Assembly (NCBI RefSeq): GCF_042477335.2
Contig: NC_091255.1
Location: forward strand, 17,958,501 to 18,022,500
DNA length: 64,000 nucleotides
Direction of reading: 5' to 3'
Source: Ovis canadensis
Taxonomy: Eukaryota; Chordata; Mammalia; Artiodactyla; Bovidae
Each line of letters begins with the position of its first letter. Position 1 is the first letter of the stretch. Positions 1-64,000 of this stretch are shown in pieces. The notes beneath the pieces are model-generated. The model did not search any database. It had not been told where the DNA came from and was given only the letters and a program-made list of their open reading frames with translations. The position numbers were made by a program, and so were the translations under genes.

Positions 1-208
1 GCTGCAGCCCATGGGGTCGCTAAGAGTCAGACACGACTGACGACTCCACTTTCACTGTTCACTTTCATGCATTGGAGAAGGAAATGGGAACCCACTCCAG
101 TGTTCTTGCCTGGAGAATCCCAGGGACGGGGGAGCCTGGTGGGCTGCCGTCTCTGGGGTCGCACAGAGTCGGACACGACTGAAGCGACTTAGCAGCAACA
201 GCAGCATT
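1..208 (+). mobile_element. Bov-tA-type SINE
   Basis: Typical ruminant tRNA-derived SINE text: the core describing 'cactccagtgttcttgcctgg' style sequence followed by 'gtcggacacgactgaagcg' and a short AGC-rich tail. Two partly repeated 3' halves lie head to tail at 1-50 and 60-208. The left end is cut by the window. Confidence 0.9.
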
Positions 209-214
209 AATGAA

Positions 215-403
215 CGGCGACAGTGGTAACGAATCCGCCTGCCTATGAAGGAGATGTAACAGATATGGTTGATCCCTGGCTCGTGAAAATCCCCTGGAAG
301 AGAGCATGGCAACCCACTCCAATGCTCTTGCCTGGAAAACCCCATGGACAGAGAAACCTGGCAGGTTACAACCCACAGGGTCACAGTCAAACACTGGAGC
401 GAC

Positions 404-405
<2 letters not shown>
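215..405 (+). mobile_element. Bov-tA-type SINE, diverged
   Basis: A second SINE copy follows directly. Its tRNA-like head (gtggtaacgaatccgcctgc) and the 'cactccaatgctcttgcctgg' core are recognisable. It ends in the adjoining CA repeat, a common tail for these SINEs. Confidence 0.8.

Positions 406-450
<45 letters not shown>
406..450. repeat. (CA)n microsatellite
   Basis: About 22 uninterrupted CA dinucleotides directly follow the SINE 3' end, followed by a TA-rich stretch. It is expected to be length-polymorphic. Confidence 0.97.
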
Positions 451-456
<6 letters not shown>

Positions 457-589
457 TGCCTATATATATGACACATATGTTTAAAAAAACAAAAAATGAG
501 TTTCATGATGAACGACCCCGCTGCTACACTAGCACATAAGACTGAAAATAGTAATCTTAAGAGAGCGCTTAAGATCATGAACTCCTTAT

Positions 590-2272
590 TGCCAAATTCA
601 GATTTAAACTGAAGAAACTACAGAAAACTACTAGACCATTCAGGTATGATCTAAATCAAATCCCTTACAGTAATATGGTGGAAGTGACAAATAAGATTCA
701 GGGCATTAGAATCTGATAGAGTGCCTGAAGAACTATGGATGGAGGTTCATGACAGTGTACAGGAGGCAGTGATCAAGACCATCCCCAAGAAAAAGCAATG
801 CAAAAGGGCAAAATGGTTGTCTGAGGAGGCCTTACAAATAGCTGAGAAAAGAAGAGAAGTGAAAGGCAAAGGAGAAAGGAAAGATATATCCATCTGAATG
901 CAGAGTTCCAAAGGACAGAGAGATAAGAAAGCCTTCCTCAGTGATCAGTGCAAAGAAACAGAGGAAAATGACAGAATGGGGAAGATTAGAGATCTCTTCA
1001 AGAAAACTAGAGATGCCAAGGGAACATTTCATGCAAAGATGGGCACAATAAAGGACAGAAATGGTATGGACCTAACAGAAGCAGAAGATAGTAAGAAGAG
1101 GTGGAAAGAATACACAGAAGAACTATACAAAAAAGATCTTCATGACACAGATAACGATGGTGTGATCACTAATCTAGAGCCAGACACCCTGGAGTGCAAA
1201 GTCAAGTGGGCCTTAGGAAGCATCACTACGAACAAAGCTAGTGGAGGTGATGGGATTCCAGCTGAGGTATTTCAAATCTTAAAAAATGATGCTCTTAAAT
1301 TGCTGCACTCAATATGACAGCAAATTTGGAAAACTCAGCCATGGCCACAGAACTGAAAAAGGTCAGTTTTCATTCCAATCCCAAAAAAAGGCAATGCCAA
1401 AGAATGTTCAAACTATTGCACAATTGCACTCCTCTCATACTCTAGCAAAGTAACGCTCAAAATTCTCCAAGCCACGCTTCAACAGTACATGAACTGAGAA
1501 CTTCCAGATGTTCAAGCTGTATTTAGAAAACGCAGAAGAACCAGAGGTCAAATTGCTAACATCCGTTGGATCATAAAAAAAGCAAGAGAATTCGAGAAAA
1601 ACATTTACATCTGCTTAATTGACTACGCTAAGGATCACAACAAACTGGAAAATTCTTGAAGAGATGGGAATAACAGACCACCTGACCTGCCTCCCAAGAA
1701 ATCTGTATGCAGGTCAAGAAGCAAGTTAGAACCAGACATGGAACAACAGATTGGTTCAAAATTGGGAAAAGAGTATGTGAAGGGTGTATATTGTCACCAT
1801 GCTTATTTAGCTTACATGCAAAGTACATCATGCGAAACGGTGGGCTGAATGAAGTTCAAGCTAGAATCAAGATTGCCACGAACAATCTCAGATACGCAGA
1901 TAACACCACGCTTATGGCAGAAAGCAAAAAGGAACTAAAGCGCCTCTTGACGAAGTGAAAAAGGAGAGAGTGAAAGCTGGCTTAAAACTCAACATTCAGA
2001 AAACTACAATCACTTCACGGCAAATAGATGGGAAAACAATGGAAACGATAGACTTTATTTTCTTGGGCTCCAAGAACAGTGCAAATGGTGAGTGCAGTTA
2101 TGAAATTAAGACACTTTCACTCTTTGAAGAAAAAAAAACTATAACAAACCTAGACATAATTATTGGAAACAAAGACAACTTTGCCAACAAAAGTATAGCC
2201 AGTCAGAAAAAGAGTTTTTCCAGTAGTCACATATGGATGTGAGAGTTCCACTACTAACAAAGCTAAGCGCCG
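590..2272 (+). mobile_element. BovB (RTE) LINE fragment, endonuclease-RT linker and RT
   Basis: The sequence encodes, in broken frames, BovB polyprotein: the linker region (DLTEAEDSKKRW, SGGDGIPAE) near 1060-1260 and the RT core near 1700-1960. The catalytic YADD box reads YADN at about 1900. Many stops and frameshifts show a dead copy. The element stops near 2272 in the region normally reading 'gctgagcgccgaagaattga', so it lacks its 3' end. It lies 250 bp from the 3' end of U3-1. Confidence 0.88.
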
Positions 2273-2486
2273 CAGACCTGAACATTAACTGCAAAAACTA
2301 AATACGCAATTAGTAAACTTAGCGGAAGAACTTTTCCAACTACTGAAAAACCAGCACAGTGCTCCGCGAACACATGTCATATCCTACACTTCGCGAACAA
2401 AGACAGAGCCAAGCCTATTTCAGCTATAGCACCATAACAGAATTAAAAGGGAATCTCACATAGAGAAGACTACCAAAGCACAAAAT

Positions 2487-2502
2487 TCTCACTTTCTAGA
2501 AC
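2487..2502 (-). promoter_or_regulatory. 3' box of U3-1
   Basis: On the minus strand this reads GTTCTAGAAAGTGAGA, close to the vertebrate Pol II snRNA 3' box consensus GTTTN0-3AAARNNAGA. It lies 17 nt beyond the RNA 3' end, the usual spacing for Integrator-dependent 3' processing. Confidence 0.7.
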
Positions 2503-2518
2503 ATCACGTAGAAACGAA

Positions 2519-2733
2519 ACCACTCAGACGGCGTTTTCTCCCTCTTACTCTCTCAAATGAGAGAAAAGAACGATCATCAACGGCAGATGGCAGCTGCACA
2601 AGCAACACCAGTCGCCTACTTCACGCTCAGAAGAAAACGCTGCGTCTCCTCCTCGTGGTTTCGGGTGCTCTACACGATCAGAGAAACTTCTCTAGTCACG
2701 GACTATAGAAATGATCCCTGAAAGTATAGTCTT
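2519..2733 (-). ncRNA. SNORD3: U3 snoRNA gene, copy 1 (U3-1)
   Basis: The 215 nt minus-strand sequence matches vertebrate U3 box C/D snoRNA along its length. Its 5' end reads AAGACTATACTTTCAGGGAT, which contains the GAC and box A/A' region that base-pairs with 18S pre-rRNA. Box B (GAGCGTGAAG), box C (GATGATCGT region) and box D (GTCTGAGTGGT at the 3' terminus) are intact. U3 guides cleavages in the 5' ETS and ITS1 in the small-subunit processome of the nucleolus; it does not guide methylation. A PSE sits 43-60 bp upstream and a 3' box downstream, so it looks expressible. It is virtually identical to U3-2. The family is certain from sequence; expression is inferred. Confidence 0.96.
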
Positions 2734-2775
2734 AGCCTCCACCCGCCAGCCGCGGCTGCGTCTGCGGGAGCCTCT

Positions 2776-2793
2776 CACTTTCTAGTGACGGCC
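2776..2793 (-). promoter_or_regulatory. PSE of U3-1
   Basis: The minus strand reads GGCCGTCACTAGAAAGTG, 43-60 bp upstream of the RNA start. It resembles vertebrate PSEs such as the U6 type (ACCGTAACTTGAAAGTA). It is the expected SNAPc binding site, and no TATA box follows it, as expected for a Pol II snRNA-type promoter. Confidence 0.8.
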
Positions 2794-2930
2794 ACATTTG
2801 TGTCGCTCCCCTCGCCGCCTCACAAACATTTTTCCATATTCCATCCCGTAACTTGGTAAAACGGCAAACTTCAAAATATCATGTTCGCTCGGAAATAGCC
2901 CAGAAACACGTCAAAGCCGCAGGACGCCTC

Positions 2931-2960
2931 ATTAGCATACGGCTTCCTGGCACCCAATCA
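2931..2960 (-). promoter_or_regulatory. distal element of U3-1 (octamer-like plus CCAAT)
   Basis: ATTAGCAT at 2931-2938 is one base from the octamer (ATTTGCAT form), about 200 bp upstream of the RNA. CCAATCA follows at 2954-2960. This is the normal DSE distance for Pol II snRNA genes. Assignment is by position and similarity only. Confidence 0.55.
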
Positions 2961-4279
2961 CAGGCGGCCGCTTCCGACTCCTACTCCAGCCCGCCGTCGC
3001 CCCAACCACCGCATCCCGAGCCCCGCAGCCCTCTGCAGGCCGAGCACACGCTTCCTGCCACCGGTCCGCGTGGACGGCCTCTGCCTGCTCAAGTCCGCCT
3101 GCTTGGACAGGCCAGATTTCCTCTGTCTTGAAAGAGAGGTGGGGGCGAGGAGGGAGGAAAAAAGACAGAGAACTAGTCTACTCCTGCATAATAACAAAGG
3201 CACCCATGTGGTTTATGAACGTCTTCTCCACGACAGGCATTTTAACCCATGGTCTCACTTCCTCCTCTAAAGGGAAAGGGTGTGGTTATGTCCCCACTCT
3301 CACACAGGCTGGCTGGAGCACCTGTCACAAAGCTCCTCAAGGGAACCACAGGTGCTGCTAGGTACATGTGGCACTTGATCAGGCCCCGTTCTTTCTAGAA
3401 AACCACGGTGTCTTCATCAGGCGGTCTGAGCTCCAGTCAAGTTCATTTCTCTAAGAAAGCATTACATACACCATCTCAAACTTTGGTCGTCAATGACTGA
3501 TCTTCCTGGCTTCCACATCTCAGAGGAAGCCAACCATTTACTTGTGGCAAAAGTTAATCCAGCCGTCTCCTCAAAGAACACACCTTACCTACGATGCTGT
3601 GTAACTGTCATTTAACTTCCTGCTGTATAGACGTTTCTGCCCCAGGTTTTCCAGCATGCCAGAAAGCACAGTGCTCTGTGAGCAGGCAGTCCGTGGTTTT
3701 CTGAATCAACCACATTTTTTCATTGCATCACAGTAACATGAATAAGGTGACTATCATTTCATCTCATCCTATCACCTCTAGTTGAGCAGTTCCTTAAGAT
3801 AAGGTCCCTTCCAGTCACTTTCACACAGGAGCCCCTTGTCTCTCGTCTCAGCCCTTCCATATCCATTCTCTGCTCCTCCAGCCTTTCTGGGGACTTCTTG
3901 CTATGCATGCCAACCTTGGCCTCCTTCAAGCAGATTCTCAGCTCTCCTTACCTCTGGATGCTTCCCCTCAGCCTCCCGGCTAACAGTGACGACACTGTTT
4001 TGTATCCCTAATTACCTTTGTAAGTGCCTCTACCTACTGTTATAAATGCATTTACTTCTCCCTTCTCAACTGTGAGGTGTTTAAAGCAAAAAGAGTGAGC
4101 ACCTTTTGGCAGCTCTTTGCAGGAGCTCTTTGCAGGAGGTCCCCTTTGTCTTGTCACTTTAGCAAAGCTATACAGCAAGTAACCTTAAACTAGACGTCCC
4201 CACACTCCACTCATCTCCTGGCCCAAGCACACCTTCCAAATCTTTTTTTTTTCCCCCTTCCGTAACTTTTGATCACACA

Positions 4280-4712
4280 ATACCTTGCCTAACCTGTTGG
4301 TTCTCTCTGTATATCAAAGATGTAGAAATGAAGAATAAGTAATTAACAGGTGGCCAGATCTCTTCCCCAGTTTCCCCTTCAGTAATCTTCAAACAAACTG
4401 TATGGAACAAACTGTGTAAACAAGATAGCATCTAAACAAAAACAACAAGAAGCCAACAAGCCTGCAAGCGGGGGGGATAATGATGATGACTCTGACCCCC
4501 TATCTCTAATGATTAACTGAGATTATTTCCCTTTTCCCTGTTAAAAACTTTCATGGCTCAGCGGAACCTTAGGAGCTGGTTTTCAGGAATGTGAGTTCAA
4601 CTTCTCCCCAGATTGCTGGCATTCTGATTAAAAGCAATGTTTTCCATTTCTACCAACACCTGCCTCTTGAGCACTGATTTTCAAGCAGCCGGCTGCCAGA
4701 CCTGAGTTCAGT
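4280..4712 (+). mobile_element. probable solo LTR of an endogenous retrovirus
   Basis: The 3' part resembles a ruminant ERV LTR: an AATAAA-like signal region ('gattaaaagcaatg'), then 'cacctgcctcttgagcac' and a terminal 'ctgagttcagtaaca'. No viral coding sequence adjoins it. The left boundary is uncertain. It is an old, non-coding remnant. Confidence 0.45.
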
Positions 4713-5364
4713 AACAGATTCAGGCCTTGTTTACCACTGTATCTCTAGCCCCTTACCTTGCTGCAGTCTCCCACATTTTATTGATGGTGGCATTTTTTCC
4801 ACATTCTTCTCTTTTCAGAAATAACATATAAATGCATTTTCAAAATGCTATTTTATATACGACTTTTAAAAATCTGAATACTCTGTAAGTTTTTATTTTT
4901 TCTTTAAGGAACTAAGACTTCACATTCTTAGCCTATTACAAATCAATACTTAATCTGAAGCTCTTATCTTCTGTCTCTAAAAGACACTAACACTTCTTCC
5001 TGACTCCTATAAGACCAAGGTGTGCTGGGATGTATCAAATTAGTTTTCTAACCTTATAAATATGACACCAAGCATCTGTGGATGAGGTTATTTATCACTG
5101 TCATTTTTAATTTAACCTTCTAAAATCCTGAATTTTGATTTGACTCTTACTTTTAAAACCTCTGTTGGTTACTCACCTGAATGTAGATATGAGCAGTACA
5201 TATTGGTGATGAAAAAAAATTACTTTTAAGACAGAACAAGAAAAGTGTACCAAATATTCCTTGCCATCTGAGCCACTATCTTCCCATTTAGCGTGCATTA
5301 TGTATCTGTATTATACGTTAATAGATTGCCTTTGACACAAGAATTCCTATGTACCTCCCCCCTA
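4713..5364. other. AT-rich DNA, nothing recognised
   Basis: Low-GC sequence with no repeat, RNA gene or coding exon that I can recognise. Confidence 0.5.
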
Positions 5365-5645
5365 AAAAAAATTGATTTCCTCCTGGCACCAGTAAGGTAA
5401 CTTGTTAGGGGTCCTTTTCTCAATCCTGTAAGGGGTCATGACGACCCACAATTCACCTTGCTGGACTATATAAACTGTCAGCGTGTTAATCTGAGGTATA
5501 ATCCTTTGTCTCAAAAACTTCTGTAACTGTGCTCTGACCTCTAATAGCAGAACAGTCCTCAGAACTCTCTGAGAGACTGTCTCCTGGGTTATAATCGTCA
5601 GGATGGCGCGAATAAAATTGTCCATTTCTTTCTTAAGATTGAAAA
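5365..5645 (+). mobile_element. probable LTR fragment (R-U5-like)
   Basis: A TATA-like 'tatataaa' near 5468 and 'ctctgagagactgtctcctg' are followed by 'gaataaaat' near 5611, an arrangement typical of a retroviral LTR promoter and polyadenylation region. No flanking viral genes are visible. The long minus-strand frame across it has no recognisable protein similarity. Confidence 0.4.
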
Positions 5646-5651
5646 AAAATT

Positions 5652-5765
5652 TTTTTTTTGGCTGCACTTGGAGACATGTGGGATCTTAGTTTCCTGACCA
5701 GGGACTGAACCCAGGCCCCCTGGAGTAGAAGTTTCAAGCCTTAACCACTGAACAGCCTGGTAAGT
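5652..5765 (-). mobile_element. CHR-2-type tRNA-Glu SINE fragment
   Basis: Reads T-rich tail, 'ggctgcacttgg', then 'cctgaccagggactgaaccc' and 'ttaaccactgaac', the reverse complement of the tRNA-Glu-derived head of cetartiodactyl CHR-type SINEs. Confidence 0.75.
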
Positions 5766-5805
5766 CTATCTTAGACTGGCTGTTTATTTTTCCTTGGCTG
5801 ATTTT

Positions 5806-5883
5806 AAATTGCATTTAGTTAAACCAACATAATAATAAAAGAAAAAGTCATACCACTGAAGGGGAGAAAGAACAAACCATCTT
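5806..5883. repeat. short duplication, split in its second copy by BovB
   Basis: About 78 bp ('gcatttagttaaaccaacat' through 'gaacaaaccatctt') recurs as 6172-6197 plus 8387-8449. The second copy is interrupted by the BovB element at 6198-8386, flanked by a short 'ccaaca' direct repeat. Confidence 0.75.
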
Positions 5884-5892
5884 AAAACAACT

Positions 5893-6117
5893 AATGAAAG
5901 TCCCTCAGTTGTGTCTGACTCTTTGCGACCTCATGGACCTCATGGACTGTAGACTGCAAGGCTTCTCTGTCCATGAAATTCTCCAGGCCAGAATACTGGC
6001 ATGGGTAGCCATTCCCTTCTCCAGGGGATCTTCCCAACCCAGGGATCGAACCCAGGTCTCCCTCATTGCAGGTGGATTCTTTACCCACTTAGCCATTCAG
6101 GAAGCCATTCCTATGGC
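5893..6117 (-). mobile_element. Bov-tA-type SINE
   Basis: Full-looking copy in reverse: 'cagttgtgtctgactctttg' at the left and the tRNA-like head ('ggatcgaacccaggtctccc ... gattctttaccc') at the right. Confidence 0.92.
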
Positions 6118-6197
6118 ATGTTCCTAGCCTAATCTAAAAGGAAAACACAGGATACTTGGGTGGAGGATATTTTAAACTGCATTTAGTTAACCAACAG

Positions 6198-8386
6198 GTG
6201 ATTATACTGTGGAAGTGACAAATAGATTCAGGGGATTAAAACCTGATAGACAGAGTGCTTAAAGAACTGTGGATGGAGGTTCATGACAGTGTACAGGAGG
6301 CAGTGATCAAGCCGTCCCCAAGAAAAAGAAATGCAAAAAGGCAAAATGGTTGTCTGAGGAGGCCTTACAAATAGCTGAGAAAAGAAGAGAAGCGAAAGGC
6401 AAAGGAGAAAAAGAAAGATATATCCATCTGAATGCAGAGTTCCAAAGGATAGCAAGGAGAGATAAGAAAGCCTTCCTCAGTGATCAGTGCAAAGAAATAG
6501 AGGAAAAGAATAGAATGGGAAAGATTAGAGATCTCTTCAAGAAAATTAGAGACACTAAGGGAACATTCATGTACAGATGGACACGGTGAAAGACAGAAAT
6601 GGTACGGACCTAACAGAAGCAGAAGACAGTAAGAAGAGGTGGCAAGAATACACAGAAGAACTACACAAAAAAGATCTTCATGACTCAGATAATCACGATG
6701 GTGTGATCACTCATCGAGAGCCAGACATCCTGGAGTGTAAAGTCAAGCGGGCCTTAGGAAGCATCAGTATGCACAAAGCTAGTGGAGGTGATGGAATTCC
6801 AGCTGAGTGATTGAAAATTCTAACCTGATGCTGTAAAAGTGCTGCATTCAATATGACAGCAAATTTGGAAAACTCAGCAGTGGCCACAGGACTGGAAAAG
6901 GTCAGTTTTCATTCCAATCCCAAAGAAAGGCAATGCCAAAGAAGGCTCAAACTACCACACAATTGCACTCCTCTCACACGCCAGCAAAGTAATGCTCAAA
7001 ATTCTCCAAGCCAGGCTTCAACAGTACATGAACTGTGAACTTCCAGATGTTCAAGCTGGATTTAGAAAAAGCAGAGGAACCAGAGATCAAATTGCCAACA
7101 TCTGTTGGATCATCATAAAAAGCAAGAGGGTTCCAGGAGAAATATCTACTTGTGCTTTATTGACTATGCCAAAGCCTTTGACTGTGTGGATCACCACAAA
7201 CTGTGGAAAATTTAAGAGATGGGAATACCAGACTACCTGACCTGCCTCCTGAGAAATCTGTATGCAGGTCAAGAAGCAACAGTTAGAACTGGATATGGAA
7301 CAACAGACCGGTTCCAAATTGGGAAAGGAGTACGTCAAAGCTGTATATTGTCACCTTATTTAACTTATATACAGAATACATCATGAGAAATGCCAGGCTG
7401 GATGAAGCACAAGCTGGAATCAAGACTGCCAGAAAACATACCAATAACCTCAGATATGCGGATGACACCACCCTTTTGGCAGAAATCGAAAAAGAACTAA
7501 AGAGCCTCGTAATGAAAGTGAAAGAGCAGAGTGAAAAAGTTGGCTTAAAACTCAACATTCAAAAAACTAAGATTATGCCATCTGGTCTCGTCACTTTGGC
7601 TTCCCTGATAGAATCGGCCTGCAACTTGGGAGACCTGGGCTCTATCCCTGGGTTGGGAACATCCCCTGGAGAAGGGAAAGACTACCCACTCCAGCATTCT
7701 GGTCTGGAGAAGGATCTCAAAGAGTCAGACACCACTTTCACTTTCACCCATCACTCCACGGCAAACAGACGGGGAAATGATGGAATCAGTAAGAGACTTT
7801 TATATTCTTGGGCTCTAAAATCACTGCAGATGGTGACTATAGCCATGAAATTAAAAGATGCTTGTTCCTTGGAAGAAAAGCTATGACCAACCTAGACAGC
7901 ATATTAAAAAGCAGAGACATTACTTTGCCAACAAAGGTCTGTCTAGTCAAAGCTATGTTTTTTCCAGTAGTCATGTATGCATTTGAGAGTTGGACTATAA
8001 AGAAAGCTGAGCACCCCAAAGAATTGATGCTTTTGAACTGTGGTGTTGGAGAAGACTGTTGAGAGTCCCTTGGACTGCAAGGAGATCCAACCAGTCCATC
8101 CTAAAGGAAATCAGTCCTTGAATGTTCATTGGAAGGACTGATGATGAAGCTGAAATTCCAATACTCTGACCACCTGATGGGAAGAACCAACTCATTGGAA
8201 AAGACCCTGATGCTGGGAAAGATTGAAGGCAGGAGGAGAAGGGGATGACAGAGGACAAGATGGTTGGATGGCATCACCAACTCAATGGATATGAGTTTGA
8301 GCAAGCTCCAGGAGTTTGTGATGAACAGGGAAGCCTGGTATGCTGCAGTCGCAAAGAGTGGGACACAGCTGAGCAACTGAACTGAA
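6198..8386 (+). mobile_element. BovB (RTE) LINE, 5'-truncated, carrying a SINE
   Basis: It runs from the BovB endonuclease-RT linker to a normal 3' end ('gagcaactgaactgaa'). Broken reading frames encode RKKAFLSDQCKEIEE near 6430-6530, SGGDGIPAE near 6790, and RT with an intact YADD box (LRYADDTTL) near 7460. Stops and frameshifts in every domain make it inactive. A SINE is inserted at 7588-7750. The insertion site is a 'ccaaca' direct repeat within a local duplication. Confidence 0.92.
7588..7750 (+). mobile_element. Bov-tA-type SINE inside BovB
   Basis: 'cctgggctctatccctgggt' tRNA-like head and 'actccagcattctggtctgg' core interrupt the RT region of the host BovB. Confidence 0.85.
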
Positions 8387-8449
8387 GCCAACATAATTAT
8401 AAAAGAAAAAAATCATAATACTGAGAGGGAAAGAGAACAAACCATCTTT

Positions 8450-8693
8450 GTCGGGGGTAGGGGGGAGGAATGGCTTACCTGCCAGAAATCAACAAATCAC
8501 CTTTAAAAATACTATGAAAGAAAGCACTGAAAAACTATTAACAGGAAAGGAGACTAGCAAAAAAAAAAAAAAAAAAAGTAAAGAAAAATACACCTGCTTA
8601 AATATATGCAGAAACCACTCACACAACATTCTCCTCCTTCAAAGAAAACATAAAAACATTCAGAAACAAAAACTAACACGCTTAAAAACCCCA
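8450..8693. other. short unique spacer with A-tract
   Basis: A/G-rich DNA with an A18-19 tract near 8560-8578. No gene or clear repeat recognised. Confidence 0.4.
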
Positions 8694-8703
8694 GAGAATA
8701 AGA

Positions 8704-11468
8704 TTCAGTTCAGTTCATTCCAGCTGCTCAGTCGTGTCTGACTCTTTGTGACCCCATGGACTGCAGCACACCAGGCCTCCCTGTCCATCACCAACTCCCG
8801 GAGTTTAGTCGGTGATGCCATCCAACCATCTCATCCTCTCTTGTCCCCTTCTCCTCTAGCCGTCAATATTTCCCAGCACCAAGTTCTTTTCCAACAGTCA
8901 GCTCTTCGCATCAGGTGGCCAAAGTACTGGAGTTTCAGCTTCAACATTAGTCCTTCCAATGAACATTCAAGGACTGATTTCCTTTAGGATGGACTGGTTG
9001 GATCTCCTTGCAGTCCAAGGGACTCTCAACAGTCTTCTCTAACACCACAGTTCAAAAGCATCAATTCTTTGGTGCTCAGCTTTCTTTATAGTCCAACTCT
9101 CACATCCATACATGACTACTGGAAAAACCATAGCCTTGACTAGACAGACCTTTGTTGGCAAAGTAATGTCTCTGCTTTTTAATATGCTAAGTTGGTCATA
9201 ACTTTTCTTCCAATGAACAAGTGTCTTTATTCCATGGCTGCAGTCACCATCTGCAGGGATTTAGGAGCTCAAAATAAAAAGTCTGCCACTGTTTCCACTG
9301 TTTCTCCATCTATTTCCCATGAAGTGATAGGACCAGATGCCATGATCTTCGTTTTCTGAATGTTGAGCTTTAAGCCAACTTTTTCACTCTCCTCTTTCAC
9401 TTTCATCAAGAGGCTCTTTAGTTCTTCTTTACTTTCTGCCATAAGGGTGGTGTCATCTGCATATCTGAGGTGATCGATATTTCTCCCGGCAATCTTGATT
9501 CCAAATTGTGCTTCATCCAGCCCAGCGTTTCTCATGATATACTCTGCATATAACTTAAATAAGCAGGGTGACAATATACAGCCTTGACGTACTCCTTTTC
9601 CTATTTGGAACCAGTCTGTTGTTCCATGTCCCGTTCTAACTGTTGCTTCCTGACCTGCATACATATTTCTCAGGACACAGGCCAAGTGGTCTGGTATTTC
9701 CGTCACTTTAGGAATTTTCCACAGTTTATTGTTATCCACACAGTCAAAGGCTTTGGCATAGTCAGTAAAGCAGAAATAGATGTTTTTCTGGAACTCTCTT
9801 TTTTTTTGATGATCCAGCGGATGTTGGCAATTTGATCTCTGGTTCCTCTGCGTTTTCTAAACCAGCTTGAACATTTAAAATTTCATGGTTCACATAACTG
9901 CTGAAGCCTGGCATGGAAAATTTTGAGCATTACTTTGCTAGCGTTTGAGATGAGTGCAATTGTGCTGTTGTTTGAGCATTCTTTGGCATTGTCTTTCCTT
10001 GGGAATTGGAATGAAAACTGACCTTTTCCAGTCCTGTGGCCACTGCTGACTTTTCCAAATTTGCTGGCATATTGAGTGCAGCACTTTAACAGCATCATCT
10101 TTTAGGATTTGAAATAGCTCAGTTGGAATTCCGTCACCTCCATTAGCCCACTTGACTTCACATTCCAGGATGTCTGGCTCTAGGTGAGTGATCATACCAT
10201 CGTGATTATCTGGGTCATGAAAATCTTTTTTGTACAGTTCTTCTGTGTATTCTTGCCACCTCTTCTTACTATCTTCTGCTTCTGTTAGGTCCATACCATT
10301 TCTGTCCTTTATTAAGCCCATCTTTGCATGAAATGTTCCCTTGGTATCTCTAATTTTCTTGAAGAGAGCTCTAGTCTTTCCCATTCTATTCTAGTCTTTC
10401 CCATTCTATTGTTTCTTTAGAACTCTGCATTCAAATGGGTACATCTTTCCTTTTCTCCTTTGCTTTAGGCTTCTCCTCTTTGCACAGCTATTTTAAGGCC
10501 TCCTCAGACACCCACTTTGCTTTTTTGCATTTCTTTTTCTTGGGGATGGTCTTGCTTCCTGTCTCCTGTATATGTCACAAACCTCCATCTATAGTTCATC
10601 AGTCACTCTATCAGATCTAGTCCCTTAAATCTGCATCTCACTGCCACTGTATAATTGTTAGGAATTTTATTTAGGTCATAGCTGAATGGTCTAGTGATTT
10701 TCCCTACTTTCTTCAACTTAAGTCTGAATTTGGCAATAAGTAATCATGATCTGAGCCACAGTCAGCACCCAGTCTCATTTTTGTCAACTGTAGAGAGCTT
10801 CTCCATCGCTGACTGCAAAGAATATAATCAATCTGATGTCGGTGTTGACCATCTGGTGATGTCCATGTGTCCAACACACAGTTGTGGATGTGACTGGTGA
10901 TGGAATCAAGGTCTGATGCTATAAAGGGCAATATTGCATAGGAACCTGGGTAGTTAGGTCCATGAATCAAGGCAAATTGGAAGTGATCAAACAGGAGATG
11001 GCAAAAGTGAACATTAACACTTTAAGATCAGCAAAATAAAATGGACTGGAATGGGGGAATTTAACTCAGATGATCATTATATCTACTACTGTGGGCTAGA
11101 ATCCCTTAGAAGAAATGGAGTAGCCATCATAATCAACAAAACAGTCCAAAATGCAGTACATGGATGCAATCTCAAAAACGACAGAATGATCTGTTCATTT
11201 CCAAGATAAACCATTCAATATCACAGTAATCCAAGTAAGTCTATGCCCCCCAACTAGTAATACTGAAGAAGCTAAAGTTAAAAGGTTCTATGAAGACCTA
11301 CAGGACGGCCTAGAATTAACACTCAAAAAAAAAAAATGCCCTTTTCATTATAGAGGACTATTCCTCTATAGTTAACAGGCAAATTTGGCCAGAGTACAGA
11401 GGGCAAAGGCTAAGAGAATTTTGCCAAGAGAACACACTGGACTCATCCAACAACACAAGGGAATAAGA
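8704..11468 (-). mobile_element. BovB (RTE) LINE with inverted 5' segment
   Basis: The minus-strand part (8704-10870) runs from the BovB 3' end through RT (LRYADDTTL near 9450) and the linker. At about 10870 orientation flips: 10871-11460 reads on the plus strand as the BovB endonuclease region (HYIYYC, RRNGVAIM equivalents). The two parts join within about 15 nt of each other in element coordinates. A candidate 10 bp target duplication (gagaataaga at 8694-8703, gggaataaga at 11459-11468) flanks the whole. This fits one insertion with a twin-priming-type 5' inversion. All frames are broken. Confidence 0.88.
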
Positions 11469-11599
11469 CCAAACTGATCATCATAAAGAAAAGAATTTAA
11501 AAACCCACTTCACAAACATTTAAAACAGAAATCAACAAACCTAGTTTTATTGTACAAAAGTGACAGTATGCTACTTTTGGCAAGTCAATTATAAACAAA

Positions 11600-11813
11600 A
11601 CCACTCAGACAGTGTCCTCCCCCTCCTACTCTCCCAAAGGAAGAGAAGAACGATCATCAATGGCCAATGGCAGCTGCAGAAGCAACACCAAGGACCAGCT
11701 TCACGCTCAGGAGAGAACACTGCATCTCCTCCTCGTGGTTTCGGGTGCTCTACACGATCAGAGAAACTTCTCTAGTAACAAACTATAGAAATGATCCCTG
11801 AAAGTATAGTCTT
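11600..11813 (-). ncRNA. SNORD3: U3 snoRNA gene, copy 3 (U3-3)
   Basis: A 214 nt minus-strand U3 box C/D snoRNA. The 5' AAGACTATACTTTCAGGGAT block, GAGCGTGAAG (box B), the TGATGATCGTTCTTCTC box C region and terminal GTCTGAGTGGT (box D) are all present. It differs from U3-1/U3-2 at many positions in the variable stem-loops and matches U3-4 closely. A PSE lies 42-60 bp upstream. I see only a weak 3' box candidate downstream. Its role would be the same as U3-1: 5' ETS and 18S pre-rRNA processing in the nucleolus. It lies just beyond the inverted end of a BovB copy. Confidence 0.94.
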
Positions 11814-11854
11814 ATCCTCCACCCCCTGCCGCTGCCAGGCCTGTGCTAGCTGTG

Positions 11855-11873
11855 CACTTTTCACTGAGGGCAA
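11855..11873 (-). promoter_or_regulatory. PSE of U3-3
   Basis: Minus strand TTGCCCTCAGTGAAAAGTG, 42-60 bp upstream of the RNA. It fits the vertebrate PSE consensus (ACC-T-A-T--AAAGNG) with one base less in the centre. Confidence 0.75.
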
Positions 11874-12023
11874 CCGTTTCCCCACCACTTTGCCATTTTT
11901 TCTTCTACTGGGAAAAAAAACAGGAAGACCTCTTGCAATAAGCTTTCAAATGTTGTCACTTATCAACTCATTTGAACATTTTCACTGAAAATGTAATTTA
12001 ACTGTTTTTAAAAATCAAACTTA

Positions 12024-12053
12024 ATTTACATAATACAGAGTGACAGCCAATCA
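12024..12053 (-). promoter_or_regulatory. distal element of U3-3
   Basis: Octamer-like ATTTACAT at 12024-12031 and CCAATCA at 12047-12053, about 211-240 bp upstream of the RNA. The order and spacing mirror U3-1. Confidence 0.5.
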
Positions 12054-12068
12054 CAACCCCAGTCTTTA
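12053..12068. other. empty site orthologous to the 5' ETS insertion
   Basis: ACAACCCCAGTCTTTA occurs once here. In the paralogous block beside U3-4 the same 16 bp occurs twice, at 14411-14426 and 15439-15454, flanking the inserted DNA. Confidence 0.92.
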
Positions 12069-12985
12069 AAGCCCAGGAGGCATTTGCTGCACAAAATCAC
12101 TAAAGGTGCCCCGCCCCTGAAAGGAAAGGGCGGGTCTCTGCCTTTGCTCTTGAGAACCTAGCTGATTCCACTGATTACTTAATCTTAGCGGCTGCATTCA
12201 AGGCTGTGGAAGAAGTTAGAGTTTCAAACTCTCATAAGAGGTGACCATGACTAAAGCAGAGATGGGGGCTGGGTGGGTGAGAATCAGAGCTGGAAAACAG
12301 AACCTTTGGGGTTTTGCCATAGGATTGCACTACCTGTACACACTTTCTAAATTTTTAAAATAAAGCTGACTGCTGCCTTTGACATCATTTCTTCTCCCAA
12401 AAAATGCCTGAGTGCCAACTATGACAATACTAGCTACTATTTATTGTGAGTTTGCCAGCCTCCATTCATCATTTTAACTGCTTTAACTATGAGACCAATA
12501 CAAGTACAATCATCCCATTTTTAGGGATGGGGGAACTAAGGCACAGAAAGGCCTGAGGTCTGTCAATAGCAGAGCTGGTAGGTGTCACCTTAACCACCAT
12601 CCCGGTTTGGCTTTCTAGGTGCTAAAGATTACTCTAGGTACTGGGCAAACAGAGGTCCCTACTCTCACAAAAAGCTTACACCCTGGTAGGGGAGAGAGGT
12701 GACAACAATTACCCAGAGGATGAGATGATAAGGCATGCAGAGGTTGATGAGTTCAGAGAGGGATTTGATGGCCACTTCAGATTTGGGTGCTCAGGGAAGG
12801 CCTCTTTTTGGAGGCTGCATTTAAGTGGGGAAAACAATGAATACAATGACCCAAAGAAAGGAACAAGGTTGTGTGTGCCAGCAACTGGAAGACAGCTAGA
12901 GAACACAGGGTAGGAGGAAGAGCAGGCAGGCCGATGTCTGAGGATTTTCTGGGCAAGTCCAACTCCCGGGGAGTCTGGATTTTGA

Positions 12986-13630
12986 GTGTGGGGGATGCCA
13001 TTGAAAGGCTGGAAGCTGTGAAGACCAGTTCCGAGGCCACTGCAAGCAAGGTGTCTGAAGGAGAGATCATGGTAGCTTGCAAGGAAGAAGGAGAAACCGG
13101 GGCTGCTCTGGAAATTCAGTTGGTAGGATGGGACTCACTGGTGGGCTTGCTGCAGGAGGAGGGGTGGGGTGTCAGGGAAAGAGATTTCAAAGATTGACAT
13201 GTTGGTTTGCACCTGAACAATTCAGTGGGTGGTGCTGCTACAGTAAAGACTGGAGAAAGAGGGATTTCTCATTTAAAGGAGGGGCATTCTCACAAAGGGG
13301 GAAAGGAGTGCTCACCTACTGTCCTTGCTTTATCTAATTTCACCCTTAATGACAGCTCTGTGTGTTGATGCTATTTGTATTACATTTACATAGAGAGACA
13401 GGTTGGGGTCAAGGAACTTCCCAGGAACCCACAACTAGTAAATAACAGACCAAGGCATATTCCAGAGCATAAACGGCTCCTCTCACCGCTCCCAATATTT
13501 AAAGAGGACAGAGAACTAATTTAGGCCTACAATGAAAGCTTGGCCACTATAGATCCATAAAGAGAAACTCATGGAACAACTACATAGATTTAATAGCAAT
13601 GAGAGTAAAAGAGGTTTAACACTGACTAAT
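12986..13630. other. unassigned DNA
   Basis: Mixed-composition sequence with no recognised gene, exon or repeat. A short region near 13385-13480 resembles old MIR-type text ('caaggaacttcccaggaacccacaactagtaa') but too weakly to assign. Confidence 0.4.
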
Positions 13631-13634
13631 AATG

Positions 13635-13815
13635 GCGATAGTGGTAAAGACCAAAAAGAGACGCGGGTTCAATCCCTGGCTGGAGAAAAATACCCTGGAA
13701 AAGAAGATGGCAACCCATTTCAGTGTATTTGCCTAGGGAATCCATGATAGAGAAACCTGTCACGTAACACACAGTTCACACGACACACAGACAAATATGG
13801 AATGACTCAACACAC
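13635..13815 (+). mobile_element. diverged Bov-tA-type SINE
   Basis: 'cgggttcaatccctggctgg' head and 'gcaacccatttcagtgtatttgcc' type core in decayed form, followed by CA/ACAC-rich tail. Confidence 0.7.
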
Positions 13816-13957
13816 ACAAAGCTATAAAAGGTAAACCCTCCAGTGCTGTGACAAAGGCCACTGGCATGGTATTTAAAACATAAACAAAATGACTGAACAG
13901 AACAACAAAAACTATAAATGACTAACTTCCCTTAGGAAAACATCAATTGTAAGTGAA

Positions 13958-14171
13958 ACCACTCAGATGGTGTCCTCCCCCTCTTACTCTCCCAAAGGAA
14001 GAGAAGAACGATCATCAATGGTCAATGGCAGCTGCAGAAGCAACACCAAGGACCGGCTTCACGCTCAGGAGAGAACACTGCATCTCCTCCTCGTGGTTTC
14101 GGGTGCTCTACACGATCAGAGAAACTTCTCTAGTAACAAACTATAGAAATGATCCCTGAAAGTATAGTCTT
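13958..14171 (-). ncRNA. SNORD3: U3 snoRNA gene, copy 4 (U3-4)
   Basis: A 214 nt minus-strand U3 copy, nearly identical to U3-3. The 5' block, box B, box C and the core CTGA of box D are intact. The base before TCTGAG at box D is changed (ATCTGAG instead of GTCTGAG), and CTGA itself is preserved. A PSE lies 42-60 bp upstream. Just beyond its distal element is the 5' ETS retrocopy, so the promoter-proximal 240 bp is undisturbed. The 3' flank is unrelated to that of U3-3. Likely functional or recently so. Confidence 0.93.
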
Positions 14172-14212
14172 ATCCTCCACCCCCTGCCGCTGCCAGGCCT
14201 GTGCTAGCTGTG

Positions 14213-14231
14213 AACTTTTCACTGAGGGCAA
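14213..14231 (-). promoter_or_regulatory. PSE of U3-4
   Basis: Minus strand TTGCCCTCAGTGAAAAGTT, 42-60 bp upstream of the RNA. One base differs from the U3-3 PSE at its 3' end. Confidence 0.72.
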
Positions 14232-14381
14232 CCATGTCCCCACCATTTTGCCATTTTTTCCTTCTACTGGGAAAAAAACAGGAAGAGCTCTTGCAATAAG
14301 CTTTCAAATGTTGTCACTTATTAATTCATTTGAACATTTTCACTGAAAATGTAATTTAACTGTTTTTAAAAATCAAACTTA

Positions 14382-14411
14382 ATTTACATAATACAGAGTG
14401 ACAGCCAATCA
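14382..14411 (-). promoter_or_regulatory. distal element of U3-4
   Basis: ATTTACAT (14382-14389) and CCAATCA (14405-14411) are kept. The last base of CCAATCA is the first base of the target-site duplication, so the retrocopy landed directly upstream of this element. Confidence 0.5.
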
Positions 14412-14426
14412 CAACCCCAGTCTTTA
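14411..14426. repeat. target-site duplication, left copy
   Basis: ACAACCCCAGTCTTTA, repeated exactly at 15439-15454 and present once at the empty paralogous site 12053-12068. Confidence 0.95.
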
Positions 14427-15438
14427 TTTTTTTTTTTAATTTTTTATTTTTTTTTTTAAAAGAATAAGAAAAAAAAGGCAACGAGCGGCACACGGCCCCA
14501 CCGCGGGGCCGGCGCACCCAACTCCCTCCCCTCCCACGGAGGGCGGGGGAGTTCTGCTCTGCCCACGTGCTCTGGCAGTCGCCACGGTGGCCACTGCGCA
14601 CTCGGGAGGGGCAGCGGCTGGGGGCTCCGGTACCCCAAGGCTCCCTCTCGGATCGCTAGAGAAGGCGTTCTCACCGAGGGCGCGCCGTCCCTCCCCCGGA
14701 CCGTCTCACCTTCGGGCCCGCGGAGGCGCTCCTCCAGCCACCAGGCCTCAGCTGGGCGGGAGGGGTCTGCGGTACAGGGAAGCGGACCGCCACACAGGAG
14801 CGTGTGCGCGGTCAGGGCCAGAGCAGAGCCCGCGCGTCCCGCCCCCCAGCAAGGCCTCATCCACCAAGGCCTCCACGACGAGGGGAACAGGCACGCCTCT
14901 CCCTACCGCCTCGACCCCCCCCAAAAAAGAGAGCCACTCTCTGGACACCCACGCCACCGTGGCGGGGACCCGAGGGGGACACCGGGTTGAGGGAAACGAC
15001 ACCACCGCTCGGCCTCAGGCACCTGAGGGACGACCTGGAGCGCTCCAGGGGCACCGCCGAGGGTCACACGAGGCACGCTCACACACCCGCGTGGGGCGCG
15101 CAGCGCGGCGGCGGCGGCACAGCCCTCCCCGCCACAGGGAGGGCCGCTCGCCGGGCACACGCCGAGCAGGCGAAGCGGGAGCAATCTGCTGTGTCAGAAG
15201 ACCCACGGCGCCCACTGACGCCCCGAGGCAAGGGACAGCAGGAGACCGAAGATCAGGGCCAGAGGCCACACACCCAACCCCTGCCTTCCTCACCCTCCCT
15301 GATGGGCAGCGGGGGGGAAGACAAGCGAGGGGCCCCGCGGACAGACCGAGAAGAGCGGACACGCTCACTGGGAACGCCCGTCCCTCGTCTGGCACGGCTT
15401 AGGCTCGGCCCGGGAGAACACGACCACACCACATCGAT
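14427..15438 (-). pseudogene. retrocopy of a 45S pre-rRNA 5' ETS fragment
   Basis: The insert is very GC-rich, reads 5' to 3' on the minus strand, and ends in an A-rich tail (14427-14457). Its 5' end, ATCGATGTGGTG at 15438, and internal blocks match mammalian 5' ETS as I remember it: 'cctggagcgctccagg', 'cgtccctcaggtgcctgagg', 'gccttctctagcgatc', 'ccttggggtaccgg'. The start coincides with the conserved first cleavage region (A'/01). The end ('gccgctcgttgcc' near 14480) lies where the human A0 cleavage region would be. This suggests an excised, polyadenylated spacer fragment was reverse-transcribed and inserted. Flanking 16 bp repeats and an empty paralogous site prove insertion. Long open frames on both strands are products of composition, not genes. 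Confidence 0.88.
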
Positions 15439-15454
15439 ACAACCCCAGTCTTTA
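15439..15454. repeat. target-site duplication, right copy
   Basis: Exact second copy of ACAACCCCAGTCTTTA. The U3 paralogous block resumes immediately (aagcccaggaggcatttgct). Confidence 0.95.
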
Positions 15455-15737
15455 AAGCCCAGGAGGCATTTGCTGCACAGAATGACTAACGCCGCCCCGC
15501 CCCTGAAAGCGGTAAAGGAAAGGGCGGGTCTCTGCCTTTGCTCCTGGGAACCTAGCTGATTCCACTGATTACTCAACCTTAGCGGCTGCATTCAAGCCAG
15601 AGCTGGAAAACAGAACCTTTGGGGGTTTTGCCCTTAGACTCCATTATCAGTTCACAGTTTATCAGTTTTTAAAACAAAGCTAGTTGTTGCATTGACATCC
15701 TTCTTCCCTCCCAAATAATTAGTGCTAACTATGAACT

Positions 15738-16115
15738 GTTGTTATCGTTCAGTCGTTAAGTCATGTCTGACACTTTGCGACCCCATGGACTGCAGCACCT
15801 CGGGCTTCCCTGTCCTTCACTTTCTCTCTGAGCTTGCTCAAACTCCTGTCCATTGAGTCGGTGATGCCATCCAACCATCTCATCCTCCGTCACCCCCTTC
15901 TCCTTCTGCCTTCAATCTTTCCCAGCATCAGGGTCTTTCCAATGAGTTGGCTCTTCACACCAGGTGGCCAAAGTATTCGAGCTTCAGCTTTAGCATCAGT
16001 CCTTCCAATGAATATTCAGGGATGATGTCCTTTAGGATTGACTGGTTTTGTCTCTTTGCAGTTTAAGGGACTCTCAAGAGTCTTCTCCAGCATCCCAGTT
16101 AGAAAGAGTGAGACT
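15738..16115 (-). mobile_element. BovB 3' end fragment
   Basis: Reverse-oriented BovB 3' terminus ('gtcatgtctgacactttgcg ... gaatattcagg'), 5'-truncated. It is inserted in the U3-4 upstream block and absent from the U3-3 block. Confidence 0.9.
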
Positions 16116-16164
16116 ATAAAAACGCTACCTAGTATTTGCACCAGCTTGCCAGCCACCAGTCATC

Positions 16165-16660
16165 ATTTTAAGTGATTATACAAAATATCATCCCATTTTT
16201 ACAGACAGGGGGACTGAGGCACAGAAAGATTAGGTAACTTGTTGAGGTCCGTTAATAGCAGAGCTGATAGGTTTCACCCAGCTTTGTTTTCTATGTGCTA
16301 CAGATTACTCTAGGTACTGGGCAAACAGAGGTCCCTACTCTCACAGAAAGCTTACACTCTGGTAGCGGAGAGAGATGAAAACAATTACCTGAGAGGATGA
16401 GATGATGAGGCATGCAGAGGATAAGAGTTCAAACAGAGAGGGATTTTGACGGCCACTTCAGACTTAGGTGCTCAGGAAAGGCCTCTTTTTGGAGGCTGCA
16501 TTTAAGTGGAGAAAACAATGAATACAATGACCCAAAGAAAAGAACAAGGTTGTGTGTTCCAGCAACAGGAAGACAGCTAGAGAACACAGGGTAGGAGCAA
16601 GAGGGGAGGGCAGGCAGGCCAACATCTGAGGATTTTCTAGGTAAGGCCAAGGCCTGTGGA
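16165..16660. mobile_element. MIR-like and L2-like remnants (paralogue of 12480-12985)
   Basis: 'gactgaggcacagaaagatt ... gcagagctgatagg' is a reverse MIR-type motif. From 16270 the 'ggtccctactctcacagaaagc' text is L2-like. Both are shared with the U3-3 block, so they predate the duplication. Confidence 0.6.
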
Positions 16661-17477
16661 GTCTGCTTCTTCAGGGTCTGCTGTGGGAGTTCTAACTCCT
16701 TTGCCATTCATTTGCTGAAGGTCAGAAATGTCTCCTAAACCTGCCCCAACTGCACTCTGTCATCACTGCCCACCCCATTGCTCTACCTAATTCCTCCTCC
16801 ATTCCCCCTATTAACACAAGGAATCATTATCCACACATTTGATCCAGTCAGAAGACCCGACAGTTATCCTTGACAGCTCCCCTCACTCATGTCTTCAGTG
16901 ATCCTGATGAAATAAAATTTATGTTTTATATGTCAAAGCAGAACATGAAAAAATTAAACCTAAAATTCTGTGTGTGTGTTTGGGCTTCCTCCATCAAATG
17001 CAGTGTGGATCATTGCACATTACTCAGAGTCCCTCAAAGACGGGAGTGCTGGTCAACCATAAATTTTTTTCTCTTTCTTTTGACACTAGCAATGGGGTTT
17101 CTTAAAGGAATATCATTCTTTCTCACCTCTGTAGGAGGGCATGGTGACTTGCTGCATACTTCGTACAACTTCACTGGGACTACCTGGTTCCTTGGTGAAC
17201 TTTATGTAAAATATCAGTATGTCATTTTGATGTACAATTCTTTGGAAAATGTGTATGACAGTCTTCAACTTCTAACAGCTTTCTGAGAGTCTAATCCTCA
17301 GATTAGCTCAAATAAAACTCCCATTTTTTTCCGCTTCTTCTTGTTAGTTGAATTTTGTCAACAAATCAACCCCAATTCCCGTCAACTTTACCACTTACGT
17401 ATCTCACAGATCTCTTTATCATCACTTCACCTTCTCCCAGGCAGATGAATGTAGCAGGTGCCTAACTGGCCCTCACT
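16661..17477. other. unassigned DNA
   Basis: No recognisable gene or repeat. One 139-residue open frame (16870-17286, plus) has no motif I recognise and no promoter or splice evidence. Confidence 0.4.
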
Positions 17478-17960
17478 GCTGTTGTTTAGGCACTAAGTCA
17501 TGTCTTACTCTGACTCCATGGACTGTAGCCTGCCAGGTTCCTCTGTGCAAACTCACCCCTCCCGAAAAGCCACAGAGCTTTTAGAGTGACCCTAAAATGC
17601 ACAGCAGATGCAGTCACTCTCCTTCAATGGCTGCCCTTAGCTTTCTGTCCACCATGCTTTGGCCAAAATCTGCCTTCTTTCATTCCTCCTCTGGACTAAA
17701 GTCCTATAAATCCTAAGCCCCTCCTTAGACTGAGATACAGAGAAAGAAATCACTATAGAGGACAGGAAGTGATGTCTGCCTACATGTTTCAGAAGATTGA
17801 CTTGACTGACAGGAGAGTACAGGATTATACAGTCCAAAACACTAATGTGGGTAGCCTATCCCTTCTCCAGCAGATCTTCTCAACCCAGGAATCGGGAATC
17901 GAACTGATATCTTCTGCATTGCAGGCAGATTCTTTACCAACTGAGCTGTGAGGGAAGCCC
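17478..17960 (-). mobile_element. two reverse Bov-tA SINE fragments
   Basis: 17478-17545 carries the 3' part ('aagtcatgtcttactctgac ... tgcctgccaggttcctctg'). 17830-17960 carries the head part ('gggaatcgaactgatatctt ... ctttaccaactgagctgtga'). About 285 bp of unassigned DNA separates them. Confidence 0.7.
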
Positions 17961-18075
17961 TTAATACCCTTGGGCCACCCCTAATGTGTGAAGGAGCTCA
18001 TGACCTGTAAATCCAATCAGAAAACAAAAACTCAAAACTGCATCACAGAAACTCCCCTCTCATTTCATTGGAAAA

Positions 18076-18273
18076 ATCACAGACAGTGTTCCCTGCCTCT
18101 TACTCCTTCAGGGGAAAAGAAGAGTCATCAAAGGCAAAAAGGTAGTTACAAATGCAACATGAAAAGCTGACTTCACATTCTGGAAAAAAACCTGCCTCCT
18201 TGTGGCCTTTGACGACTCCACACAGAAACTTTCCAGTAACAACCTAGAGAAATCTCTTAAAACACAATTGCTT
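18076..18273 (-). pseudogene. decayed U3 snoRNA copy (U3-5)
   Basis: About 200 nt aligns in order with U3-3/U3-4 over the whole RNA: the box D side ('cacagacagtgttccc'), box C region ('gagtcatcaaagg'), box B ('gacttcacattctgg'), 'cctccttgtggcctttga', and 'agaaactttccagtaacaa'. The 5' terminal block needed for 18S pairing is degraded, box B is altered and several indels are present. I see no convincing PSE at the usual distance. It is a dead U3 copy in the same orientation as the intact genes. Confidence 0.8.
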
Positions 18274-18305
18274 TAACCCCAGAACCTCTGCTGGGGTCAT
18301 GGCAG

Positions 18306-18605
18306 TCAGTTCAGTTGCTCAGTCGTGTCTGGTTGTCGGTGACCCCAGGCACTGCAGCACGCCAGGCCTCCCTGTCCATCAACAACTCCCCGAGTTTACT
18401 CAAACTCACATCCATTGAGTCGGTGATGCCATCCAACCATCTCATTCTCTGTCGTCCTCTTCTACTCCCGCCTTCAATCTTTTCCAGCAGCAGGGTCTTT
18501 TTCAATGAGTCAGTTCTCACCAAGTGGCCAGAGTACTGGAATTTCAGTTTGAGCATCAGCATCAGTCCTGCTAATGAATATTCAGGACTTATTTCCTTTA
18601 GGGGT
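18306..18605 (-). mobile_element. BovB 3' end fragment
   Basis: 'cagttgctcagtcgtgtctg' to 'gaatattcaggacttatttc', reverse orientation, 5'-truncated. Confidence 0.9.
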
Positions 18606-18679
18606 CACAGCAGCTGCACACTTTGTACAGATAGTAACATTTCTCATATAAAGGCAGATTCTTTTTTTCGGAGGGGTGC

Positions 18680-18893
18680 ACACTGTGTGGCTTTCCCTCA
18701 TGCCTCAGACAATAAAAAAATATACCTGCAACATGGGAGACGTGGGCTCAATCCTTGGCTTGGAAAGATCCCCTGGAAAAGAGCAACAGCTACCTACTCC
18801 GGTACTCTTGCCTGGAGAATCCCTATGGATAGAGACTAGCACACTACATGCAGCCCATGAGGTAGCAAAGAATTGGACGAGACTAAATAAAAC
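18680..18893 (+). mobile_element. Bov-tA-type SINE
   Basis: 'gggagacgtgggctcaatcc' head and 'ccggtactcttgcctggaga' core. It lies between two oppositely oriented BovB fragments. Confidence 0.85.
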
Positions 18894-19165
18894 CTATGGT
18901 TTTTCCAGTAGTCACATATGATTGGATGTGAGAGTTGGACTATAAAGAAAGCTAAGCACCGAAGAACTGTGGCTTTTGAACTGTGTTGTTGGAGGAGACT
19001 GTTGAGAGTCCCTTGGACTGCAAGAAGATCCAACCAATCCATGCTAAAGCAGATCAGTCCTGAATATTCATTGGAAGGAATGATGCTGAAACTGAAACTC
19101 CAATAGTTTGGTCAGCTATATAAAAAACTGACTCTTAGGAAACACGGTGATGCTGAGAAAGCTTA
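18894..19165 (+). mobile_element. BovB internal fragment
   Basis: 'gtttttccagtagtcacata' to 'gctgagaaagcttac' covers the C-terminal part of BovB (ESWTIKKAK type motif) but not the 3' terminus. Confidence 0.85.
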
Positions 19166-19240
19166 CTTCCTGAAACCAGAATTGAGGCCTAAACCTCAAT
19201 GGTATATACTCCAGCTCAGTCGCTCAGGCTTGTCTGACTC

Positions 19241-22222
19241 CAGTTCAGTTCAGTCGCTCAGTCGTGTCCGACTTGTTGCGACCCCATGAATCGCAGCACG
19301 CAGGGCCTCCCTGTCCATCACCAACTCCCAGAGTTCACTCAGACTCACGTCCATCGAGTCCGTGATGCCATCCAGCCATCTCATCCTCGGTCGTCCCCTT
19401 CTCCTCCTGCCCCCAATCCCTCCCAGCATCAGAGTCTTTTCCAATGAGTCAACTCTTCACATGAGGTGGCCAAAGTACTGGAGTTTCAGCTTTAGCATCA
19501 TTCTTTCCAAAGAAATCCCAGGGCTGATCTCCTTCAGAATGGACTGGTTGGATCTCCTTGCAGTCCAAGGGACTCTCAAGAGTCTTCTCCAACACCACAG
19601 TTCAAAAGCATCAATTCTTTGGCGCTCTGTCTTCTTCACAGTCCAACTCTCACATCCATACATGACCACAGGAAAAACCATAGCCTTGACTAGACGGACC
19701 TTAGTCGGCAAAGTAATGTCTCTGCTTTTGAATATACTATCTAGGTTGGTCATAACTTTTCTTCCAAAGAGTAAGCGTCTTTTAATTTCACGGCTGCAGT
19801 CACCATCTGCAGTGATTTTGCAGCCCAAAAAATTAAAGTCTGACACTGTTTCTACTGTTTCTCCATCTATTTCCCATGAAGTGATGGGACCGGATGCTAT
19901 GATCTTCGTTTTCTGAATGTTGAGCTTTAAGCCAACTTTTTCGCTCTCCTCTTTCACTTTCATCAAGAGGCTTTTTAGCTCCTCTTCACTTTCTGCCATA
20001 AGGGTGGTGTCATCTGCATATCTGAGGTGATTGATATTTCTCCCAGCAATCTTGATTCCAGCTTGTGTTTCTTCCAGTCCAGCGTTTCTCATGATGTTCT
20101 CTGCATATAAGTTAAATAAGCAGGGTGACAATATACAGCCTTGACGTACTCCTTATCCTGTTTGGAACCAGTCTGTTGTTCTATGTCCAGTTCTAACTGT
20201 TGCTTCCTGACCTGCATACAGATTTCTCAAGAGGCAGGTTAGGTGGTCTGGTAGTCCCATCTCTTGAAGAATTTTCCACAGTTTATTGTGATCTACAGAG
20301 TCAAAGGCTTTGGCACAGTCAATAAAGCAGAAATAGATGTTTTTCTGGAACTCTCTTGCTTTTTCAGTGATCCATTGGATATTGGCAATTTGATCTCTGG
20401 TTCCTCTGCCTTTTCTAAAACCAGCTTGAACATCTGGAAGTTCATGGTTCACGTATTGCTGAAGCCTGGCTTGGAGAATTTTGAGCATTAGTTTACTAGC
20501 ATGTGAGATGAGTGCAATTGTGCGGTAGTTTGAGCATTCTTTTGCATTGCCTTTCTTTGGGATTGGAATGAAAACTGACCTTTTCCAGTCCTGTGGCCAC
20601 TGCTGAGTTTTCAAAACTTGCTGGCATATTGAGTACAGCCCTTTCACAGCATCATCTTTCAGGATTTACAATACCTCAACTGGAATTCCATCACCTCCAC
20701 TAGCTTTGTTCGTAGTGATGCTTTCTGAGGCCCACTTGACTTCACTTTCCAACATGTCTGGGTCTAGATTAGTGATCACATCATCATGATTATCTGTGTC
20801 ATGAAGATCTTTTTTGTACAGTTCTTCCGTGTATTCTTGCCACCTCTTCTTAATATCTTTTGCTTCTGTTAGGTCCATACCATCTCTCTGTCCTTTATCG
20901 AGCCCATCTTTGCATGAAACGTTCCCTTGGTATCTCTAATTTTCTTGAAGAGATCTCTAGTCTATCTCATTCTGTTGTTTTCCTCTAATTCTTTGCATTG
21001 ATCACTGAAGAAGGCTTTCTTATCTCTTCTTGCTATTCTCTGGAACTCTGCATTCAGATGCTTATATCTTTCCTTTTCTCCTTTGCTTTTTGCTTCTCTT
21101 CTTTTCACAGCTATTTCTAAGGCCTCCCCAGACAGCCATTTTGCTTTTTTGCATTTCTTTTCCATGGGGATGGTCTTGATCCCTGTCTCCTGTACAATAC
21201 CACGAACCTCACTCCATAGTTCATCAGGCACTCTATCTATCAGATCTAGGCCCTTAAATCTATTTTTCACTTCCACTCTATAATCATAAGGGATTTGATT
21301 TAGGTCATACCTGAATGGTCTGGCGGTTTTCCACCCTCTTCAATTTGAGTCTGAATTTGGTAATAAGGAGTTCATGATCTGAGCCACAGTCAGCTCCTGG
21401 TCTTGTTTTTGCTGACTGTATAGAGCTTCTCCATCTTTGGCTGCAAAGAATATAATCAATCTGATTTCGGTGTTGAGCATCTGGTGATGTCCATGTGTAG
21501 AGTCTTCTCTTGTGTTGTTGGAAGAGGGTGTTTGCTATGACCAGTGCTTTTTCTTGGCAAAACTCTATTAGTCTTTGCCCTGCTTCATTCTGCATTCCAA
21601 GGCCAAATTTGCCTGTTACTCTAGGTGTTTCTTGACTTCCTACTTTTGCATTCCAGTCCCCTATAATGAAAAGGACATCTTTTTTGGGTGTTAGTTCTAA
21701 AAGGTCTTGCAGGTCTTCATAAAACCGTTCAAGTTCAGTTTCTTCAGCTTTACTGGTTGGGGCACAGACTTGGATAACTGTGATACTGAATGGTTTGCCT
21801 TGGAGACAAACAGAGAGCGTTCTGTCGTTTTTGAGATTGCATCCAAGTACTGCAGTTCGGACTTTTGTTGACCATGATGGCTACTCCATTTCTTCTGAGG
21901 GATTCCTGCCCGCAGTAGTAGATATAATGGTCATCTGAGTTAAATTCACCCATTCCAGTGCGTTTTAGTTCGCTGATTCCTAGAATGTCAACGTTCACCC
22001 TTGCCATCTCTTGTTTGACCACTTCCAATTTGCCTTGATTCATGGACCTGACATTTCAGGTTCCTATGCAATATTGCTCTTTACAGCATCGGATCTTGCT
22101 TCTATCACCAGGCACATCCACAACTGGGTATTGTTTTTGCTTTGGCTCCATCCCTTCATTCTTTCTGGAGTTATTTCTTCACTGATCTCCAGTAGCATAT
22201 TGGGCACCTAATGACCCGGGGA
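19241..22222 (-). mobile_element. nearly full-length BovB (RTE) LINE, inactive
   Basis: Minus strand, about 3.0 kb of the roughly 3.2 kb element. From 5' to 3' it shows the endonuclease region (DILGISELKRTGMGEFNSDD near 21950; RRNGVAIMVNKS near 21870), EN C-terminal text (IDYILCSQRWRSS near 21440), the linker (DLTEAKD, SGGDGIPVE), RT finger and palm (DVQAGFRKGRGTRDQIANIQ near 20400; DCAKAFDSVDHNKLWKIL near 20310; LRYADDTTL near 20010) and the C-terminal region ending in the BovB tail. The frame is broken into at least six pieces by stops or frameshifts. It is one of the younger copies here by frame preservation, yet it cannot encode a complete protein. Confidence 0.94.
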
Positions 22223-22235
22223 GTCATTACGTGAA

Positions 22236-22466
22236 CCTTAGATATGCAGACTGACACCACCCTTATAGCAGAAAATGAAGAGGAGGTAAAAAGCCTCTGG
22301 ATGAAAGTGAAAGAGGAGAATGAAAAAGTTGGCTTCAAGCTCAACATTCAGAAAACGAAGATCATAGCACCCGGTCTCATCACTGCATGGGAAATAGATG
22401 GAAAACGTAGAAACAGTGTCAGATTTTGTACTTTTGGGCTCCAAAATCACTGCAGATGGTGACTAA
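22236..22466 (+). mobile_element. BovB RT fragment, opposite orientation
   Basis: 'cttagatatgcagactgaca' to 'cactgcagatggtgact' covers the RT YADD region (YADD frame shifted) and the KLNIQKTKI motif. It abuts the 5' end of the large minus-strand BovB. It is internal sequence, so it is not that element's own 5' inversion. Confidence 0.88.
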
Positions 22467-22583
22467 CTCTTGGCATAAATTGCATCACGGCAGACCTCCG
22501 TGTACATCATTAGCTCCTGGAACCCAAAAAAATCTCAGCGATATACAGAACCAAACTTAATCCCCCAAATAGCTAACCTTAAG

Positions 22584-22599
22584 TCTCACTTTTCAGAAC
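22584..22599 (-). promoter_or_regulatory. 3' box of U3-2
   Basis: Minus strand GTTCTGAAAAGTGAGA, beginning 20 nt beyond the RNA 3' end. It is similar to the U3-1 3' box although the surrounding flank has diverged. Confidence 0.7.
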
Positions 22600-22618
22600 A
22601 TAAAATAGAAACGAAGAA

Positions 22619-22833
22619 ACCACTCAGACGGCGTTTTCTCCCTCTTACTCTCTCAAATGAGAGAAAAGAACGATCATCAACGGCAGATGGCAGCTGCACA
22701 AGCAACACCAGTCGCCTACTTCACGCTCAGAAGAAAACGCTGCGTCTCCTCCTCGTGGTTTCGGGTGCTCTACACGATCAGAGAAACTTCTCTAGTCACG
22801 GACTATAGAAATGATCCCTGAAAGTATAGTCTT
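22619..22833 (-). ncRNA. SNORD3: U3 snoRNA gene, copy 2 (U3-2)
   Basis: 215 nt, identical by eye to U3-1 over the whole RNA, with the 5' 18S-pairing block, boxes B, C and D. PSE, distal element and about 660 further upstream bases are also identical to U3-1, so both should have the same promoter strength. The 3' box is similar but not identical. It follows a BovB-rich stretch; the 5' flank is the CpG-rich block shared with U3-1. Same processing role as U3-1. Expression is inferred from intact signals. Confidence 0.96.
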
Positions 22834-22875
22834 AGCCTCCACCCGCCAGCCGCGGCTGCGTCTGCGGGAGCCTCT

Positions 22876-22893
22876 CACTTTCTAGTGACGGCC
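22876..22893 (-). promoter_or_regulatory. PSE of U3-2
   Basis: Identical to the U3-1 PSE (GGCCGTCACTAGAAAGTG), 43-60 bp upstream of the RNA. Confidence 0.8.
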
Positions 22894-23030
22894 ACATTTG
22901 TGTCGCTCCCCTCGCCGCCTCACAAACATTTTTCCATATTCCATCCCGTAACTTGGTAAAACGGCAAACTTCAAAATATCATGTTCGCTCGGAAATAGCC
23001 CAGAAACACGTCAAAGCCGCAGGACGCCTC

Positions 23031-23060
23031 ATTAGCATACGGCTTCCTGGCACCCAATCA
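23031..23060 (-). promoter_or_regulatory. distal element of U3-2
   Basis: Octamer-like ATTAGCAT and downstream CCAATCA, identical to U3-1. Confidence 0.55.
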
Positions 23061-24180
23061 CAGGCGGCCGCTTCCGACTCCTACTCCAGCCCGCCGTCGC
23101 CCCAGCCACCGCATCCCGAGCCCCGCAGCCCTCTGCAGGCCGAGCACACGCTTCCTGCCACCGGTCCGCGTGGACGGCCTCTGCCTGCTCAAGTCCGCCT
23201 GCTTGGACAGGCCAGATTTCCTCTGTCTTGAAAGAGAGGTGGGGGCGAGGAGGGAGGAAAAAAGACAGAGAACTAGTCTACTCCTGCATAATAACAAAGG
23301 CACCCATGTGGTTTATGAACGTCTTCTCCACGACAGGCATTTTAACCCATGGTCTCACTTCCTCCTCTAAAGGGAAAGGGTGTGGTTATGTCCCCACTCT
23401 CACACAGGCTGGCTGGAGCACCTGTCACAAAGCTCCTCAAGGGAACCACAGGTGCTGCTAGGTACATGTGGCACTTGATCAGGCCCCGTTCTTTCTAGAA
23501 AACCACGGTGTCTTCATCAGGCGGTCTGAGCTCCAGTCAAGTTCATTTCTCTAAGAAAGCATTACATACACCATCTCAAACTTTGGTCGTCAATGACATC
23601 TTCCTGGCTTCCACATCTCAGAAGAAGCCAACCATTTACTTGTGGCAAAAGTTAGTCCCAGCGTCTCCTCAAAGAACACACCTTACCTACGATGCTGTGT
23701 AACTGTCACTTAACTTCCTGCTGTACAGACCTTTCTGCCCCAGGTTTTCCAGCATGCCAGAAAGCACAGTGCTCTGTGAACAGGCAGTCCGTGGTTTTCT
23801 GAATCAACCACATTTTTTCATTGCATCACAGTAACATGAATAAGGTGACTATCATTTCATCTCATCCTATCACCTCTAGTTGAGCAGTTCCTTAAGTCTT
23901 AAAGAGTTTTAAGGTCCCTTCCAGTCACTTTCACACAGGAGCCCCTTGTCTCTCGTCTCAGCCCTTCCATATCCATTCTCTGCTCCTCCAGCCTTTCTGG
24001 GGACTTCTTGCTATGCATGCCAATCTTGGCCTCCTATGAGCAGATTCTCAGTTCTTCTCATCTCTCCCGGATGCCTCCTTTCAGCTTCCCAGCTAAGAGT
24101 GACCACACTGTGCTTTGTGTACATAGCTCTCTGGGTTATAAATGCATTTACTTCCCCTACTCAACTGTGAGGTCTTTAAA

Positions 24181-24648
24181 AGCAGGAAGCAGGTCATATT
24201 GCTCTCTGCACCTCCAGCCGGTTGCCAGCCACTGTAGCTGCCCAGCAAATGCATACTACTGAATGAATGCTGGATCAATGTATGTATCATTCTTTCCCTC
24301 AACCTGGTTACTGACATAACTATTGCAAACCGCCTGGTTTTCCCTTCCCTTTTTCTCTACTCCTGCTCCAATAAGGGCAACCTGTCTATAAGAGAGTGGG
24401 GTTCCTACCAACACGGTTCTTGGCCATCTTCTCTAGATCATCCTTGGTTTCAGCATGGATTTGCAGACAGGTCTATTCTGGGCTGCGGGCTCATATACTC
24501 CGCTTCCATTTGACACGCCACTTGCCTAAATCTCAGGTGTCTAACTCAGGTGGCCCAGACTGACTCCCAAAAGCTTTCTTCCCACACCTACTCCTCTTTC
24601 AGGCAGGGATACCACATTCAACCCAGTTGCTCAAACCAAAAAACAAGT
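24181..24648. other. unassigned DNA
   Basis: No gene or clear repeat recognised; pyrimidine-rich in places. Confidence 0.4.
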
Positions 24649-24658
24649 CATCCTACTC

Positions 24659-25004
24659 CTTTCTTTTTTTTAATCTTACTTATTCATTTATGTATTTATT
24701 GTTATTTTTGGCTGTGCTGGGCCTTCTGTGCTGCGCAGGCTTTCTTCCAGTTGTGGCAAACAGGAGCTACTCTTCGTTGCGGTGTGCAAGCTCCTCGTTG
24801 CAGTGGCTTCTCCTGTGGAGCACAGGCTCTAGGGTACACAGGCTCCGTAACTGTGGCTCCTGGGCTCCAGAGCACAGGCTCAACAGTTGTGGCGCACAGT
24901 CGTAGTTGCTCTGCATCATGTGGTATCTTCCCGGATCAAGGATTGAACCTGGGTCTCCTGCTTTGGCAGGCGGATTCTTTACCACTGAGTCACTAGGGAA
25001 GCCA
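24659..25004 (-). mobile_element. full-length CHR-2-type SINE with target duplication
   Basis: T-rich tail at the left, then 'ggctgtgctgggccttctgt' and repeated 'gctcctcgttgcagtgg' style body, ending in a tRNA-Glu head ('gattgaacctgggtctcctg ... ctttaccactgagtcacta'). CATCCTACTC flanks it at 24649-24658 and 25005-25014. Confidence 0.92.
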
Positions 25005-25014
25005 CATCCTACTC

Positions 25015-25554
25015 TTTTTTTTTTCTCTCCGCTTAAATACGTCATAGCCTTCTGCAGCCAGAGCAATCGTTTAGAACATAGCAACCTACTCTCAGGTACT
25101 TGGCATAAGAGCTCCTAAAATCCTTGGAATGTCCTTAGCATTAGGAATGACAAGTGTCTTTGGTATGCTGCTGAAATGACTCTTGGCTGAGGGGTTCTGA
25201 GACAGCTTCAGTATGGGGCTGGTCACGAGAAAGACCACGATTTTCAGCTCTGCCACAGCCCTCCACTTCAAATCCTGTCCCACCTCCAGCAGGAGAGAGG
25301 GGCTGAAGACTGAGATCTATCACCAATGGTTGAATCAATCATGCCTGAATAATGAAACCTTCATAAAACCCTAACTGATTATGTTTGGAGACTTCCAGGT
25401 TGGTAAACAGATTGAAGTGCTGGAAGGGTGGTATACTCAAAGAAGGCATGGAAGCTCCAAGCACTCTCACACACACACACACACCATGCCTTGTCCTATG
25501 CACCTCTTCCACCTGGCTGTTCCTGAATTGTGTTCTTTGTAATAAACCATATCG
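25015..25554. other. unassigned DNA with possible LTR-like end
   Basis: 25370-25554 carries a short CA run and ends in 'tgtgttctttgtaataaacc', which resembles the polyadenylation end of an old LTR. Too weak to assign to a family. Confidence 0.3.
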
Positions 25555-25865
25555 ATAATTACATGAAATGTTAATGGACTAAACACTCCAATTAAAAGGC
25601 AGAGAGTATCAGAATGCATTTTAAAATACAAGTCTCAACTCAATGCACTCTACAGAAGACATATTTTAACTCTATAAAGATATTTTATCAGCTGTAAGCA
25701 TTAGGAGCTTAAAGTGGCTGTATTAATATCAGAAAAATTAGACTTCAAGACAACAAATATTACCAGAGATAAGGAGAGACATCTCATAATGATAATAGGG
25801 TCAATTCACCAGGAAGATGTAACAATCCTAAATACGGATGCACCTATTACTAAAATCCTTCCAAC
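25555..25865 (+). mobile_element. L1 ORF2 fragment
   Basis: Translated text includes ISEKLDFKTTNITRDKERHL and GSIHQEDVTILNTDAP, recognisable L1 ORF2 endonuclease-RT linker sequence. It starts in 'gttaatggactaaacactcc'. Truncated at both ends. Confidence 0.8.
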
Positions 25866-26295
25866 AGCCCATGAAGCCTCCTCGAGCTGCAGCTTACCTT
25901 GACAACTTCACCCCGTGCCATGCTCTCCTGCCACTTTGCCTTCTTCTCTAGCTCAATCATGCACACACTTTCCCATCCTCTGAGCTCTGCATCACTCTAA
26001 TCCTCTCTTGCTTCCAACTTTCACCTTTTACTTCTCTCACTTCAACTTTTCTTCTTTAGGGTCTGAGCCTAAATATCACTTTCTCTAAGAATTTTCCTTT
26101 GACTGCCTCCCAGACAGGAGGCTGAAATACACTTGTGCTTCCTTCACCCGCTGCCCATCTCAGGACTTGAATTGCTATCTCATGTCTCTGTCTCCTGCTG
26201 GATTATATTCGTGGAAGCCAGGACTGTACATTTTTTCTTGGCTGCTCTAATCCCAAGGCTCAATTACTATACATATAATTAAAAACATGAGGAAT
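25866..26295. other. unassigned DNA
   Basis: Pyrimidine-rich; no gene or repeat recognised. Confidence 0.35.
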
Positions 26296-26458
26296 GAGGG
26301 ACTTCCTTGGTGGTGAGTGGTTGAGACTCTGTCTTCCGATGCAGGGGGTGTGGGTTTGAACCCTGGTCGGGGAGCTATGATCCCATATGCCTGCTTTGTG
26401 GGCAAAAAACCAAAACACAAAACAGAAGTAATATATAACAAATTCTATAAAGATTTTT
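26296..26458 (+). mobile_element. CHR-2-type SINE
   Basis: 'gggacttccttggtggtgag' start, 'gtgggtttgaaccctggtcg' tRNA-Glu B-box region, and A-rich tail. Confidence 0.88.
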
Positions 26459-27010
26459 AAAGTGGTCCACACACACAAAAATTCTTTAAAAAAATGAATA
26501 CCGTCTGGGCTGAGGTTCTGGAACTCATCCACTGGGTTTTAGAACTCATACTCTGTAGTATCTGGTCTTCTGAATGGGACGAACTAAGTAGGACACCGTC
26601 AGGAAATAGTTCTTCTCCTTCTGCTGCCCTCCAGGACACCCTGTCAGTTAGTGCTCTCTTCCCCTCTCCTGAGAGGCACCTCAGGTAGATACCACACTCT
26701 TTTAGTCCCTTTGAGGCACTCTAAGCACAGATTCATTTCAGGCAATAAGTTGTTCTATCCTTTGAAATCAAAACTTCTTCCTTGTTCTTCCACTCTTCTA
26801 ATCTCAAAGCTGTTTCTGACAACTCCGGAGCTGAAGTAGGGAGAGGACCAATGAGATGACAAGGGGCGAAGGCCTTTGTACTTAGCTGATGCTCTTTCTG
26901 GCCTCTGGCTTTGTCCTAATGCCTGCTCTTTTGTGGGAGAGGTTAGTGGGTCCTTCAGGGATCTCCACCTTACTACATACTGCCCTAATGCAGGCCACTG
27001 TACTCTTCTC
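26459..27010. other. unassigned DNA
   Basis: Candidate low-copy intronic DNA. No exon, RNA gene or repeat recognised. Confidence 0.35.
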
Positions 27011-27109
27011 CTGACTTTTTGTTTTTTATTTTTATTGGAGTGTAGCTGATGTACAATGTTGTGTTAGCTTCTGCTGTACAGCAAAGTGAATCAGTTATCC
27101 ACATACATG

Positions 27110-27648
27110 TTGTTCAGTCACTAAGTCCGTGTGACCTCATGGATCAAAGCATAATGGGCTTCCCTGTCCTTCACTATCTCCTGGAGTTTGCTGAAACTCA
27201 TGTCCATTGAGTCGGTGATGCCATCCAATCATCTCATTCTCCATCACCCACTTCTCCTCCTGCCCTCAATCTTTTCCAGCATCAGGGTCTTTCCAATGAG
27301 TCGGCTCTTTGCATCAGGTAGCCGAAGTATTGCAGCTTCAGCTTCAGCATCAGTCCTTCCACTGAATATTCAGGACTGATTTCCTTTAGGATTGACTGGT
27401 TTGGTTTCTTTGCAGTTGAAGGGACTCTCAAGAGTCTTCTCCAGCACCATAATTCAGAAGTATCAGTTCTTCAGCAATCAGTCTTCTATATGGTCCAAAT
27501 CTCACATCCATATATGACTATTGGAAAAACCATAGCTTTGACTATACAGACTTTTGTTGGCAAAGTGAGGTCTCTGCTTTTTATATGCTGTCTAGGTTTG
27601 TCATAGCTTGCCTTCCAAGGCACAAGCATCTTTTTAATTTCACGTATA
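27110..27648 (-). mobile_element. BovB 3' fragment nested in L1
   Basis: 'tgttgttcagtcactaagtc' to 'tttttaatttcacgt', reverse orientation, 5'-truncated. Confidence 0.9.
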
Positions 27649-28187
27649 TCACCCTTTTTTTTTTTTAGATTATTTTCCCATAAAGGACATTACAGGTATT
27701 GAGTAGAGTTCCCTGTTCTTATTATTTATTATATATATATAGCAGTGTGCATATGTCAATCCCAGTCTCCCAATTTATCCCTCCAATCCCTTTCCCCACT
27801 GGTAACCGTAAGTTCTGTATCAGTGACTCTGTTTAGTAAGTTAAGTTCATTTGTATCATTTTTTTTAGATTCTACATGTAAGTGATATAATACGGTATCT
27901 GTCTTTCTCTGTCTGACTTGCTTCACTTAGTGTGATAATCTCTAGGTCCATCCATGCTGCTGCAAGCGGCACTATTTCATTCTTTTTATGGCTGAGTAAT
28001 ATTCCATTATATGTAAGTACTATATCTTCTTTATCCATTCACCTCTCAATGGACGTTTAGGTTGCTTCCATGTCTTGGCTATTGTAAATAGTGCTGTTAT
28101 GATCACCAGGGTACATGGATCTTTTTTAAGTGAGTTTTCTCTGGATATATACCCAGGACTGGGATTGGTGGGTCATATGGTAGTTCT

Positions 28188-28393
28188 GCCCAGGTAGCTC
28201 AGTGGTAAAGAATCTGCCTGCCAAGTGGGAGATGCGGGTTCAATCCCTGGGTCAGAAAGGTCCTCTGGAGAAGGAAACGGGAACCCACTCCAGTATTCTT
28301 GCCTGGGAAATCCCATGGACAAAGGAGCCTGGCAGGCTACAGTCTATGGGGTCACAAAAGAGTTGAATATGACGTATCGACTAAACAACAACA
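28188..28393 (+). mobile_element. Bov-tA-type SINE nested in L1
   Basis: 'gcccaggtagctcagtggta' head through 'ggtcacaaaagagttgaata' and a CAACAACAA tail. Confidence 0.92.
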
Positions 28394-28590
28394 ATGGCAG
28401 TTGTATTTTTAGTTTTCTAAACCACCCTATTGTTCTCCATATGGTTGTACCAATTTACATTCCCACCAACAATACAGGAGGGCTCCCGTTTCGCCATACC
28501 CTCTTCCGCATTTATTGTTTGTAGACTTTTTGATGATGGCCATTCTGACCAGTGTGAAGTTATACCTCATTGTAGTTCTGATTTACATTT

Positions 28591-29224
28591 CTGCTGATTT
28601 CTTGCTATAGCTCCAGCCTCTCCGTTGGAATTCTCCCTTCCTTCATAGCTGAGGTCCCTTCAGATGCTCAGCTACCCTCCAGAGTCTATCCCACAGCTGA
28701 TGAAAGTACGGCTACTCCAACTGCTGGTCTCTCGTGCTCATTCGGCCATCAAGCGCTGCTCCAGGTAGGAGGCAGATGGCAGTCCTCTTGATCTCTAAAT
28801 TCCAGGTAACATGTCAGGCTCAATTCATGCCACCTTAGTGGCAGCTGGGGTCAGCTGGCATGTTTCTACTGTTCACCAGGCTGAGCCATAGGCTCCCAGC
28901 TCCCGGCACCAGAATTCTCTCCAGAAGGTTCACCTGAAGGGCCTCTTACTTGGTTTCCTGTGAATGCCTTTGGAACAGTCTTTTCCTCTGACACTCACAC
29001 CACTGCCCCATCACCTTCTCTTAGATAGCCTGAGGTGGGTAATGGAGTTGAAGGTCCAAGATCATTTTGGCCATCTCCTAAGAAGTGTTGCTTTAGATCG
29101 TGGGGATATATATCACTCCCTGTTTTTCACTCTGAGGCTTTAGACAAAATTGCCAGGCACAGATGAGGTCCTGCTTTGTATCCAGTTATACCTGTCAACC
29201 TCACTGCCTGCTCTAGTTTAATAT
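28591..29224. other. unassigned DNA
   Basis: No exon or repeat recognised. Sequence is complex and may be low-copy intron. Confidence 0.35.
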
Positions 29225-29830
29225 GAAGAATTTGAAGATGCATTAAGAAGTCAGACAGAGAAAGACAAGTATGATATCACTTATATGTGGAAGCTAAAAA
29301 ACAAACAAGTGAATCTGACAGAGACTCACAGAGACATAGAGAACAAACTAGTGGTTACTGGTGAGGAGAGGGAAGGGGGAGGGACAGAATGGGGGAGGGA
29401 ATTAAGAGGTACAAACTACATGGATAAAATAAATAAGCTACAAGGATATGTTGTACGACACAGGGAATATAGCCAATAGCTTATGGCAACTATAACTGGA
29501 GTAGAGTATAACATTCAAAAATTGTGAATCACTATGTCGTACACTTGAAACTTACAGACTGTACATTAACTATGCGTGCTACGTCACTCCGATTGTGTCC
29601 AACTCTGTGCGACCCTATGGACTGTAGCCCACCAGGCTCCTCTGTCCATGGGGATTCTCCAGGCAAGAACACTGGAGTGGGTTACCGTGCCCTCCTCCAG
29701 GGCATCTTCCCGACCCAGGGACCAAAGAGATGTGGATCTCTTACATGTCCTGCATTGTTAGGCAGGTTCTCTACCATTAGTGCTACCTGGGAAGCCCACA
29801 TTAACTATACCTCAAAAAAAAAAAAAAGTT
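29225..29830 (+). mobile_element. L1 3' end, split by a SINE
   Basis: 'gatatcacttatatgtggaa' ... 'aagctacaaggatatgttgt' ... 'aaattgtgaatcactatgtc' is the L1 3' UTR type sequence. It ends in a poly(A) tract after 29812. Confidence 0.85.
29574..29797 (-). mobile_element. Bov-tA-type SINE with target duplication
   Basis: Reverse SINE with ACATTAACTAT repeated at 29563-29573 and 29798-29808. Confidence 0.93.
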
Positions 29831-30489
29831 AAAAAAAAAAAGGAATATGAAGATACAGAACACTCAGGAGATGTCTAGGAGACAGATTTTAAAAAGTCAC
29901 AGAACTCTGCTTCTCATGTTGGAGGATATGGATAGGCAGACACTAGAAGTCATAGCATACCCATCTTGAACATCAATTTTCGTATTAAAACACACACAGA
30001 TCTGTTATGAAGTAAACTGAACAATTTTGGAGGGGGTAAAAAACAGAAGCTTTTAAATAAATTTAGTTTACCATCAGCCACTTTATCTACAGATTCTAGG
30101 GATGGTACATGGAAACACTTCAGAATTTTTTGAGAGAAGTATTTTGGAGATAGTTGAGTCCTTAAAAAATGGGTGCTACCCTTCTGGAAGTTGTCAGGAA
30201 TACTGTTGAGGCAAATGGAGAAACACTGTAGAGAAATTAGGTCACCTTGACTGCTCCATAAACCAGCTGAGAGAAACTTTCTAAGCCTTCTTTTTAATAC
30301 TGGTTACTTCTGGTTACTCTTGAAAAAGCAGGTCTGGATCTCTAGATCAGGAGCAAATACCAACAGAGTTTTCGTTTGAGTATGATTTTCTGTGTGTTTG
30401 TTCTTTTGAAGATTCCCTGAGCTATGTTTGTTGTTTCTATCTGCCCAGCAGCAAAACAAAAACAAAACACCTTGAAAATGATTGAGTCA
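29831..30489. other. unassigned DNA
   Basis: AT-rich, no gene or clear repeat. Confidence 0.35.
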
Positions 30490-31215
30490 TTTGTAGTGGC
30501 ATGGATGGACCTAGAGTCTGTCTGTTACAGAGTGATGCAAATCAGAAAGAAAAAATCAAGCACATATATATATCCATATGGAATCTGGAAAAATGGCACA
30601 GATGAGCCTATTTGCTGGCAGGAACACAGATGAAGAAGCAGAGAACAAACTTTTGGACAAACCAGGGGAAAGAGAGGGTGAAATGAATTGAGCAGCATGG
30701 ACACATATATACACTGCTGCTGCTGCTGCTGCTAAGTCGCTTCAGTCGTGTCCGACTCTGTGCGACCCCATAGACAGCAGCCCACCAGGCTCCCTGATCC
30801 CTGGGATTCTCCAGGCAAGAACACTGGAGTGGGTTGCCATTTCCTTCTCCAATGCATGAAAGTGAAAAGTGAAAGGGAAGTCGCTCAGTTGTGTCCGACC
30901 CTCAGCGACCCCAAGGACTACAGCCTTCCAGGCTCCTCCGTCCATGGGATTTTCCAGGCGAGTGTACTGGAGTGGGGTGCCACTGCCTTCTCCGCATATA
31001 TACACTACTATGCATAAAATACCTAGTGGGAGAGCAGCTCTGCAACACAGGGAGCTCAGCTCCTCGCGCTGTGATGACCTGGAGGCGTAGGAGGGGTTTG
31101 GGGTGGGAAGGAGGCTCAAGAGGGAAGGAATATATGTTTACTCATAGCTGATTCACATTGTTGTACACAGCAGAAACTAACACAACACTGTAAAGCCATT
31201 ATACATCGATTATAA
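30490..31215 (+). mobile_element. L1 3' end, split by a SINE
   Basis: 'gtagtggcatggatggacct', 'gaacacagatgaagaagcag' and 'ctgattcacattgttgtaca' are L1 3' text. Interrupted at 30716-30996. Confidence 0.82.
30716..30996 (-). mobile_element. Bov-tA-type SINE (double 3' half)
   Basis: Begins with a CTG-rich tail, then 'agtcgcttcagtcgtgtccg'. Two successive core copies, flanked by a short 'atatatacac' direct repeat. Confidence 0.92.
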
Positions 31216-31621
31216 AACAAGACAAACAGAAACACCTTGAAAACAAAATATCAAGTGCCTGTAAGGAGCAAGCAAGAAGAGAGCCATGAAAACTGGCCTT
31301 CTCACTCCACCACAAACCTCAGAAGACTCAGTAGATGGGGTAGATTTGAAGGAGAAAAGAGAAACAGGCAGAATCTAAAGTGGGTGGCTGGGGCCTGAGG
31401 TGAAACCTTTAGGGGCCTAAAGAACGGAAGACTTCATGGTTTCTTAGCACAAAACAAAACATAACATAACAGCCTCCAGCGATTTATGATCTCTGTTGAG
31501 CAAGCCAACTGCACTGGTAGAGAACAGCTCATCTCTAAACTTAACTTCCAATTCCCCCAAGAATTCATAGTCTTATGATGTACCTGGTTTTCCTTCCAAT
31601 GCTATTCAGTAATGTGAATCA

Positions 31622-31795
<174 letters not shown>

Positions 31796-31899
31796 TCAAA
31801 AGAAAGCAACATATTTATTTCTAACTGAACCAGAAATGCAAGGAAAAAGGTTCGATTCTTTCACATTTCTTTCACTTCTTGTCCATTTTCATTTATAAT

Positions 31900-32256
31900 G
31901 AATAGGACTGGGGGACAAAGACCCCGAGCTCCTGAAGCGGGGGACCTGGGTTTGATCTCTGGTCAGGGAACTAAAATCCTGCATACCTTGCTGCTGCTGC
32001 TGCTAAGTCACTTCAGTCGTGTCCGACTCTGTGCAACCCCAAAGACGGCAGCCCACCAGGCTCCCCCATCCCTGGGATTCTCTAGGCAAGAACACTGGAG
32101 TGGATTGCCATTTCCTTCTCCGATGCATGAAAGTGAAAAGTCAAAGTGAAGTCGCTCAGTCGTGTCAGACTCTCAGTGACCCCATGGACTGCAGCCTACA
32201 GGCTCCTCTGTCCATGAGATTTTCCAGGCAAGAGTACTGGAGTGGGGTGCCATGAG
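31900..32256. mobile_element. CHR-2 SINE fragment (+) followed by Bov-tA SINE (-)
   Basis: 31900-31990 is plus-strand CHR-2 head text ('gggacctgggtttgatctct'). 31991-32256 is a reverse Bov-tA with CTG-rich start and two core copies. A short 'gcat' repeat and resumed CHR-like text suggest the second is inserted in the first. Confidence 0.82.
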
Positions 32257-32369
32257 GCATGGCCAAAGTTAAATACATAAAAATAAATTCCAAAAGATTA
32301 AATTTTATTCTCAATGTTACTATTGAAATTGAAGAACTCAATATTTTTGTCAATTCCTGGGAGTGAAAA

Positions 32370-32495
32370 TGGAGAAGGCAATGGCAACCTACTCCAGTGT
32401 TCTTGCCTTGAGAATCCCAGGGATGGGGGAGCCTGGTGGGCTGCAGTCTATGGGGTCGCACAGAGTCAGACACGAGTGAAGCGACTTAGCAGCAG
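32370..32495 (+). mobile_element. Bov-tA-type SINE 3' half
   Basis: 'ggagaaggcaatggcaacct' to 'gaagcgacttagcagcag'. Confidence 0.9.
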
Positions 32496-32597
32496 GGAGT
32501 GAAAAAGTGATGATATCAAGAAGTAGAATTAGAAATACACATTTATTGCATCATCAAGACCATTAGGAGAGTATTAACTTGTGAGTGTGTGTTTTGT

Positions 32598-32704
32598 TTT
32601 GGCCTTGAGGTTTATGGGATCCTATTTCCCGGACCACAGATTGAACTCGAACTCTTCGCAGTGAAAGTGCGAAGTCCTAACTGCTGAACTACCAGGGAAT
32701 TCCC
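32598..32704 (-). mobile_element. CHR-2-type SINE head
   Basis: 'agattgaactcgaactcttc ... ctgctgaactaccagggaat', reverse orientation. Confidence 0.75.
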
Positions 32705-32729
32705 AGGAGGGCATTCACTTTGAAAAGTT

Positions 32730-32900
32730 AGGGGACTTCTTTGGGGGTCAAGTGGCTAAGACTTGGCACTCCCAATGCAGGGTGCCCAGGTTTAATCCCT
32801 GGTAGGAGAACTAGATCTCACATGCCAAGACCAGAAGATCCCGCATGTTGCAAATAAGACCCAGTGCAGCCAAAATAAATATAAATAAATATTTAAAAAA
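32730..32900 (+). mobile_element. CHR-2-type SINE
   Basis: 'ggacttctttgggggtcaag', 'gcccaggtttaatccctggt' and an AAATA-rich tail. Confidence 0.8.
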
Positions 32901-32984
32901 TTCTGCACCACAATAACTCTTGTCCAAAAAAGAACAAACAGTATACAAATGCAGACATTTATGTAGAGGGTAGACAGTCTGTGG

Positions 32985-33175
32985 ATTGGGTTCAGAGTTC
33001 AGACTCTGAAGTTCTCAGCCTGGCTGTGTCACTTCCCTGTGTGACCTTGAAGAAATTATTTAACCTTTCATGGGTCTCAATTTCCTCATCTATAAATGGG
33101 AGTACTCTGTAAAGTGCTTAGAACTCTGCCTGGAACCAAGGAACTGTCTATAGTTGTTAGCTGCTGTTATGCACA
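32985..33175 (+). mobile_element. MIR
   Basis: 'gtgtgaccttgaagaaatta' and 'tcaatttcctcatctataaa' are the conserved MIR core in plus orientation. Confidence 0.85.
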
Positions 33176-33307
33176 CTAGAACCTATGCACACTAGAATGG
33201 TAACTGCACCATTTCACATTACCACCAGCAGTGAAAAAGGGTCCCAATTTTTCCAGATCTTCAATACTTAATTCTTGTTTTGTTCTTTAAATAATAGTCA
33301 TCTTAGA

Positions 33308-33548
33308 ACGTCCCTGATGGTCCAGTGGTCAAGAATCCACCTATCAATGCACAGAACCTGGGTTGGATCCCTGGTCTGGGATGATCCCACATGCCTTGGG
33401 GCAACTAGGTCCCTGGGCAACAACTACTGAGCCCACACTCTTCGAGAAACCTTCCCACTGCAACAAAGTGGCCCCCATTTCCCCAACTAGAGAAAAACCT
33501 CCAGCAGTAATTAAGACCCAGTGCTGGCAAAAATAATTATTTAAAAAG
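33308..33548 (+). mobile_element. CHR-2-type SINE
   Basis: 'gtccctgatggtccagtggt' start, 'gggttggatccctggtctgg', and body with 'gagcccacactcttcgagaa'. Confidence 0.85.
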
Positions 33549-33954
33549 TGATTTTAACGTTGACCTTTAAAAATTTTTTATTTATTTGCATTTACACTAA
33601 TATATGACATTTTGACATGAAATATTCAAATCTTCAGACCTGCTTGTTTCATACGTTTCCTAAAGCTGCAAAAATTAAGCGTCGACTGTTAATCATGTTT
33701 ATGCTAACTTCCACTTCCTGTGTACTTTTCAGTTTACTTCCTTTTAGAATTCTTTTCCAGTCACCCTCAGAGATTCTCTTTAAAAAAAAAAAAATACCAT
33801 TGTGGAGTAATAGCGTTTAAAACGGTTCTGAACATTACTAAAGCATATTCGCAACCAACCAGCTCCTGCAACTACTTAATCGGTAATTTCCCCTGAAAAC
33901 TGCAGCTAAACAAACATTTCAGTACTGTAAATTTGGCCGTTTAACCCAGTAAGA
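33549..33954. other. unassigned AT-rich DNA
   Basis: No gene or clear repeat. Confidence 0.35.
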
Positions 33955-34510
33955 CTCAAGAGAAGACTCTTGAGAGTCCCTTGGACTGCAAGGAGATCCA
34001 ACCAGTCCATCCTAAAGGAGATCAGTCCTGGGTGTTCTTTCGGAAAGTGAAAGTGAAGTCGCTCAGCTCAGTCGTGTCCGATTCTTTGCGACCCCATGGA
34101 CTGTAGCCTACCAGGCTCCTCTGTCCATGAGATTCTCCAGGCAAGAATACTGGAGTGAGTTGCCATTTCCTTCTCCAGGGAATCTTCCCGAACCAGGGAT
34201 CGAAACCTGGTCTCCTGCATTGGAGGCAGACGCTTTAACCTCTGAGCCAAGACTGATGCTAAAGCTGAAACTCCAATACTTCGGCCACCTCATGCGAAGA
34301 GTTGACTCATTGGAAAAGACTCTGATGCTGGGAGGGATTGGGGGCAGGAGGAGAAGGGGACGACGGAGGATGAGATGGCTGGGTGGCATCACTGACTCGA
34401 TGAACGTGAGTTTGAGTGAACTCTGAGAGTTGGTGATGGACAGGGAGGCCTGGCGTGTTGCGATTCATGGGGTCGCAAAGAGTCGGACACGACTGAGCGA
34501 CTGAACTGAA
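33955..34510 (+). mobile_element. BovB 3' end, split by a SINE
   Basis: 'gaagactcttgagagtccct' ... resumes at 'gctaaagctgaaactccaat' and ends 'cgactgagcgactgaactga'. A reverse Bov-tA SINE occupies 34050-34250. Confidence 0.92.
34050..34250 (-). mobile_element. Bov-tA-type SINE nested in BovB
   Basis: 'agtgaagtcgctcagctcag' to 'acgctttaacctctgagcca', reverse orientation. Confidence 0.92.
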
Positions 34511-34529
34511 CCCAATAATTAAACGCATT

Positions 34530-35200
34530 TCGAGTTGCCCTGGTGGCTCAGACGGAAAGAATCTGCCCCCAATGAGGATAGACCCTGGTTGGACTCCTGG
34601 GCTGGGAAGATCCGCTGGAGAAAAAATAGACTACCCACTTCAGTATTCTTGGGCTTTCTTTAGTAGCTCAATTGGTAAAGAATCCACCTGCAATAGAGGA
34701 TATCTGGATTTGGAAAATCCCCTAGAAAATGATAAATGCTACTCATCCAGTAAACTCGCCTGAAAAACCCCACTGATTATAGTACATGGAGTCACTACTC
34801 CATATCTGCTGCCGCTAAGTCACTTCAATTGTAACCGACTCTGTGAGACCTCACAAACACCAGCCCACCAGATTCCACCATCTCTGGTATTTTCTCAGGC
34901 AAGAGTACTAGAGTACCATTCTAGCCTTCTCCGATCCATACGTAATCTTAATCACACAGATGCACAGGCTTACTAAACCTCTACTGCTAAGTCACTTCAG
35001 TCGTCTCCGACTCTGTACGGCCCCAGAAACAGCAGCCCTCCAGGCTGTTCCAGGTAAACACACTAGAGCGCGTTGCCACTTCCTCCAGTGCGTTAAAGTG
35101 AAGTCACTCAATCGTGTCCGACTTAGAGTCGACTACACCTTTTCAAGCTCCTCCGTGCAAGGAGCATTAAGAGTGGGATACTATTACCTTCTCCACACTA
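34530..35200. mobile_element. cluster of decayed Bov-tA SINEs
   Basis: 34530-34795 plus (two heads: 'gttgccctggtggctcagac' and 'ctttagtagctcaattggta'), 34808-34935 minus, 34978-35200 minus. They fill the DNA between BovB and the 3' flank of U1-A. Confidence 0.8.
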
Positions 35201-35226
35201 TGTTTCTAACACTAAAACCACACGAT

Positions 35227-35239
35227 GTCTTCTTTAAAC
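35227..35239 (-). promoter_or_regulatory. 3' box of U1-A
   Basis: Minus strand GTTTAAAGAAGAC, 11 nt past the RNA 3' end, a close match to GTTTN0-3AAARNNAGA. Confidence 0.72.
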
Positions 35240-35249
35240 CCGTATATAT

Positions 35250-35413
35250 CAGGGGAAAGCGCGAACGCAGTCCCCCACTACCACAAATTATGCAGTCGAG
35301 TTTCCCACATTTGGGGAAATCGCAGGGGTCAGCACATCCGGAGTGCAATGGATAAGCCTCGCCCTAGGAAAACCACCTTCGTGATCATGGTGTCTCCCCT
35401 GCCAGGTAAGTAT
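35250..35413 (-). ncRNA. RNU1: U1 snRNA gene, copy A
   Basis: 164 nt on the minus strand, the length of human U1. The 5' end ATACTTACCTG, which pairs with 5' splice sites, is exact. The U1-70K loop (GATCACGAAG), the U1A loop (ATTGCAC), the Sm site (AATTTGTGG) and stem-loop IV are intact. By eye it differs from the human sequence as I know it at U22 to C and C48 to U, both in stem-loop I. PSE, octamer-like site, CRE and 3' box are all in place, so it is predicted functional. Upstream about 450 bp is shared with U1-D. The DDA1 retrocopy faces away from it. Confidence 0.96.
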
Positions 35414-35455
35414 GAGTTGCTCGCTCTGCCCGCCGACTCAGCCTCACCTTCCAAA

Positions 35456-35474
35456 CACTTCACACTTACGGTCA
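35456..35474 (-). promoter_or_regulatory. PSE of U1-A
   Basis: Minus strand TGACCGTAAGTGTGAAGTG, 43-61 bp upstream; matches the ACC-T-A-T PSE pattern. Confidence 0.82.
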
Positions 35475-35628
35475 CTCTCTTCACCGCAACTCTACACCCT
35501 CACTTACGAAATAACGGCTTCTCCCAACTATAAAGGCCTGAAAAGCACGTTGCCAGTACCGCAGTATTTGCAAAATAACACAAACGCTTCATAGTACATG
35601 CTGAACAGGGCCAGCCGACGCCGAACTC

Positions 35629-35660
35629 ATTTACATACTCCGCGCACCTTAGTGACGTCA
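35629..35660 (-). promoter_or_regulatory. distal element of U1-A: octamer-like plus CRE
   Basis: ATTTACAT at 35629-35636 (one base from the octamer) and a perfect palindromic TGACGTCA CRE at 35653-35660, about 216-247 bp upstream. Confidence 0.7.
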
Positions 35661-35867
35661 CTCCGTAGCGCCGACTGTACCGGGGCCTCCTGATAGGCTG
35701 ACTGACGGCCACGGAGGCGCTCGGGGCCTAATCCCCGGGGCCCGGAATGTGACCCACCTTTGTGACAGAAGAGATTGTAGGGAGGCGATGAGCTTTGCGA
35801 CTGGGTGGGGCGGGAACAGTCCGAATTATCCAGGTGCGCCTAATGTAATCAAGGGCCCTTATAAAGA

Positions 35868-36747
35868 GGAAGCAGGAGGCGGGAGGCAGTTAAGGCAGCT
35901 GTGGTGGCGGCGGCAACAACAGCGACGACGGTGACAGAGACGGAGGAAACAGAAGATGGCTGATTTCTTGAAAGGGCTGCCTGTCTACAACAAAAGCAAT
36001 TTTAGTAGCTTCCATGCCAACTGTCTCTGCAAAGCCTCGAACCGACGTCCACCAGTCTACCTGCCCACTCAGGAGTACCCGTCTGAACAGATAATTTTGA
36101 CAGAAAAAACAAACATTCTCTTGCGCTACCTACAACAGCAACGGGACAAAAAGAATGCGGCCGAGAAGAAAGACCAGCAGCAAGTGAACCTCGAGGCCGA
36201 GAGCTGGGCGTCCCCGTGCAAGATCCCACGGATCTACAGCCAGGACTGGGACGACTGGGACGAGGACCCTTGAAACTCACGGCCCCACTCAGACGCCTCC
36301 TGTGCTGGCTGCTGCTCGCCTGCCCGCCGGCCTGCCCACGCCCTACCGTTCACACCACTTCCAATATGATAAAGCCAATGTATTTATTTTCCTTGTGTTT
36401 TTATTGATGTTGTAAATTTAGCAACTTATGATTAAAGGGGATGTCAGACCCACTAGTGTGATGTTGGTAGGTTTTTTTTTTTTAAAACAAACAAATTGTT
36501 ATTCGCTGCCACCTCCTTCAGTTCCCCCTCCTCTTGTTCCCTAGTCCTCCTCTGGAAAACTGGAGCCTCTCTTCCAGGGTCTAGATTCGGGGCCCTGCTG
36601 CAGCTGGTCCTCATGGGTGGGGGCTCTTCTCTTGGTTTCCATCTACTGGTCCGGGTCTTAAACACTTCGCCTTGTCACAAGTTCCTCAGGGACTTACTCT
36701 GCCCAGACCTTGCTCTGAACCTGACTAAGTGGGAGAAGTCAGCTCTT
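35868..36747 (+). pseudogene. DDA1: DDA1 retrocopy, transcript-derived region
   Basis: The DNA shared with U1-D stops at about 35868 and is replaced by an intronless DDA1-like 5' UTR (GC-rich, CAACAACAGCGACGACGG near 35914), the reading frame (35956-36273) and 3' UTR-like sequence up to a BovB end at 36748. No poly(A) tail or target duplication is seen, perhaps because the later BovB insertion removed or hid the end. Absence of introns in a gene that is spliced elsewhere indicates retroposition. Confidence 0.8.
35956..36273 (+). CDS. DDA1: DDA1-like intact reading frame (retrocopy)
   Basis: 105 residues starting [20 protein letters not shown], against 102 in human DDA1, a small DDB1-associated subunit of CRL4 ubiquitin ligases (DET1-DDB1-DDA1 complex). 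The N-terminal DDB1-binding part and the segment [20 protein letters not shown] are well kept. Odd points are LHQQWDKK to LQQQRDKK, several changes after residue 70, and a rewritten end ([10 protein letters not shown]) that suggests small indels. No premature stop. A TTATAAAG sequence lies at 35859-35866, and a CRE-bearing, U1-type promoter lies about 300-500 bp upstream. It may be an expressed retrogene or a young pseudogene; the sequence cannot decide. Confidence 0.78.
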
Positions 36748-37590
36748 GTTGTTCAGTCGCTAAGGCACCGACTCCATGGACTGCAGCATGCCAGGCTTCC
36801 CTGTCCTTCACTATCTCCCAGAAATTGCTCAAACTCACATCCATTGAGTTGGTGATGCCATCCAACCATCTCATCCTCTGTCGTCCCCTTCTCCCGCCTT
36901 CAATCTTTCCCAGCATCAGGGTCTTTTCTAATGAGTCAGTTCTTTGCATCAGGTGGCCAAAGGACTGGAGCTTCAGCTTCAGCATCAGTCCTTCCAATGA
37001 ATTCTGAGTTGATTTCCTTTAGTATCCACTGGTTTGATCTCTTTGCTGTCCAAGGGACTCTCAAGAGTCTTCTCCAGCACCACAATCTGAAAGCATCAAT
37101 TTTTCGGCGCTCAGCTTTCTTTATGGTCCAACTCTCATATCCACATATGACTACTGGAAAACCCATAGCTTTGACTATACCGAACTTTGTCAGCAAAGTG
37201 ATGTCTCTGCTCTTAAATACGCTGTATAGGTTTGTCACAACTTTTCTTCCAAGGAGTGTGTCTTTTAATTTCGTGGCTTAGCCTTTTCATTCCTTCTGGA
37301 GCTATTTCTCCACTCTTCCCCAGTAGCATATTGGGCACCTACCAACCTGGGGAGTTCATCTTTCAGTGTCCTATCTTTTTGCCTTTTCATACTGTTCATG
37401 GGGTTCTCAAGGCAAGAAGGCTGAAGGAGTTTGCCATTCCTTTCCTCAGTGGACCACGTTTTGTCATAACTCTCCACCATGACCTGGCCATCTTGTGTGG
37501 CCAGAGCATGGCTCATAGCTTCACTGATTTACACAAGGCTGTGATCCATGTGATCATTTTGATCATTATAGTTAAGTATCATCTCCATAT
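36748..37590 (-). mobile_element. BovB, 3' end joined to 5' region by deletion
   Basis: 36748-37280 is the BovB 3' end in reverse. At about 37278 it jumps to BovB 5'-proximal text ('ttccttctggagctatttct', 'gtagcatattgggcacctac') and then 5' UTR-like text ('ggaccacgttttgtcataac'). The middle of the element is missing. Confidence 0.85.
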
Positions 37591-37865
37591 CTTGAAGATC
37601 TAAGTATTTTTGTCAGGGACTAGTTTGGTGCACCATTTCCACCCTAATAAAAGGAGCTTTCTCATCTGGAAAAAATTAAAAAAGGTGGTGGATGGAAGGT
37701 TGATGTCAGCAGATGAAAAATTACTGGTTTTGAAAACACAGAAAGAGGACCATAAGGCCAGAATGTATAGAAATAGCGTCCTACAGTCTTTCCCACAGAA
37801 TAAAGAAAACAGCTCATTTCATTCTTAGAATAGTGAAAGTTTACTTTTAAACCATTTTTAAAATA
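37591..37865. other. unassigned DNA
   Basis: No feature recognised; A-rich near 37670. Confidence 0.35.
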
Positions 37866-38276
37866 TTCATTCAGTTGTGTTTGACTCTGTGACCCCATGA
37901 GCTATACCGTTGATGGAATACTCCAGGCCAGAATACAGGAGTGGGTAGCCGTTTTCCTGGAGAAGGCAATGGCACCCCACTCCAGTACTCTTGCCTGGAA
38001 AATCCCATGGACTGAGAAGCCTGGTGGGCTGCAGTCCATGGGGTCGCTGAGTCGGACATGACTTTCACTTTTCACTTTCATGCATTGGAGAAGGTAATTC
38101 TTGCCTGGAGAGTCCCAGGGACGGGGGAGCCTGGTGGGCTGCAGTCTGTGGGGTCGAGCAGAGTCAGATACGACTGAAGTGACTTAGCAGCAGCCATTTT
38201 CCTTCTCCAGAGCATCTTCCCAGTCCAGGAACTGAACCCAGGTCTTCCGCATTGCTGGCAGATTCTATACACGGGA
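37866..38276 (-). mobile_element. Bov-tA SINE (-) split by a second SINE (+)
   Basis: 37866-37960 and 38196-38276 are two halves of one reverse SINE. Between them 37962-38195 is a plus-strand SINE with double 3' half ending in 'gaagtgacttagcagcag'. Confidence 0.9.
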
Positions 38277-38384
38277 AGCTGAATTGAACTCTTTGAAAGT
38301 GCATGGATTAGCCCAGCAGATTTGTCTATCCACATAATATTCCTCAGTTGATACTAGAAATCGGCTGCTGCCTTGCTTCCAAGT

Positions 38385-38545
38385 AAAGTGAAAGTCAGTC
38401 GTGTCCAACTCTTTCGACCCAAATTCTCCAGGCCAGAGTTAAATGGAGTAACCTATCCCTTTTCGAAGAGAATTTCCCAAACCAGGGATCAAATGCAAGT
38501 CTCCCGCATTACAAAGAAATCCTTTGCCAACTAACACACAAAAGA
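38385..38545 (-). mobile_element. diverged Bov-tA SINE
   Basis: 'agtcagtcgtgtccaactct' to 'aaatcctttgccaactaac', reverse, decayed. Confidence 0.8.
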
Positions 38546-38682
38546 AGTCCAAACCAGATTCTCCATGTTGCAAGAAAACTGCTTATTGCCTCCGCTTCAT
38601 ATACCCGAAAACGACCACAAAAACAGGAAAGTTAGCAGGGCCCCAAAACTAGCGTCTATGTCTTCCCTTGCACAAACCACGC

Positions 38683-38846
38683 CAGGGGAAAGCGCGAACG
38701 CAGTCCCCCACTACCACAAATTATGCAGTCGAGTTTCCCACATTTGGGGAAATCGCAGGGGTCAGCACATCCGGAGTGCAATGGATGAGCCTCGCCCTGG
38801 GAAAACCACCTTCGTGATCATGGTATCTCCCCTGCCAGGTAAGTAT
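38683..38846 (-). ncRNA. RNU1: U1 snRNA gene, copy B
   Basis: 164 nt, minus strand, with exact ATACTTACCTG 5' end, U1-70K loop, U1A loop ATTGCAC and Sm site AATTTGTGG. By eye one change from the human RNA, U60 to C in stem-loop II. Its upstream DNA is not the A/D block, yet it has its own PSE and CRE at matching distances. A 3' box candidate (GTTTGTGCAAGGGAAGA) lies just downstream. Predicted functional and the closest to canonical after copy D. Confidence 0.96.
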
Positions 38847-38886
38847 GAGTTCTAAGCTTAGTCTGGGACGTCACCCTCGAACTCAG

Positions 38887-38907
38887 CACACAACAGAATT
38901 ATGGTCA
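38887..38907 (-). promoter_or_regulatory. PSE of U1-B
   Basis: Minus strand TGACCATAATTCTGTTGTGTG, 41-61 bp upstream. It is a textbook-like PSE though it shares little beyond the consensus with the U1-A PSE. Confidence 0.82.
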
Positions 38908-39050
38908 ATTATATTCCAAGCTATTTCGGCCTTCGACGGGAACCTGAAGGATTATTTATTTGACAGTGACCAAGATACATCCTTTGGACGTTCAGGGGAA
39001 ATTCTACCCGGCGAAAAACGAAATCCAGCCGGCAGCCACCGCTCCCCTCA

Positions 39051-39091
39051 TCTACATATCCCCACCTCTTGTCCCTTGTCATTTGACGTCA
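39051..39091 (-). promoter_or_regulatory. distal element of U1-B with CRE
   Basis: A weak octamer-like CATCTACAT and a perfect TGACGTCA at 39084-39091, about 205-245 bp upstream. The CRE is conserved with U1-A and U1-D although surrounding DNA is not. Confidence 0.65.
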
Positions 39092-39319
39092 CTGCTTTTG
39101 GACAAGCGTCTAGTTCGTTCTAGCTCTGCCTGGTGCCGACCCCAAAGACCAAGTGTAGCTGAGATTTTTCAATTCTTCGTCTTCACAGACAGACGAAAAA
39201 TTCGGTGGAGCTTCGTTACGGGTGTGGAGTCCGAGCAGCGTGCGGAGGGCAGAGCAGGGCACGGCGGGGGCGCGGGCCTCACAGGAAGAGGGTAGCAGGA
39301 TCGGTTGCTGAGTCTGAAT

Positions 39320-39435
39320 CGCCGCTCCACTCTGCAACTAGGTGATACCCACAAGTCTCTCTCAATCACCGTTTCCCAAAAGTGTAAAGTGGGAATAATA
39401 CTGCATGCCTGCCTTACAGGGTTTCTGTGAGAGCT
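39320..39435 (+). mobile_element. MIR
   Basis: 'caactaggtgatacccacaa', 'caatcaccgtttcccaaaag', and 'gggaataatactgcatgcct' follow the MIR core in plus orientation. Confidence 0.8.
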
Positions 39436-39439
39436 GAAC

Positions 39440-41035
39440 AGAATGCGCGTCAAATGCGACCTCCAGCCTTGCCACCCCACCCAAGCCATTGCTCTCCTGG
39501 ACAGGCGTCCGTGTCGTTGGGGTCACAAATACGACGTCTACAAGATTCAAGTCTTGCAGTTCTCAGCGCAAAGGCAAGCAGCATCTGGCCTGGATTGAGT
39601 AACAAAGCGAGTGCTCCTCTGTTCTTTTTAGACAGCGAAAATTGACAAGGCACTGTGTTTTTCTTTCTACCCTCGCTGGCTAGGCGCTCTGGGCAAAACA
39701 ACTCTGCAGCAACTAAAAATAGTGTTAAGGGTTTAGTAGTGCAAGGGAGGCAAACCTTTTCCTCTATTCTATTAGAGTCTCTGGCCCAGCCTGAAAATTA
39801 CATTGGAACACACAGTTTAACAGGACAAAACCATACTTTTATTTAACTGAAGTTTATCTGACACAAGAGCCCTCATAAGGAAATGAAGACCTAAAGAAGT
39901 GGAAACCTAAATGTTTTTATATTAAGTTGAACAAGAGAGAGAAAATTGTGGAGAAGCACGTAGCATACATGCGGAGGTTAAAAAAGATAATGATTTTAAC
40001 AAGACTTGTTTGTGCAGACATCTCTGGGCGTTATCCCTCGTCTCTGGAATATTTCTTTCCCCTGTGTTAGAAAGGGAGGCCAGACCACTCTTACATATTT
40101 GCTGTTTTTTAGTGCTTTGGGCTTAAAAATAATCCTTATGCCACAGTGACACAGTTGGGAGTGGCATATTTTGCAGCCTCTTGGAAGTTATTTTCCACTT
40201 AGTCTGTATGATTTTATAAGTGCTTTGTTTTGTATTTTGGGAGGGTATTTTTATTTATTACAATAGTGATAAAATTTCCCCTGTAGGTAATCAGGAAAAT
40301 ACAGAAAAGCATTTAAGATGCTTAAAGCAAATGCATCAAAATGCAAAGTAACATATGTTAGTATAACACACAAGAATGGATTAATGTGTTTTTCCTACAT
40401 ATTCTGAAACATGACTATAATATTGGGTTTCCCTGGTGGCTCAGGGAAACTTTAACCCTAATTATATACATCTATTGCCCAAAGTATGTTCGTACATTTT
40501 GATCAGGAAATGTCATTTAACTGTAGAAAGTAAGAGAAAGACAGTGTCCTGTGTACATGGTATTTATTATATAATTACAAAAAATCAAAATCACCCCCAA
40601 ATTCTAGAATCAAAGCAGCAGGGAAGTGGAGTATTAAATATACAATAGTAAGAACATGAAAGGCACATTATATTATAGTGAACAACATGAAAGACAAAAG
40701 GTTAAGAGGAAAAAAAGATAGGAAATGGTATGTATACCATGACTGCAATTTTGTAAAAATGTATATCCTTAAGGAAAAGTACTGTAAAGAAGTGCACTGA
40801 AATGATATCGATGTAACAGGTTGTGAAATACAGGGGGCAGACTTTCAATAATATTGTTAGACTCTTTTTTCTTCATAATGAGAAGACCAAGTCCTGGTGG
40901 AACCACTATAAGAAATATGTGGCACCATATTTAGTTCTAAACACAGGCTTTAGTATCAGATACTCTTAGGTTCAAATTGTGATTTTACCATATTTTAGGT
41001 ATCTGTGCTTGATTTTACCCTCTCAAAACAATTAT
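39440..41035. other. unassigned low-copy DNA
   Basis: No gene recognised. A 20 bp SINE-head-like 'ggtttccctggtggctcagg' lies at 40426-40445. Possible old MIR text near 40930-41020. Otherwise AT-rich intron-like sequence. Confidence 0.4.
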
Positions 41036-42415
41036 AATTATTAGTGCATTCAACATGCCAGCAAATTTGGAAAACTCAACAGTGGCACAAGACTGGAAAA
41101 GGTCAGTTTTCATTCCAATCCCAAAGAAAGGTAATGCTAAAGAATGTTCAAACTACCACACGATGCACTCATTTCACACGCTAGCAAAGTAATGCTCAAA
41201 ATTCTCCAAGCTAGGCTTCAACAATACATGAACCAGAACTTCCATGTTCAAGCTGGATTTAGAAAAGGCAGAGGAACCAGAGATCAAATTGCCAACATCC
41301 ACGAGACTATAGAAAAAGCAAGGGAATTCCAGAGAAACATCTACTTCTTCTTCACTGACTATGTTAAAGCCTTTGACTGTGTGGATCAAAATAAACTGTG
41401 GAAAATTCTTTAAAAGATGGAATATCAGACCAACTTACCTGCCTCCTGAGAAACTCATATGCAGCTCAAGAAGCAGCAGTTAGAACCAGACATAGAACAA
41501 CAGACTGGTTCAAAATTAGGAGAAGAGTATATCAAGATTGTGTATTGTCACTCTGCCTATTTAACTTCTATGCAGAGTACATCATTCGAAATGCCAGGCT
41601 GAATGAAGCTCAAGCTGGAATCAAGACTGCCAGGAGAAGTATCAACAACCTCAGATATGCAGATGACAACACCCTAACGTCAGGAACCGAAGAGGAACGA
41701 AAGAGCCTCTTGATGAAGGTGACAGAAGTAAAGCGAAAACAACTGGCTTAAAACTCAACATTCAAAAAACTAAGACCATGGCATCTGGTCCCATCTTTAA
41801 TGGCAAACAGATGGGGAAACAATGGAAACAATGATAGACTTTATTTTCTTGTGCTCCAAAATCACTGCAGATGCTAACTGCAGCCGTGAAATTAAAAGAT
41901 GCTTGCTCCTTGGAAGCAAAGCTATGACAAACATAGACCGTGTATTTAAAAGCAGAGACATTACTTTGCCTACAAAGGTCTGTATAGTCAAAGCTATGGT
42001 TTCTCCAGTAGTCATGTATGGATGGGAAAGTTGGATCATAAAGAAGCCTGAGCACCAAAGAATTAATGCTTTTCAACTGTGGTGTTGGAGAAGACTCTTG
42101 AGAGTCCCTTGGACTGCAAGATCAAACCAATCAATCTTAAAGGAAATCAACCCTGAGTATTCATTGAAGTGAGATGCTGAAGCCAGTACTCTGGCCACCT
42201 GATTCAAAGAGCTGACTCACTGGAAAAGACTCTGATGCTGAGAAAGACTGAGGCTAGAAGAAGGGGACAACAGAGGATGAAATGGTTAGATGGCATCGCA
42301 GACTCAATGGACATGAGTTTGAGCAAGCTCCGGGAGCTGGTGAAGGACAGGAAAGCCTGGTGCTGCAGTCCATGGGGTCGCAAAGAGTTGGACATGACTG
42401 GGCAACTGAACAACA
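41036..42415 (+). mobile_element. BovB (RTE), RT region to 3' end
   Basis: Starts in the linker ('gcattcaacatgccagcaaa'), encodes AGFRKGRGTRDQIANIH near 41260 and LRYADDNTL near 41660, and ends with 'ggcaactgaacaacaataat'. Frame broken. Confidence 0.92.
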
Positions 42416-43289
42416 ATAATAATAATTATAGTGAATATATGTCCATATGTGTGTGTATATATATACACATATTAATATATTGATACACAGAATAAAACAG
42501 CTCGTGACCAACTACGTCAAGGCCCCAGATAAGCCAGGGTGGAGAGGCGCAGCCCGCCCCTCCGCAGAGCCGGTGTTTGGAGCTCCTGCACTCCTGGGGA
42601 GGGGCAGCACCAGCACACACCCACCTCTCTCAGACCACGGTTGCCTCTGCCAACTAAGACGTTCTGTCCCAAGAGACATGGCGCTCAGTCTGTGAGTCTC
42701 ACCCTATCTCTGAATTTCCACTCATATCTTTGCCTCATGGGAGTCAAGGAGAGAGTGTGTTCAGAAATATAATGTGTGGCAGTAATTTCTGAAAGCTGCC
42801 TTTTGTTATATAAGCTCACTGAGCAGGTCTGACAGTTAAGAAGTCCATGGTGCTGACAACGGAATCTAAATGTCTATTACCAGCCGGAGCAACTCTATAG
42901 ACACTCTACGCACACACACCCTATGTTTCGGGGAGCCAGACCCATTCTGAGGCACTTCGGATGTAACACTGGCCCTGGTTTTACATTTCCCATCCACAGG
43001 GCTCTGCAGTATAAACCACAGTCACTCTACTTAGCCACCTGCTAGATACTGTCATCCACAAAGTGTGACCCAGCCCACCTCAGTTATATGTTATAATTTC
43101 ATTATTGACCTACCATTCTAATTTCACTCCAGATGGTTTGCTGTCCATGGCATTGCTGTTTCCATGAATGCCAGGCTGGCCACGGCGCTGAGTCCTCTAT
43201 GGCTGTGTCCCCCCAAGGTATGCTTTCACAGACATTCTAAGGCTGTTCTTGCTATGCTGAGGAAGTCTTTTTCTTTTTAAATTTTTTCT
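42416..43289. other. unassigned DNA
   Basis: TA-rich at 42450-42480, then GC-richer complex sequence with no recognised gene or repeat. Confidence 0.35.
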
Positions 43290-43485
43290 TTTAAAATTAA
43301 AAAAATATTTTTTATTGGCATATAGTTGACTTATAATGTTGTATTAGCTTCTACTGTACAGCAAAGTGAATCAGTAATACATATACATAGATCCACTCTT
43401 CTTAAGATTATTTTCCCATATAGGCCATTACAGAGTATTGAGGAGAGCTCCCTGTGTTATACAATAAATCCTCATGGGAACTTTA
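43290..43485 (-). mobile_element. L1 3' fragment
   Basis: 'tattggcatatagttgactt', 'tctactgtacagcaaagtga', and 'attattttcccatataggcc', reverse orientation, like 27030-27700. Confidence 0.8.
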
Positions 43486-43595
43486 TTTCTGATGACCACA
43501 TTGCCTACTCCAGTATTTTCAACATTCACAAAGTATCCATGAGTTTCTATGAGTGCTACTCATAAGGAAAAAAAAAAAACAAAAACCTGTTCTCA

Positions 43596-43735
43596 GGTTG
43601 CTGCTGCTGCTGCTAAGTCGCTTCAGTCGTGTCTGACTCTGTGCGACCCCATGGACAGAAGCCTACCAGGCTCCTCTGTCCGTGGGATTTTCCAGGCAAG
43701 AGTACTGGAGTGGGGTGCCATCGCCTTCTCAGTCT
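43596..43735 (-). mobile_element. Bov-tA-type SINE 3' half
   Basis: CTG repeat then 'aagtcgcttcagtcgtgtct' to 'gtgccatcgccttctc'. Confidence 0.92.
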
Positions 43736-44731
43736 CAAGTTGTTACTCATATGAAACTAGTCACTTACAGCCACCTAAACTTAAGGTGCCAGGAACTAGC
43801 CTAAGGCATTGGCGATATTAAGGGTAATCATGTGGAGATAGAGTCTCCCTGTAATAAATAAGATCACAAACTGTAGAGGAAATAGACCTGCCAGAATTAG
43901 AGGAAAAAAGTAATGAGCACCAATCAAAGGGTTAAGGACCACATTATGACTGAAGGATCCTATACACCTTTGTCTTTGTGGACCCTTCCTCCATGAAAAA
44001 CGTATTAATCTAAAAAGATTACATTGTTATATACATTTTCTTCCACCTAAAAATTCATCTTTTTTTCTTCTGATTTTAAAAGAAGCACCTTATGCAGCAC
44101 TGTGCCTTCAGTACCGAGTAATGTTTCAGTCCATCTTAGATTCTGTGGCAGTTTGGGTGAATCCCAGGCAGCTACAAGTGAGAGCTGAGTGTCAAAGATT
44201 GATGAGGGAAGGCAGGGCATTCCAGGAAGGGGAAGCATGTTATAGAAGTAATACAGCAAGACCTCCTGGAGACTTTTTCAAAATAAGGGAGAAATGATGG
44301 CCAACAGAATATAATGTGAACAACATGTAATTTTACAAGTTTTGGTAACCACATATAAAAGGCTAAAAGAACTGAAAATAGTTTTAATAACATGCTTTTC
44401 TTATCCCCATACACCCAAAATGGTATATAACTGCAAAATATAACCAGCCTAAAAAAAATTGAGATATTGTAACACTCCAAAACTAAAAACGTTCAAAACC
44501 ATTCAGGTAAACTCAGGTCCTAAAGCTCAGACAGCTGAAGTTAAATAAATAATCCTGACAAAACCCAAAAGGCCTGTACCTGGCAGAAGAACGTTCCATA
44601 GTGGTTTAGTATTTAAGATCTCTATTTCACTAGGTCTGTGTATTGTACTCACCACTACCCACCTACTTTTATGTGATAACCCCTTCAGCATTAGAGATGA
44701 GCCACTAGACCCCTTTAAGATACAAAGAGGA
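43736..44731. other. unassigned DNA
   Basis: AT-rich, no exon or repeat recognised. Confidence 0.35.
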
Positions 44732-44890
44732 CAGGGGAAAGCACCAACACAGTCCCCCACTACCACAAATTATGCAACCGAGTTATCCACATCTGGGGAA
44801 ATCGCTGGGGTCAGCTCATCTAGGGTGCAATGGATGAGCCTCGCCCCGGGAAAACCACCCGACCCTGGTTATCTTCCCCGAGGCTGACCT
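44732..44890 (-). pseudogene. decayed U1 snRNA copy C
   Basis: The 3' two thirds align well to U1: stem-loop IV side 'caggggaaagc', 'agtcccccactaccacaaat' (Sm site kept), U1A loop side 'gtgcaatggatgagcctcgc'. The 5' third is broken: after 'ggaaaaccaccc' the U1-70K loop is disrupted, and the 5' splice-site-pairing end is not recoverable ('ccgaggctgacctt' replaces the canonical end). A PSE-like sequence reading TGACCCAGACCTTAATATAG lies at 44917-44936. It is a U1 pseudogene of the same orientation. Confidence 0.85.
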
Positions 44891-44936
44891 TGGCACTACC
44901 CGCTGCTGCGCACACCACTATATTAAGGTCTGGGTC

Positions 44937-46440
44937 ACTCCTGAAACGATTCCAATTGACCTTTATCTTAGCGATCCAAATAAACATAGTTTCGAACTAT
45001 ATTTTACTATTGTTAATAGATAACCCCGTATTTCCGGGGAAAGCCGTTCCAAACGCCCTGAGCCATCCCTGTGCCTACACCACCGCGCCCCCTGCCGGCC
45101 GCCTCCTCCAACAACTCGCCGCGCCCGGATCCTTTCCCGACAGAAACCCACCGCGTCCCAAGGCAGGCTAACTGAAGGTCTCCGGATCTCCCAGTGTGGA
45201 GTCCCATGGGGCACACCCACGCGGAAGAATTGTTCAGTCGTCAGTCGACTTCATCCTTGCCTGGCTCCCAACGCTTCAGACCAGATCAGGGAGAGGAGCC
45301 GGGCATCCGACGCGAGAATATCTTGGCTACGGGCTTGAGGCTGGACTCCGGTGTTCAAGCTGCACGATTCGAGATAAGCTTCTCCTCTCAGAATCAGTTT
45401 GTGCAGAATGAAGAGGAAACAGCTAGTGAGATCCCTCACTGAGCGCAGGCCTCACCCAGGCTTTATCTCCTGCCCCTGCTCTGTTCACATCCCCCATCCG
45501 CCTCTCAGAATGGGCAGAATCCTCAGGGAATAGACGGAGTCCATCCCTACCGTTGCCCTCTGTATTTTTCCTTTCTCCTCATCTCTGTGTTTGGCTAAGT
45601 TATATATATATACATCCTGTTTTGTTGCTAGTCTATTCTCCCAGCATTTTATGTTTTGAACCAAGGTAAGTTTCTCTTGCGTCCTGACTACTTATTGACA
45701 GAGGGGAGGCTGACCTTTCAGGTCTCTAGATTCTTCAGACTCTAGATACCATGTGACCCACTAGCCCCTCAACCATCTCATCTTCCTCCTGCTTCAGCAG
45801 AGCACAATTCCTGCATGTGGTCCCAGATCCTACTCTTGGTCTCCCCAGCACTGCTGGAGGAAGTTGTGATCCTCCTACCCCAAATTCATGCGAACTGCAG
45901 TCACATCTTCACTGCTATTTGGCATTCTTCTTATACACATCTTTTCAGTCCCCTCTACCCTCATGTTTTAAACCTCCACCTAAATCAGTGCTTCTCAGTG
46001 ACTATGTCACTGCTCTCAAGGGGTGATTTTGAAAGTTTGTGGGGACATTTCGGTTTCCTTGGGTAGCCAGGCCAAGCATTTGCATATTAAAACACTTTAT
46101 TATAATATTTTGTCTCCTATATATTAGTTAGAACATTTATATCAATTGTGGGAGAACTTACATAAATTACATTTCTAGGAACATCTTGAATATTCATATT
46201 TTCCATGAATATACTATGAACAGTAAAGGAAATATTACTATTTGTTATAAAAAGGGACCCTAAGGTTTTACAGAATTGAGAACCACAATCCTAATCCAAT
46301 CACACCCATTCTTTTTATAGGAGGGAGAACAATTTAGCTTCTCCTTTATTTCAAAAGTACAAATGAATGCTTTTCCCACCAGTGTTTCTCAAAGTGAAAG
46401 CATGAACATCATCTACTGAACCAATGTTTGGCTATGAGAT
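44937..46440. other. unassigned DNA upstream of U1-C
   Basis: 45060-45420 is relatively CpG-rich. No coding exon or repeat recognised. TA repeats near 45600. Confidence 0.35.
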
Positions 46441-46442
46441 CT

Positions 46443-46572
46443 GAGTGTTGCCGTGCCATCCTCCAGGGGATCGAGAGGGGTCTTCCCCACCCAGGGATCA
46501 AACCTGCATCTCTTATGTCTCCTGCATTGGCAGGCGGGTTCTTTACCACTAGCGCCACCTTGGAAGCCCCTC
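46443..46572 (-). mobile_element. Bov-tA SINE head
   Basis: 'gggatcaaacctgcatctct ... ctttaccactagcgccacct', reverse orientation. Confidence 0.88.
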
Positions 46573-46752
46573 ATTCCACGTTCGCTCCCAATTCCCTCCT
46601 CTAGGATCTTAGCCCTTTCCGCTGACCTGGCTTTAGCACTTCTCCTTTCAAACATATACAAGTGTCCCTTATCGAGAAAATGAACTTTTTTCAATTCCAC
46701 AGTCCCCCTGCAGTACTATTCTCTTATTTTTCTTCCCTGGATCTTAAGAGTT

Positions 46753-46842
46753 AAGAATTCATTGGTTTACTCGGTAGTTAACCTCCAATTAAAATAAATA
46801 AATTAAAAAATAAAACAAACAAAAAAAGAATTCATTGGTTTA
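46753..46842 (+). mobile_element. 56 bp L1 3' stub with 17 bp target duplication
   Basis: 46770-46825 is only the last L1 bases ('gcctccaattaaaataaatt' type, compare 58040) plus an A-rich tail. AAGAATTCATTGGTTTA occurs exactly at 46753-46769 and 46826-46842. Confidence 0.92.
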
Positions 46843-47434
46843 ACATCACATTTATGGAGGAGCTCCTACCTGTTAAGACACTATTCTGTGGCTTTACAGA
46901 TATTATCTCATTTAATGCTCAACAATTACTGTGTAGGCTGTACAAACAAAAAAGAGTAGAGAGTCTTTGGCTCATCAGTGAATTCTACAAGGATGTTATT
47001 AACCTGCTGCAATCACTGACCAACAGTGCACTCTGTGTATCAGAAGAGATTAAGGCGATAAAAGGATGAAGCACTCTGTGCTCAGGACCTAGGAAATTAA
47101 GACAGCAAGAGGATACTCTGTGCTTTGGGCAAACAGGCCCTGAGATAGGTGTATCTCAGGAAGAATTTTAATAAACCCAGCTTCTTGCTGTCTTCCCATA
47201 CAGAGAAAAGCCCTGAAGTCATTAATTTGTGATATCTGTTCTTTGTAAACCAGCAGTAATCCTTTACCAAGATACCTACTTGACTGCATTCCCCACCAAA
47301 AAACATAAACTAGCCTCTCTCTTGACTCTTCAGAGCAGTTTCTCAGAGCTACTGAGAAGCTGCTTCCTTGGCTATAGCCCTCAGTAAGACCCTGGTGCAA
47401 ATTTAACTCACAGTGCTTACACTGTGCATTTTTC
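46843..47434. other. unassigned DNA with old repeat text
   Basis: 46855-46940 ('acagatattatctcatttaa') resembles an old MIR/L2-class sequence. The rest is unrecognised. Confidence 0.4.
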
Positions 47435-47572
47435 TTTCTATAGGCACTATTATTGTCCACTTTAGAGATGAAAATGAGGCAGAAGACAGTTAACTAATTT
47501 ACCTAAAACCACCCAGTTAAACAGTAGCAGAACTAGTGAGTTCATGCTCTTAACCTCTACACTCAGTGGTTT
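47435..47572 (-). mobile_element. MIR
   Basis: 'ccactttagagatgaaaatg', 'acagtagcagaactagtgag', and 'gctcttaacctctacac', a reverse MIR. Confidence 0.8.
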
Positions 47573-47585
47573 ATAGACTGATACA

Positions 47586-47780
47586 TAGTTGACCCTTGAG
47601 CAACATGGGGTTCACTTATATGTGGATTTTTTTCCATAAATAAGTACCACAGTACTACAGGACCTGAGGGTGTGGATACAGAAGAACTGCAGATACAGAG
47701 AGCCAACTATAAATTATACACAGATTTTTGACTGCATGGAGGGTTGGTGCCTCTGCCCCTCACATTTTCAAGGGTCAAAC
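47586..47780. mobile_element. Tigger-like DNA transposon remnant
   Basis: 'agttgacccttgagcaacat' at the left and 'tttcaagggtcaaacc' at the right form terminal inverted repeats. The interior ('tggatttttttccataaata', 'gatttttgactgcatggagg') resembles a non-autonomous Tigger-type element. Confidence 0.65.
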
Positions 47781-48492
47781 CCTCATTACAGTTAGGGGCT
47801 ACTAACCTGTAGAGAACACCAGGTTAGAAAAACTGGGAGTATTCATCTCCCCAGAGCAAAACTGGAAAATCCTCCAAAAGTTACAGTCTCTTTGGCATCA
47901 GAGAACCTAGGAGAACAAAAGATTAAGATCCTCTCAATGTGATGTGGCAGAGAAGGCAATGGCACCCCACTCCAGTACTCTTGCCTGGAAAATCCCATGG
48001 ACACAGGAGCCTGGTGGGCTGCCATCTATGGGGTCGCACAGAGTTGGACACGACTGAAGCGACTTAGCAGCAGCAGCAGCAGCAATGTGATGTGGTCAGT
48101 GAGACAAAGGAAGGTATTCTCAAGCCGTGGGACCAAGGGGAGTTTCCAAGATATACTGATCGCTTAATTTGAAGCAGTCTTCAAACTGATCACCTTGGCC
48201 TTCACTCCATCCATGAGGAATTAATGTGGCCAACACATATTATACTTGTTTTCTTGCCATTTCCCCCTCCTCTATCAAAAGCAGAAAATGACTGCCTTTT
48301 TTTCAAAGGTCACTACTGCCTACTGATTTTGAAAGTGCTCACCTCTGCTCTTTCTCCAGCTTTTCTTCAGGAAGGTTTGTTCTCCTCTCGTGTTCCCTAA
48401 TTGGGGCAATTCTGCAAAGCCCAGTCCTTGACTGTTGTATTTCTCAGCGTGCATGCTCTTTCTTCAGAAACTGATCCCACCTCCCAGATGTC
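47781..48492 (+). mobile_element. mostly unassigned DNA containing a Bov-tA SINE at 47945-48085
   Basis: 47945-48085 is a plus-strand SINE 3' half with AGC tail. The flanking DNA has no recognised feature. A short 'aatgtgatgtgg' direct repeat flanks the SINE. Confidence 0.8.
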
Positions 48493-48705
48493 TCCCTGGT
48501 GCCTCAGTGGTAAAGAATCCACCTGCCAGTGCAGGAGAAATGGGTTCGATCCCTGGGTTGGGAAGGTCCCCTGGAGAAGGAAAAGGCAACCCATGCCAGT
48601 ATTCTTGCCTGACAAATCTCATGGACAGGGGAGCCTGGTGGGCTATAGTCCCTGGGGTCGCAAAAACAGTCAGACGTGACTTAGCAACAAAACAGCAAAT
48701 AACAA
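48493..48705 (+). mobile_element. Bov-tA-type SINE
   Basis: 'ctccctggtgcctcagtggt' head to 'agacgtgacttagcaacaaa' end; nearly complete. Confidence 0.93.
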
Positions 48706-49216
48706 CTATTCAGCGAGGCCCGTTCTATAGCTTGCTTCCACATCATCATTTCATACCTTTACGTCTCAGCCCCAGCAGAGGCAGGGCAGCCACACCCATG
48801 GCCTGGGCTGCTGGGTACCTGAATGGCCCGCCATCTCTCCAGCATAAACAGCCGAGAGCAGACTCCAGACAAGCGAGAGTGACCGCTAACCACACACTGC
48901 AGGGAGTGGGAATGGCAGAGCGTCTTCCGGACTAGACTCCCCACTGACCGAGGCCAAAGGGAGGCCTCTGCTGCCACGGACTGCCACTCAGGAGAGTCGG
49001 GCGACGAGCTGCAGACTGTGAAAGCCACTCGCGATCTCTTCACAGACACAGCTGCGTGACCTGGGCTTTACACTGCATGAACTCGGTAATCACCATACCT
49101 GGCCTACCCATCCGCGTTTATTTCTCACTTCCCAAAATACTTGTTCTTGCATTTACTTCTCCAAGTAAAGCAGCACCACTCCTTTAAACAGTAGCACATT
49201 TGATTTTTAAAGTAGG
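48706..49216. other. unassigned DNA, moderately GC-rich
   Basis: 48760-49070 has complex, GC-richer sequence without a recognised gene; could be UTR- or exon-derived but no motif supports that. Confidence 0.35.
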
Positions 49217-49396
49217 ATGCGTACGTGCATGTTCAGTCTCGTCAGTCGTGTCCAAGTCTTTGTGACCCTGTGGACCGTCAGGCTCCTCTGCCCTCTCCAG
49301 AGGATCTTCCCGATCCAGGGATCGAACCTGGCTCTCTTATGTCTCCTGCATTGGCAGGCAGGTTCTTTACCACTAGCGCCACCCAGGAAGCCCTTT
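49217..49396 (-). mobile_element. Bov-tA-type SINE
   Basis: 'cagtcgtgtccaagtctttg' to 'taccactagcgccacccagg', reverse. Confidence 0.9.
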
Positions 49397-50064
49397 AAAG
49401 TAGGGATGTCATCCTAAAAGTAAGTTTTAAACTCATACAATCTTTCATTTACATAATGAAATCACAAGCTCCCATCTGACCTTGAATTTAAAAGATAGGA
49501 AAACAAGAGTCAAAACAGAAAAACATGTTTTGGGAAAGAAGTTTTGATTTTAAAAGTTACCATTCAGTCTTTGGGAAAACTGAAGAGTCCAAAGGAAAAA
49601 AATCATTGTAAATATGTATTTTATGGTGTTAAAAAATTTTCCCCTCCCCCACCCCTGTAGTTTATTCATTTATTACCATTTCATCCCCCACTCCCGCCAT
49701 TTAAAAAATTTTATTGAAGTATAGCTTATTTGCAATGTGGTGTTAAATCCTGAAGGCTTTAAAAATTAATAGTCATAAATGTCTAGACATAAACTATGAT
49801 ATATTTTTAACTTTAAAGAAAAAAAATAAGACTAGGCTATCCATCCTACACTATAATCACAGTATTCACTCATCCAACATCCTCTTATTGAGCCTTCTTT
49901 TACTGTTTTCAAGGCATTTTCTTTGGAGCTAGAAAATCCAAAGTAGAAAAAAAATAAAAAAGAAAATCCCTGCCCTCTTTATTCTGGTGACTAGCCAGTG
50001 AAAAGCACGGAAGGAGAAAGACTAACATAAAGGAAAAAATCATAATAAAAGGAGACCTAAGTAA
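49397..50064. other. AT-rich DNA with small L1 remnant
   Basis: 49690-49760 ('attgaagtatagcttatttg') is a reverse L1 3' fragment. Rest unassigned. Confidence 0.5.
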
Positions 50065-50325
50065 GTCCAGTACTCTTGCCTGGAAAATCCCATGGACGGA
50101 GGAGCCTGGTGGGCTGCAGTCCATGGAGTCCCTAAGAGTCAGACACAACTAAGCGACTTCACTTTCACTTTTCATTTTCTTGCATTGGAGAAGGAAATGG
50201 CAACCCACTCCAGTGTTCCTGCCTGGAGAATCCCAGGGACGGGGGAACCTGGTGGGCTGCCGTCTATGGGGCTGCGTAGAGTCGGACACGACTGAAGCGA
50301 CTTAGCAGCAGCAGCAGCAGAAGAC
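50065..50325 (+). mobile_element. Bov-tA-type SINE (double 3' half)
   Basis: Two successive cores and a GCAGCAGCAG tail. Confidence 0.93.
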
Positions 50326-50343
50326 AGACCCAGAAAGAAGGCT

Positions 50344-52062
50344 GAGGGCTGAAAAATTGATGCTTTTGAACTGTGGTGCTGGAGAAGACACCACATGATG
50401 CATCATTGATTCAAGGGTCATGAGTCTCAGCAAACTGCAGGAGATAGGGACAGGGAAGCCTGGCATGCTGCAGAGAGTCAGATGGGACTTAGCAACTGGA
50501 CAATAACGATGAACAAGGTCAGTTTTTCATTCTAATCCCAAAGAAAGAAAAGTCCAGCTTTCATTCCAGTCCCAAAGAAGGGCAAGGCCAAAGAATATTC
50601 AAACTACTGCACAACTGCAGTCATTTTACATGCAAGATAATGCTCAAAATCCTTCAAGCTAGGCCTTAACAGTACATGAACCAAGAACTTCCAGAGGCAC
50701 AAGCTGAATTTAGAAAAGGCAGGGGAACCAGAGATCAAACTAGCAACATCCGTTGGATCATAGGAAAAGCAAGGGAATTCCAGAAAACCATCAACTTCTT
50801 TTTCATAGACTACGCTAAAGCCTTTGACTGTGTGGATCACAAGCTGTGGAAAATTCTTAAAGAGATGGGAATACCAGACCACCCCACCTGCCTCCTGAGA
50901 AACCTGTATTCAGGTCAAGAAGCAACAGTTAGAACCAGACATGGAACAACAGACTGGTTGTAAATTGGGAGAGGAGTATGTCAAGACTGTATATTGTCAC
51001 CGTGCCTATTTAATTTCTGTGCAGAGTGGTGGTGTTAGTCACTCAGTCATGTCTGACTCTTAGTGATCCCATGGACTGTAACTCGCTAGGCTTCTCTGTC
51101 CAGAAGGATTCTCCAGGCAAGAATATTGGAGTGGGTTGCCATTCCCTTTTCTGGGAGATCTTCCCAATCCAGGAATCGAACCTGGGTCTCCCACATTGAA
51201 GGCAAATTCTTTACCATCTGTACGTGTACGCAGAGTACATCATTCGAAATGCCAGGCTGAATGAAGCTCAATCTGGAATCCAGATTGCCAGGAGAGATAT
51301 CAACAACCTCAGATATGCAGATGACACCACCCTAACGTCAGGAAGCAAAGAGGAATTCAAGGTGATGAAGGTGATAAAATTAAAAAGCTGGCTTAAAACT
51401 CAACATTCAAAAAACTAAGATCATGGCATCCAGTCCCACCACTTCATGGCAAATAGATGGGGGTAAAAAATGGAAAGAGTAACAGAGTTTGTGTTTTTGG
51501 GCTCCAAAATCACACAGATGGTGACTGCAGTCACGAAATTAAAAGACGCCTGCTCCTTGGAAGAAAAGCTATGACCAACCTAGACAACGTATTAAAAAGC
51601 AGAGACATCACATTGCCGTCAAAGGTCTGTCTAGTCAGAGCTATGGTTTTTCCAGTGGTCATGTACGGCTGTGAGAGTTGGACTATAAAGGCTGAGCGCT
51701 GACGAATTGATGCTTTTGAACTGTGGTGTTGGAGAAGACTCTTGAGGGTCCCTTGGACTGCAAGAAGGAGATCAACCCTGAAGATTCATTGGAAGGACTG
51801 ACAGTAAATCTGAAGCTCCAGTACTTTAGCCACCTGACGCATGCAACTAACTCACTGGAAAAGACCCTGATGCTGGGAAAGATTGAAGACAAAAGGAGAA
51901 GAGGCCAGTAGAGGATGAGAGGGTTGGATAACATCACGGAGTCAATGGACATGAACTCGGGCAAACTCCAGGAGATAGTGAGGATCAGGGAGGCCTGGCA
52001 TGCTGCTGTCCATGGGGTTGCAAAGAGTTGGCCAGAACTTAGTGACTGAACAACAACAAATA
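50344..52062 (+). mobile_element. two adjacent BovB copies, one carrying a SINE
   Basis: 50344-50510 is a short BovB 3' end. 50517-52062 is a longer copy from the linker through RT (EAQAEFRKGRGTRDQTSNIR near 50690; LRYADDTTL near 51310) to its 3' end, split by a reverse SINE at 51028-51225 with a 'cagagt' repeat at the join. Frames broken. Confidence 0.9.
51028..51225 (-). mobile_element. Bov-tA-type SINE nested in BovB RT
   Basis: 'gtcactcagtcatgtctgac' to 'aattctttaccatctg', reverse. Confidence 0.92.
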
Positions 52063-52130
52063 GGTGCTTTATAGTATTATATTAATTTCAGGTGTACAAC
52101 ACAGTGATTCAATATTTTTATAGATTATAT

Positions 52131-52716
52131 TCCAGTTTCTTGGACTCCAAAATCACTGTGGGCGGTGACTGCAGCTATGAAATGAAAAGATGCTTGCTCC
52201 TTGGAAGAAAAGTTATGACAAACCTAAACAGCATGTTGAAAAGAGAGACATTACTTTGCCTACAAAGGTCCATGTAGTCAAAGCTATGGTTTTTCCAGTG
52301 GTCATGTACGGATATGGGAGCAGGACAATAAAAAAGGCTGAGTGCCGAAGAATTGATGCCTTCGAACTGTGGTGCTGGAGAAGACTCTTGAGAGTCCCTT
52401 GGACAGCAAGGAGATCCAACCAATGAATGCTAAAGGAAATCAGTCCTGAATATTCATTAGAAGGACGGATGCTAAAGCTGAAACTCCAATACTCTGGCCA
52501 CCTGATGCAAAGAACTGACTCATTAGAAAAGACCCTGTTGCTGGGAAAGATTGAGGAGAGGAGGACCAGGAGATGACACAGGATGAGGTGGCTGGATGGC
52601 GTCACTGACTCAACGGACATGAGTCTGAACAGGCTCCAGGAGTTGGTGATGGACAGGGAAGCCTGTGGTTCTGCAATCCATGGGGTCGTAAAGAGTCAGA
52701 CACGACTGAGTGACTG
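52131..52716 (+). mobile_element. BovB 3' fragment nested in L1
   Basis: 'agtttcttggactccaaaat' to 'cgactgagtgactgaacaac'. Confidence 0.92.
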
Positions 52717-52724
52717 AACAACAA

Positions 52725-53041
52725 AAAGGAAAGTGGAAGTCGTTCAGTTGTGTCTGACTTTTTTGTGACCCATGGACTATACAGTCCATGGAATTCTCTA
52801 GGCCAGAATACTGGAGTGGGTAGCCTTTCCCTTCTCCATGGGATCTTCCCAACCAGGCATTGAACCCAGGTCTCCCGCATTGGAGGCAGATTCTTTATCA
52901 GCTGAGCCACGAAGGAAGCCCAAGAATACCGGAGAGGGTAGCCCAAGCCTTCTCCAGGGGATCTTCCCGACCCAGGAATAGAACTGGGGTCTCCTGCATT
53001 GCAGGTGGATTCTTCACCAGCTGAGCTATCGGGGAAGCCCA
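52725..53041 (-). mobile_element. two reverse Bov-tA SINEs in tandem
   Basis: 52735-52922 is a complete reverse copy; 52923-53041 is a second head part ending 'gctgagctatcggggaagcc'. Confidence 0.92.
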
Positions 53042-54318
53042 ACAATAAAGATTATTACAAAACGGTGGCTATATTGCCCCTGCGCCATACAATTTATCCT
53101 TATTTATTTTATACGTATGAATTTGTACTCGCATCTATACCTATCTTGCCCCTCCCTCCTTCCCTCTCCCACTGGTAACCACTAGTTTTTCCTCTGTGTC
53201 TGTGAGTCTGCTTCCTTTTTGTTATATACACTAGTTTATTTTTTCAGATTCCACATATAAGTGATAACAGAGTATTTGTCCTCCTCCATTGGATTTACTT
53301 CACTAGCATTGTATACTCTAGTTCTATCTATGTTGTTGCAAATTGCAGAATTTCATTCTTTTTTATGTTTCATTGATATTCCATTGTGTGTGTATATACC
53401 TATATCTATATAGATACAAAAATATAAATCTTTATCCATCATCTGTTGATAGACACTTAAGTTGCTTCTATATATTAGCTACTGTAATTAATGCTGTTAT
53501 GAACACTGGGGTGCATGCTATCTTTTTGAATTAATGTTTTCATTTTCTTTGGATATACACTGAGGAATGGAATTGCTCTATCATATAGTAGTTCTATTTT
53601 TAATGTTTTGAGGACCCTCTATCTTCCACAGTGGATGCACCAATTTACATTCTCATTAAAGGTGTCCAAGGGTTCCCTTTTCTCCACATTCTCCCCAACA
53701 TTTGTTATTTGTAGTCTTTTTGATGATAACCATTCTGACAGCTGTGAAAATCACTGTGATTTTGATCTGCATTTCTCTGATGATTAGCAACATTGAGCTG
53801 ATCTGTGTCATCTTCCTCGGAAAAAATATCTATTCAGGTCTTCTGCTCATTTTTAAATTAGGTTTGTTTTTTGATATGAGTTATATGAGCTGCTTATGTA
53901 TATTTTGGATACTAACCTCTTATCAGTCACATTATTTGTAAATACTTTCTCCTATTCATTAGGTTGTCTTTTTGTTTTAATAGCTGATGGTTTCCTTTGC
54001 TGTGCAGAAGTCTGTAAGCTTAGTTAGGTCCCATTTATTTATTCTTGCTTTTGTTTCTTTTGCCTTAGGAGTCAGATCTTAAAAACATCACTATGCTTTA
54101 TGCCACAGGGTGTTCTGCCTATGTTTTTTTCTAGGAGCTCTTTGGTTTCAGGTCTGAAGTGATAGTTTTGAACGGATCAGCCTTCAGTTCAGTTAGTCAC
54201 TCAGTCGTTCTTTGCAACCCAATGGATCAGCTTAGGTTCTGATATGTTTTCTTTTTTTTTTTTTTTAAAGGGGAAATATAAAAGCACACAGATTGTTTTC
54301 ATACTCTAGCAAAGTTAA

Positions 54319-54462
54319 GGGGCTCCCCTGGTGGCTCAGATGGTAAAGAATCCATCTGCAATGCAGGAGATCGGGGTTTGATCCCTGGGTTGGGAAGATC
54401 CCCTGGAGAAGGAAATGGCTACCCACTCCAGTATTCTTGATCCCATGAACAAAGGAAAACAT
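54319..54462 (+). mobile_element. Bov-tA-type SINE
   Basis: 'ctcccctggtggctcagatg' to 'actccagtattcttgatccc', 3'-shortened. Confidence 0.9.
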
Positions 54463-54807
54463 CTATCCCCAGTAGGACAAACAACTCCACCACAACTCAG
54501 AGAAAATGTCTCTTCAGACTTCCGTCTCTCTATTTTGTGCCTGTGTGAAGTTTTTTACATTAGGCTATGGGCCAACACTGCCTCAGTCACCGGAGCCTAC
54601 TTCTTTATCCTCGCTCGTCCACGGAGCTAACGAGACTGACATAAATAGGGTGCAAAGCAGCTACCAAAACTACTAAACAGCAATGTAACCCTGGTAAAAT
54701 CACTTGGGAGGTGAAAGAGAGGTTGGCCTGGTTTCTGTCAGTCAATTTTAGGAAGCAATAATACCTCTTTGTGACCTTGAGCATAGTCTAGTCCATGCCT
54801 ATATTGT
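54463..54807. other. unassigned DNA
   Basis: No gene or repeat recognised. Confidence 0.35.
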
Positions 54808-54996
54808 TCAGTCACTCAGTCGTGTCCAGCTCTTTTGCAACCCCATGAACTGTAGTCTGCCAGGCTCCTTTGTCCATGGGATTTTCCAGGCAAGAATACT
54901 GGACTGGGCTGCCAGTTCCTACTCCAACCCAGGATCGAACTCACGTCTCCTGCACTGAAGGTGGGTTCTTTACCACTGAACCACCAGGGAAGCCCT
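54808..54996 (-). mobile_element. Bov-tA-type SINE
   Basis: 'cactcagtcgtgtccagctc' to 'taccactgaaccaccaggga', reverse. Confidence 0.93.
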
Positions 54997-55117
54997 GTAC
55001 CTATATTACTGCCTCACTTTTTCTCTGCCTGGCATTCAGAGCTACTTCACCGACTAGACTGCATGCCTCTAGATCAGGGTTTTTCTTGTTTGTTTCTTTT
55101 AAAATAGTCAAAATACG

Positions 55118-55225
55118 GGAATTCCCTGGTGGTTCAGACTCTGTACTTCCACTTTAGAGGCCCTGGGTTCCATCTCTGGTTGGGGAACTAAACAAGCCAC
55201 TCAGCCAAATAAAAAGAAAAAAAAA
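55118..55225 (+). mobile_element. CHR-2-type SINE
   Basis: 'gggaattccctggtggttca' start and 'ctgggttccatctctggttg', A-rich tail. Confidence 0.85.
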
Positions 55226-56372
55226 CAGCGAAATAATACAACATGTAACTACTGTGTGTATTACTTTACCCATTAACTTCAAACAGTCATTAAAAGCTTA
55301 TAGAAAGCATAAAATTTCTTCATAACAGTCCATCTTATGACTGCATTATAACTCATACAATCATTCCTCTGCTGCTGGACATTTAAGTTGGTTCAGTTTT
55401 TCTACTGTAAATAATTCTGGGTTCTACGAAGAGATGGTATATTGAATATCTATAAATTTCACTCTCTCTCAAAATTCCATGGAAACTGCAAAAAAGCAAT
55501 TTTTAAAAGGCAACAGTTTTCAAGAATGGAGAGGACAGAAGGGACAACAGCGGCATATTTTTGACAGTTACAAATGAGAAATAACTGAACTAGACCAGGA
55601 ACCCCCAACTCTTAAGCCAGTTCTAGATAAAGCTGAAAACTAACCCAATTGATACTGCAGAATACCCAGCTGAGACTGCAAAATACTCAATACTCAAAAC
55701 ACTCCAGATTTAACAGTATCAGAGCCTCTAGAGCTAGGTGAAATGGAGATAAACCAAGCTGATGGAAAGCTGTTTCAGAAGAAATGGCCAGACTTCTCTC
55801 TCACATGCTGCTGGATAACCAGCCCACGTTGGCACTATTCAGAGTGGTGATAATGGAAGAAGGTACATCTGAGGCTCTCTGGAGAAGTCTTGAAACTCAG
55901 GTAAAAGTTCAAACAGTTACTGAAAAGAGGATGTACATATGCATTCCAAAGGCAGAATGCTGACACCTCCTCCCTCTCATCCTTCATTTGGTTTCCAGAA
56001 CACTGGTAACTAAGCCTTTACTTCTAGGATACTGAAAGGTTCCTCTGAGAAATGTAAACACCCTAGAAGAAAGTCCCAAAGATGTCGACATGGGCATCCC
56101 CTACAAAGGTATAGGGAGATCACTCTGCAGGGAAGCAGAGAGACCATACAGCCTCACCTTGGCACTCAGAGCTTCCAGCCAGCCCCCTATTTGTTAACAT
56201 GAGGAGACAATTGTAACAGCAGCTCAGCCAACCAACCAAAGGAAGACAATATGGCGGAGACAGGCTATGCAAAAAGAAGAAAACTTAAAAAGAAAATAAA
56301 AAATAATCATTAAAATCTTCAGAGATATAAAAGAAGATTTTGCATCAGAAAAACAAGTATCAGAAGCCATGC
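55226..56372. other. unassigned DNA
   Basis: No coding exon or clear repeat; may contain old retroelement sequence that I cannot name. Confidence 0.35.
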
Positions 56373-56650
56373 TGGACTTCCCTAGTGGCCCAGTGGATAC
56401 CAATCCACCTGCCAGTGCAGGGGACACAGGTTCAGTCCCTGGCCTGGCAAGATCTCACACGCCTTGGAGCAACTACAGTCCATGGGCCGCAACCACTGAG
56501 CCTGAGTGCCCTAGAGCCCGTGCTCCACGAGAGAAGCTGCTGCAATGAGAAACTGGAGCGCCACAAGGCAGAGCAGCCCCGGCTCACCACAACTAGAGAC
56601 AGCCCGTGCAAAGCAACAAAGACCCAGCACAGCCAGAGGAAAAAAACATA
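56373..56650 (+). mobile_element. full-length CHR-2-type SINE
   Basis: 'ggacttccctagtggcccag' start, tRNA-Glu-like head, body 'gcctgagtgccctagagccc', A-rich tail. Confidence 0.9.
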
Positions 56651-57357
56651 GAAAAAAGAAGCTATACAAAGCAGAAACTTAGAACAAAAGAAAAAAGAGG
56701 TCCTAAAGATATGATTGAAGAAATAAAAAACTGAATACACAGGTTCAGCAAAAAAGATGAATATATATGTTTTATATACATATATGTATATAAAACAGAT
56801 ACATTTTTTTTCCTAATCAGAGGACCACTGTAGGAGCTCTAATATCCAATATGGAAAGTTTTTGAAAAATTAAAAACCAAGGGGAGGAAATCACCAAAGA
56901 AAAAATTCAAGACAATTTCCCAACACAGAAGGGCTTTCTAAAGGTCGAAATGGCTTTCATTAAGTGCCCCATACAATGAATGGCTGTAAGATACACTAAG
57001 GCACAAAATTAGGAAATTACAGAAAAATGAAAATAAAGATAATTCATTTTTTCTAAGAAAGAAAAGATCAGTCACACATATCACATAAATAGCGTAAAGA
57101 ATCAGAAATTCTTCTCAATAGCTTCCAGAGGTTTTAAGTCAAAAAGTGATGCCTTTGAAATCATGAAGAAAATTTTAACTCCAACCAGTAGAATTTGATA
57201 CCCATTTAAACTATTTCACCTATGCAGCAGTCTGAAAGAACAATGGGTTTAGGTAGAGGAAAAACAGAAGTAGATAGACCTCCAGGAAAAAACAAAACAA
57301 AACAACATTTAAACTAATAAGATTACTTGATATGATTGGCCTTGTGGAAAACAAGAG
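56651..57357. other. unassigned AT-rich DNA
   Basis: TATA-rich palindromic stretch at 56760-56805; otherwise nothing recognised. Confidence 0.35.
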
Positions 57358-57610
57358 GCTATAATGGCAACCCACTCCAGTATTCTCGTCTGGAAAATCC
57401 CATGGACAGAGAAGCCTGGCAGGCTATAGTCCACAAGGTCGCAAAAGTTGGACACGATGTAGTAACTAATCCACCACCACCACTGCAGTCCAGTGGTTAG
57501 GATTCTGTGCTTCCACGGCAGGGGACACGGGTTCAATCCCAGGTGGCAGAACTAAGATCCTGCATGCCTTGAAACAGAAAAGAAAAAGAAGGAAAAGAAA
57601 AAAAAAAAAA
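57358..57610 (+). mobile_element. Bov-tA SINE then CHR-2 SINE
   Basis: 57358-57475 is a SINE 3' half with CCACCAC tail; 57476-57610 is a CHR-2 head ('acgggttcaatcccaggtgg') with poly(A). Confidence 0.88.
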
Positions 57611-57834
57611 AAACACTAACCAGAAGAACAATAAAATTAAAGGAAACAATGATATTCAATGACAATGCTGTGCTGCGAATAATGTCTGCCTAAGAATAAT
57701 ATAAACTGAATACTGATTTAACCAAATGGTTTTTAAACTATATTAGGAAAAATAGAGAAGAAATGGTGGTGCAAGAGATCTAAATCTTTATTTACCATTA
57801 TCAAACATAGACAACGTCAAAAATAGCATTGAAG

Positions 57835-58070
57835 CATGTATATTACATGTGAAACAGATCGCCAGTCCAGGTTCGATGCATGAGACAGGGTGCTCAGGGC
57901 TGGTGCACTGGGATGACCCTGAGGGATGGGATGGGGAGGGAGGTGGGAGGGAGGTTCAGGATGGGGGACACACCGTGTACACCCATGGCTGATTCATGTC
58001 AATGTATGGCAAAACTCACTACTATACTGTAAAGTAATTAGCCTCCAATTAAAATAAATTAAAAAAAAAT
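57835..58070 (+). mobile_element. young-type ruminant L1 3' end
   Basis: 'tcgatgcatgagacagggtg', 'gggatgggatggggagggag', and 'gcctccaattaaaataaatt' plus A tail, the 3' end typical of recent bovid L1. Confidence 0.88.
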
Positions 58071-58224
58071 TGTTACCTGGCCATACTATAATACAAAATA
58101 AAAAGTTTAATTAAAAAAAAAAAAGAAATCGTTTTCCCAACTGCACAGTTACAATGTATTACATTAAGTAATAATAACATCAGAACACATTTTGGCCACT
58201 GGGTACTAGTTGGAAAATAAAAAA

Positions 58225-58450
58225 AGAATGGATGCATTAAAGCAGAGGCCCGCAACCTTTTTGATACCAGGGACTGGTTTCATGGAAGAAAATTTTTACA
58301 CAGACCAGGGTTGGGGAGATTGCGGGGTTGTGTGGGGATGGTTCAGGCAGTAATGAGAGCAATAGGGAGCGGGCAAATGAAGCTTTGCTTGCTCACCAAT
58401 CACCTCCTTCCGTAGGTCCAGGGAAGGGGAGACCCCTGCATTACAGAATA
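58225..58450. mobile_element. hAT-like DNA transposon remnant
   Basis: 'ggcccgcaacctttttgata' and 'cagggactggtttcatggaa' at the left, 'gtaatgagagcaatagggag' inside: text of a widespread mammalian hAT-type non-autonomous element, internally deleted. Family name not certain. Confidence 0.6.
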
Positions 58451-58599
58451 ATATCCTGCACACTAATTTAGAAACAAAGAGGTTCATAAATGTCACAAGA
58501 ATAAAATTTTAGTTGTTTTTAGAGTGGAAAGTGTCTCCCTTTGAAGGGGACCTGGAGAACGGGAAGAAGCAGAAGAACTCAGTTTAGAAACCTAAAAGG

Positions 58600-58790
58600 A
58601 CTGGATTTCCTGGTGGTACAGAGGCTAAGAATCCGCCAATGGGAAGCCCTCGCACCGCAGTGAAGAGTAGCCCGTCTGGCAGCAACTAGAGAAAGCCCCA
58701 GTGCAGCAATGAAGACCCACCACAACCAAAAACAAATAAATGAAAATTTTAAATAATAAAAATAAATTTAAAAATAAAAAAACCTAAAAG
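58600..58790 (+). mobile_element. CHR-2-type SINE
   Basis: 'ggatttcctggtggtacaga' start, 'gagaaagccccagtgcagca' body, AAATA tail. Confidence 0.85.
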
Positions 58791-59614
58791 AACTATTTGA
58801 AATATATGTGTTATTTTGATACAAATTTTTAAAACATGCTGCAAAATATATGTACTTTGTGTCTCTCATGTTCCCTTTCAAACAAAGGCTCCAGAACTCA
58901 GGTGACTATTGTTAATTACCAGGTGAGTACTTAAACTTAGAAGCCAAGTGAGAAATCATATTTTTATGTATCAGGCCCCTGGAGACACTGTAAATTACCC
59001 TGTCCCATTGCTAAGGGTCAGGAAGGGACTAAATACAGATGGACAAGATCTGTTCTAGGAGAGAAGCAGCAGGAACTGCTTCTGCAAGACAGGTAAGCAC
59101 GAGTGTGAAGGTCACTAGAAATCTAAATAGCTACATTGGGAACTAGGCAGAACCAGAATATACCATATCCTGAAAATGAAATTCAGTGAATCAGCAGCAT
59201 ATACAGGAGTCGGTTGCCTGCAGACACATTCTAGTTTTCAGCAACAGAACAGGTTCTCAAAGACACTGGTTGGGGACCTTTAGAAATACCCACATTCAAT
59301 CCAGATGTAGCATTCCTTAGGTAATAAAGAAGAAACCAATCTGTTCAATTTAACTTTCTGAAGTAGAAAGGATTAACAGAAGAGCCCCCTAAAACAGTAT
59401 AGAAGTCCCAAATTTTGACTGTGCTGGAGAGAAAAATGGCTACTTATGAGGATATTTCAACAGCCTCAAAAATCCAGATTTCAAACTGACCTAAGAGAAC
59501 AACAGAGCAGTCAAAAATAAACATTAATCCTCTTTTTCTACCAGAGGTAAAAATCAGAAAAGAAGCAAGATTAACGTTCACTTCACTGCTACTTGATGCC
59601 ACATACATCAAGCC
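58791..59614. other. unassigned DNA
   Basis: No gene or clear repeat. Confidence 0.35.
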
Positions 59615-59800
59615 ACTTAGCTCAGCTGGTAAAGAATCCACCTGCAATGCAGGAGACCCTTGTTTGATTCCTGGGTGGGCAAGATCCCCTGGGGGAAAAA
59701 ATGGCAACGCATTCCTGTATTCTCAGCTGGAAAATCCTATGGACAAAAGAGCCTGACAGGGTCACAAAGAGTCAAACAGGCTGAGCGACTAAGCGCGATA
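59615..59800 (+). mobile_element. Bov-tA-type SINE
   Basis: 'cacttagctcagctggtaaa' head to 'cacaaagagtcaaacaggct'. Confidence 0.9.
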
Positions 59801-59854
59801 TTCTGAAAATAAAGGCAAAATCAATGTTCAAGCCATAAAGCATAAAATATACCT

Positions 59855-60117
59855 GCTGCTGCTGCTGCTAAGTCGCTTCAGTCGTGTCCGACTCTGTGCG
59901 ACCCCATAGACGGCAGCCCACGAGCCCCCCGGCCCTGGGATTCTCCAGGCAAGAACACTGGAGTGGGGTGCCATTTTGCATGAAAGTGAAAAGTGAAAGC
60001 GAAGTCGCTCAGTCGTGTCCAACTCTCAGCGACCCCACGGACTGTGGCCCACCAGGCTCCTTCGTCCACAGGATTTTCCAGACAAGAGTGCTGGAGTGGA
60101 GTGCCACTGCCTTCCCC
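59855..60117 (-). mobile_element. Bov-tA-type SINE (double 3' half)
   Basis: CTG repeat, then two reverse cores ending 'ggagtgccactgccttcccc'. Confidence 0.93.
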
Positions 60118-60179
60118 GAAAATATACCTAGATCTACACTATCCACCTGTACACCTCAACACTGCTTTTTAAGACTTTC

Positions 60180-61135
60180 CTTTCTCTTGAGAAATCTGTA
60201 TGCAGGTCAGGAAGCAACAGTTAGAACTGGACATGGAACAACAGACTGGTTCCAAATAGGAAAAGGAGTACGTCAAGGCTGTATATTGTCACCCTGCTTA
60301 TTTAACTTATATGCAGAGTACATCATGGGAAACGCTGGACTGGAAGAAACACAAGCTGGAATCAAGATTGCCAGGAGAAATATCAATCACCTCAGATATG
60401 CAGATGACACCACCCTTATAGCAGAAAGTGAAGAGGAGCTAAAAAGCCTCTTGATGAAAGGGAAAGAGGAGAGCGAAAAAGTTGGCTTAAAGCTCAACAT
60501 TCAGAAAACGAAGATCATAGCATCCGGTTCCATCACTTCATGGGAAATAGATAGGGAAACAGTGGAAACAGTGTCAGACTTTAATTTTTTGGGCTCCAAA
60601 ATCACCGCAGATGGTGATTGCAGCTATGAAATTAAAAGACGCTTACTTTTTGGAGGAAAAGTTATGACCAACCTAGGTAGTATATTCAAAAGCAGAGACA
60701 TTACTTTGCCGACTAAGGTCCGTCTACTCGAGGCTATAGTTTTTCCTGTGGTCATGTATGGATGTGAGAGTTGGGCTGTGAAGAAGGCTGAGCGCCGAAG
60801 AATTGATGCTTTTGAACTGTGGTGTTGGAGAAGACTCTTGAGAGTCCCTTGGACTGCAAGAAGATGACCGCTGGGATTTCTTTGGAAGGAATGATGCTAA
60901 AGCTGAAACTCCAGTACTTTGACCCCCTCATGAGAAGCGCTGACTCATTGGAAAAGACTCTGATGCTGGGAGGGATTGGGGACAGGAGAAGAGAACGACC
61001 CAGAATGAGACGTCTGAATAGCATCACGGAGTCGATGGACACGTGAGTCTGAGAGAACTCCGGGAAATGATGGATAAGGGGGCTTGACGTGCTGCGATTC
61101 ACGGGGTCGCAAACAATCCCGACACGAACTAAACT
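60180..61135 (+). mobile_element. BovB RT to 3' end, long frame preserved
   Basis: The RT palm is well kept (QEATVRTGHGTTDWFQIGKG near 60210; LRYADDTTLIAESEEELKSL near 60400; KVGLKLNIQKTKI near 60480; YGCESWAVKKAERRRIDAFE near 60760). The frame stays open from an upstream SINE to about 60867, giving 327 codons, then is shifted. The N-terminal RT fingers and endonuclease are missing, so it is not active. Confidence 0.93.
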
Positions 61136-61224
61136 AACATCATTTAGTATAAATCAAGCCACACCAAACTACTATATACTTAACCTAGAGAAAAAATGGT
61201 ACCTGCTTTTTAACAAAAACGAAA

Positions 61225-61388
61225 CAGGGGAGAGCGCGAACGCAGTCCCCCACTACCACAAATTATGCAGTCGAGTTTCCCACATTTGGGGAAATCGCAG
61301 GGGTCAGCACATCCGGAGTGCAATGGATAAGCCTCGCCCTGGGAAAACCACCTTCGTGATCATGGTATCTCCCCTGCCAGGTAAGTAT
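61225..61388 (-). ncRNA. RNU1: U1 snRNA gene, copy D
   Basis: 164 nt, minus strand. By eye it is identical to human U1 except U157 to C in stem-loop IV: exact 5' ATACTTACCTG, U1-70K loop, U1A loop ATTGCAC, Sm site. It shares about 450 bp of upstream DNA with U1-A (roughly 96 percent by eye), including PSE, octamer-like site and CRE, but the 3' flanks differ. A weaker 3' box (GTTAAAAAGCAGG) lies at about 61203-61215. It is the best candidate for an active canonical U1 gene here. Confidence 0.97.
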
Positions 61389-61430
61389 GAGTTGCTCGCT
61401 CTGCCTGCCGACTCAGCCTCACCTTCCAAA

Positions 61431-61449
61431 CACTTCACACTTACGGTCA
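61431..61449 (-). promoter_or_regulatory. PSE of U1-D
   Basis: Minus strand TGACCGTAAGTGTGAAGTG, identical to U1-A, 43-61 bp upstream. Confidence 0.82.
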
Positions 61450-61603
61450 CTCTCTTCACCGCAACTCTACACCCTCACTTACGAAATAACGGCTTCTCCC
61501 AACTATAAAGGCCTGACGAGCACGTTGCCAGTACCGCAATATTTGCAAAATAATACAAATGCTTCATAGTACATGCTGAACAGGGCCAGCCGACGCCGAG
61601 CTC

Positions 61604-61635
61604 ATTTACATACTCCGCGCACCGTAGTGACGTCA
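61604..61635 (-). promoter_or_regulatory. distal element of U1-D: octamer-like plus CRE
   Basis: ATTTACAT at 61604-61611 and TGACGTCA at 61628-61635, same layout as U1-A. Confidence 0.7.
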
Positions 61636-61894
61636 CTCCGTAGCGCCGACTGAATCCGGGCCTCGTGATAGGCTGACTGACGGCCACGGAGGCGCTCGGG
61701 GCCTAATCCCCGGGGCCCGGAATGTGACCCACCTTTGTGACAGAAGAGATTGTAGGGAGGCGATAAGCTTTGCGACTGGGTGGGGCGGGAATAGTCCGAA
61801 TTGTCCAGGTGCGCCTAATGTAATCAAAGGCTCTTATGGAGAGGAGTTACGTTATCAACTGACCGAGGACACTAAATGGTGGCTTTGGAAATGG

Positions 61895-62103
61895 AGAGGG
61901 GAAGTGGCTCAGTCGTGTCCGACTCTTTGCGACCCCGTGGACTGTAGCTTACAAGGCTCCTCTGCCCATGGAATTTTCCAGGCAAGAGTACTGATTCGAG
62001 TGGGTTGCCATTTCCTTCTCCAGGGGATCTTCCCGACCCAAGGATCGAAGCCGGGTCTCCCGCATTACAGGCAGACATTTTACCGTCTGAGCCACCAGGG
62101 AAG
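61895..62103 (-). mobile_element. Bov-tA-type SINE
   Basis: 'gtggctcagtcgtgtccgac' to 'ccgtctgagccaccagggaa', reverse, complete. Confidence 0.94.
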
Positions 62104-62194
62104 CCACCTGAAAATGGAGAAACGGACCACAAAGCAAGGACAGGTTGCTTTCAAGAGGTTCCCCTTCTATACCTACTCGTGAAGAAAGAAAAGG

Positions 62195-62345
62195 TCATAA
62201 AAGGATCCTCTGGCTCAGAGGTTAAAGCGTCCGCCTGCAATGAGGGAGACCTGGGTTCGATCTCTGGGTCAGGAAGAAAATGGCAACCCACTCCAGTCCA
62301 CAGGGTCGCAAAGATTCGGACACGACTGAGCGACTTCACCTCACC
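62195..62345 (+). mobile_element. Bov-tA-type SINE, internally deleted
   Basis: Head 'ggctcagaggttaaagcgtc' and 'gggttcgatctctgggtcag' joined directly to 'aatggcaacccactccagtc'; ends 'cgactgagcgacttcacc'. Confidence 0.92.
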
Positions 62346-62703
62346 TAGAAGAAAGAGACCACTTTCTTATAGACAACTTACTATTTCCACAGTAGTTAAG
62401 AAATTTCTTTGAAGTCTACAACAGCGATGAAAAGAGACCAATATTTTTTCCCCAAAAAAAGGAAAAAAAAAAAAAAAAACAAAGATGCCCAGGCTTAACC
62501 CCTGCTGGAAAACCGAAATACCAAAAATCCTGTAAGCAACCATAACAGAAAAAGATAATCTGTATGTCTTCACATCCTCTTATGGAGCCGAACTAATTCC
62601 CATAGTTTAAAACTGGGATCGACACTGCCAACTCACAACAGCCACCACTAGTAACAAACAAAAGAAAATCTCAATTACTGCCTTCTCGTAAGACAAGCCA
62701 TAT

Positions 62704-62868
62704 CAGGGGAGAGCGCAAACGAAGTCCCCCACTACGACAAATTGTGCAGTTGAGTTTCCCACATTTGGGGAAATCGCAGGGTCAGCACATCCTGAGTGCT
62801 GTGTTTCCCAGCCTGGCCCTGGGAAAACCACCTTCGTGATCATGGTATTTCCCCTGCCAGGTAAGTGT
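62704..62868 (-). ncRNA. variant U1 snRNA copy E
   Basis: 165 nt, minus strand, aligned with U1 from end to end. The 5' end is ACACTTACCTG (U2 to C), which would favour 5' splice sites ending in GTAAGTGT rather than GTAAGTAT. The U1-70K loop GATCACGAAG is intact. Stem-loop II is rewritten: the U1A-binding ATTGCAC is lost and about 2 nt are inserted. The Sm site reads AATTTGTCG instead of AATTTGTGG. Several other changes lie in the 3' half. It keeps a PSE at the right distance, while its distal region has a degraded octamer and a SINE at 63128. It may be a weakly expressed U1 variant or a pseudogene. Confidence 0.82.
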
Positions 62869-62910
62869 GAGTTGTTATCGGCCTCTGCCATGTCACCCCC
62901 ATATTCTAAT

Positions 62911-62929
62911 CACTCTAAAGAGAGGGTCA
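62911..62929 (-). promoter_or_regulatory. PSE of variant U1-E
   Basis: Minus strand TGACCCTCTCTTTAGAGTG, 43-61 bp upstream of the RNA start. Confidence 0.7.
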
Positions 62930-63127
62930 CTTTTTTCGTGTATTTTACAGACCTCTCCCCCCACTTCTGGAATTAAGCCTTCAAACTATAATTACAAAGA
63001 AGGAATACTTTGTAGATCTCAATGTTGCAAATCATAGGAAATAAATGCCTAGTGTAAACATTATGGCAGTCACTGCGCTCATCTACACGTTCCACACCCC
63101 TTTTGCTGATCTCATTTAGCGTGTCCT

Positions 63128-63285
63128 TTTCCTGGAGAAGGAAATGGCAACCCAGTCCAGTATTCTTGCCTAGAGAATCCTATGGATAGAGAATCCTTTG
63201 GACGGAGAGGCTTGGTGGGCTACAGTCCACGGGTCACAAAGAGTCAGACACGACTGAGAGACTTCACTTTCACTTTCCTGGTATA
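63128..63285 (+). mobile_element. Bov-tA-type SINE 3' half
   Basis: 'cctggagaaggaaatggcaa' to 'cgactgagagacttcacttt', inserted about 260 bp upstream of U1-E. Confidence 0.9.
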
Positions 63286-64000
63286 GTTACTGGAATGAAA
63301 CTTAAAGGCAAAGACTCTACAGATATAAACGTAAGAAATTCATTCCTTCCTTCAAGGGCTTGGACCTAATGGCCTCGCTGTGATTCTGGTGTAGTTCAGC
63401 AAGCCAGTATCTACGCAACAGAAATAGCAAGTCTGAAAAGATGAAATTTGGTAAAAGTACGTTTGAAAATTCAGTCGATGTAGTTAGAGCTGCAAATAAC
63501 TTGAGTGTTCAAAGCTTCGAGCACAAGTACAAAATAAGTTCTTTTTCAAATGTGGAGCAAATGATCACCCTTACAAGAACAGCTGCACAAATACTAATTC
63601 TAATTTTGAACTGAGTTAGTGGAAAGCTCTTGCAGCAACCCCTCGTACAGCAGGTATTTGGATAAGTTGTAGGGGTCCATTAGCTGGAATGTGATGATCC
63701 TCACCGTTGGAAATCACTTGTGATTAAGAGTTTCTCCTCTCCTCATCGAGACTAAGTTGTGTTTTGACTTATCCTTAAACTCTCTTGTGCTCAACACTAT
63801 AAGCACAGGGTCATTCTTTTGCTTTTTCATGGGCGTCTGAAAGCCACAAGACTACTAGAGTTTCAACCCATCCTACAAGAAATTCCTGACCTCTCCAAGA
63901 CTATCTCAGATCCTTTGAAAACAGCAAATCCCATTTTAGGCAACGGTTAGTACTTCATGTATTACATGTTCACATAATTATCATCAGACTTCTCAGTCCT
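63286..64000. other. unassigned DNA to window end
   Basis: No gene, exon or clear repeat recognised. Confidence 0.35.

What the first reader, a model, noticed from the sequence alone, without database searches (positions are those of the whole stretch)
14411..15454. A retrotransposed 5' ETS spacer fragment of pre-rRNA sits beside a U3 snoRNA gene
Seen: a 1.0 kb GC-rich insert with an A-rich tail, exact 16 bp target duplications, and an empty site at the paralogous position 12053-12068. Recalled, not searched: several internal blocks match human and mouse 5' ETS. The 5' end falls at the conserved first-cleavage motif (ATCGATGTGG) and the 3' end near the A0 region. Inference: the source was the excised A'/01-A0 spacer fragment, polyadenylated (as nuclear surveillance does) and reverse-transcribed. 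Retrocopies of a spacer decay intermediate are unusual. The landing site directly upstream of the gene for U3, the RNA that directs this cleavage, is striking but may be chance.
Basis: partly seen in the sequence, partly recalled or inferred. Interest (0 to 1): 0.9.

Follow-up and report, generated by a model that had tools for sequence, protein, structure and literature searches.

The report
Retrotransposed pre-rRNA spacer beside U3
A discarded piece of the ribosomal RNA precursor appears to have been tailed with A's, copied back into DNA and inserted next to a U3 gene, leaving a fossil of an RNA that cells normally throw away.

Summary
A 1012-bp insert (14427-15438, sense on the minus strand) has exact 16-bp target duplications and a 31-nt A-rich tail, and the paralogous U3 copy has an empty site. 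Its first 963 nt are homologous to the mammalian pre-rRNA 5' ETS: best piece 233 bits to human and 128 to mouse, against shuffle maxima of 45.4 and 32.6. The 5' end is ATCGATGTGG, where mouse small RNAs in a printed table also begin, i.e. site A'/01. Homology stops about 31 nt before the classical human A0 position, inside a nanopore-mapped A0 range. In MTR4-depleted mouse cells adenylated 5' ETS ends accumulate at A0. Best explanation: the excised A'-A0 fragment, adenylated by nuclear surveillance, was inserted by LINE-1. The insert lies 16 bp upstream of the CCAAT box of an intact-looking U3 gene. No bovid 45S unit was reachable and the genome search did not complete, so the exact 3' end, an 18-nt T-rich stretch and copy number are open. 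The U3 neighbourhood is most simply chance.

The parts
15439..15454 (-). 5' target-site duplication (sense TAAAGACTGGGGTTGT)
   Evidence: exact 16-bp match to 14411-14426 and to the empty site 12053-12068
14476..15438 (-). 5' ETS-derived body, 963 nt, beginning ATCGATGTGG (A'/01 site) and ending ...GCTCGTTGCCT
   Evidence: alignment to recalled human ETS (605/943 identical) and mouse ETS (437/841); three of nine oligos printed in papers score above both controls
14645..14666 (-). best conserved internal block GCCTTCTCTAGCGATCCGAGAG; holds CTTCTCTAG (element nt 775-783), 9-nt complement of U3 nt 39-47
   Evidence: 21/22 to a printed human pre-rRNA primer; the same 9-mer is in recalled human and mouse ETS
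14458..14475 (-). 18-nt T-rich stretch between ETS homology and A tail, origin unexplained
14427..14457 (-). A-rich tail, 31 nt, 28 A and 3 T
14411..14426 (-). 3' target-site duplication; its promoter-proximal end touches the CCAAT box (GATTGG, 14405-14410) of the U3 enhancer
12053..12068 (.). empty (pre-integration) site in the paralogous U3 copy
13958..14171 (-). U3 snoRNA gene next to the insert
   Evidence: Rfam RF00012, 202.2 bits, the highest of four U3 matches in the window
14172..14410 (-). U3 promoter stretch left in place: PSE-like element near -50, octamer-like ATGTAAAT at -218, CCAAT box (GATTGG) at -239
   Evidence: motif positions equal those of the empty paralogue, with one base difference beside the PSE-like motif; CCAAT-octamer distance equals that of the U3 genes at 2519 and 22619; motif names recalled
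11600..11813 (-). paralogous U3 gene without the insert
   Evidence: 97.7% identical to the 13958 gene

Best explanation
The insert is a processed retropseudogene of the excised 5' ETS spacer. Pre-rRNA was cleaved at A'/01 and near A0, releasing a spacer fragment of about 1 kb. Instead of being destroyed at once it was oligoadenylated, as the MTR4/exosome surveillance pathway does with A0-ended fragments. LINE-1 machinery in a germline cell then used that A tail for target-primed reverse transcription at a TTTA/AAG (or CTTT/AAAG) site 240-255 bp upstream of a U3 gene. Shown: ETS homology (against recalled references and printed oligos), the 5' end at the A' motif, the A tail, exact duplications and the empty site. 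Inferred: that the 3' end was made by A0 cleavage (possibly with trimming), that surveillance added the tail, and that LINE-1 did the insertion. It is most likely an inert fossil.
For: Duplications, tail and empty site. Best aligned piece of the ETS-like part: 233 bits to human and 128 bits to mouse, against maxima of 45.4 and 32.6 in 200 dinucleotide shuffles; in the whole window the next match to human has E 0.34. The element begins at ATCGATG; a printed mouse 45S primer shows CTCTTAG before it, which the element lacks. In a table of 20 mouse hippocampal small RNAs four start at this point: ATCGATG (1433 and 635 reads), GATCGATG (580), TCGATG (182) (PMC6052916). Table 1 of PMC13201660 gives reported human site 01 as about C414-C416 and G420-U422; my mapping puts the element start at 421. 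Adenylated 5' ETS ends at A0 are 8-fold higher in Mtr4-depleted mouse cells, those at A' or the 18S junction below detection (PMC4057207).
Against: Human and mouse ETS were recalled, not fetched; of six recalled 15-20-mers searched in papers, two occur in the 20 of 21 papers listed. Numbering was tied to the literature by an offset of 3 fitted afterwards; 11 of 16 printed residue letters then agree (6 of 6 from older reviews, 5 of 10 from the nanopore column), so 'position 421' is good to a few nt only, and four of the six nanopore letters for site 01 do not fit. Homology ends about 31 nt before the classical A0. The 18-nt T-rich stretch is unexplained. Six of nine printed oligos did not beat both controls: two were upstream negative controls, and 45S_Fw cannot match fully because it starts 7 nt upstream of A'. 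Against mouse, T-runs elsewhere in the window also match, down to E 6.5e-6.
Confidence: 0.72

Rival explanations
1. The template was not the A0-cleaved fragment but a prematurely terminated or broken Pol I transcript, cleaved at A' and then polyadenylated by surveillance; its 3' end near A0 is coincidence.
For: Homology stops about 31 nt short of the classical A0 and is followed by an unexplained T-rich stretch. Polyadenylation of incomplete Pol I transcripts in mammalian cells is reported (recalled, not fetched).
Against: The 3' end lies within a few tens of nt of A0 in a 5' ETS of 3656 nt in human and inside the nanopore A0 range C1609-U1627. Mouse adenylated ETS ends are concentrated at A0.
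Confidence: 0.17
2. A longer pre-rRNA was the template: its 5' end was made by A' cleavage, and reverse transcription was primed inside the spacer on an A-rich stretch.
For: Human precursors that start at site 01 and run on into ITS1 are detected (PMC13201660, passage).
Against: The recalled human and mouse ETS have no A-run at the junction; the tail is 28 of 31 A.
Confidence: 0.06
3. The insert belongs to a multi-copy ETS-derived repeat or SINE-like family rather than being a one-off retrocopy.
For: Not excluded: copy number could not be searched.
Against: No second copy in the 64-kb window (next hit to human E 0.34). No Rfam family matches inside the insert (gathering threshold). At 963 nt it is long for a SINE. 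A Pol III promoter was not scanned for.
Confidence: 0.04
4. A DNA fragment of rDNA was captured during break repair.
For: rDNA fragments occur outside nucleolar organisers (recalled).
Against: Exact 16-bp duplications, A tail and a T-rich nick site are hallmarks of target-primed reverse transcription (hallmarks recalled).
Confidence: 0.01

Closest known systems
LINE-1-mobilised non-coding-RNA retropseudogenes (5S, 28S, U-RNA, snoRNA, tRNA; PMC5322556 and PMC13174262, passages seen)
   Same: Target duplications and T-rich nick site; truncated sources often end at defined points
   Different: Those sources are mature RNAs or pieces of them. A PMC5322556 passage names 18S, 28S, 5.8S and 5S rRNA among its source RNAs, with no ETS in the passage seen, and its figure legend calls Pol I nucleolar rRNA tailless copies under-represented. 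'45S' and 'spacer' occur 0 times in either main text. Many of the copies in PMC5322556 are tailless; this one has a tail.
Adenylated 5' ETS decay intermediate ending at A0 (PMC4057207, passages seen)
   Same: Same spacer, 3' end at A0, A tail
   Different: There a transient RNA in Mtr4-depleted mouse cells, mapped by its 3' end only; here a germline DNA copy that also shows the 5' end
U3 snoRNA gene promoters (DSE with CCAAT and octamer, PSE; recalled)
   Same: The neighbouring gene keeps these elements at the same positions as its empty paralogue
   Different: The sequence upstream of the CCAAT box, with a GC-box-like CCCCGCCCC, is moved about 1 kb away

Membership tests
LINE-1-type processed retropseudogene | target-site duplication of about 7-20 bp | tested here: met
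   16/16 bp, plus the empty paralogous site
LINE-1-type processed retropseudogene | 3' A tail next to the duplication | tested here: met
   28 A in 31 nt
LINE-1-type processed retropseudogene | nick site of TTTT/AA type | tested here: met
   TTTA/AAG or, with a 15-bp duplication, CTTT/AAAG: near the consensus, not identical (read; consensus recalled)
LINE-1-type processed retropseudogene | insertion made by LINE-1 enzymes rather than another retroelement | not testable with these tools
   inferred from tail and nick site
5' ETS A'-A0 fragment | collinear homology to mammalian 5' ETS | tested here: met
   233 and 128 bits against shuffle maxima 45.4 and 32.6, references recalled; printed primer 21/22
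5' ETS A'-A0 fragment | 5' end at A'/01 | tested here: met
   starts at ATCGATGTGG; small-RNA 5' ends printed in PMC6052916; reported 01 at G420-U422, mapping good to a few nt
5' ETS A'-A0 fragment | 3' end at A0 | tested here: inconclusive
   inside C1609-U1627, about 31 nt short of 1642/1643; 18 T-rich nt unexplained
5' ETS A'-A0 fragment | alignment to the same species' 45S unit | not testable with these tools
   no match in plasmids, phages, or for the patterns scanned in viral and genome contigs; the genome search did not complete
multi-copy ETS repeat family | many copies with common ends | not testable with these tools
U3 snoRNA gene (neighbour) | U3 covariance model | tested here: met
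   202.2 bits, positions 1-219 of 219

The most novel reading that the evidence does not exclude
The landing site is not chance: the adenylated A'-A0 fragment was still bound to U3 (the best conserved block of the retrocopy carries a 9-nt complement of U3 nt 39-47) or sat in a nuclear body next to the U3 genes, so the LINE-1 particle carrying it was brought to the U3 locus, giving an example of RNA-guided or body-guided choice of a retrotransposition site.
Probability: 0.04. Interest if true: 0.88.

Novelty: new variant of a known kind. Interest (0 to 1): 0.52.

Why it matters
Retropseudogenes of mature non-coding RNAs are common; a retrocopy of an excised pre-rRNA spacer bounded by processing sites would be a DNA fossil of an RNA that normally exists only briefly. 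It would show that this fragment was adenylated and open to LINE-1 in a germline cell of an ancestor of the sequenced animal. Similar copies in mammalian genomes, if found, could serve as natural maps of spacer cleavage and adenylation sites, and their ends could be compared across species in which A' and A0 have not been mapped. Whether their positions favour U3 or nucleolus-linked loci is a simple genome-wide test.

Tried and rejected
Looked for a real mammalian 5' ETS or a second copy in the collections within reach: blastn to plasmids and phages, exact patterns in viral contigs and genome contigs. None matched, as expected for prokaryote and virus collections; this is no evidence against ETS origin. 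The E. coli collection was not searched.

Papers: searches for bovine rDNA (15 of 100 listed) and for bovine 45S primers (15 of 67 listed) showed titles and starts of abstracts only; none was opened. Novelty searches: 'external transcribed spacer' with retropseudogene, with processed pseudogene and pre-rRNA, and with retrocop: 0 papers each. A wider search (15 of 19 listed) was not followed. Kent et al. 2009 and Robicheau et al. 2017 are not held. PMC4914098 (passages) gave no sequence of A0.

U3-ETS complementarity: the 9-nt match is in the element and in recalled human and mouse ETS, but 42 of 200 mononucleotide shuffles reach 9 or more, so length alone means nothing; only its conserved place is suggestive. 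Dating by the empty paralogue: 7 of 254 mismatches on the promoter side and 9 of 134 on the distal side, Fisher P 0.10; gene conversion among U3 copies would make this unusable as a clock. CpG decay: of 129 recalled-human CpG sites aligned without gap to the element 48 are kept, 32 are TG or CA and 49 something else; without a bovid ETS, spacer divergence and pseudogene decay cannot be separated. Twin priming was considered for the T-rich stretch and set aside because it would need an antisense ETS transcript.

Full report
What is there. On the minus strand, reading 15454 down to 14411, the window has: a 16-bp target duplication (15439-15454), a 963-nt GC-rich body (14476-15438), an 18-nt T-rich stretch (14458-14475), a 31-nt A-rich tail (14427-14457) and the second 16-bp duplication (14411-14426). 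The duplication sequence occurs once more on the plus strand, at 12053-12068, the matching place of a paralogous U3 copy that has no insert. Joining the flanks gives a continuous 94.4% alignment over 627 columns to that copy, across the insertion point. The nick site reads TTTA/AAG, or CTTT/AAAG if the duplication is counted as 15 bp, close to the LINE-1 consensus (recalled). Composition is unlike the surroundings: 71.7% G+C for the first 960 nt against 43.1% and 46.6% in the flanks.

What it is. In the human comparison the two strong pieces are in order and in one orientation: human nt 424-961 (233 bits) and 1195-1614 (133 bits), recalled numbering. With mouse there is one strong piece, 656-1189 (128 bits), and weaker ones, not all of them in order. 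Two hundred dinucleotide shuffles of the ETS-like part reach at most 45.4 (human) and 32.6 (mouse) bits. Scanning the whole window, the next match to human has E 0.34; against mouse, T-runs elsewhere in the window match down to E 6.5e-6, which is low-complexity sequence. Over a three-way alignment identity is 605/943 to human, 437/841 to mouse, and 542/998 between human and mouse. A human segment of about 230 nt is nearly missing in the insert, which may be a lineage difference or a deletion.

Evidence that does not rest on recall. Nine oligos as printed in open papers were compared, without gaps, with the insert, the rest of the window (both strands) and 100 mononucleotide shuffles. Three beat both controls: a human pre-rRNA primer (PMC5951837, 21/22; controls 15 and 15), the reverse complement of a mouse 45S primer (PMC7588874, 17/21; controls 15 and 16) and a mouse small RNA (PMC6052916, 22/32 at element nt 1; controls 19 and 20). 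Six did not: human set A forward (13/19; the element differs there by an indel) and reverse, human set B reverse, mouse 45S_Fw (which starts 7 nt upstream of A' and so cannot match fully), and two mouse oligos that lie upstream of A' in my recalled sequence, used as negative controls, of which one scored 15/21, above its shuffles (14) but below the rest of the window (16). As a check on recall, six recalled words were searched in papers: two occur, as pre-rRNA primers where I looked, and four do not in the 20 of 21 papers listed.

The 5' end. The element begins at ATCGATGTGG; upstream of it the alignment shows no more than scattered identities. PMC13201660 Table 1 (section read) gives reported human site 01 as about C414-C416 and G420-U422, and its own positions as 423/424, 429/430 and 443/444. 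With an offset of 3 fitted by me, six of six letters from the older reviews fit my recalled sequence and five of ten from the nanopore column (two of six for site 01); the element start is then 421. The mouse small RNAs in Table 2 of PMC6052916 (section part read) start at ATCGATG, GATCGATG or TCGATG; the paper labels them 18S rRNA fragments, and that they mark A' is my inference. A review passage states that A' lies upstream of a conserved U3 binding site (PMC6315592).

The 3' end. Human homology ends at recalled nt 1614, about 1611 in literature numbering. That is inside the nanopore A0 range C1609-U1627 and about 31 nt before the classical 1642/1643; the same table also gives a nanopore end at 1671/1672. 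The 18 T-rich nt that follow have no clear counterpart in recalled human or mouse ETS; they may be ruminant ETS sequence up to A0, a non-templated U-rich addition, or something else. So 'near A0' is shown, 'at A0' is not.

How it most likely arose. [quoted passage not shown] the authors call the read number at A0 surprisingly low). This supplies a suitable template: a spacer RNA ending near A0 with an A tail, and, if A' was cleaved, starting at A'. LINE-1 reverse transcription primed on that tail accounts for the tail, the duplications and the nick site. That LINE-1 was the enzyme and that surveillance added the tail are inferences.

The U3 neighbour. The gene at 13958-14171 is the highest-scoring of four U3 matches (202.2 bits). 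The duplication adjacent to it spans -255 to -240, and the CCAAT box (GATTGG) starts at -239. The octamer-like ATGTAAAT (-218) and the PSE-like region (near -50) are where they are in the empty paralogue, with one base difference beside the PSE-like motif. The CCAAT-octamer distance is the same as in the two other U3 genes (-226 and -205 against -239 and -218). So the insert abuts the enhancer without cutting these motifs, and moves the GC-box-like upstream sequence about 1 kb away. Function of the gene and effect of the insert are untested. The meeting of an ETS retrocopy with a U3 gene is one event noticed afterwards, and chance is the simplest account.

Novelty. Three term searches for ETS with retropseudogene, processed pseudogene or retrocopy words returned 0 papers in the held library; most subscription journals are not held. 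A survey of tailless retropseudogenes names 18S, 28S, 5.8S and 5S rRNA among its sources, with no ETS in the passage seen, and calls Pol I nucleolar rRNA copies under-represented (PMC5322556, passages). A 2026 survey of LINE-1 chimeras adds 28S fragments; the terms 45S and spacer occur 0 times in it (PMC13174262, passages). I rate this a new variant of a known kind.

Limits. No bovid rDNA was available, and the ten requests to the genome search did not complete. The organism is presumed a ruminant from the SINE sequences (recalled, not tested).

None of these changes the odds.

Noticed in passing
2519-2733, 11600-11813, 13958-14171, 22619-22833: Four U3 matches, all on the minus strand, in two promoter types: 2519 and 22619 (a 300-nt block 100% identical as printed; 94.9% over 1622 columns), and 11600 and 13958 (97.7% in the gene). 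Between the types the gene of 2519 and that of 11600 are 87.4% identical.
   Followed up: partly
35250-35413, 38683-38846, 44732-44875, 61225-61388, 62704-62868: Five U1 matches, all on the minus strand; three score 173.6-176.3 bits, two (44732, 62704) are lower (81.2 and 118.6 bits).
   Followed up: partly
61704-62388: A 100% match of 685 nt between the stretches around the U1 genes at 61225 and 62704 is only the overlap of the two stretches compared, not a repeat.
   Followed up: yes
11585-12202 against the 13958 copy: Identity between the two U3 copies is 94.4% through gene and promoter, then about 80 nt of one copy are missing from the other and identity falls to 77.6%, which suggests gene conversion or selection on the promoter.
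   Followed up: partly
6031-6102, 32626-32698: Two weak tRNA matches near the gathering score (31.5 and 31.9 bits), perhaps from tRNA-derived SINEs.
   Followed up: no
14458-14475: T-rich 18 nt directly before the A tail, able by its letters to pair with it; origin unknown (note).
   Followed up: partly
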